Positions 1-34,672 of a DNA stretch of 34,672 bases are shown piece after piece; position 1 is the stretch's first letter, and the number at the start of each line of letters is the position of its first letter. The notes under the pieces are model-generated. The model was not told the DNA's origin. It saw only the letters and a list, made by a program, of their open reading frames with translations, and searched no databases. Both the position numbers and the translations under genes were made by a program. The DNA comes from a delta proteobacterium MLS_D (GTDB lineage Bacteria; Desulfobacterota; Syntrophia; Syntrophales; UBA2210), in the NCBI GenBank assembly GCA_002030015.1, contig LQBH01000015.1, positions 1 to 34,672 on the forward strand, read 5' to 3'.

Positions 1-464
1 GCGGTCGCCGGGCCGATTCCCGGAATCAGCACCAGGTCCTCCTCGGTGACTTCATTGATATCGACAGGTATTCCCAGAGACAGCATCACCCTCGCCTCCA
101 TCCGTTCCAGCCGAATGAAAGGTCTGTGAAAATCAATCGACGCCTGTGACCCGCCGTGAACAGTTTTTTGAAGGTTTTCGTCGTCGAACAAGGATATCTT
201 ACCGGGTGCCGCCTGTTCAAGAACGTCGGCCACGGTGGGACGATTCGGAAAGAAATAGATGCCTTCCCTGGCGCCGGGCGCCACGACCTGAACGATCGTT
301 GAACCGGCAGCCTGTTCCGAGCAGGTTGGCGGAGAGCGGAAAAACAGGGATGACGACGTTCTCGTCGCTGTCTTGACAGCCGTCACCGCCAGTCCAGCGA
401 TAAGCAGAATCATGACCCCGATCAGCTGTTTTTCCCTGGTTGAAGTGAACCAGCCCTCGCTCAC
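1..464 (-). CDS. ComEA-like membrane-anchored helix-hairpin-helix protein (C-terminus cut by window edge)
   Basis: Translating the reverse strand from a GTG at 464 gives about 154 residues that run off the window. An N-terminal hydrophobic segment (about residues 13-27, after the polar start MSEGWFTSTREKQ) looks like a membrane anchor. A middle part with VVAPGAREGIYFFP followed by TVADVLEQA resembles a degenerate SLBB ligand-binding fold. The visible end, DINEVTEEDLVLIPGIGPA, is a classic helix-hairpin-helix DNA-binding motif of the ComEA type. ComEA proteins bind incoming DNA at the membrane in natural transformation, and short relatives have unknown roles. The frame is closed upstream by a TGA at 498-500, and GTG 464 is the only good start after it; the Shine-Dalgarno is weak (GGTGAGG). 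It lies 47 bases after lysC on the same strand and may be co-transcribed. The family is fairly certain, the role is not. Confidence 0.7.
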   Translation of the reverse strand, partial: MSEGWFTSTREKQLIGVMILLIAGLAVTAVKTATRTSSSLFFRSPPTCSEQAAGSTIVQVVAPGAREGIYFFPNRPTVADVLEQAAPGKISLFDDENLQKTVHGGSQASIDFHRPFIRLERMEARVMLSLGIPVDINEVTEEDLVLIPGIGPAT

Positions 465-511
465 GCCCTCACCCCGACGTTTTTCACAACCTCTTCGTCA
501 ACGAGAAAACC

Positions 512-1735
512 TCACTGCCCGATTTCCATGGCGAAGGCGTCGTGAAGCACACGAACGGCAAGCTCCGTGTACTTTGCTCCTATGACACAGGATATCTTGA
601 TTTCCGACGTGCTGATCATCTGAATGTTGATCCCTTCCCTTGCCAGAGTTGTGAACATCTTGGATGCCACGCCGGAGTGGCTTTTCATTCCCAGCCCCAC
701 CACTGAAACTTTTGAAATATCGGGATCGATATGCACCCGCTCGGCGCCCACTTCCCGTGAAACGACGTCCAGAACCTGTTCGACCTGTTTTATGTCCTTC
801 TTCGGAATAGTAAACGTAAGGTCGGTATACCCGTCAACACTCGCGTTCTGTATGATCATGTCAACGATGATACTGCGCTCCGAAAAAGGCGTAAAAAGCT
901 TCCCCGCTATTCCCGGCTCGTCGGGCACGTGAATGACGCTTACCTTCGCCTGGTTCCTGTCGTAGGTTATGCCGGAAACAACTTCCTTTTCCATGTCTTC
1001 GTCCTCCCTCGTTACAAGCGTCCCCTCGTCGTCATTGAATGAAGAACGGACGTAGAGGGGAACATTGTACAATTTCGCCAATTCAACCGACCGCTGATGA
1101 AGCACCTTCGCCCCCGCACCGGAAAGTTCAAGCATTTCATCGTAGGATATTTTTTTCAGTTTTCGTGCCTTGTCATAGACGTTTGGATCGGTGGTATAAA
1201 CACCGTCGACATCGGTAAAGGTCTCGCAGTAATCGGCCTTGATGGCCGCGGCGATGGCCACGGCGCTCGTGTCGGAACCACCCCGACCCAGAGTGGTTAT
1301 GTTGCCTTTTCTGTCGACACCCTGGAACCCGGCCACGATCATGATCCTGTGCTTGCCCAGCTCACGCAGTATAAAATCGGCATCTATTTTTTGTATTCGG
1401 GCCGCCATGTGATTTTTGTCCGTTACGATTCGTATCTGGGAACCCAGCAGCGACTTCGCCTTGAACCCCTTGCTGTTGAGAACCATCGCCATGAGCGACA
1501 CGGTCACCTGCTCTCCCGTCGCGATGAGGACATCGTATTCCCGTGGTATCGGCTTGTCGCCCGTCGCAGCGTTCGCCATTGCCGCCAGCCGGTCAGTTTC
1601 TCCGGCCATCGCGGAAAGCACGACCACTACATCGTTGCCCGCCTGATATGTCCGTATAATCCGTTCGGCTACGTTGTGTATCTTGGCGAGATCCGCGACG
1701 GACGTACCTCCATATTTCTGAACGATAAGAGCCAC
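512..1735 (-). CDS. lysC: Aspartate kinase
   Basis: Aspartokinase phosphorylates L-aspartate with ATP, the first step towards lysine/diaminopimelate, threonine and methionine. The protein opens with the kinase signature KYGGTS, has the nucleotide-site region GRGGSDTSAVAIAAA and FTDVDGVYTTDP, and ends in two ACT regulatory domains (VSVIHVPDEPGIAGKLF and VSVVGLGMKSHSGVASKMF). About 407 residues is normal for a monofunctional, feedback-controlled aspartokinase. I chose GTG 1735, giving the usual start (M)ALIVQKYGGTSV, 12 bases after GGAGG. A TTG at 1744 would add three residues but sits only three bases from that GGAGG. The start is one base past the tsaE stop, so translational coupling is likely. 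Confidence 0.93.
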   Translation of the reverse strand: MALIVQKYGGTSVADLAKIHNVAERIIRTYQAGNDVVVVLSAMAGETDRLAAMANAATGDKPIPREYDVLIATGEQVTVSLMAMVLNSKGFKAKSLLGSQIRIVTDKNHMAARIQKIDADFILRELGKHRIMIVAGFQGVDRKGNITTLGRGGSDTSAVAIAAAIKADYCETFTDVDGVYTTDPNVYDKARKLKKISYDEMLELSGAGAKVLHQRSVELAKLYNVPLYVRSSFNDDEGTLVTREDEDMEKEVVSGITYDRNQAKVSVIHVPDEPGIAGKLFTPFSERSIIVDMIIQNASVDGYTDLTFTIPKKDIKQVEQVLDVVSREVGAERVHIDPDISKVSVVGLGMKSHSGVASKMFTTLAREGINIQMISTSEIKISCVIGAKYTELAVRVLHDAFAMEIGQ

Positions 1736-1736
1736 G

Positions 1737-2219
1737 TTATGCAAAACCTCCTTCTTCCAGGGCCTTTTTCAGTAATTCAAAGCCTTCTTCGGAACGGCTC
1801 GACAATTCGATTTCTCTCTCTTCATCGGATGAGTTCTTCATTTTCACAACTACGACATCTTCCGGCAAACGATCCATAATTTTTTCCGCCCACTCGATCA
1901 CCGTCAATCCCGCACCGCAGACATAGTCATCATATCCGAGGTCATCCAGATCAGCCGGCCCCGCGAGACGATAGACATCGAAATGGTACAGCGGCAGTCG
2001 CCCGGGATATTCGTTGACGAGTGTAAAACTGGGACTCGTCACGTAATATTCATCAGGAACTCCGAGACCGGCGGCAATTCCCTGTGTCAAAGATGTTTTT
2101 CCCGCCCCCAGGTCTCCCACCAGTGCGATGACCATACCGGGAAGCGCCCTCTCACCGATGATGAGCCCGATGCGAAGCGTATCCTCCAGACTTCTTGAAC
2201 GCAATATCAACACGTTCAT
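1737..2219 (-). CDS. tsaE: tRNA threonylcarbamoyladenosine biosynthesis ATPase TsaE
   Basis: TsaE is the P-loop ATPase that works with TsaB and TsaD to make t6A at position 37 of ANN-decoding tRNAs. The 160-residue product has the Walker A motif GDLGAGKTSL (about residues 36-45), the family motif TSPSFTLVNEY, and LYHFDVYRL followed by VIEWAEK. Its length is typical. The ATG at 2219 overlaps the acpS stop in an ATGA arrangement, and its stop lies one base before lysC. Neither TsaB nor TsaD is in the window. Confidence 0.95.
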   Translation of the reverse strand: MNVLILRSRSLEDTLRIGLIIGERALPGMVIALVGDLGAGKTSLTQGIAAGLGVPDEYYVTSPSFTLVNEYPGRLPLYHFDVYRLAGPADLDDLGYDDYVCGAGLTVIEWAEKIMDRLPEDVVVVKMKNSSDEEREIELSSRSEEGFELLKKALEEGGFA

Positions 2220-2629
2220 GATTCAAAACGCTTATTCGGTCGCCCCGGCTCCCGCGTTTCCATGACCACCAGCGCCGTCGCTGTGGTTTCCGTGTGGGTG
2301 AGACTCAAGTGGAGATGGGTCGCGCCTGAATTCTCAAATGCTTCGCCGGCATATCCGTGGAGCACGAGACCGGGTCTGCCGTCTTTGTCGCGCACCGTTT
2401 CAATTTCCCTGAACGCCATGCCGCCCCAGACGCCCCTGCCCAGGCATTTCATGCAGGCCTCCTTGGCGGCGAAACGGGCGCCGTAATGCTGATACGGACG
2501 CGGCCGGGAACGGCAATAGTCGATCTCCCCCGGTCTGAACATCCTGTTGAGAAACCGTTCGCCCCATCGACCGACGGCCCGTTCTATCCGTTCTATTTCG
2601 ATACTGTCAACGCCGACGGCCCGTATCAT
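2216..2629 (-). CDS. acpS: Holo-[acyl-carrier-protein] synthase
   Basis: AcpS moves 4'-phosphopantetheine from CoA to the serine of apo-acyl carrier protein. The 137-residue product has the metal-binding start GVDSIEIERIERA, the central motif ARFAAKEACMKCLG, and the C-terminal strand HLHLSLTHTETTATALVV (LSLTHT in place of the commoner LSxSHD). I start it at ATG 2629. The open frame extends further upstream, but that part is low-complexity Arg/Gly sequence and is the out-of-frame shadow of folP. It overlaps folP upstream and tsaE downstream by four bases each, so all three are probably co-translated. In related genomes other genes, such as nnrD, often sit at these joints; they are absent here. 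Confidence 0.93.
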   Translation of the reverse strand: MIRAVGVDSIEIERIERAVGRWGERFLNRMFRPGEIDYCRSRPRPYQHYGARFAAKEACMKCLGRGVWGGMAFREIETVRDKDGRPGLVLHGYAGEAFENSGATHLHLSLTHTETTATALVVMETREPGRPNKRFES

Positions 2630-3834
2630 GGATGATTCCTCGCCGGCCCGGCAATAGCGTCGGCCATGTCGACGACGCGCCTCATGAATCCCACGTCGTG
2701 AACCCGGACAATGTGCGCGCCGGCCAGCACCGCCGCCGTCACCGCGGCCGCCGTCCCTTCGAGACGCTCTTCCGGAGCTCCGCCGGTGATGTTTCCGATA
2801 AAACTCTTGCGCGACGGTCCCACCAGCAGAGGTCTTCCGAGACATTTAAAATCATCGAGGGTCCGTATCAACGTGCAATTATCCGCCCCGGTTTTGCCGA
2901 ATCCGATGCCGGGATCGAAAACAATATTTTCCTCGTCGATACCCGCCTGCATGGCGGCTTCCTTTCGCACCTCAAAAAAATTAATAAGTTCTCCCTGAAG
3001 TGATTCGTACTCAAGGTCGCCCCGCTGCATGGTTTCCGGCGTTCCGCGCATATGCATCAGGATGACGGGAACTCCCGCTGAAGCCGCGAAAGGCGCCATG
3101 CCGGGATCAAAGCGCAGGGCGCTGATATCGTTAATCAGCTCGGCTCCTTCACCGACGGCCGCCTCGGCCACCGCCTTCTTGGTGGTGTCCACCGAAACGG
3201 GAATCCCCGACCGGGACGCCAGGGCACGCACCAGAGGGATGACGCGGTTTAACTCATCCGCCACCGGCAGTGATCCCGCTCCCGGTCTCGTCGACTCCCC
3301 TCCCACATCGATCAGGTCGGCGCCCTCTTCTTCCATGCGAAGGGCCGCTTCGACCGCTTCGTCCACCGACCCGTATTTCCCCCCGTCGGAAAACGAATCA
3401 GGCGTCATGTTGATAATGCCCATGACCAGGGTCCGGTCTCCGAGGGAAATGGTCCGCCTCGGCGTGGTGAGAACAAAATCAGTCCGTTCGCTCCGCTCCA
3501 GCAGCAATTGCATATCCCTGGAGATATCCCGAAGACCGAACGGCTGGGAAGCCAGTTTTTCAATAAAACGATCCACCTGTTTTCTGGTTCCCGTTACCAG
3601 GGCGTCGGTTAATTCGACGGTGCATGCGACGGAATCCCGGGCGACGGCGACATCCCCGCCCAGTGACAGCATCTCCTGTTTCATGATGTTGGCCACCTTG
3701 CAGCGAAGTCCCTCGACGACGATGACGCAGTGCTCCATCTTCGGCAGCATGGAGGCAATACCGTGAGGATCGGCACCCACCCGTTGGAGCTCCCGCAGGG
3801 CGTCATTTTTCGATAAGTTACGAATCAGTCTCAT
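2626..3834 (-). CDS. folP: Dihydropteroate synthase with N-terminal extension
   Basis: FolP condenses p-aminobenzoate with hydroxymethyl-dihydropterin pyrophosphate to give dihydropteroate. The catalytic TIM barrel carries MGIINMTPDSFSDGG, DVGGESTRPGAG, PVSVDTTKKAVAEAA, LINDISAL, VILMHMRGTPETM, DPGIGFGKT, LLVGPSRKSFI and the closing IVRVHDV. In front of it lies an extra domain of roughly 120 residues (DPHGIASMLPKMEHCVIVVEG, then CKVANIMKQEMLSLGGDVAV). As far as I know this occurs in dihydropteroate synthases of several anaerobes and deltaproteobacteria; its function is unknown to me. ATG 3834 (MRLIRNLSKNDALRELQ) is preferred. A TTG at 3930 would add a proline-rich, unconvincing stretch and has no ribosome binding site. 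The gene follows ftsH and overlaps acpS by four bases. Confidence 0.92.
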   Translation of the reverse strand: MRLIRNLSKNDALRELQRVGADPHGIASMLPKMEHCVIVVEGLRCKVANIMKQEMLSLGGDVAVARDSVACTVELTDALVTGTRKQVDRFIEKLASQPFGLRDISRDMQLLLERSERTDFVLTTPRRTISLGDRTLVMGIINMTPDSFSDGGKYGSVDEAVEAALRMEEEGADLIDVGGESTRPGAGSLPVADELNRVIPLVRALASRSGIPVSVDTTKKAVAEAAVGEGAELINDISALRFDPGMAPFAASAGVPVILMHMRGTPETMQRGDLEYESLQGELINFFEVRKEAAMQAGIDEENIVFDPGIGFGKTGADNCTLIRTLDDFKCLGRPLLVGPSRKSFIGNITGGAPEERLEGTAAAVTAAVLAGAHIVRVHDVGFMRRVVDMADAIAGPARNHP

Positions 3835-3950
3835 GTGCTTCTCATATGGGTCGGCGTACAAAACAACGGAGCCCGGCACTGGCGGTTCTTTCCACTCGGG
3901 TAACCCGGGACGCGAACGCGATTTTTTCAAAGGCCGGAAAATACAGACAT

Positions 3951-5888
3951 TCAGGAATCCCGTGACGATTCGTTTTCTTCGCCGGTCGTTTCAGGAATTT
4001 TTTCCGCTTCAGCGTCGGTCTTTCCCCGGTCTTCATCTGTCTCTTCGCCCGTTTCGTCCGGCGAATGCGCCGACAACGGTCTCTCTTTCTGTTCAGATGA
4101 ATCGGAAATGCCGATTATCGCATTGAGTTCATCCAGGTTCAATACTTCCTTGACCAGAAGTTCCTGGGCCATCTTGTGAAGAATGTCTATATGATCGGAA
4201 AGAATTTTCTTCGATCGCTCGTAATTTTCCGTGACGATACACTCAATCTCGGCATCGATTTTCCGCGCTGTATCCTCGCTGAAGTTCTTGTGAGTCGCTA
4301 TTTCCCGTCCCAGGAAAATTTCCTCGTCTTTCTTGCCGTAGGTGAGCGGCCCCATTTTTTCGCTCATCCCCCACTCGCACACCATCTTTCGGGCCAGCTC
4401 CGTCGCCCGCTCAATATCGTTGCCGGCGCCTGTAGTAAAATCGTCCAGAACCAGTTCCTCGGCTGCCCGCCCGCCCATGAGAATGGCAATGTTGTTGACA
4501 AGGTATTTTTTGGGATAGGTGTGCTTGTCTTCCGTGGGAAGCTGCTGTGTCAAACCAAGCGCCCTGCCGCGTGGAATGATCGTCACCTTGTGAATCGGAT
4601 CGGTACCGGGGATAAGGCGCGCTACCAGGGCGTGCCCCGCCTCGTGGTACGCGGTGTTGCGTTTTTCCTCCTCGCTGATCACCATACTGCGCCGCTCGGC
4701 ACCCATCATGACCTTATCCTTAGCGTACTCGAAGTCTTCCATTTCAACCAGTTCCTTGTTTTTCCTGGCCGCCGACAGCGCCGCCTCATTCACGAGATTT
4801 TCTATATCGGCGCCGGAAAAGCCGGGGGTGCCGCGGGCGATGACGGAATAATCAACGTCGGTCGCCAGGGGGACTTTCTTGGCATGGACTTCGAATATTT
4901 TTTCCCGTCCCCTCACATCGGGTAGGGGAACGATAACCTGCCGATCGAAACGGCCCGGCCTGAGCAGTGCCGGGTCGAGCACATCGGGACGGTTTGTGGC
5001 CGACATGATGATCACGCCCTCATTTGATTCAAACCCGTCCATTTCAACAAGAAGCTGGTTGAGTGTCTGTTCACGTTCGTCGTGGCCGCCACCGAGCCCC
5101 GCGCCACGATGTCGCCCCACGGCGTCCAGCTCGTCAATAAAAATGATGCAGGGGGCGCTTTTTTTCCCCTGCACAAACAGGTCGCGAACGCGGGAAGCGC
5201 CGACGCCTACGAACATCTCAACGAAGTCGGACCCGCTGATACTCATAAAGGGAACGCCCGCTTCCCCGGCGATGGCCCTCGCCAGGAGGGTCTTGCCCGT
5301 TCCCGGAGGGCCAACGAGCAGAACGCCCTTGGGAATCCGCCCTCCCAGCCTGGTGAATTTCTTCGGGTCACTCAAAAATTCCACGACTTCTTCCAGCTCG
5401 GCTTTCGCCTCGTTGATGCCCGCCACGTCCTTGAAAGTGATCTTCTTCGCCTGTTCGGTCATCAGCTTGGCCTTGCTCTTTCCGAAGGACATGGCTTTGC
5501 CTCCGCCCGCCTGCATCTGGCGCATGAAAAACACCCAGACGGCGATAAGCAGAATAATCGGGAACCAGGAAATGAGGATCGTCATGAACCAGGATGTTCC
5601 CTCGGCCGGTTTCGCCGCAATGCGAACGTTTTTATCACGCAGGCGAGAGACGATATCCGCGCCGGGAGGTGAATATGTTTTGAATGCGCTGCCGTCGCTG
5701 AGAGTTCCCGTGACGGAGTCGCCCTGTATAGTCACCTCCCTTATTTTTCCCTGGTCCACGTGAGTCATGAAATCACTGAATATAAGGGTATCGTCCCTGC
5801 TGCCCGGCTGTTGAAACATCTGGAACAGAAAAATAAAAACAAGACACACCACGATCCACATGGCTATGTTCTTCTGAAATTGATTCAC
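3951..5888 (-). CDS. ftsH: ATP-dependent zinc metalloprotease FtsH
   Basis: FtsH is the hexameric, membrane-anchored AAA+ protease that degrades misfolded membrane proteins and some regulators. The 645-residue product has two membrane segments (about residues 9-23 and 102-122) flanking a periplasmic part. It has Walker A GPPGTGKT (193-200), Walker [12 protein letters not shown], the second region of homology [20 protein letters not shown], and the zinc site HEAGH (415-419). The tail of about 40 residues is highly acidic, which is variable in the family. The start is GTG 5888 after AAGGAG at good spacing. The 186 bases between it and tilS hold short inverted repeats but no promoter I can call confidently; FtsH genes are often heat-inducible, but no clear sigma-32 site is visible. 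Confidence 0.97.
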
Positions 5889-6074
5889 AATGGAAAACTC
5901 CTTGTATCCTGCAAAAACTTTTTACCGGCAGATAAAGCGCCGGCCTGAAAGGGCGGAAATTGTACCTGAATACCTGCTTTCAGGGAATCCGTGAGGGAAA
6001 GTGAGATAACTTTTTTCACGCCTTTTCACCGGCACGAGCACACGACCCCCATTAATCAAAATTCTGTGAAAATA

Positions 6075-7460
6075 TCAAACAATTTCTGCCTTCACCACTG
6101 TCCTGGTCTCCTTTCTCACCCTGACTCGCTCGCTCAGACAGATACCCGGAACCCAGATGACGGAACTGGCATCGGCAAGCAGGGGAATCCGGGAACGACG
6201 TCTGCGGGGAACCTTGGCATCGATGAACAGGGATTTCAGTTTTTTGTGCCCTTTCATCCCGAGTGGTTGTATTCGATCGCCCGGCAGCATGCTCCGCACC
6301 GTCAGTGAACCGTCTATGGCGTCCATGTCCACGAAAGCGACCCCGGCCGTTCCGGCGCCGGCTTTATCGACGATCTCCAGGCTCAGAGACCGCGCGATCG
6401 CGTCTATCGGCGTTACGCCGGGGCAACGGGCCACACAGGAAAAGGATGTTTCCACCGAAGTCTCATCCGGTTCCGGGAGACGATCAAAGATGAGGCGGTC
6501 GTATTCCCGCCGCGCTTCCAATCTGCCGCCGAGGTCACAACGTCCCGACGGATTACCGCCCTCAACCAGGGACAGAACGGCTTCCACGTGTTCAAACCCG
6601 TGCTCCGGTCCGCGAACCGGAACCGAACTCAGGCACACCCTGATCAATCGGCGTTGAAGCGCCCGGTTACAGTCACGTAATTTTGCGAGATCGATCTCGA
6701 CGGGCACACGATCGAAACGCAGTCCCAGGCGGGCGGCGGCTGAAATCGTCATGTCTTCGAGCCAGTTTTCCTCGTCCCTGAAGATTTCAGCCGTGCGTCC
6801 GAGCGTTTCCGCGAGATTCGGATTACACAATTCCGTCAATTCCGGCAGCACCCGCCGCCTGATCCGGTTTCTCAGGTAACAGTCGTCCTCGTTCGTTGAA
6901 TCCGTCACGTAGAAAATCCCCCGTGCGTCGAGAAATTCCTGTACCTCTCGCCTCGTTGTCTCGAGAAGGGGTCGAATGAAAAATTCATCCCTCACGGGAA
7001 GTATTCCCCGCAGTCCCGCCGGCCCGGCCCCGCGAAGAAACTTCATGAGAACCGTTTCCGCCTGATCGTCCAGCGTGTGCCCCAGGGCGATTTTCGTGAG
7101 ACCGTGTGACGTTGCGATTTCGTCGAAAATCCGGTACCGTTCCCGCCGCGCGCGATCTTCCAGAGAGGCTCCTCTTCCGCCTGACAGCACGCCGGGAGGA
7201 ATCGTACCTGTTGCCAGCGGCAGTCCGAGACCGTCCGCAAGGGTCTTTACAAAATCGGCGTCCCGGTCGGACTCGGCGCCCCGCAAACCATGATGCACAT
7301 GGACAACGACGAGCGAAAAACCGAGCCGCGGCGCCAGGTCATGAAGCACGGTTAACAGGGCTACGGAATCGCCTCCACCGGACAGGGCGACACCCACCCG
7401 GTCTTTCGGGTCGATCATACCGTATTTTTTTATTGTTTTCAGTACGTTGAAAAACATCAT
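6075..7460 (-). CDS. tilS: tRNA(Ile)-lysidine synthase
   Basis: TilS attaches lysine to C34 of the CAU-anticodon isoleucine tRNA, changing both its charging and decoding. The N-type ATP pyrophosphatase motif ALSGGGDSVALL is near residue 30, followed by HVHHGLRG and GHTLDDQAETVLMKFLRGAG, all family hallmarks. The C-terminal part (MLPGDRIQPLGMKGHKKLKSL-type sequence) is the usual tRNA-contact domain, and 461 residues matches the long form of the enzyme. Two adjacent ATG codons (7460 and 7457) are possible starts; a weak GGAT-type site precedes them. It is probably the first gene of the ftsH-folP-acpS-tsaE-lysC run. Confidence 0.95.
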   Translation of the reverse strand: MMFFNVLKTIKKYGMIDPKDRVGVALSGGGDSVALLTVLHDLAPRLGFSLVVVHVHHGLRGAESDRDADFVKTLADGLGLPLATGTIPPGVLSGGRGASLEDRARRERYRIFDEIATSHGLTKIALGHTLDDQAETVLMKFLRGAGPAGLRGILPVRDEFFIRPLLETTRREVQEFLDARGIFYVTDSTNEDDCYLRNRIRRRVLPELTELCNPNLAETLGRTAEIFRDEENWLEDMTISAAARLGLRFDRVPVEIDLAKLRDCNRALQRRLIRVCLSSVPVRGPEHGFEHVEAVLSLVEGGNPSGRCDLGGRLEARREYDRLIFDRLPEPDETSVETSFSCVARCPGVTPIDAIARSLSLEIVDKAGAGTAGVAFVDMDAIDGSLTVRSMLPGDRIQPLGMKGHKKLKSLFIDAKVPRRRRSRIPLLADASSVIWVPGICLSERVRVRKETRTVVKAEIV

Positions 7461-7526
7461 TCATCCGTTCGATCATTCAACGCTTCGTACCGGACGGCAC
7501 CGTCACTCCCGGCCAATCGAGGGAAG

Positions 7527-8171
7527 TCACTGAAACAATGCCGACAGTTCGTCCATGGACTCACAGGAATAATCGGGTTGCAGGGCGATGAGTTCCTCCC
7601 GGCCCGTCAGACCGTTCAGAAAGGCGCAACTGAGAACACCCGTGTTTTTCGCCAGCATGACGTCATTCACCCCGTCGCCTACCACGACGGTCCGTTTCCG
7701 GTCGACCGAGTATTCCGCGAGACGGGGTGCAAGCAGGCGTTCATCTGGCTTCGCGTATGGTTCCGAATCCTTGCACAGGATTTCTTCAAAATACTCCTCT
7801 ATGTTCAATCCCTCCGCAATTTTCAGCGTGTAGGCCTTTCTCTTGTTGGTAATAATAATTTTTCTCGTTCCCCGAAAATGTTCCAACATCCGCCGCACTC
7901 CCGGATGGAGATTCGTGGTGTCGAGAAGATGCTCCCAGTAATACGCGGAAAATATTTCCAGAACCTGCGGCGCCAGTGCGGCGTGTTCCTGACCGAGTGC
8001 CCGCTCGACCAGGGTGCCGATTCCGTCGCCGATAAAACCGCGAATTTCTTCCTCACGGCGGACGGGAAGACCCGTTTCCGCCAAAGCGTGGTTGACGGCT
8101 GCCGCAAGATCACGGCCCGAACTGACCAGCGTACCGTCGAAATCAAAAACCATGAGATCTATTTTGGTCAT
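7527..8171 (-). CDS. HAD-family hydrolase, phosphoglycolate-phosphatase-like
   Basis: This 214-residue haloacid-dehalogenase-superfamily phosphatase has motif I FDFDGTLV (nucleophile and acid Asp), motif II IIITNK, a conserved lysine in YAKPDERLL, and motif III VVVGDGVNDVMLAK. The alpha-helical cap between motifs I and II (GLPVRREEEIRGFIGDGI) is the type seen in Gph, which removes phosphate from 2-phosphoglycolate. The exact substrate cannot be read from sequence, and related members act on other small phosphates or pyrophosphate. ATG 8171 follows a good AGGGGAG ribosome site. The gene is divergent from the leader/panB transcript and about 66 bases upstream of tilS. Confidence 0.85.
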   Translation of the reverse strand: MTKIDLMVFDFDGTLVSSGRDLAAAVNHALAETGLPVRREEEIRGFIGDGIGTLVERALGQEHAALAPQVLEIFSAYYWEHLLDTTNLHPGVRRMLEHFRGTRKIIITNKRKAYTLKIAEGLNIEEYFEEILCKDSEPYAKPDERLLAPRLAEYSVDRKRTVVVGDGVNDVMLAKNTGVLSCAFLNGLTGREELIALQPDYSCESMDELSALFQ

Positions 8172-8187
8172 TCATATCTCCCCTGAA

Positions 8188-8215
8188 TTGTTGTTTCGTT
8201 CATTTATTGTAATAT
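8188..8215 (+). promoter_or_regulatory. Candidate sigma-70 promoter for the panB leader
   Basis: TTGTTG (8188-8193), a 16-base spacer and TAATAT (8210-8215) make a plausible vegetative promoter firing rightwards, with transcription expected to begin near 8222. It lies between the divergent HAD gene and the DUF2520-panB genes and is the only good promoter I see for the latter. Confidence 0.45.
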
Positions 8216-8221
8216 AGCAAC

Positions 8222-8431
8222 TCCAGCCGACCTGACAAGGTGTTTCAGCGTAATCATGTCCGTCCGCCCGCCGCAACCAACGGTGACGATCCGTTGACAA
8301 TCGTCAGGGCTTCGTGGTAAGGGGTCTTTCATGTCATAGCTTGGATCCCTCAAGGGACTGAGACGAACGGTTACACAGCCACGCATTCCGAAGGCCAAGA
8401 AACCTTCCGACATCAGTCCGAAGGTTTTTTT
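8222..8431 (+). ncRNA. Structured leader or small RNA upstream of DUF2520-panB
   Basis: About 210 bases without a convincing reading frame lie between a promoter and an intrinsic terminator. Two perfect stems are interleaved: CAACGG (8278-8283) with CCGTTG (8291-8296), and TGACGAT (8284-8290) with ATCGTCA (8300-8306), so they form either a pseudoknot or alternative folds. A small hairpin TCCC-TCAA-GGGA follows near 8346-8357. The element CCTTC (8403-8407) can pair with GAAGG at 8390-8394 or at 8420-8424, the second forming the terminator. This looks like a conditional terminator, that is a riboswitch or attenuator. A free-standing small RNA is the alternative; I matched it to no known RNA class. 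Confidence 0.4.
8400..8431 (+). terminator. Intrinsic terminator just before the DUF2520 gene
   Basis: AAACCTTC (8400-8407) pairs perfectly with GAAGGTTT (8420-8427), followed by a run of T. It ends 27 bases before the ATG at 8459, leaving no room for another promoter, so the downstream genes seem to depend on read-through. Confidence 0.6.
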
Positions 8432-8458
8432 ATGACCCCGGCGCTGCGGAGACGAAAC

Positions 8459-9343
8459 ATGGAAAAAGAAGCCATCGCGATTATAGGCGCCGGCAAGGTA
8501 GGCACGGCGATCGGCTGTCTTCTCAAATCCGCCGGGTATGTCGTCGCCGCTCTCGCCGATATTTCTGAGATCGCGCTTGAACAGGGAAGCCGCATCACGG
8601 GCGGACGAACTTTTACCGACCCCGTCCGGGCGGCCGAACTGGCCGACACTGTTTTCATCACCACCGTGGATGACCAGATTGGAAGTGTCTGCAGCTACCT
8701 CGCTGAAGGAGGCGTCCTCGGGCCGGGCAAACGGGCGGTTCATATGAGCGGCGGGGGAGGCCTCAACCTTCTGGAACCGGCTCGCGCAGCCGGAGCCCGC
8801 GTTGCCTGCATACACCCGCTTCAGTCGTTCGCCGATCTGGACGGCAGTATTCGGTCCATTCCAGGAAGCACCTTTGCCGTCACAGCCGACGATGAAATCC
8901 GTGACTGGGCGCTTCAGGTGGTCCGCGACCTGGGCGGCGTCTCTTTTTTCCTGGCCGACGAAGACAAGCCGCTGTATCACGCCGCCGCCTGTTTCGCTTC
9001 CAACTATCTTGTTTCACTAATGAATATTGTCGTTTCTCTGTACGGGACGCTCGGCCTCGATTCGAATGAAGCACTCAGGGCCGTCTGGCCGCTTGTGCAG
9101 GGAACAATCGATAATATTAAAAATAACGGCGTCGATGACGCTCTAACGGGCCCGGTTGTACGGGGCGACGTGATGACCATCCGTAGTCATCTGGACGTTC
9201 TCGCCGCGAAGGCGCCTGAAACGCTGCCGTTATATCGGGCGCTGGGTCGCGCCGCCCTCGGCATCGCCGTGAAAAACAGGCGCATTTCCGAAGAAAAGTC
9301 GGCGGAATTAGATGCGCTTCTGAAAGGAGACGATCTAAAATGA
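8459..9343 (+). CDS. Rossmann-like / DUF2520 dehydrogenase, possible ketopantoate reductase (PanG type)
   Basis: This 294-residue protein begins with an NAD(P)-binding fold (AIIGAGKVGTAIGCLLKSAG) and carries DTVFITTVDDQIGSVC and the DUF2520-type block GARVACIHPLQSFADLDGSI, then a helical C-terminal domain as in the 6-phosphogluconate-dehydrogenase superfamily. It overlaps panB by four bases. Ketopantoate, the product of PanB, must be reduced to pantoate, and no PanE is present. To my knowledge PanG-type ketopantoate reductases belong to this general fold, so that role is a good guess but not proven. ATG 8459 is preferred over 8432: it follows GGAG at proper spacing and starts directly with the Rossmann strand, while 8432 lies within the terminator T-run. 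Confidence 0.8.
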   Translation: MEKEAIAIIGAGKVGTAIGCLLKSAGYVVAALADISEIALEQGSRITGGRTFTDPVRAAELADTVFITTVDDQIGSVCSYLAEGGVLGPGKRAVHMSGGGGLNLLEPARAAGARVACIHPLQSFADLDGSIRSIPGSTFAVTADDEIRDWALQVVRDLGGVSFFLADEDKPLYHAAACFASNYLVSLMNIVVSLYGTLGLDSNEALRAVWPLVQGTIDNIKNNGVDDALTGPVVRGDVMTIRSHLDVLAAKAPETLPLYRALGRAALGIAVKNRRISEEKSAELDALLKGDDLK

Positions 9344-10155
9344 GTAAAGAAGGAAAAGCGCGCGCCGTGACGAAGATGACCATTCTGGATAAGAAGAAAC
9401 GCGGTGAAAAGATCACCATGCTTACCGCCTATGACTATTCGACGGCCGCCATGATGGACGAGGTGGGCGTCGACATGATACTGGTGGGTGACTCGCTGGG
9501 CAATGTTGTCCTCGGATACGACAATACCATTCCCGTCACCATGGATGACATGATTCATCACACCAGTGCCGTTACACGCGGCGCAAAACGTCTCATGGTC
9601 ATCGCCGACATGCCCTTCATGTCGTACCAGGCGTCGGTGGAAAGCGCCCTGGAAAACGCGGGCCGCCTCATGAAAGAAGCGGGCGCGCACGGCGTCAAGG
9701 TCGAGGGGGGACGCGAGATCGCCGAAGCGGTTCAACGAATGACCGCGTCAGGCATTCCCGTCGTCGGCCACCTGGGACTGACGCCCCAGTCGATTCACCA
9801 GATGGGGGGCTTCAGGATGCAGGGCAAGACCGAAGAGGCGGCGCTCCGCATCAAGGAAGACGCCCTTCTTCTCCAGGAAGCTGGCGCATTCGCGATCGTC
9901 CTCGAAGCGGTACCGGCGGCGCTGGCGGGAGAAATCACCGAAAGTCTGGCCATACCGACCATCGGCATCGGCGCCGGACCGCAGTGCGACGGGCAGGTGC
10001 TGGTGGTCAACGACCTGCTCGGCATGTACGAAAAATTTACGCCGAAATTCGTCAAGAAATACGCCGACCTGGCGGGAACGATGAAAAAAGCCTTCCGCGA
10101 GTACTGCGACGAGGTCAAAGACGGCACGTTCCCCGGACCGGAACATTACTCGTAG
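9340..10155 (+). CDS. panB: 3-methyl-2-oxobutanoate hydroxymethyltransferase
   Basis: PanB adds a hydroxymethyl group from methylene-tetrahydrofolate to alpha-ketoisovalerate, giving ketopantoate, the first step of pantothenate and CoA synthesis. The 271-residue product shows the family motifs MLTAYDYSTAAMMDEVGVD, LVGDSLGNVVLGYD, GAHGVKVEGG, VVGHLGLTPQSIHQMGGF and TIGIGAGPQCDGQVLVVND, which together make the barrel and its Mg/ketopantoate site. The ATG overlaps the DUF2520 stop (ATGA) and follows AAAGGAG at 10-base spacing. No panC, panD or panE is present. A terminator candidate follows at 10178. Confidence 0.97.
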   Translation: MSKEGKARAVTKMTILDKKKRGEKITMLTAYDYSTAAMMDEVGVDMILVGDSLGNVVLGYDNTIPVTMDDMIHHTSAVTRGAKRLMVIADMPFMSYQASVESALENAGRLMKEAGAHGVKVEGGREIAEAVQRMTASGIPVVGHLGLTPQSIHQMGGFRMQGKTEEAALRIKEDALLLQEAGAFAIVLEAVPAALAGEITESLAIPTIGIGAGPQCDGQVLVVNDLLGMYEKFTPKFVKKYADLAGTMKKAFREYCDEVKDGTFPGPEHYS

Positions 10156-10177
10156 CGGCATCGAACGGGATCCACCG

Positions 10178-10211
10178 AATGGTCCGGGACCGCCCCGCCG
10201 TACCATTTTTT
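10178..10211 (+). terminator. Candidate terminator after panB
   Basis: AATGGT (10178-10183) pairs with ACCATT (10202-10207), and an inner CGGG/CCCG pairs across a small asymmetric loop, ending in a T-run to 10211. It separates panB from the adk promoter that begins two bases later. Confidence 0.5.
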
Positions 10212-10212
10212 C

Positions 10213-10241
10213 TTGCCCTTTGTTGAATAATTTCTTATAAG
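10213..10241 (+). promoter_or_regulatory. Sigma-70 promoter for adk
   Basis: TTGCCC (10213-10218), an exact 17-base spacer and TATAAG (10236-10241). Transcription would start near 10248, giving a leader of about 40 bases before the AAAGGAG site and ATG of adk. Confidence 0.6.
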
Positions 10242-10286
10242 GGGGCACCTTTTCGGCTCGATTACTTTTATCGAAAGGAGTCCTTC

Positions 10287-10958
10287 ATGAATATTATTAT
10301 TTTCGGCCCCAACGGGAGCGGCAAAGGAACCCAGGGAGCAATCATCCAGCAGAAATTCAACGTTCCCCACATCGAAACGGGCGTCATCTTCAGGCAGAAC
10401 ATCAAGGGAGGCACGGAGCTGGGAAACAAGGCAAAGACCTATATCGACAAAGGTGAACTGGTTCCCGACGAGATCACTATTCCCATGATCCTCAACCGCA
10501 TCAAGGAAGCGGACTGCTCCGGCGGATGGCTTCTCGACGGGTTTCCCCGGAACCTGGCCCAGGCCGAAGCCATGTACGAAGCTCTCACGAAGGAGAATAT
10601 CCCCCTGGATTATGTGATCGAAATCCAGCTTGACCGCGGGATCGCGAAGAATCGCATCATGGGACGCCGTCTGTGCGTAAACGACAACAACCATCCCAAT
10701 AATATTTACATTGACGCGATCAAGCCGGTTGAAAAGGACGGCACGTTCGTCTGCCGCGTCTGCGGCGGAGAGCTTTCCACCCGCGCCGACGATCAGGACG
10801 AAGCGGCCATCGACAAGCGGCACAACATATACTATGATACAGAAAGCGGGACGATGGCGGCCATTAATTATTTCAAGGAGCGGGTCAACGTCATCAGCGT
10901 CGACGGCAGCCCGGGAGTAAAGGAAGTATCGGAGGATCTGCTGAAGAAACTCGGCTAG
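10287..10958 (+). CDS. adk: Adenylate kinase with long, atypical zinc-type LID
   Basis: Adenylate kinase interconverts ATP + AMP and 2 ADP. The 223-residue product has a P-loop GPNGSGKGTQ (Asn and Ser where many bacteria have Pro and Ala), the AMP site TGVIFRQNI, and LLDGFPRN. The long LID has Cys130, then Cys156 and Cys159 (CRVCGGELSTRADD). The fourth zinc ligand expected three residues after Cys130 is missing, and His136 is the nearest candidate, so a Cys-His-Cys-Cys site is possible. Start ATG 10287 follows AAAGGAG. It has its own promoter and terminator and appears monocistronic. The assignment is secure; LID metal binding is inferred. Confidence 0.93.
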   Translation: MNIIIFGPNGSGKGTQGAIIQQKFNVPHIETGVIFRQNIKGGTELGNKAKTYIDKGELVPDEITIPMILNRIKEADCSGGWLLDGFPRNLAQAEAMYEALTKENIPLDYVIEIQLDRGIAKNRIMGRRLCVNDNNHPNNIYIDAIKPVEKDGTFVCRVCGGELSTRADDQDEAAIDKRHNIYYDTESGTMAAINYFKERVNVISVDGSPGVKEVSEDLLKKLG

Positions 10959-10982
10959 TATCCTCACTTTCTACCAGACAAC

Positions 10983-11015
10983 AAAAGCCTTCCCTTTTAC
11001 CGGAAGGCTTTTTTT
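10983..11015 (+). terminator. Strong intrinsic terminator after adk
   Basis: The 11-base arms AAAAGCCTTCC (10983-10993) and GGAAGGCTTTT (11002-11012) pair perfectly around an 8-base loop and run into a T-tract to 11015. The lepA ATG is only 15 bases further on, so lepA must be read through this site or have a promoter inside or upstream of adk. Confidence 0.85.
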
Positions 11016-11030
11016 CTCGAAAGCAGCTTC

Positions 11031-12827
11031 ATGGACAGTATTCGCAATTTCAGCATCATCGCTCATATCGATCACGGAAAGTCCACCCTGGCGGACCGGA
11101 TGATCCAGCTCGCGGGTCTTACCAACAGCCGTACGTTCAGGGACCAGATTCTCGACACCATGGACATAGAACGTGAGCGGGGCATTACCATTAAAAGCCA
11201 GGCAATTACACTCCCCTACCGTGCGCAGGACGGCGGAACCTATTACCTGAACCTCATCGACACCCCGGGTCACGTGGATTTTTCCTATGAAGTGTCCCGG
11301 TCGCTGGCGTCATGCGAGGGCGTCGTGCTCCTGGTCGACGCCGCTCAGGGCGTGCAGGCCCAAACCCTGGCCAATCTCTACCTGGCCATGGAACACGACC
11401 TGGAGATCATTCCCGTCATTAACAAGATCGATCTTCCCGCCGCCGACACGGAAAGAGTCATGGAACAGATCGAAAACGAACTCGGGCTCGACCCCTTCGG
11501 CAGCATTCTCTGCTCGGCCAAGGAAGGAACAGGCGTTCCCGACATCATGGAAGCGATAGTGCAGCGGATCCCCCCGCCCCGGGGAGATGCCGGCAAGCCC
11601 CTGTCGGCGCTCATTTTCGACGCCCAGTATGATGCCTTCCGGGGAACGGTTGTTTTTTGCCGCGTCTTCGACGGGATTATGAAAGCAGGGCAGGCCGTCC
11701 GTTTCATGCACAACGACACCGTCTATCGCGTCGAGGAAGTCGGCCGTTTTTCACTGGTGCGCGAAAAGAAAGAACAACTCGAAGCGGGTGATGTCGGATA
11801 CCTTATCGCCGGCATCAAGAACGTCGCCGACGTTTCCGTGGGCGACACCATCACCGACGACCACCGCCCCTGCGCGGCGCCCCTGCCCGGATTCAAGGAG
11901 GCTAAACCGGTGGTCTTCGCCTCCATCTATCCCATCGCCTCCGACGATTACGAAGAACTGGTCGTCGCGCTGGAAAAGTACAAGCTCAACGACGCTTCCT
12001 TTACCTATCAGAAGGATTCGTCGGTCGCCCTCGGCCAGGGGTTCCGCTGCGGTTTTCTGGGACTTCTGCACCTTGATATCGTTCAGGAACGGCTGGAACG
12101 GGAGTACGACCTTTCCATTATTCTTTCCGTGCCCAGCGTCCGTTACCGATTCATCCTGAAAAACGGCGAAACAGTCTACATTGAAAACCCGGCCCACTAT
12201 CCGGAGTCCATGTCCATCGAAAAAGCCGAAGAACCCTACATTCGGGCCACCATGATGTTCCCCGAGCAATACCTGGGAGCGGTCATGAAGCTCTGCATCG
12301 ACCGCCGGGGCGAGAACTCGCATATCAACTATCCCAGTCCCGAACGGGTTGAGTTACAGTTCGAACTTCCCCTTTCAAGCGTGATTTACGATTTCTACGA
12401 CAGCCTCAAGTCGCTGACCCAGGGCTACGGGTCCTTCGATTACGACATCATCGACTACCGGGAAAGCGACCTTGTCCTGCTCGACATTCTGGTAAACGGC
12501 GAAAAAGTAGACGCACTCTCCCAGATCGTGAACCGCGCAGTGGCCCGGGAACGGGCGCTGAACACATGCGAACGCCTCAAGGAAGAAATTCCCCGGCAGA
12601 TGTTCAAAATCGCCATTCAGGGAGCCGTCGGGGGCGAGATTATCGCCCGGACGACTATTTCGGCCTTCCGCAAGGACGTGACCGCCAAGTGTTACGGCGG
12701 CGACATCACCCGGAAGAGAAAATTGCTGGAAAAACAAAAAAAGGGTAAAAAACGGATGAAAATGGTTGGTTCCGTGTCGATTCCCCAGAGCGCCTTCGTG
12801 TCGGTGCTCAAGTCGGACAAGGGCTGA
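11031..12827 (+). CDS. lepA: Elongation factor 4 (LepA, back-translocating GTPase)
   Basis: LepA is a ribosome-bound translational GTPase related to EF-G that acts on stalled or mis-translocated ribosomes and in initiation/assembly. The 598-residue length is typical. G-domain motifs are AHIDHGKSTLADR (G1), ERERGITIK (G2), DTPGHVDFSYEVSRSL (G3) and NKIDLP (G4). The LepA-specific C-terminal domain is recognisable by KRKLLEKQKKGKKRMK. The ribosome binding site before ATG 11031 is poor, and a strong terminator lies just upstream. hemW follows after about 70 bases. Confidence 0.97.
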   Translation: MDSIRNFSIIAHIDHGKSTLADRMIQLAGLTNSRTFRDQILDTMDIERERGITIKSQAITLPYRAQDGGTYYLNLIDTPGHVDFSYEVSRSLASCEGVVLLVDAAQGVQAQTLANLYLAMEHDLEIIPVINKIDLPAADTERVMEQIENELGLDPFGSILCSAKEGTGVPDIMEAIVQRIPPPRGDAGKPLSALIFDAQYDAFRGTVVFCRVFDGIMKAGQAVRFMHNDTVYRVEEVGRFSLVREKKEQLEAGDVGYLIAGIKNVADVSVGDTITDDHRPCAAPLPGFKEAKPVVFASIYPIASDDYEELVVALEKYKLNDASFTYQKDSSVALGQGFRCGFLGLLHLDIVQERLEREYDLSIILSVPSVRYRFILKNGETVYIENPAHYPESMSIEKAEEPYIRATMMFPEQYLGAVMKLCIDRRGENSHINYPSPERVELQFELPLSSVIYDFYDSLKSLTQGYGSFDYDIIDYRESDLVLLDILVNGEKVDALSQIVNRAVARERALNTCERLKEEIPRQMFKIAIQGAVGGEIIARTTISAFRKDVTAKCYGGDITRKRKLLEKQKKGKKRMKMVGSVSIPQSAFVSVLKSDKG

Positions 12828-12898
12828 AGGCACTATACCTTTCCCTGCATTTTTCTTTTACACAATGGAGAAAGTACGGGGTGGCGGGAGGTTCTGCC

Positions 12899-14029
12899 AT
12901 GATACCGGACAATAATACAAGCACCCTGCCCGGCCTTTACATTCATGTTCCTTTCTGCGTTACCAAGTGTCCTTACTGCAACTTTTATTCCGTGACGGAC
13001 CGGTCGGCGATTCCCTCCTGGATCAACGCCCTGCGTCGGGAAATGAACTGGTACAAAGGCGAATTCGAACATTTCGATACGGTTTATCTCGGCGGCGGGA
13101 CGCCGTCGGTTCTCTCGCCGAACGAGCTTGCGGCTGTTCTCGACGGCGCGTACGAAGCTTTCACCATCTCGGGCGACTGCGAAGTCACCATCGAGGCAAA
13201 TCCCGGCGACATCGATGAGGATTTCCTGTCGTTCCTGCGCGACACCCCCGTCAACCGCGTCAATCTTGGTGTGCAGTCCTTCGACGACGCGGTTCTGGCA
13301 TACCTCGGACGGCGGCACGATTCCGAAGACTGTCGGACATCGATAAATCTTTTAAGAAACAGCGGTTACGACAACATCGGCCTCGATTTAATCTACGCCG
13401 TACCGGGGCAATCAATGAAATCATGGAAGGTCACCCTGGAAGAAGCGTTGCGCTGGAAGCCGGAACATCTTTCCTGCTACGAGTTGACCCTGGAGACCGG
13501 CACGCCGATGGGTCGGCGGTTCGCCGACGGCGACGTGGAACTTCCCGGCGAGGATGAACGGTACGATTTCTTCATGACCACTTCGGAACGCTTGGAAAAG
13601 GATGGCTACATTCATTACGAAGTGTCGAACTTCGCCCGGCGGGAAACGTTTCGATCGAGGCACAACATGAAATACTGGAATCACGTGACGTACCTTGGTC
13701 TGGGACCGTCCGCCCATTCTTTCTCTGGCAACCGGCGCTGGTGGAACCACGCCTCGGTCGAGCGCTATATTTCCGACCTCGAACATAACCGCCGCCCCCT
13801 GGAAGAAAGAGAATCCCTCACCGACAAGGACCTGCGGCTGGAACGCGTCTTCTTGGGCCTGCGAACGATCGACGGTATCGACGGAAACGACCCGGCGTTA
13901 TTCGATCCGCCGGCAAACAACATACTGCAGCAATGCCTCGCCGACGGCCTGCTCGAACACAGGGCCGGCCGGATCGTTCCAACCCGCCGCGGCCTCGCCC
14001 TGGCCGACCAGCTGGCGGTTTTGCTGTAA
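12899..14029 (+). CDS. hemW: HemW-type radical SAM protein (coproporphyrinogen oxidase-like)
   Basis: HemW proteins bind haem and a 4Fe-4S cluster and are thought to deliver haem to target proteins; they are often misnamed as oxygen-independent coproporphyrinogen oxidase. The cluster motif CVTKCPYCNF (CX3CX2C) follows LYIHVPF near the N-terminus. Next come the SAM-site glycines YLGGGTPSVLS, EANPGDI, and NLGVQSFDDAVLAYLGR, with NIGLDLIYAVPGQ further on, all typical of HemW. Length (376 residues) suits HemW rather than the longer true HemN. ATG 12899 sits six bases after GGAGG and is better than the GTG at 12881. The lepA-hemW order is common in bacteria. Confidence 0.9.
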   Translation: MIPDNNTSTLPGLYIHVPFCVTKCPYCNFYSVTDRSAIPSWINALRREMNWYKGEFEHFDTVYLGGGTPSVLSPNELAAVLDGAYEAFTISGDCEVTIEANPGDIDEDFLSFLRDTPVNRVNLGVQSFDDAVLAYLGRRHDSEDCRTSINLLRNSGYDNIGLDLIYAVPGQSMKSWKVTLEEALRWKPEHLSCYELTLETGTPMGRRFADGDVELPGEDERYDFFMTTSERLEKDGYIHYEVSNFARRETFRSRHNMKYWNHVTYLGLGPSAHSFSGNRRWWNHASVERYISDLEHNRRPLEERESLTDKDLRLERVFLGLRTIDGIDGNDPALFDPPANNILQQCLADGLLEHRAGRIVPTRRGLALADQLAVLL

Positions 14030-14146
14030 TCTGTTATGTGGATTTTTCCGGCCGCGTCACGCCGGAATACTATAAGAAACCGGGTCGAGCGCCGAGAGTA
14101 ACGGAACAAAATTTTTATATAGTGACAAAGACTCACGCCGCCGCTC

Positions 14147-16324
14147 TCACGGGTATGTTTCTTTGAGAAAATCAAGAACCCCGGCGGTGACGTCGTCCAA
14201 TTTTTCTTTCCATAGAATGCCGTGATAATCAGCTTCTACTGCTATGAAGCGTTTCTTTTCGGAGCCGGCCTTTTCATATATTTCAGATCCGCTCACCGGA
14301 TTCACCACCGGGTCATTCTCGCCCTGTATGACCAGCACGGGATCAGTAACATTCTTCAGCCTCTCTTCAACAACATCCATGAGCATTTCCAGCTGGCGCA
14401 CGCCGCTCACGGGATTGCGGAAATAATTTATATGCCTGTTCTGCGGTTCGTTCGTCACAAATTCCATTCTGCCTTTATCCACCTTGAACCGCGCCAGCAT
14501 GGTATTCCAGGCGACCACGAACGACGCGAATTTCGATGAAATATGATACAGCCTGAGCGGAGCGTTTATGGTCACCACGGCCCTGAACCCGCCCGGCTTG
14601 TTTGCCGCCTGCAACAGCGCCAGGGTTCCCCCTGTCGAAAAACCCGCGATTGCAAGAGACTTCATGGAATTTTTCATAATAATATACGCGCGTCCCACCG
14701 ATTCATACCAGTCTTCCCAGGTCCGTGTCGCCAGGTCTTCCGGCGCCGTCCCGTGTCCCCGAAGACGCGCTCCGTAAACAGAGTAGCCGTGCCTGTAAAG
14801 GTAATCAGCCAGCGGCCTGATTTCTTCAGGCGCCGCCATGTACCCGTGTACCAGGACCAGTCCCTTCCGGCCGAACAGATGTTTCATGAAAAAGGGCGCG
14901 CCGATGGTTTTCGGCTTGCTTTCGCCCTCGATATAATAGCGATCGTAATCGTCTTCGAAGATCTTCCGGTCCAGGGCCTTGAAATAGTTCCTGATCTTTT
15001 TCCTCACGAGACCGGACGGAAGCAGCATGAGGCGATCGAGCGACCTGGTCAGACTTTTCAGGGGCTCTATCTCGTTGGTCAGAACCTCGGCGATGTTGTC
15101 CTTCCTGATGGTGTGAAATTCATAGGCGGCGCTGAAACGCTCATTATTCCTGACGAGAAAACCCTTCTCGAGCGTGAAAAGGCCCTCCGCCCGGGACAGT
15201 TCAATAAAACGGTTGTACTTCTCGTGAAAATCGTCGCTCAGCAGCGTCCACTGAGGCTGGTCAAGCGATCGGTGGTAATTGTTCAGGCCGGACCGGCGCA
15301 GCTTGTCAATCGCCAGAAATACGCGATTCTTGAAATCATCCTCCCCTATCCTGTCTTTTCTGCATTTCGTCAGGATGTATGAAAAAATATGGTCGTGATT
15401 GACCGTTGTCATGGCGTAGATGGCGGCCATATACTCGTACATGATACGGACATACATTTTTTTGAAGGGCCGGACGTGTTTCAGGTCTTCCGGGTAACGA
15501 TAGAGTTTCCCGTCCGCGAGCATCCTGCGCAGGCCGGTGTTTTCTTCGATATATCGTTTCACAGGTATGGCGTGACCGAAATTTATATCGACGTCCACGC
15601 CGCGGGTAAACATCGATCCCTCGATCAGCATTTCCTCGACCGCCCTTTCGGGAAGGTCCTCCACAAGCCTGGCCGCCAACCTGCTGATGATGTTTTCAGT
15701 CGCGCGCACCGGGTAGTAGGTAATGTTGACCGGCACGATGAAGGTTTCTTTCGCCAGTACGGTGTCGATGCCGGCGGGATCAAAATCGAAATGCCGGGCC
15801 AGTTCTTCTATGGATGCGGTGTCTCCCCGTTCGAGGAACAATCGCAGTTCCTCCCGCAGAAACTGGGACCGCAGGGCGATGCGCCCCGCCCCGGTGTGAG
15901 GCGGCCTTCTCCCACCGGTGCTGAAAACGATGTAGCGCCCTTTCTCGATAATCTTCTTGTCCTTGATCATCCTGCCTTCGGGGAAAATAATCACCGGGTT
16001 GCTGTCCGTAAGCAGGGCGTTGACCAGAAGTCTGTCACGGTCCGGGTCTGTGGTGGATACGGCGCCCAAACGGGTTATGACATCGCCGATTTTTCCTTCG
16101 AAAAATTCCCGGGCCGCCAGTGACAATGGGAACCTGTTAAAATACTTCCTGATAACATAAGGCATGAGAACTGTTTCCAGTCGGGTGAAGTGATTCACCA
16201 CGAAGAGAACCGGCTGATCGGGAACGTTCTCTCTGCCGTGAACGCGGATATCGATGCCCCGTGCCCGCGTCAGGGCATCGAGCGAAGCTACGACTGTTTT
16301 TATCACCCTATCTGAAACAATCAT
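14147..16324 (-). CDS. Fusion of glycerolipid-type acyltransferase and alpha/beta hydrolase
   Basis: This 725-residue protein joins two lipid-enzyme folds. Residues about 30-250 resemble PlsC-like acyltransferases: VVNHFTRLE around His45, GDVITRLGAVS, and the FPEGR box at 114-118. The usual HX4D catalytic pair reads His45-X4-Glu50. A helical linker of about 200 residues follows. Residues about 486-725 form an alpha/beta hydrolase like monoacylglycerol lipases: VLVHGYMAAPEEI, ARLRGHGTAPEDL, nucleophile elbow GFSTGG (Ser563), Asp671 in GENDPVV and His701 in DYHGIL. It plausibly moves or removes acyl chains on a lipid. It overlaps the upstream glycerophosphodiesterase gene by 17 bases, which fits lipid turnover. 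Substrate and reaction direction are unknown. Confidence 0.82.
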   Translation of the reverse strand: MIVSDRVIKTVVASLDALTRARGIDIRVHGRENVPDQPVLFVVNHFTRLETVLMPYVIRKYFNRFPLSLAAREFFEGKIGDVITRLGAVSTTDPDRDRLLVNALLTDSNPVIIFPEGRMIKDKKIIEKGRYIVFSTGGRRPPHTGAGRIALRSQFLREELRLFLERGDTASIEELARHFDFDPAGIDTVLAKETFIVPVNITYYPVRATENIISRLAARLVEDLPERAVEEMLIEGSMFTRGVDVDINFGHAIPVKRYIEENTGLRRMLADGKLYRYPEDLKHVRPFKKMYVRIMYEYMAAIYAMTTVNHDHIFSYILTKCRKDRIGEDDFKNRVFLAIDKLRRSGLNNYHRSLDQPQWTLLSDDFHEKYNRFIELSRAEGLFTLEKGFLVRNNERFSAAYEFHTIRKDNIAEVLTNEIEPLKSLTRSLDRLMLLPSGLVRKKIRNYFKALDRKIFEDDYDRYYIEGESKPKTIGAPFFMKHLFGRKGLVLVHGYMAAPEEIRPLADYLYRHGYSVYGARLRGHGTAPEDLATRTWEDWYESVGRAYIIMKNSMKSLAIAGFSTGGTLALLQAANKPGGFRAVVTINAPLRLYHISSKFASFVVAWNTMLARFKVDKGRMEFVTNEPQNRHINYFRNPVSGVRQLEMLMDVVEERLKNVTDPVLVIQGENDPVVNPVSGSEIYEKAGSEKKRFIAVEADYHGILWKEKLDDVTAGVLDFLKETYP

Positions 16325-17084
16325 TGGTTGTCCCGTTCCGGCGACTGTCGACGAGTTTTCTCAAAACATCGGGCCGATTGGTGAAAATACCGTCAACGCC
16401 AGCCCTGATGAACCGGTTCATTTCCTTCTCGTCATCGACGGTATACACATGTACAGGAATTCCGTGCCCGTGAAGATCGGCAAGCCACGCCCCGTCAAGC
16501 TCGCTCCGGTCACAGTTAAAGGCGTCCGCTTTGTAACGTGCCGTTATTTCCGACGGCATCCCGGAACCGTACATCGTTTTATCGTACAAAACGGCGACGG
16601 GAATGTCCCGACTTGCCTGCCTGAGACGCCGCAGCACCTGTGGCTCAAAGCTGGAAAACATGACCCGTTCGGCTCTGCAGCCCCGGTTGACGATTTCTAG
16701 GCACCGCTCTTCTATGCCGCCGTCAACCCCGTCGGCTGCGGCCTCTTTCTTGATTTCAATGTTAACACCGATGCTCCCCCGGCACAGCGCCAGGACTTCT
16801 TCCAGCGTCGGTATGCGCGTTCCCGCGAACCGCCTGTCGAACCAGCTTCCGGCGTCGAGTCTTTTCAGTTCTTTCAGGGAGTGGTCGGCCGTGCGGCCCC
16901 GGCCGTTTGTACACCGTTCGAGTGTCGCGTCGTGGAAAACAATAACCTCGCCGTCGCGGCTCAATCGGACGTCAAGCTCAACCATATCGGCGCCGAGTTC
17001 CACGGCTGCTTCGAACGATGGAAGCGTGTTTTCCGGACAGTATGCCGACGCGCCCCGGTGGGCGATAACGGCGACGCCCGCCAT
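16308..17084 (-). CDS. Glycerophosphodiester phosphodiesterase
   Basis: GlpQ/UgpQ-type enzymes cut glycerophosphodiesters, the deacylated products of phospholipids, to glycerol-3-phosphate and an alcohol. Hallmarks are IAHRGAS near the start, CPENTLPSFEAA, DMVELDVRLSRDGEVIVFHD (metal-binding Glu and Asp, catalytic His), NIEIKK, and the closing DGIFTNRPD. About 258 residues and no signal peptide point to the cytosolic UgpQ-like form. I chose ATG 17084, preceded by AAAAGG at good spacing and starting MAGVAVIAHRG. ATG 17141 would add 19 unconvincing residues. It overlaps the acyltransferase-hydrolase gene by 17 bases, suggesting a joint role in lipid recycling. Confidence 0.9.
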   Translation of the reverse strand: MAGVAVIAHRGASAYCPENTLPSFEAAVELGADMVELDVRLSRDGEVIVFHDATLERCTNGRGRTADHSLKELKRLDAGSWFDRRFAGTRIPTLEEVLALCRGSIGVNIEIKKEAAADGVDGGIEERCLEIVNRGCRAERVMFSSFEPQVLRRLRQASRDIPVAVLYDKTMYGSGMPSEITARYKADAFNCDRSELDGAWLADLHGHGIPVHVYTVDDEKEMNRFIRAGVDGIFTNRPDVLRKLVDSRRNGTTNDCFR

Positions 17085-17225
17085 TCCGGCCTTTTCACCG
17101 GAGGCGGAACAAAAAGGGTTGCCCACGGTCGTGTCATTCATGAAACGGCGGTATCGAGAAGAGAACCGGTGTCGCGTAGACCACCCGGGGAGAAAATATC
17201 GTTCCGCCCATCGGCTTTTTCCTGT

Positions 17226-17795
17226 TCAGCGGCTCTTGATGATGAATTCGGCGCGCCTGTTTTTTGCCCATGCCTCTTCGTTGTTTCCCCGATCAAGGGG
17301 GCGTTCTTCCCCGTAGCTGATCGTGCCGACCCTGCCGGCGCCCACGCCCATGGCGACGAGGTAGTCCCTGGCTGCTTTTGCCCGCCGTTCTCCCAGGACG
17401 AGATTGTATTCGTCGGTGCCCCGTTCGTCGCAGTGCCCTTCGATGACAACACCGAAATCCCCGTTCTCCAGCAGCCACGTTCCCAGTTTGTCGAGAACGG
17501 CTCGTGCCTCCGCTCCCAGGTCATATCGATCGAACTCGAAATGGATGTTCCGGGTCTCGAAAAACTGCACCTCTTGCAAGGATTCTTCCCGTAGCAGCCG
17601 CTCCCTTTGCGCCCCGACCGTCCGCCCCGCTTCCTCCGTCTCAGCGGACTCGATTGTTTCCGCGGTCGCCGGCGCTTCGTGCATCGGCGCTTCCCGGATT
17701 CCCGTTTCCCTGTAGCGAGTGCACCCGCCCAGGGCGATCATCAGTGCAAGGCCAATCACCATACATATATACAGTTCACATCGATCCCGTCTCAT
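17226..17795 (-). CDS. Pal-like peptidoglycan-associated outer-membrane lipoprotein
   Basis: The product has a lipoprotein signal peptide with lipobox LGGC (lipidated Cys25), a spacer rich in Ala, Glu and Thr, and a C-terminal OmpA domain that binds peptidoglycan. That domain shows IHFEFDRYDLGAEARAVLD, IEGHCDERGTDEYNLVLGE, ARDYLVAMGV and ISYGEERPL, ending NRRAEFIIKSR. This is the Pal signature, the outer-membrane partner of the Tol system that constricts the envelope at division. No tol genes are in the window, so it may be a paralogue. ATG 17795 is clearly right: it follows AGGAGG by six bases and starts directly with the signal peptide, whereas the open frame extends upstream to 17921 without coding character. 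189 residues is usual for Pal. Confidence 0.9.
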   Translation of the reverse strand: MRRDRCELYICMVIGLALMIALGGCTRYRETGIREAPMHEAPATAETIESAETEEAGRTVGAQRERLLREESLQEVQFFETRNIHFEFDRYDLGAEARAVLDKLGTWLLENGDFGVVIEGHCDERGTDEYNLVLGERRAKAARDYLVAMGVGAGRVGTISYGEERPLDRGNNEEAWAKNRRAEFIIKSR

Positions 17796-17960
17796 CCTGC
17801 ACCTCCTGCCAGGTTCGTAGTCGATTTTCATAATTTCATCACCGGGCTCGCCGTGTTGGAGGTTGTGTTTTTCCATCGCCGTATCATCCCGCAACCCAAC
17901 GGCAAAAGCCCGGTGCTTCATCGTTTATTTAAAGAATCATGCATAATTTTTATTATTGAA

Positions 17961-19082
17961 TCAAGTACGGACTTTCCCCGGCAAGCGGCTCTCCGCGTGT
18001 TCAAGGTTGGACACCCTCAGGCCGACCAGCCTGACGCGTCGTTTCAGCTCGACCCTCCGAAGGCAGGAAAACGCGGTTTTGCGGATTATTTCGTCGGAAG
18101 CCGTCGCTTTCTCGAGAGAACAGGCGCGGGTAACGGTACGAAAGTCATCGAACCTGATTTTCAGGGTGACCGTCCTGGCCGCATATCCTTTCACTGCCAT
18201 GTCGCTGATAATCCGCCGGCTTAGTTTTGCGATCGTTCCGGCGATGACCTGCCAGTTTTTCTCGTCCCGTTGGAACGTCGTCTCGCGGCTTATTGATTTC
18301 GGCTCACGATTAATGACAAGAGGAGTTTCGTCAATGCCCCGGGCGGCGTCATACAGGTAGCGGCCGTGCGAGGAGCCGAACCGTTGAACGAGAACTTCCA
18401 GACGTGTTGCTGCCAGTTGCCCGATTGTTTCTATTCCCAAAACGTGCAGTTGTTCTTCCGTCTTCGGCCCTATGCCGTAGAGTTTACGGACGGGCATGGG
18501 CCACAGCCTGTCCCGTACATCCCTTTCAGTAATGATGGTCAGGCCGTCAGGCTTTTGTATGTCCGAACCGATCTTGGCAAGAAGCTTGTTCGGAGCAATA
18601 CCGATGGAACAGGTAAGACCGATGGCCTTGTAAATATCTTTTTTTATCCGGGCGGCGACGGTTTGATCGTCTTCGGGCAGGTCCGTTATATCAAGAAAAG
18701 CCTCGTCGATGCCGACGTCTTCCATGGCACTGGTAACATACAAAAGCACGTTCTTGAACCGGCGCGAAACGGCGGCATAGACCGGGTAATCCACGGGAAG
18801 ATAAACGGCCTGGGGACAGAGCTTGCAGGCCGTTCTCAAAGGCATGCCTGAATGCACGCCGAATTTTCTGGCTTCATAGTTCGCCGTGGAAACGACGCCC
18901 CGCTGCGAGGGATCACCGGCCCCGCCAATGACGACCGGTTTCCCCCTGAGCCCGGGATGTTTCTTTTCTTCCACGGCAGCAAAAAAAGCATCCATGTCGA
19001 TATGAAGGATCCTGCGTCCGCGACAGGCGCTTTCGCTTGTAAGCCCTCCATTGCCGGTCCCCGGTATTTCGATGTCCTTCAT
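17961..19082 (-). CDS. dinB: DNA polymerase IV (Y-family)
   Basis: DinB is an error-prone translesion polymerase without proofreading. Catalytic carboxylates are in LHIDMDAFFAAVEE and in DVGIDEAFLDITDL, where the usual Ser before IDE is Gly. Also present are GVVSTANYEARKFGVHSGMP, KLLAKIGSDIQKPDGLT, and a helix-hairpin-helix region around YGIGPKTEEQLHVLGI. The little-finger domain runs to the C-terminus. No beta-clamp-binding motif is obvious in the last residues. ATG 19082 is chosen; a GTG at 19115 would add 11 residues. Neither start has a good ribosome site, and the gene probably depends on coupling with the transglutaminase-like gene that ends at 19125. No LexA-type box was recognised. Confidence 0.9.
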   Translation of the reverse strand: MKDIEIPGTGNGGLTSESACRGRRILHIDMDAFFAAVEEKKHPGLRGKPVVIGGAGDPSQRGVVSTANYEARKFGVHSGMPLRTACKLCPQAVYLPVDYPVYAAVSRRFKNVLLYVTSAMEDVGIDEAFLDITDLPEDDQTVAARIKKDIYKAIGLTCSIGIAPNKLLAKIGSDIQKPDGLTIITERDVRDRLWPMPVRKLYGIGPKTEEQLHVLGIETIGQLAATRLEVLVQRFGSSHGRYLYDAARGIDETPLVINREPKSISRETTFQRDEKNWQVIAGTIAKLSRRIISDMAVKGYAARTVTLKIRFDDFRTVTRACSLEKATASDEIIRKTAFSCLRRVELKRRVRLVGLRVSNLEHAESRLPGKVRT

Positions 19083-19124
19083 AACGGTATGCAGCGCCCC
19101 GCGGGGCGGAAGCACGTCAACAAA

Positions 19125-19775
19125 TCAGGCACGTCCCCGAAGGGGGTCGTCGTCGGGGCGGAGCCAGGCGCGCTTGTCACGGCCCCATATCTTCGACGTG
19201 CGCTCGGTGATAAAATCCAGGGGCAGGTCGGCAAAGTAACCGTAATGTTCGAGATACTCGATATACGGTCCGCCATCGAGGGCCTCCGCGGGAAGCATGG
19301 CGTCGTGTTCGCCGTCGAATTCCACAACCGGCACGCCGATGCGCTCACAGAGATCCGCGTTGAATGTCGCCGCCGCTGCTATCCAGCGGCCGTCAAGCAG
19401 AAACTGGTTGTAGCCGTGTCCCGGGAATTCGTCGCGACCCAGGCGGGCCTTGAGAGCCGGGGGAATACGGTGGTTACGGATTCGCGCCAGCGAAAGACGC
19501 GAGGGGATGCCCACGGAACGTGCCAGGGCACAGAGTAAAACGGCTTTCTGCACGCAATAGCCCTTGCCCGTCTCCAGTATGAAACTGGCGCGAAAATCAT
19601 CGGGGTGCATCGAAATCATAAACAGGTTATAGGGGATCCGGTCGCGGACAAAGTAAAAGAGACGAAGCACTTTTTCCCGTTCCGACTGAGCCCCCTCGAC
19701 GATCTCTTCAGCCCGATCGATGATCAGCGGATGATCGGCCTCGATCGCCGTTGTCGCCTTTAAATATTCTTCCAT
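19125..19775 (-). CDS. Transglutaminase-like cysteine protease-fold protein
   Basis: This 216-residue protein carries the transglutaminase-like core: KVLRLFYFVRDRIPYN, the nucleophile region GKGYCVQKAVLLCALARSVGIPSRL with Cys74, His120 in FPGHGYNQFLLDGRWI and Asp141 in TFNADL, so a full Cys-His-Asp triad is present. There is no signal peptide, so it is probably cytoplasmic. Bacterial members act as proteases, amidases or transferases, and the substrate is not predictable here. ATG 19775 follows AAAGGA at about seven bases. It lies between the CoA-disulfide-reductase-like gene and dinB on the same strand, in a possible loose operon. Confidence 0.8.
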   Translation of the reverse strand: MEEYLKATTAIEADHPLIIDRAEEIVEGAQSEREKVLRLFYFVRDRIPYNLFMISMHPDDFRASFILETGKGYCVQKAVLLCALARSVGIPSRLSLARIRNHRIPPALKARLGRDEFPGHGYNQFLLDGRWIAAAATFNADLCERIGVPVVEFDGEHDAMLPAEALDGGPYIEYLEHYGYFADLPLDFITERTSKIWGRDKRAWLRPDDDPLRGRA

Positions 19776-19837
19776 TCGGTGTTCCTTTCCGGTTCCCGGC
19801 GGACGGGACCGAATAGTTCCCGCCCGCCGGCCTTTTT

Positions 19838-21538
19838 CTATTTTTCTTTCGGATAGGGCCAGGCCATGATACCACCTTCCATGACCTTCACATTTTTCCA
19901 GCCCGCTCCTTCAATCGCCAGTGCGGCCTCGTAACCACGCAGCGATATTTTGCAGAAGCATATAATTTCTTCGTTTTTATCTTCCGGGAGTTCGTTTAAC
20001 CGTTTCCGCAGGGCGCCCAGGGGAATCAGTGTTTCACCGATGCCCAGACGTGTTTCCTCGAATTCATCAGGACCTCTTGTATCGATCAGGAAGGTGCGCT
20101 CCCCTTTCAGGACCTTCTGACGGACTTCCGCGCAACTTATGCCCTTGAACCTGTTCTTCATTTTGTTCTGCATAATGTGCGCCGTGGCGATACAATGATC
20201 GATTGCCAGCGAGAAAGGAGGCGCGTAGGGAAGATCCGCGTTGACCATGTCCTCGACGCCGAGCTTGCCCTGAATTGCCATCGCCCACTGGGCGATCTGC
20301 TTGGCGACATTGCCCGGCCCGATACACTGCGCGCCCAGGACCCTTCCCGTATCGCCGTCGACTATCAGTTTTGTCACCAGGAGCAGTCCGTCCATGAATC
20401 CCGGTTTGTCGGGACTCGCGTTGACAACCGTCCTGATGTTTTTGTACCCCAGTTTTCGGGCGGTCGTTTCGGAAAGACCCGTCGAACCGGCCGCGTAATC
20501 AAAGACCTTGCAGACGCCCGTTTGAAAGACCCCCGGAAAGGTGACGTGATTGCCGGAGGCGGCGTTTTCGCCGGCCACCCGCCCCTGCAGATTGGCAATG
20601 TCGCCGTAAGGCGCCAGCACAGTTCGACCCGTAAGGCGGTTTACCGATTCCACGCAGTCACCCGCCGCATAGATGTCCGGATCCGAAGTCTGCATGTATT
20701 CGTTGACGTCGATTCCACCAAGCTCCCCGACCTTCAGACCCGAACGCCTGGCAAGTTCCACGTTCGGGCGAACGCCGATGGCTACAACCGCCAGCTCGCA
20801 GGGGAGTTCCGTACCGTTTGCCAGTTTGACCGTCGTCAGCCTGCCTTTCTCTCCCAGGAATGCCGCGACCCCGTTGTCGGTGATGACATTGGCCCCCTTG
20901 CTCTTGACATGGTTTTCCACGAGCTTGGCCAGTTCCCAGTCAAGAAACGTGAGAAGCTGCGGCAGCAGCTCGATGACCGTGATATCCATTCCCGCCAGTT
21001 GCAGCGCCTCGCACGTCTCGATGCCGATCAGCCCGCCGCCGATGACCACGGCTTTCTTTATTGCGTTTTCGTCGCGGATTTTTCGCAGGAAGTCGGCATC
21101 CTTCATGGATTGCAGCGTTGTTATTCCTTCCAGCTCAACGCCGGGCACGGGCGGCATTCGCGGGACGGCGCCCGTCGCGATGACAAGCTTGTCATAATCA
21201 AGCGTGCCCGCTTCGCCTGTCAGCGTATTTTTAAAATGCACGGTGTGATTCGCCCGATCAATTTCCGTCACTTCCGTGTTCACGCGCGCCTCGATGTCCT
21301 TAGCGTTGAGATAGAACATGGGATCCCTGGTGACGCCCGTCGGCGTGCACAGAAGCATGTTGCGGTCGTCGAAGTATCCCCCCACGTAGTAGGGATATCC
21401 ACAGGATGCCATGGAAAGATCCCCGTCCTTTTGCAATATCACGACCTCCGCGTCGTTATCGATCCTCCGGGCCTTCGCCGCCGACTTGGGCCCCGCGGCC
21501 GATCCTCCCACCACCACTATTCTTTTTTTCGCTGCCAT
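19838..21538 (-). CDS. CoA-disulfide / polysulfide reductase flavoprotein with C-terminal rhodanese domain
   Basis: The 566-residue product is a pyridine-nucleotide-disulfide oxidoreductase fused to a rhodanese domain. The FAD site is VVVGGSAAGPKSAAKARR and the NAD(P)H site is KAVVIGGGLIGIETCEAL. The single active-site cysteine of CoA-disulfide reductases is Cys46 in ASCGYPYYVGG, and DIYAAGDCVE is the second FAD contact. The C-terminal rhodanese has IDTRGPDEFEETRLG and active-site Cys529 in CFCKISLRG. Known proteins with this architecture reduce CoA-disulfides, CoA-persulfide or polysulfide with NAD(P)H, so sulfur handling or thiol redox balance is likely. ATG 21538 follows a near-perfect AAGGAGGGG. 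Confidence 0.92.
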   Translation of the reverse strand: MAAKKRIVVVGGSAAGPKSAAKARRIDNDAEVVILQKDGDLSMASCGYPYYVGGYFDDRNMLLCTPTGVTRDPMFYLNAKDIEARVNTEVTEIDRANHTVHFKNTLTGEAGTLDYDKLVIATGAVPRMPPVPGVELEGITTLQSMKDADFLRKIRDENAIKKAVVIGGGLIGIETCEALQLAGMDITVIELLPQLLTFLDWELAKLVENHVKSKGANVITDNGVAAFLGEKGRLTTVKLANGTELPCELAVVAIGVRPNVELARRSGLKVGELGGIDVNEYMQTSDPDIYAAGDCVESVNRLTGRTVLAPYGDIANLQGRVAGENAASGNHVTFPGVFQTGVCKVFDYAAGSTGLSETTARKLGYKNIRTVVNASPDKPGFMDGLLLVTKLIVDGDTGRVLGAQCIGPGNVAKQIAQWAMAIQGKLGVEDMVNADLPYAPPFSLAIDHCIATAHIMQNKMKNRFKGISCAEVRQKVLKGERTFLIDTRGPDEFEETRLGIGETLIPLGALRKRLNELPEDKNEEIICFCKISLRGYEAALAIEGAGWKNVKVMEGGIMAWPYPKEK

Positions 21539-21665
21539 GTAATCCCCTCCTTAGTAATCAAAACTTTTTTTACCGTTTCCTCCCGGTCCGCGATTGCGGA
21601 ACTGAAGACCGCATAATTGGACATGACGGAAAAATAAATTTTACTGCCGGAACATTCCAATGATT

Positions 21666-21690
21666 CCTGACACTCTCCCGGTTTGTCAGG
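21666..21690 (-). terminator. Hairpin over the stop of the DUF523-DUF1722 gene
   Basis: CCTGACA (21666-21672) and TGTCAGG (21684-21690) form a perfect seven-base stem around an 11-base loop and include the stop codon at 21686-21688. No T-run follows on the minus strand, so it is at best a weak or Rho-assisted terminator, or a 3'-end stabiliser. Confidence 0.3.
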
Positions 21691-22633
21691 CATGATTGCG
21701 CAGCTGCAACTCCAGCGGGTGAGGTTCGAGATACACCTGCTCCTTCAGATAGGGTTCATCGTATTTCCGTACGTAGTGCCTCACCAGGGTCAATGGCACG
21801 ACGAGGGGCACATGACCCTGGCTGTAATTCTCGATCACCTCGAGCAGTTCCTTTTTTTCATCCCCCGATAACTGTCGCTTGAAATACCCCATCATGTGCT
21901 GAAGAACGTTGACATGTTTTTTCACCGTCGCCTTCAGTTCCAGCGCCTCCACCAGCAAAGTCTCGTAGCGCTCGTAAAGATCTCCCGCATCATACTTTTT
22001 CCCGTCGGCCACCAGCTTGCCCGATTCCCGGTAGTGTTTCGGGCTGTGCGACATGAACAGTAACTTATGGCGACTGTGAAACGCGACAAGCGCTCCTATT
22101 CCCGGGGTCGCGTTTGCCGTCTCGCGCCAGCGCTGAAGCGCGAATATTCTCTCAATAAAATTTTCTCTCAGCCCAACGTCGTGAAGGCGGCCTTCCTCCT
22201 CCACCGGCAGCCGGGGGAACCGTTTCATGAACATGCCCGCGAATAGTCCCGTACCGTTTTTCCCGGGGACGCCCTTTTCGTTATACACCCTGACCCGTTC
22301 CATGCCGCTGGACGGCGAACCGCTCTTAAAAATAAACCCCAGCAGCCGTTCCCCCGCGAGTTCATCCAGCCGCTTACGGGCCCATCGCACCATTATGTCC
22401 GTCTTGTCTTCTTTTGTGCGGACAGTCACCAGACGGGGACGCGCCGGATCGCCTTCCAGTCTCATTGATTCACGGGGAACGCCCATGCCGCATTCCACCT
22501 CCGGACAAACGGAAACATACTCGACGTATTTTCCCAGCGTGTCGCGAAGAAACCTGTCAAGCTTATGCCCCCCGTCATAACGAACCGCCTCACCCAGGAG
22601 GCACGAGCTGATGCCTAAACGGATTTTATCCAT
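21686..22633 (-). CDS. DUF523 (TudS-like) and DUF1722 (YbgA-like) two-domain protein
   Basis: The N-terminal half is a DUF523 domain: ISSCLLGEAVRYDGGHK, VCPEVECGMGVPRES and IFKSGSPSSGMERVRVYN. DUF523 includes the TudS thiouracil desulfidases, whose 4Fe-4S cluster is held by three cysteines, one of them normally in an SPSCG-type motif. The C-terminal half is DUF1722/YbgA: LVAFHSRHKLLFMSHSPKHYRE and VNVLQHMMGYFKRQLSGDEK. Here the SPSCG position is Ser109, but an extra Cys48 occurs in VECGMG, so the possible ligands are Cys11, Cys43 and Cys48. ATG 22633 is preferred over 22663 because it follows GGGGGA and begins MDKIRLGISSC. The fusion is known in bacteria; its function is not established. Confidence 0.85.
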   Translation of the reverse strand: MDKIRLGISSCLLGEAVRYDGGHKLDRFLRDTLGKYVEYVSVCPEVECGMGVPRESMRLEGDPARPRLVTVRTKEDKTDIMVRWARKRLDELAGERLLGFIFKSGSPSSGMERVRVYNEKGVPGKNGTGLFAGMFMKRFPRLPVEEEGRLHDVGLRENFIERIFALQRWRETANATPGIGALVAFHSRHKLLFMSHSPKHYRESGKLVADGKKYDAGDLYERYETLLVEALELKATVKKHVNVLQHMMGYFKRQLSGDEKKELLEVIENYSQGHVPLVVPLTLVRHYVRKYDEPYLKEQVYLEPHPLELQLRNHA

Positions 22634-22653
22634 AGTTCCCCCGATTTTCGATA

Positions 22654-22682
22654 AATGTATCAACGGGCACGGTCGAAGTCAA
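22654..22682 (-). promoter_or_regulatory. Sigma-70 promoter for the DUF523-DUF1722 gene
   Basis: On the minus strand TTGACT (22682-22677), an exact 17-base spacer and TACATT (22659-22654). Transcription would start near 22647, about 14 bases before the ATG at 22633. Confidence 0.6.
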
Positions 22683-22883
22683 TCAGGCAAAATATGATAA
22701 CTATTTAAAAATTCGCCCCGTTTTGCGATGACTTTTCCATGACAGCTTCACGGCATCAGGAGCGAATAATCAGCTTCCGCGCAGGCGGGCAAATCCGCCG
22801 CGACATATCCGGAATGCTTTTTTCCGGCGCGCAATAATGGTATAGAAGATAACAGCACGTGAAAAGAACGAAGGAGAACGCCA

Positions 22884-24047
22884 ATGACCCTGAAAGACAA
22901 GTACGCCATTGTCGGCATCGGTTACACACCACAGGGAACCGTCAGCGACCGGACGACCCTTGATTTTCACCTGGAAGCCTGCGCTGACGCCATCGCCGAC
23001 GCCGGCCTGAAGCGTGAAGACATCGATGGTCTCGTCTGCTACCGGCATTTTCCGCCCGCCCCCGGAGAAGGGGACGTCACGCCCTATCTCGTCGCGCAAC
23101 ACCTGGGTCTTGAACCCGCGTACCTTGCCCAGGACGCCAACTGATCGCGCAACCACCTGGTGCACGCAGTTGGCGCGCTCGAAGCCGGTATCTGTAAGTA
23201 TATTCTCATATCGTACGGTCACAGCGCCCGCAGTGGCGGCGGCATGAGCCAGGTTCTTTCCCGCATGGCCGGCGACGACGCCGTTTTCGGTCATTTCGGC
23301 GCCGCGGCCGGATACGCGCTCGCCGCGCGGCGCGCCATGCACGAATACAACACCGGTCCTGACACCTGGAAGCATATCGCCGTGGGACAGCGCAAATGGG
23401 CGAATCTGAATCCACGTGCCGTCATGTACGACCGTCCCATGACGGAATCTGATTATGAACGCTCGCCCTGGATCGTCGAACCGTTCCGCCTGGCCGACAA
23501 CTGCCTCGTGACCGATGGCGGCCGGGCCTTTATCCTCACGACGGCCGAACGGGCACGGGATCTTCCCCACCCTGTCGTCACCATCATGGGACTGGGCATG
23601 CACAATCCGGCGGCCGACCCGGTCGCGGCCCGTCATCTTACCGGTCCCACGGGAGCACGGAGGGCGGGGGAACAGGCCTTCCACATGGCCGGCATAACCC
23701 TCGAAGACGTTGACGCCTGCGAAATCTACGATTGTTTTACCTATACCGTTGAGATCACGCTTCAGGATTACGGCTTTTTCGGCCCCGGCGAGGGCGAAGA
23801 GTGGTTCCGGGGAGGAACAATCGAACCCGGCGGCCGCACGCCGGTCAATACTTCCGGCGGATTACTGTCGGAGGCCTACCAGATGGGACTTACCCCCCTT
23901 ACGGAAGGGGTGATGCAGCTCATGGGCCGTTGCGGCGATCACCAGCTCGGCCCCGCGACCGGGAACATCAAACCGGAAATCATTTTGTGCAGCGACAACG
24001 GGGGAATCCTGCAGACCCACGCCTGCTGCATACTGAGGAGGAACTGA
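22884..24047 (+). CDS. Thiolase-like acyltransferase interrupted by one in-frame TGA (selenocysteine candidate or nonsense codon)
   Basis: ATG 22884 follows a strong AAGGAG and opens MTLKDKYAIVGIGYTPQG, a thiolase/SCP-x-type start. The frame meets a single TGA at 23142-23144 (codon 87) and then continues without frameshift for 300 codons: HLVHAVGALEAGICKYILIS, EIYDCFTYTVEITLQDYG, and NTSGGLLSEAYQMG in the C-terminal thiolase region. The total of 387 residues is normal for the family, and catalytic cysteines of thiolases lie at about residue 88-94. A hairpin begins two bases after the TGA. The partner zinc-ribbon/OB gene follows in the same frame. Such pairs act on acyl-CoA or sterol-side-chain-like intermediates. 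Either TGA encodes selenocysteine or the gene is damaged, in which case translation could restart at GTG 23160 only without the N-terminal substrate domain. Confidence 0.7.
23146..23177 (+). other. Stem-loop directly after the in-frame TGA (possible SECIS-like element)
   Basis: CGCGCAAC (23146-23153) pairs with GTTG and CGCG (23169-23172 and 23174-23177), with G23173 bulged, closing a 15-base loop that can itself form CAC/GTG. It starts two bases after the TGA. Bacterial SECIS elements are hairpins just downstream of UGA, often with a bulge and G/U in the apical loop. The loop here is larger than the textbook case, so this is only suggestive. Confidence 0.3.
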
Positions 24048-24050
24048 CGC

Positions 24051-24458
24051 GTGACGTACAGTAAACCCCTGCCGGTCCCCGGCGCAGACACGAAACCATT
24101 CTGGGATGGATGCCGGGAACACACGATCAGGATTCAACGGTGCAAAGCCTGCGGCCACCTGCGCCGGCCGCCCGCTTCGGTCTGCCCCCGGTGCCTGGCG
24201 CGCGAAACGGAATGGGTCGAAATGTCGGGACGGGGAACGGTATATTCCTACGTGGTGTATCACGTGGCCTATGACCCTTCCTTCAAAGAGGATCTTCCTT
24301 ACGTGGTTGCCCTGGTCACCCTGGAAGAAGGCCCCCGCATCCTGACGAATATCGTTGAATGCGATCCGGCGGCGGTTCATTGTGACATGGCCGTCGAGGC
24401 GATCTGGAAGGACGTGACGGATACCGTCTCGCTTCCCCTGTTCCGCCCGGCGAGCTGA
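24051..24458 (+). CDS. Zn-ribbon / OB-fold (DUF35-type) thiolase partner
   Basis: The 135-residue product has a rubredoxin-like zinc ribbon with Cys31, Cys34, Cys45 and Cys48 (CKACGHLRRPPASVCPRC), then an OB-fold (GRGTVYSYVVYHVAYDPSF, LPYVVALVTLEEGPRILTNIV). Proteins of this COG1545/DUF35 family almost always sit beside a thiolase-like gene and form a complex with it, helping bind CoA or activate the condensing/cleaving subunit. That matches the gene directly upstream. The start is GTG 24051, three bases after the thiolase stop, with GAGGA in the thiolase 3' end as ribosome site. A CCGGCG-CGCCGG hairpin (24447-24464) spans the stop codon and may mark the operon end. Confidence 0.9.
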   Translation: MTYSKPLPVPGADTKPFWDGCREHTIRIQRCKACGHLRRPPASVCPRCLARETEWVEMSGRGTVYSYVVYHVAYDPSFKEDLPYVVALVTLEEGPRILTNIVECDPAAVHCDMAVEAIWKDVTDTVSLPLFRPAS

Positions 24459-24468
24459 CGCCGGACGG

Positions 24469-25113
24469 TCATCTTTCGCCGACGGCGTACCGCGAGGGAT
24501 CAAGCCCCGGAAAATATCGGGCGAGTTCGTCAAGCATTTCCCCGCCCGTGTGGTAAAGAATGACCCGCAGGCCCCGTTCCCGTGCCCGCCGACAGTTACC
24601 CTCGCTGTCGTCGATAAAGCAGATCCGCTCGGGAGCAACGCCGAGGCGGCGGCGGACTTCATCAAAAACCACGTCGTCCCGTTTGCTGAGTCCCAGGTGA
24701 TAACTGTTGAACACCTTGTCAAAGTGGCGAAAAAAATTGTCCCGCCTGTCAAGTTCGTCCAGCCAGTTCGTTTGATCGCTTAAAATACCGACGGTCGCCT
24801 TCATGGACCGCAGATCACGGACCAGTTCGAGAACCCAGGGACGAAGAACGAACCGCGCCATGATTTCTTCGGTCAGTTCACTATCGGCGCCGGTTATACC
24901 GGTGGCGTCACGGATGGCCCGCCAGAAGACGGCCTCGTCGGCCCGTCCCGTCAAGTAGCCCGTAGTGTAAATCAGGTCGAAGGCCCTGTCGAGAAAATAC
25001 TTCCTGTCCAGACCGTTCTTGTCGGCAATGGCGGTAAGTCCCTCCACGAATCCCTCTTCCGCAATGACGCCTCCATAATCGAAGAGAACCGCTTCAACCG
25101 TTTGATCGTTCAT
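24469..25113 (-). CDS. HAD-superfamily hydrolase, YihX-like subfamily
   Basis: This HAD hydrolase has motif I LFDYGGVI (nucleophile Asp12), where the second Asp of the usual DxD is Gly, as in the YihX / HAD-IA-variant-3 branch (FDLGNV-type). Later motifs are VGILSDQTNWLDEL, the lysine region LGLSKRDD, and ICFIDDSEGNCRRARERGL with the acidic pair. Characterised relatives include sugar-1-phosphate phosphatases and haloacid-dehalogenase-like enzymes; the substrate here is unknown. ATG 25113 follows AAGGAA. GTG 25119 is also possible, while ATG 25149 has no ribosome site. It converges with the thiolase/OB pair (10 bases apart) and diverges from the acyl-CoA synthetase gene. Confidence 0.82.
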   Translation of the reverse strand: MNDQTVEAVLFDYGGVIAEEGFVEGLTAIADKNGLDRKYFLDRAFDLIYTTGYLTGRADEAVFWRAIRDATGITGADSELTEEIMARFVLRPWVLELVRDLRSMKATVGILSDQTNWLDELDRRDNFFRHFDKVFNSYHLGLSKRDDVVFDEVRRRLGVAPERICFIDDSEGNCRRARERGLRVILYHTGGEMLDELARYFPGLDPSRYAVGER

Positions 25114-25248
25114 GCTCACGTATTCCTTCCACGCACCGGCGATCGGCATGGTGCACCCGTGATGTTTTTATTCACGCCTTTATAGGGCCTCCCGGCGCGG
25201 CGCGTCAAGCCTTTGCGTCGCGTTCTTATCAGTTTTTCACGCGGCCCC

Positions 25249-25277
25249 TTGCAATCCTCGCCGCGATTATCTATAAG
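25249..25277 (+). promoter_or_regulatory. Sigma-70 promoter for the acyl-CoA synthetase gene
   Basis: TTGCAA (25249-25254), an exact 17-base spacer and TATAAG (25272-25277), predicting a start near 25284 and a leader of about 33 bases carrying AAGGAG before ATG 25317. Confidence 0.6.
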
Positions 25278-25316
25278 TCACTCTGTTTTTTCTCATCGCG
25301 AAGGAGCCTCTTTACC

Positions 25317-26804
25317 ATGAATGAAACAATGAATGCCCTGGAAAAAATGTTCCACCCGAAAAAGGTCGCCGTCGTCGGAGCGCCGCGCACGCGGCCGTCC
25401 GGATGGCCGGGAATTTTCGGCTGCATAAAAGATTACGGTTTCCCGGGACGTTTGTATCCCATCAACCCCGGAGCGGATGAAGTGGAAGGAGTGCGGGCCT
25501 GGCCGAACCTCAGGTCCCTTCCCGAACCGGTTGATCTCGTCGTCATTTCCCTTCCCGCCCCGGCCGTTCCCGAAGCACTGCGCGACTGCGCCGCCTCGGG
25601 AAACAAAAATATTCACATCTTCACGGCTGGTTTCAAGGAAACAGGCGAAGAGGAGGGACTCCGGCTGCACGAGGAAATAGAGGATATCGCCCGCCGGGAA
25701 GCTCTTCGCGTCATCGGTCCCAACTGCATGGGCATTCACGTTCCCTCGGAAGGCTTCGTTACCTGGGTGGGAGCGTCAAAAAAGAGCGGCCCCGTGGCCT
25801 TCGTCAGCCAGAGTGGCGGACACTCGCAGGATTTCACGAGCATCGCCAACCGCCTGGAACTGTATTTCAGCAAGGTCGTCAGTTACGGGAACGCCCTCAC
25901 GCTGGACAGCACCGATTTTCTCGAATACCTTGCCCGCGATCCCGAAACGGAAATCATCACCATGTACCTGGAAGGGGTAAAAGACGGGCGAAAGCTTCTT
26001 GAACTGGTATCGGACATAACCTGCATCAAGCCGGTCATCATCCTGAAGGCGGGTCTTACCGAGGCGGGAACCCGCGCGGTGGCGTCTCACACGGGCTCCC
26101 TCGCGGGCGGTGAAAAAATATGGAGGGCGTTTTTCCGGACCACAGGAGCCGTCAGCGCCGTCAACCTCGACGACATGGCCTATCTCGCCATGGCGTTCAG
26201 GTGCCTGGAAGGAACCGGGGGACTTCGCACGGCCGTTATCGGGCACGGCGGCGGCATCGCCGTCGCCGCCGCTGACGCCTGCAGCGCCGCGGGACTGGAA
26301 ATGCCCCCGCTGTGCCGCGCCACGCAGAAAAAATTGCGGGGCTGGATCCCGTCGGGCGGCAACATCATCAGGAATCCCGTCGACGCCGTCCCCGTTTTCA
26401 GAAACATGGACTTGTTTCAGGAAGTGCTTCGGACCGTGACGGCGGATCCCGTCGTCGATATGATGATCATTTCACTGTCGCTCGACTGGCTTTTCGATAT
26501 AGACGAAGGCATTCAGATTGAGAAAGTCGCGGAATACCTGGCCGGTCCGGCCCGGCAATATATGAACGGCAAACCCTTTGTTGTCTCGTGGCGGTCCTAC
26601 CGGAACGATCCCCGCATTTTCAAGGTGGGTGAAAAAATGGAATCGCGGCTTCTCAAGGCGAAAATTCCCGTCTACCGGAACTTCGAACAGGCGGCCGGTT
26701 CTCTCGCCCGCTGGGCCGGGTTCCACCTTTTTCAGAAAAGTCGAACGGAACAGGAGCAGCCGACGGAAGAATCGCTTCATCGCGCCTGTTCGGGATGCCG
26801 GTGA
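25317..26804 (+). CDS. NDP-forming acyl-CoA synthetase, alpha-type chain
   Basis: NDP-forming acyl-CoA synthetases make acyl-CoA from acid, CoA and ATP (or run in reverse to make ATP) through a phosphohistidine. The 495-residue product has the CoA-binding Rossmann domain (PKKVAVVGAPRTRPSG, YPINPGADEVEGV, VIGPNCMG) and two succinyl-CoA-ligase-like domains, with SQSGG and the phosphohistidine loop VASHTGSLAG. The ATP-grasp beta part is absent from the protein and from the window, so it needs a partner encoded elsewhere or has another role. The C-terminus ends in a polar tail with two cysteines (ACSGC). It has its own promoter and a good AAGGAG. Neighbouring thiolase, thioesterase and reductase genes suggest acyl-CoA metabolism. 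Confidence 0.87.
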   Translation: MNETMNALEKMFHPKKVAVVGAPRTRPSGWPGIFGCIKDYGFPGRLYPINPGADEVEGVRAWPNLRSLPEPVDLVVISLPAPAVPEALRDCAASGNKNIHIFTAGFKETGEEEGLRLHEEIEDIARREALRVIGPNCMGIHVPSEGFVTWVGASKKSGPVAFVSQSGGHSQDFTSIANRLELYFSKVVSYGNALTLDSTDFLEYLARDPETEIITMYLEGVKDGRKLLELVSDITCIKPVIILKAGLTEAGTRAVASHTGSLAGGEKIWRAFFRTTGAVSAVNLDDMAYLAMAFRCLEGTGGLRTAVIGHGGGIAVAAADACSAAGLEMPPLCRATQKKLRGWIPSGGNIIRNPVDAVPVFRNMDLFQEVLRTVTADPVVDMMIISLSLDWLFDIDEGIQIEKVAEYLAGPARQYMNGKPFVVSWRSYRNDPRIFKVGEKMESRLLKAKIPVYRNFEQAAGSLARWAGFHLFQKSRTEQEQPTEESLHRACSGCR

Positions 26805-26816
26805 AACCCCTAAGAT

Positions 26817-27938
26817 TCATTCCTTCCGAGACCGCCGTCGTTCCAGGATTCTGCAGGCGATCCGGTGTCCTCCCTTGCCCGTATAATGAAAACAGCCACC
26901 GCAGGAAATACAGTCCGCCGGCCGCGTGTCTCCCTCCTTCCAGCGGCGAACGAGGTGAGGCTCGCGAATAAAGGGACGGCAAAGAGAAACACAATCCGCC
27001 ACCCCGGATTCCACCACCGACTCCATCACGGACAGACTGCGCATGCCTCCCACCAGCCAGAGTGGAACGGACGTTTTATCGCGCACCACGCGGGCCTCTG
27101 GAAAATAGTAGGCCTCCTTCTCCGGTGTGTTTATACCCGTCGGTATGGTGTGTTCAAAGGGAAGACCGTTACTGATCTCGACGGCCGAGACACCTTCTCG
27201 CTCGAGGGCGGCAGCCACCTCGGCCCCTTCCTCGATGGCAAGTCCCGGCTCGTCTTCCAGGAAGTCACGGCAACCGAGTTTGATCATCACGGGAAAGTCA
27301 TCGCCGGCACGGTTTTTCACGGCCCGCACAACTTCCAGGACAAAGCGCATCCTGTTTTCCAGGCTTCCTCCCCATCGGTCGTCACGGTGGTTGGTCGCGG
27401 GGGACAGGAACTGTGAAACCAGATATCCGTGGGCGCCGTGAATCTGCACGCCGTCGAATCCCGCCTCCCTGGCCCGCCGGCCCGCCTCGCCGAAAGAAAT
27501 AATAATTTTTTCTATATCTTCACCGGTCATTTCACGCGCCTGTTTCCGGTACCGGGGCATGTCGTCGAGAACAGAAACAGCCAAGTAATCATTGTCGAAA
27601 AAAGAAGCCGCGTAGGCGGCCGATCCGCCGTGAACGATCTGCAGGACGACAAGCCCGTTCTTTTCATGCACGGCCCTCGTCATCTCCTGGTACCCCGGAA
27701 TATGTTCGTCCGTCTGGATGCCGTTCATGTCGGGAACCACCTGGCCGCTTTCGTGCACGAACGCGTACCCCGTCACGATAAGCCCCGGTCCTCCTCCCGC
27801 GAGAGTGCGCATCAACGCAACGCTCTCCTCGCCCACGTAACCGTTCCTGTCGGCGAGGGCGTAATAGGTCGCGGAGCGAATGATCCTGTTATTCAGCGTG
27901 AGTGAGCCGATGGTCACCGGCTCAAAGAGAACGGACAT
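26817..27938 (-). CDS. NADH:flavin oxidoreductase, Old Yellow Enzyme family
   Basis: This FMN-binding TIM-barrel enoate reductase of 373 residues starts LFEPVTIGSLTLNNRIIRSA and contains LQIVHGGSAAY, the active-site region GFDGVQIHGAHGYLVSQFLSP, NHRDDRWGGSLENRMRF, VMIKLGCRDF and LVGGMRS. At the C-terminus CISCGGCFHY and a cysteine 12 residues beyond CGGC give a CX2CX2C...C pattern like the 4Fe-4S site of 2,4-dienoyl-CoA reductase and bile-acid reductases, but there is no second flavin/NAD domain. It probably reduces an alpha,beta-unsaturated carbonyl, perhaps an enoyl-CoA given its neighbours. ATG 27938 follows AAGG at six bases. It reads on from the thioesterase gene and converges with the acyl-CoA synthetase gene. 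Confidence 0.88.
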   Translation of the reverse strand: MSVLFEPVTIGSLTLNNRIIRSATYYALADRNGYVGEESVALMRTLAGGGPGLIVTGYAFVHESGQVVPDMNGIQTDEHIPGYQEMTRAVHEKNGLVVLQIVHGGSAAYAASFFDNDYLAVSVLDDMPRYRKQAREMTGEDIEKIIISFGEAGRRAREAGFDGVQIHGAHGYLVSQFLSPATNHRDDRWGGSLENRMRFVLEVVRAVKNRAGDDFPVMIKLGCRDFLEDEPGLAIEEGAEVAAALEREGVSAVEISNGLPFEHTIPTGINTPEKEAYYFPEARVVRDKTSVPLWLVGGMRSLSVMESVVESGVADCVSLCRPFIREPHLVRRWKEGDTRPADCISCGGCFHYTGKGGHRIACRILERRRSRKE

Positions 27939-27993
27939 GATTAACCTTGCCTTTCACGACGGCCTTCAGACAGGCGGTACATCCAATCTGAAT

Positions 27994-28500
27994 TCAGGAC
28001 GAACGGCGGTCGAACTTGTCCTGGCAGGCCTTTTCCTTCTTGCGTTCATCCAGGCGCATCGCCCGGCGCGATTTCGCTTCGTTGTTCCGGCGGATTTCTT
28101 CGGGAGTCTCCAACAGAAGCGGCGGCAATTCCATGGGCTTGCCGTCCGCGTCCAGCGCGACCATGGTGAGGTAGGCCGATGAGGTATGACGCCGTTCCCC
28201 GGTCTTCATATTTTCGGCTTCCACCCTGACGCCAACCTCCATCGAAGTCCGCCCCACCAGGTTGAGACACGCCCGCAATGTGAGCAGGTTGCCCACGTAT
28301 ACGGGATGGTGGAAATCGAGACGGTCGATCGACGCCGTCACCACGTTGCCCCGCGCGTGACGGACACCCACGGCGCCGGCCGCCGAATCGATGAATTTCA
28401 TGATGGTGCCGCCGTGCACGTTGCCCGCCGGATTCGCGTCCTGGGGATTCATGACCTGCGCCATAATAACAGCGCTTTCACTTATTTTTTTGCCTTCCAT
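27994..28500 (-). CDS. Acyl-CoA thioesterase, hotdog fold (YciA/YkhA type)
   Basis: Hotdog acyl-CoA hydrolases split acyl-CoA into fatty acid and CoA. Hallmarks are MNPQDANPAGNVHGGTIM with the catalytic Asn/Asp region, FIDSAAGAVGVRHARGNVVT, and FHHPVYVGNLLTLRACLNLVG. The 168 residues include a charged C-terminal tail common in this group. ATG 28500 follows GAGG at six to seven bases. A perfect palindrome at 28528-28542 lies just upstream and may be an operator. With the Old-Yellow-Enzyme gene 55 bases downstream it probably forms a two-gene unit. Confidence 0.9.
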   Translation of the reverse strand: MEGKKISESAVIMAQVMNPQDANPAGNVHGGTIMKFIDSAAGAVGVRHARGNVVTASIDRLDFHHPVYVGNLLTLRACLNLVGRTSMEVGVRVEAENMKTGERRHTSSAYLTMVALDADGKPMELPPLLLETPEEIRRNNEAKSRRAMRLDERKKEKACQDKFDRRSS

Positions 28501-28527
28501 AATCAGCCTCGTCTTTATATGTATAGT

Positions 28528-28542
28528 TGAAACACCGTTTCA
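28528..28542. promoter_or_regulatory. 15-base palindrome upstream of the thioesterase gene, candidate operator
   Basis: TGAAACACCGTTTCA is a perfect inverted repeat of six-base arms with three bases between. It sits about 28 bases before the thioesterase ATG and overlaps the -35 side of possible -10 elements (TATACA, TATAAA, minus strand). The arms match the GAAAC-N2-4-GTTTC type of site bound by PsrA, a TetR-family regulator of fatty-acid genes. No regulator gene is in the window. Confidence 0.45.
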
Positions 28543-28596
28543 GAAGAAAGAACGTGCCCGGTGATTCCGAAACGCTTCTCCATCGCGGACAATCCG

Positions 28597-30648
28597 CTAC
28601 TCGCCGATTTCACCCGAATGAATCCCGTTCCCCTCCGCCTCTGCCTGAAGTCCCAGATCGGGAATACGATCGGCGCCCCAGCTTCGGTGAATCAATCCAA
28701 TAACGCGATCCAGTTCATCCCGGGATACCTTTGCCACCTCTCCACCTTCGAGGGGATCAAAGTGAAAAATATAGAGCCTTGACGCGAACTGTTCAAATGG
28801 AAGGGACGCTTCTCCGAACCGTTCTCCGTTGCCGGTAGTGCTTACCACTACTCCGTCGCCCCAGTCCTGTCCACTGTCGTCATTTGGGTTGTAAAAATAC
28901 ACCCTCATAACATTCTGGGCGTCAAGGGCGACACGCATGAGCGTAATGGCGTGCCAGCCCACAAAGCGGGCGGCGCTGTCGGTCACTACAATACCCGCGG
29001 GCTGGGGATGAATCAGGGGCTGGTTGCCGTTGTAAAAGGGGTGATAGCAGGCATAAAAATGGCGAATGAACGCTTCAAGATCCTGGAGGACTCCCGTCGC
29101 CACATCCACATTAATCCGGAATCCTCTGCCCGTCCACCAGCCGTGAAATTCCGGATTGATCCATCGATGCGGGTCTCCCTCGCGGTCGGCGCATCGCCGT
29201 CCCATTTCGGTGTAAATACGATCCAAGTGCGGGACCACGAGCAGCGATACGGGATCAAGATCAACGGGCAGTTCTTTCGCCACGCCGGCATAACTTTCCC
29301 GCGATGATATGGGCTGGCCTTCGAAGTGCATAATGATTTCGTCATCCCGTGCCGCCCAGGTTACCATCTGAAGGAGATAATCGGGATCGTTGTAGGCCCA
29401 CATGGACAGGGCTCTCGCCGACTGGCAGGTGGGATTGTTACCCTGGCCCACACCGAGAGGCAGGCCGAGCATGCAGAGCACTCCTTCCAGGAGTCGGGAA
29501 CGGGGAGTCGCCTCGTCGCCGAAAACGAAGCGCAACCGCGCCTCCGACCAGTCAGACAGGGGGAGGCCGATCTGCCGCCACAGGGCCGGGGCCACAGGGG
29601 GCTGAAACAGAATCCCCCGTTCCAGCATGAGGGACAGACCATAGACCGCCTGAGCAGTAGATGGATGAACAGCCTCCTCGATCAGCGCATACACGAGTTG
29701 CTGGTAACAGAGCAGGCAATCGCGGCCCGTGGTTGACAGCCCGAATGCCTCTGAGAGCAGGTGATCCCCCTTGTCAAGAAGAAAGCGTACCAGAACCGGA
29801 TGGTAAGGAGAAACCAGACCGGTGTCGCGCATGGCACGGGCAAACCCCGTGGCTTCGTTCTGCAGCGTGTTGGTATCCATACTCTCCAGTCGCTGACGAT
29901 ATACCTCCAGACCAGGATCCTCGCGGGAAGCCTGCGTCGGGCCGTAAAGGCTGCTTACCAGGCGTTCCGAACCCTGACCGCTTGTCCCCAGGTCGATGTC
30001 AGGATTGGCCTGGCAGATGGATATCTGGGTGACCATGCGCTTGATGTGGTCGACCTGTATGGGCCGCTGGTAGAGAATCCGCCAGATTTCCTCGATCAAA
30101 TTGCCGATTACATTTTCATAGCCGATCCGATCGGCCAGGTGACGTAATACCGCGCGGGGGACCAGGGCGAGCCGTCCCTGCGTTTCCCGTTCTGCCTCGC
30201 TGGGAGACGTGAAGAGCAAGGACAGGTTCACTGCCAGCACCCGGGTGAGAAAGCGGCGAGCCTGATGAATGGTCACCTGTGAATGCACGTACCGGCCCAT
30301 GACAACCGCCAGGAGGCGCAGCTCACTGAGCGCCTCGATAACCACCGTTTCGTCATCGGGACTGGCGAAGGCCCTGGTAGTAAGAGATGATACCAGTGTC
30401 TGGGGAACGGCCCAGTCGGAACCGAGAAACACGCCCGCGCGCTCAAATTTTTCGGCCCGTTCTTCCAGGGCCGCACAACCGCCTTCCTGAAGTATGACAC
30501 GACGCGCCGTATCCAGAACACGACGCACTTTCAAGGGCTTGGCGTAATCCGCCGCGGCCGCCAGTATTTCCGTCGCTTCGTCGAATTTGGCCAGAAGCCC
30601 TTCGAGCTTTGATTCTTCTCCGTACATGTCAGAAATACTTGTCGTCAC
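28597..30648 (-). CDS. Large uncharacterised protein with C-terminal papain-like Cys-His-Asn signature
   Basis: I recognise no named family. The N-terminal 400 residues are mostly helical and featureless. The C-terminal part looks like a papain-fold cysteine peptidase or transferase. Numbered from GTG 30648, Gln402 and Cys408 lie in GQGNNPTCQSARAL with the same six-residue Gln-to-Cys spacing as papain. His566 is in FVGWHAITLMRV, and Asn587 in YFYNPNDDSGQDWGDGVV recalls papain's NSWG..WG region. There is no signal peptide, so it is cytoplasmic. GTG 30648 has AAGGGG seven bases upstream; ATG 30678 (10 residues longer) and ATG 30627 are alternatives. It lies 70 bases after the ATP-grasp ligase gene on the same strand and probably works with it. 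The active-site reading is inference from motifs. Confidence 0.6.
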   Translation of the reverse strand: MTTSISDMYGEESKLEGLLAKFDEATEILAAAADYAKPLKVRRVLDTARRVILQEGGCAALEERAEKFERAGVFLGSDWAVPQTLVSSLTTRAFASPDDETVVIEALSELRLLAVVMGRYVHSQVTIHQARRFLTRVLAVNLSLLFTSPSEAERETQGRLALVPRAVLRHLADRIGYENVIGNLIEEIWRILYQRPIQVDHIKRMVTQISICQANPDIDLGTSGQGSERLVSSLYGPTQASREDPGLEVYRQRLESMDTNTLQNEATGFARAMRDTGLVSPYHPVLVRFLLDKGDHLLSEAFGLSTTGRDCLLCYQQLVYALIEEAVHPSTAQAVYGLSLMLERGILFQPPVAPALWRQIGLPLSDWSEARLRFVFGDEATPRSRLLEGVLCMLGLPLGVGQGNNPTCQSARALSMWAYNDPDYLLQMVTWAARDDEIIMHFEGQPISSRESYAGVAKELPVDLDPVSLLVVPHLDRIYTEMGRRCADREGDPHRWINPEFHGWWTGRGFRINVDVATGVLQDLEAFIRHFYACYHPFYNGNQPLIHPQPAGIVVTDSAARFVGWHAITLMRVALDAQNVMRVYFYNPNDDSGQDWGDGVVVSTTGNGERFGEASLPFEQFASRLYIFHFDPLEGGEVAKVSRDELDRVIGLIHRSWGADRIPDLGLQAEAEGNGIHSGEIGE

Positions 30649-30718
30649 GATTCGGCCCCTTCGCCTGAATGACGGCATTTACAATCATCACCGTCCACTC
30701 ATGCCCGGCAAACAGATT

Positions 30719-31942
30719 TTAAACGTAATAATCAAGTTCTTCCTGCCGCTTCAGAAGATCCCGCATGGTGTAGGGATTTTCGCCGTAAAAATACACGAGT
30801 CCCCAGTGAGTTCCAAACGCGGTCCGCTTGGTGACGATCTCTTCCAGCGGCGTCGTCAGTTCGTGATAATCGAAGTACGGATGACCCTCCGTCTCTTCCG
30901 GAACTTCCAGGCGACTGACAACCCTCCGGCGGGGATAGACACCGAAGCTGCCGGCGTAACCCCTGGCATCCACCACTTCCCGGGGAAAGAAGGCGTCCAG
31001 TTCTTCCTCGGTCGTCTTGGGATCGAAACACAAAATAAGTCCCTGGTAGGCATTGAACCCGTAGGCCCGTTCAAGCAGTTCAAACACCTTGAATCCCGGA
31101 GGTCGATAGGCAACCTCCCCGAAATACATCTCGCCGTCGCTGGTGACGAAATATTCGGGATGAACGAACCCGAAATCAATGTCAAAAGCCTTGATCAACT
31201 TTTCTATCTCGGCGGTAATCCGTGGCCGGTACTGTTCGAGCTCGGGTGTGGCCGGCACAAACACCGAATATCCGAGCGTCACGTATTCCGATATGTTAAG
31301 AAACCGGATCTTTCTGTCATAGATCCAGGCCTCGACGGCAAATTCCCATCCGTCAAGGTGAGACTCCATGAGGGCGGGGAATTCTTCTTCCGGTATGGCG
31401 TCCACGTCGTCGGGGGTTCGAATGACCCGGTGCCCGAGACAGCCTGCCTTGTCAAAGGCCTTGAAGTGAATGGGATCGTTGGGATCACCGTCCAGTTTGA
31501 GCAGGGCCTGGTTGACCCGCTTGAGGAAACGGATGACATCCCCCCTGTCGCTGGCCTCTTCAAATATTCCCACCCGAATGCCGCCCAGCTGGGCCCGGCG
31601 TTTCATCAGGGACTTGTCGCGCATGAGCATAGCCTGACCCAGAAGTCGGGGATTATCGAGAAGTACCGAATTTATCGCACCGGCCCATTCGACGGTTTCC
31701 TCGAAAAGCGGAACGGCCACGTCGACGCCCATCTCTTGAAGCGTCTCAGCGATCTCCATGGAGCGCTCATTGAGCCGTTCGTAATTCCAGAGCAGGTAGG
31801 GAATGGTGTGCTCCTTGCAGTACGCCTCGGCCCAGTCCGGTGCAACCACCACGTAGCGCCGGTTGAATGTCTCCGCTGCCTCGACGGCGTTCAGCGACCA
31901 TCCAAGCAACGCGACATATCCCTTATTCGGATCTTTTTCCAT
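30719..31942 (-). CDS. ATP-grasp ligase of unknown substrate
   Basis: The 407-residue product has an ATP-grasp layout: an N-terminal preATP-grasp domain (GYVALLGWSLNAVEAAETF, VVVAPDW), a central ATP-binding part beginning MRDKSLMKRRAQLGGIRVG, Lys161 in IHFKAFDKAGCLGHRV, LDGWEFAVEAWIYD, and metal ligands near Glu263 (HPEYFVTSDGEMYFGE) and Glu276 (GEVAYRPPG). The Asn expected two residues after Glu276 is Ala278. ATP-grasp enzymes join a carboxylate, through an acyl phosphate, to an amine or thiol; carnosine-synthase-like and BL00866-like peptide ligases share this plan. ATG 31942 follows GGAGG at six bases, and TATAAT occurs a few bases upstream without a good -35. The papain-like gene follows in the same direction. 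The substrate is unknown. Confidence 0.8.
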   Translation of the reverse strand: MEKDPNKGYVALLGWSLNAVEAAETFNRRYVVVAPDWAEAYCKEHTIPYLLWNYERLNERSMEIAETLQEMGVDVAVPLFEETVEWAGAINSVLLDNPRLLGQAMLMRDKSLMKRRAQLGGIRVGIFEEASDRGDVIRFLKRVNQALLKLDGDPNDPIHFKAFDKAGCLGHRVIRTPDDVDAIPEEEFPALMESHLDGWEFAVEAWIYDRKIRFLNISEYVTLGYSVFVPATPELEQYRPRITAEIEKLIKAFDIDFGFVHPEYFVTSDGEMYFGEVAYRPPGFKVFELLERAYGFNAYQGLILCFDPKTTEEELDAFFPREVVDARGYAGSFGVYPRRRVVSRLEVPEETEGHPYFDYHELTTPLEEIVTKRTAFGTHWGLVYFYGENPYTMRDLLKRQEELDYYV

Positions 31943-32115
31943 GGTATGCCTCCAATAATTATACAGTTATAAACGACGCCATGTTTTGTGTCCATCACGA
32001 ATCGACTTGCCAGATAATGAAAAACAGTGGGGAATTTACTGCCGACCGGAACCAGCCAACTTGTGTAAACCACTCGGAACAACGGCAACGGGTCAACGCT
32101 CGCGCAAGCAGTGAC

Positions 32116-33228
32116 TCACAACGCTCCCAGGGCGATGAGATCCCGTACGTGGACATGTTCCGACTCGTTCACGGCAAGTCCCTCGGCGACACGTTCCAGC
32201 AGCAGGGGTTTCATGTCGGGAAACTGGTATCCCTCGTAATCCTGCGAAAAGAGCAGTCCTCCCCTGCTGTCGACCCAGGAATTCATGGCGTGATCGAAAC
32301 ACACGCGGGAGGTAAAGTCGAGTCTCTCGATCATGACGCGCAATTCCTCGAGACGCTCGTGAGGCGAAGACAGCGTGAACGTGCCCGCGCGGTAATCATC
32401 GAACATCGGCGTCCCGGGCCGCGGAACGAAGGGCCGGGAACGGATGTAATGGGGATTTATGGCCGAAAGCACCCGCGCCGTGTTTTCCGCGTGCTGGTGC
32501 CAGCGTTCCCTGCCTCCCAGGTCGGGCATCCAGTATTCGGACAGCTGGAACCCCGCCTCAACGGCCTTGCGGCCGCCCTCGATCTGTTCCTCGCTGGTCA
32601 CTCCCTTGCGAACGATACTGAGCAGTTCGTCATCACCCGTTTCAAGGCCGACGTGAAGCCGGTCGAGACCCGCCTCGCGGATCGCCTTTAATTGTTCCGG
32701 CTTCCGCTGGGCCAGGGTCTTCCCCCGCGCGTAGCTGGTCAGCCGCGTGATGCCGGGCAGTGATTCACGAATATAACGCACGACCTCCACCAGTTCATGG
32801 GGCCGCATGATGAGACTGTTGGCGTCCTGCAGAAACACCGTTTTCCCTCCTGAGTAAAGCCAGTTAAAAACGGTGATGAAACAGTGATTCGACTGAAGCG
32901 ATGGATTCGCGCGCAGAATCGTCCCTGCCACTTCGCGGGTTATGTTCCCGCCGAAACCCATTTGCCAAGAAATGTCCTTTATCTCGTCCGACATCGCCTT
33001 CACGGCGTCGATATCGGCCTTGATGTCCTCAACGGACCGGTACACAAATTTATGTTCCTTGTACATTTCACAGAATCTGCACTTGTTCCAGGGACAGTTC
33101 TCGGTCACCCTGAGCAACAGTGAGGCGCTTCCCCCCTCACTGGGAGGACGGTACATACCCACTTCGAAACGGTAATCGCTTAACCGCCTGATGCTTTTTT
33201 TAATACTGATATCGGAAATGAGAGTCAT
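32116..33228 (-). CDS. Radical SAM protein with CX4CX2C cluster motif
   Basis: The 370-residue product has cluster cysteines at 45, 50 and 53 (TENCPWNKCRFCEMYKEH), one residue wider than the classic CX3CX2C but matching a known group of radical SAM proteins with C-x-x-N-[RK]-C-x-F-C. Other parts of the barrel are MGFGGNITREVAGTIL, VFLQDANSLIMRP, ITRLTSYARGKTL and LDRLHVGLETGDDELL, with EYWMPDLGGRERWHQHAENT further on. No B12, SPASM or TRAM domain is visible, and the reaction is unknown. ATG 33228 (MTLISDISIKKS) is chosen because the longer frame upstream overlaps the preceding gene's end and lacks coding character; the ribosome site is weak. It lies between a CoA-ligase-like gene and the ATP-grasp gene on one strand. 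Confidence 0.85.
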   Translation of the reverse strand: MTLISDISIKKSIRRLSDYRFEVGMYRPPSEGGSASLLLRVTENCPWNKCRFCEMYKEHKFVYRSVEDIKADIDAVKAMSDEIKDISWQMGFGGNITREVAGTILRANPSLQSNHCFITVFNWLYSGGKTVFLQDANSLIMRPHELVEVVRYIRESLPGITRLTSYARGKTLAQRKPEQLKAIREAGLDRLHVGLETGDDELLSIVRKGVTSEEQIEGGRKAVEAGFQLSEYWMPDLGGRERWHQHAENTARVLSAINPHYIRSRPFVPRPGTPMFDDYRAGTFTLSSPHERLEELRVMIERLDFTSRVCFDHAMNSWVDSRGGLLFSQDYEGYQFPDMKPLLLERVAEGLAVNESEHVHVRDLIALGAL

Positions 33229-33262
33229 TTTATTATGTTGTTTCCTTTTCCTGTTACACCGG

Positions 33263-34672
33263 TTATCGGTTGTTAGCATCTCTAACATATGAATCTTCAC
33301 GGCCTTTGTCAAAGCCGTAAGCACCGCACCAGGCCGACAGGGCGTTCACGGCGCGCTCCACCGACGGGTATGCCGGTACGCCGGCCCGGCACAGTCGTGC
33401 CCGAAGCGTAGAACCCCGTTCCAGCAGGTCGGAATCGCCGCCGTCATAGTCGATAACGAAAATCGTCGGCTTTGCCTTTTCCCGGCGTGCCAGGAACTCC
33501 ACGACCCGTTCCGTGGGATCCGGAACGGGGGGACTGTGAAAGGCGATCCGGGGAATCAGGCGGTCGACCAGGACGATATCAACGGCCGGGTCGTTATAGG
33601 CGATTTCAAGAACCTGGATTAGGCGGTCAATGTTAAGATACAGCTCCCAGAGATCCAGAGGATTCCCGGCGATACTCCCCGCGGCCGGCACAAAGGAACG
33701 GATTTTCGCCATGCTTGTTTCTGACAGTTGAGGAACTGACAACCCGGCGGAAATACAGTAATCAGAATAGATCACGCTGTTCCCGCCGCCGCCGCCGACG
33801 ATAAAAACATTCTTTCCCGGGGAACCCGGAAGCAGGCAGCAGGCAAGAATCGCGTCGACCCAGGCGTTCATGGTGGTAACGGAGACGATACCCACCTGCT
33901 CACAGAAGGCTTTCCAGAGCCGCTGATCGCCCGCCATGCTTCCCGTGTGCGACGAGACGGTGGCGGCGCCCCGTTTCGTTCGTCCTCCCTTGAGCATAAC
34001 GACCGGTTTCCGGGAGGCTACACGTGAAGCCACCTCAAAAAGCCGCCTCCCGTCCCTGACGCTCTCGAGGTACATGGCGATTACGCCGATACTGTCGTCG
34101 CCGCCCATGTATTCGAGAAAATCGGGGCTGTCGAGAACCGTCGCGTTGCCGATGCTCGCCGCCTTGCCGACTCCCACACCGAGGGAGACCAGGTATTCGG
34201 TGAGACGCTGCGTGATGCCGCCGCTCTGGGATATGACGCCGACGGGGCCGTCAAGCCCCGGGATCGCTCCCCACGCCGTGAGCCCCGCCGCGGGACTGTA
34301 AGGTCCCATGCAATTGGGACCCATAACAAGCAGCCCGTTCTCCCGGGCGATGCGCGCGATTTCCTCTTCCAGTTCTGTCCCTTCCGCCGTTCCCAGTTCG
34401 CCGAATCCGGCCGTGAGAATATGGACGTGCCTTATCCCGAGGTCGGCGCACTCCATCAACACGCCGGGAACACGCGGCGCCGGAACGGCCACCATGACAA
34501 GGTCGGGTTTTTCGGGAAGCGCCGCCAGACTCGGCCAGGCCTTTATTCCCCTGACTTCGTCCGCCTTCGGATTAATAGGATAAATGTCGCCCTTGAAACC
34601 GGCCTCTACCAGGCGATCGAGAAAACTCAAACCTCCGAAACTTTGCGGCGAACGCGAGACGCCGACAATCGC
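33263..34672 (-). CDS. NDP-forming acyl-CoA synthetase, alpha-type chain (N-terminus cut by window edge)
   Basis: A second alpha-type chain runs in from beyond the window; the frame is open to base 34672, where it reads AIVGVSRSPQSFGG, the first CoA-binding loop. Further motifs are YPINPKADEVRGIKAWP, VMGPNCMG, GVISQSGGITQR and the phosphohistidine loop VSSHTGSMAGDQ. As in the gene at 25317, no ATP-grasp subunit is attached. The C-terminal part diverges from that paralogue. An apparent TTG start at 34630 falls inside the Rossmann fold and is not the true start. The role is presumably acid activation or CoA-ester energy conservation, with a partner subunit outside the window. Confidence 0.87.
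   Translation of the reverse strand, partial: AIVGVSRSPQSFGGLSFLDRLVEAGFKGDIYPINPKADEVRGIKAWPSLAALPEKPDLVMVAVPAPRVPGVLMECADLGIRHVHILTAGFGELGTAEGTELEEEIARIARENGLLVMGPNCMGPYSPAAGLTAWGAIPGLDGPVGVISQSGGITQRLTEYLVSLGVGVGKAASIGNATVLDSPDFLEYMGGDDSIGVIAMYLESVRDGRRLFEVASRVASRKPVVMLKGGRTKRGAATVSSHTGSMAGDQRLWKAFCEQVGIVSVTTMNAWVDAILACCLLPGSPGKNVFIVGGGGGNSVIYSDYCISAGLSVPQLSETSMAKIRSFVPAAGSIAGNPLDLWELYLNIDRLIQVLEIAYNDPAVDIVLVDRLIPRIAFHSPPVPDPTERVVEFLARREKAKPTIFVIDYDGGDSDLLERGSTLRARLCRAGVPAYPSVERAVNALSAWCGAYGFDKGREDSYVRDANNR

Follow-up and report, generated by a model that had tools for sequence, protein, structure and literature searches.

The window analysed here, a stretch of 34,672 nucleotides from the Syntrophales bacterium MLS_D, holds a thiolase-like gene on the forward strand (22884-24047) that is interrupted by an in-frame TGA. 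The question raised by this locus is whether that codon marks a broken gene or is read as selenocysteine (Sec) and, if the latter, what selenium might do at such a position. The frame opens with an ATG 7 nt behind the ribosome-binding site AAGGAG (22871-22876, forward strand) and closes with its own TGA stop at 24045-24047, the only internal stop being TGA codon 87 at 23142-23144. The in-frame TGA is real, and the initial sequence-only reading, which had described an intact frame with a strong ribosome site and a single TGA, is confirmed in this respect. Read through with Sec87, the product has 387 residues and matches Thiolase_C_1 (PF22691), while NCBIfam thiolase and lipid-transfer models match it below their cut-off (best PRK06158, 258 bits vs. 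a cut-off of 421).

Directly downstream lies a partner gene (24051-24458, forward strand) which, as had also been claimed, is intact. It encodes a rubredoxin-like zinc ribbon and OB fold of the DUF35, ChsH2 type (zf-ChsH2 and OB_ChsH2_C domains; PF12172, PF01796), its best PDB match is the ChsH2 DUF35 subunit of 6OK1, and its ribosome-binding site AGGAGG (24036-24041, forward strand) is placed within the end of the thiolase frame. Two genes upstream on the reverse strand, encoding a DUF523/DUF1722 protein (21686-22663) and a CoA-disulfide reductase with a rhodanese domain (19838-21538), are Cys forms (SSCLLG and SCGYP, respectively). Both the DUF523/DUF1722 and the CoA-disulfide reductase/rhodanese families are counted among selenoprotein families (PMC13188914).

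The codon column in relatives

Relatives were gathered from two sources, the GTDB contig collection and whole genomes belonging to the order and the phylum (a class-level genome search covered the same 155 genomes as the order-level search), and the codon at the position of TGA87 was read in each distinct sequence context, counted once. The column holds TGA in 43 contexts and Cys (TGT/TGC) in 33, with no third residue in any orthologue. The Gly, Ser or Trp residues that would have refuted a Sec reading did not occur, and the check that had been proposed for it, a column of Cys or TGA in homologues, was met without exception. TGA forms extend down to about 66% identity to the window and Cys forms down to about 59%, with one further Cys form at 50%. 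No TAA or TAG was found inside the frame of any orthologue, internal stops in the search tables always being TGA, and one truncated fragment (L155) carries a second TGA at its degraded end. The TGA forms come from many genera, and the family as a whole is also present in Desulfobacterales, Chloroflexota and Desulfurella.

The same-column TGA is shared by a 99% identical copy from another assembly, by relatives at 66-80% identity and by a single-contig genome (G451), and the first and last of these exclude a base error for the family. Two genomes (G015 and G032) have two TGA-containing copies each. Third codon positions have accumulated 0.60 substitutions per codon before the TGA and 0.56 after it, compared with 0.14-0.16 for second positions. 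Together with a dN/dS of 0.06-0.14 on either side, this shows selection on one continuous protein spanning the TGA.

In a maximum-likelihood tree the TGA forms fall within a clade nested among Cys forms, with a minimum of four TGA/Cys changes, a number that is forced by well-supported branches. The natural reading of this tree is that a Cys ancestor acquired Sec a single time and that about three lineages later went back to Cys. In a sister clade with 52-57% identity (L109, L112, L114, L115, L116 and L122; Chloroflexota and others) the motif is GASAGC or similar, in which the Cys lies three residues nearer the helix than Sec87, and here the register of the putative nucleophile seems to be shifted within one fold family.

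Hairpin, codon constraint and decoding

A SECIS-like hairpin, GCACGC-AGTTG-GCGCGC, lies at 23162-23178 on the forward strand, with the stem formed by 23162-23167 and 23173-23178 and the loop by 23168-23172. Its consensus in TGA forms is GCACGC-nGUnG-GCGYGC, 17-33 nt after the TGA. Five of the six stem pairs and the loop nGUnG are present in all 43 TGA contexts and occur together in none of the 33 Cys contexts. The remaining pair, the third of the stem, is A-T in 25/43 and unpaired in 18/43, window included, the window having an A-C mismatch as in 16/43. Variants include a compensated A-T for G-C in one sequence and a T-G wobble in two. The loop sits 23 nt after the UGA, and both this distance and the loop agree with the bacterial SECIS model, with a G early in the loop. 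No SECIS match above cut-off was found in Rfam. The expectation of a hairpin at SECIS distance was borne out, but by a smaller element than the one originally drawn: the eight-pair bulged stem placed just after the TGA belongs only to the window's own minimum-energy fold and is absent from relatives.

The isolated minimum-energy fold of the window's own copy still favours this competing stem, and fold-energy z-scores against synonymous shuffles are weak (mean -0.87 for TGA forms, -0.05 for Cys forms). The argument for the hairpin therefore rests on pair conservation and codon constraint and not on stability. When same-amino-acid codons were compared between sequences less than 86% identical, the peak of synonymous constraint in the gene fell on codons 93-98 in TGA forms, with an excess of 0.41 (mean of codon windows 0, sd 0.066), or about 6 sd, and no constraint was seen at these codons in Cys forms. 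Residue 96 is Val in 43/43 TGA forms, where it is forced by the loop GUn, whereas in Cys forms it is Ile (15), Leu (10), Val (7) or Met (1). Codons 381-386 form a second peak that both TGA and Cys forms show, and this one is explained by the ribosome-binding site of the partner gene embedded there. All three lineages that reverted to Cys are without the hairpin, as predicted by selection for Sec insertion and its release.

The source genome has the genes required of it by the Sec reading, namely SelA (579.9 bits), SelB (346.7 bits), SelD (380.4 bits) and tRNA-SeC with anticodon TCA. SelB was found in 31 of 32 tested genomes with TGA forms, and the exception (G152) has a SelB-positive congener. 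Genomes with Cys forms may be SelB-positive, but in 12 of them, including the complete Desulfurella acetivorans genome, SelB had no match. The SelD gene of the source genome (L133; C22:12556-13485) itself contains an in-frame TGA (THGAG-U-ACK) with its own small hairpin after it. Most genomes have a single tRNA-SeC gene. Two are present here (L031 and L032; G000:C24:4613-4706 and C53:7693-7785; 76 and 66 bits), one of which could be due to contamination (3%) or be a real duplicate.

An in-frame stop in a single metagenome-assembled genome is most often a nonsense mutation or a sequencing error, and a second frame might begin at the GTG at 23160, in which case the TGA would be the boundary of two separately translated pieces. 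These explanations are very hard to reconcile with the same TGA recurring in 43 contexts from many genera, where Cys is the sole alternative and TAA and TAG never appear, nor with a hairpin confined to TGA forms and low dN/dS on both sides of the codon, and we consider them highly improbable. A general change of the genetic code, in which UGA would stand for Trp or Cys, has even less to recommend it: a TGA at a Cys column is by itself compatible with UGA = Cys, but the thiolase-like gene and other genes of the window terminate with TGA, and the presence of tRNA-SeC (anticodon TCA), SelA, SelB and SelD, together with a conserved hairpin after the codon, is not what such a change would predict. 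Nonsense mutation, base error and code change are thus rejected on the conserved column, the hairpin and the codon constraint. From this comparative evidence, which includes no protein or selenium data, the TGA at 23142-23144 is almost certainly a selenocysteine codon. That UGA87 would be decoded by SelB and tRNA-Sec, aided by the hairpin 17-33 nt downstream, is supported by comparison and not measured, and we hold it with very little doubt. The original suggestion that the codon may be read as Sec is supported by the column, the hairpin and the sel genes, with chemical proof of Sec still lacking. All of the proposed computational checks that were run favour it, and no outcome named as refuting it was encountered.

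Fold, active site and putative chemistry

The AlphaFold2 model of the thiolase-like subunit (mean pLDDT 90.8) has as its nearest solved structures 4U4E (Z 48.5), the Ltp2-ChsH2 complex 6OK1 (48.4), Sal-Shy 9MYR (47.4) and the archaeal thiolase 6ESQ (46.5, with a TM score of 0.86), so that a thiolase fold is present in the model. When the family profile is aligned with PDB sequences, the family shares with 6ESQ and 7YVY an EAxC motif whose Cys (Cys85 and Cys83, respectively) coincides with Cys/Sec87, and the TGA, which had been estimated to lie within about two residues of the catalytic Cys, is placed exactly on the nucleophile. SCP2-type and archaeal thiolases carry their nucleophilic Cys where the third helix starts, and by this alignment Cys/Sec87 satisfies that criterion. 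PhlC Cys88, which has been seen acetylated, has been equated with Cys85 of the archaeal thiolase (PMC6392133). Cys or Sec occupies residue 87 in 61/61 sequences. The exact active-site position of Sec87 nonetheless depends on a profile alignment and a predicted model, with no measured distances, and its geometry is uncertain because of a two-residue gap after Sec87 relative to archaeal thiolases and the three-residue shift of the sister-clade Cys.

Both catalytic His of thiolases (HDxF and GHP) are replaced by Tyr in 61/61 sequences, and the criterion of a GHP histidine is therefore not met. Y282-D283-C284 of the YDCF motif (23727-23735, forward strand) is invariant (61/61), its Tyr corresponding to Tyr294 of Ltp2 and Tyr302 of CtSal and its Cys to Cys304 of CtSal. 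Tyr332 (23877-23879, forward strand), equally invariant (61/61), stands in place of the GHP histidine and aligns with the catalytic Tyr344 of Ltp2. Catalytic roles are described for the Tyr294 and Tyr344 pair of Ltp2 and for Tyr302 and Cys304 of CtSal (PMC12329534). Cys104, Cys279, Cys284 and Cys350 are almost invariant. The family thus brings together the Tyr pair typical of the aldolases and a nucleophile of the thiolase kind, which is Sec in one clade. "Thiolase" is here the name of a fold, as both catalytic His are Tyr and activity is inferred without an assay, and thiolysis may not be the reaction, since the residues that replace the GHP and HDCF His are the pair used by the aldolase Ltp2.

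Each known system shares some of these features. The steroid side-chain aldolase Ltp2-ChsH2 (6OK1) has the thiolase fold, the DUF35 partner and the catalytic Tyr pair kept here as Tyr282/Tyr332, but it is only about 34% identical, has YDHF where this family has YDCF, and differs in that a Cys/Sec is found here at the nucleophile position and no recurrent steroid genes are found nearby. The bile-acid aldolase Sal-Shy (9MYR) likewise has the fold, a DUF35 partner and a YDC motif with catalytic Tyr and Cys, but Gly in place of Sec/Cys and Gln in place of Tyr332. The acetoacetyl-CoA thiolase of the archaeal thiolase/HMG-CoA synthase complex (6ESQ) and the P. furiosus thiolase (7YVY) share the fold and the EAxC motif with an aligned nucleophile, and 6ESQ also has a DUF35 subunit. 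At 24-28% identity, however, they have His at HDxF/GHP and two more residues after the nucleophile, which is Cys and not Sec. PhlC of the Friedel-Crafts acyltransferase PhlABC (5M3K) is a thiolase-like subunit with a DUF35-like partner, an acyl-Cys88 intermediate and Tyr298 lining the site, but it is about 19% identical, needs PhlA, retains His347 and uses Cys instead of Sec.

We propose, with a probability of roughly 0.6 that also covers the mechanism set out below, and in the absence of protein or selenium data, that the selenoprotein is the large one of the two subunits of a thiolase-like enzyme, with Sec as its nucleophile. The thiolase-fold subunit would work with its zinc-ribbon/OB-fold (DUF35) partner, which, as inferred from solved relatives, may help to form the CoA pocket. 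Sec87, at the nucleophile position before helix 91-100, would be ionised owing to its low pKa, although the activating His is replaced by Tyr332, and could then react with an acyl-CoA or 3-ketoacyl-CoA at the carbonyl to give an acyl-selenoester. Tyr282, Cys284 and Tyr332 are inferred to serve as acid/base for the carbanion side; the acyl group would presumably be handed to CoA or a carbon acceptor. Since a selenol needs no activating His, the absence of the GHP His would be in keeping with this scheme, but it is no proof because the Cys forms are also without that His. Within anaerobic acyl-CoA metabolism, the reaction is likely to be the making or breaking of a C-C bond, or acyl transfer, with the substrate unassigned. 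The narrower claim that Sec carries the acyl group as nucleophile in carbon-carbon bond chemistry, making this an acyl-selenoester enzyme on a thiolase fold with a non-redox use of selenium, is one to which we give somewhat better than even odds.

The enzyme could instead be a retro-aldolase similar to Ltp2 and Sal that acts on a 3-hydroxyacyl-CoA, with Tyr282 as base, Tyr332/Cys284 as acid and Sec87 carrying no acyl group but serving only as an acid, as oxyanion support or as a metal or redox ligand. In favour of this, the two catalytic Tyr of Ltp2 have their counterparts in Tyr282 and Tyr332, the catalytic Cys of CtSal has one in Cys284 (PMC12329534), and the best fold matches are these very aldolases and their DUF35 partners. 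Sal, however, has Gly at the nucleophile position where Cys/Sec is invariant here (61/61), it would be odd for a residue that is not a nucleophile to be kept and upgraded to Sec, and steroid side-chain genes are not recurrent beside the gene, all of which make the aldolase unlikely, if worth keeping in mind. More doubtful again is a redox selenoprotein, a switch or reductase in which Sec87 would form a selenosulfide with CoA or with one of the conserved Cys residues (104, 279, 284, 350). Uncharacterised selenoproteins are mostly thought to be redox proteins (PMC13188914), these four Cys are almost invariant, and both the window and one further locus (L113) have a CoA-disulfide reductase gene close by. 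That gene is not a recurrent neighbour, however, no thioredoxin-like or CxxC/CxxU motif surrounds Sec87, and the fold and partner are typical of acyl-CoA carbon-carbon enzymes. A redox role for Sec87 is not excluded.

Novelty and gene neighbourhood

What selenium adds to acyl transfer has so far been approached mainly with artificial selenoenzymes. A thiolase fold with naturally occurring Sec and Cys versions of its nucleophile position, Cys revertants among them, permits a direct test of this contribution. Additionally, standard annotation is likely to split or truncate the gene in Syntrophales, Smithella and other Desulfobacterota relatives, which would hide part of their anaerobic acyl-CoA metabolism. 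The locus resembles known prokaryotic selenoprotein families in its UGA/Sec with Cys homologues, its SECIS hairpin and its SelB genomes, but those families are mostly redox proteins, and a 2026 review inventory of 119 prokaryotic families and subfamilies, most of whose uncharacterised members are considered likely redox proteins, lists no thiolase, acyltransferase or aldolase (PMC13188914). The prediction of a new selenoprotein family agrees with this inventory. A selenium-containing thiolase was not found in other selenoprotein reviews, the deep-Sep paper or the full-text literature either, and as most subscription journals and preprints were outside the search a prior description is not fully excluded. 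Overall, this is a new selenoprotein family, in which the use of Sec is probably non-redox.

The DUF35 partner is the only recurrent neighbour (49/60 loci); no other gene recurs across the 60 loci, and the neighbourhood points to no pathway and to no recurrent steroid side-chain context. A role in the Smithella propionate pathway was set aside, given the presence of the family in Desulfobacterales, Chloroflexota and Desulfurella. CoA ligases, present close to some of the copies, are suggestive and not common to the loci. The Cys form at 50% identity, from a gut Lachnospiraceae genome (Mediterraneibacter pullicola; L113:2538-11787), is found in a gene cluster whose other products include an acylating aldehyde dehydrogenase close to SauS, a CoA-disulfide reductase, a LarA lactate racemase and a galactarate/altronate dehydratase; this arrangement, suggestive but not shared, is a possible lead to the substrate.
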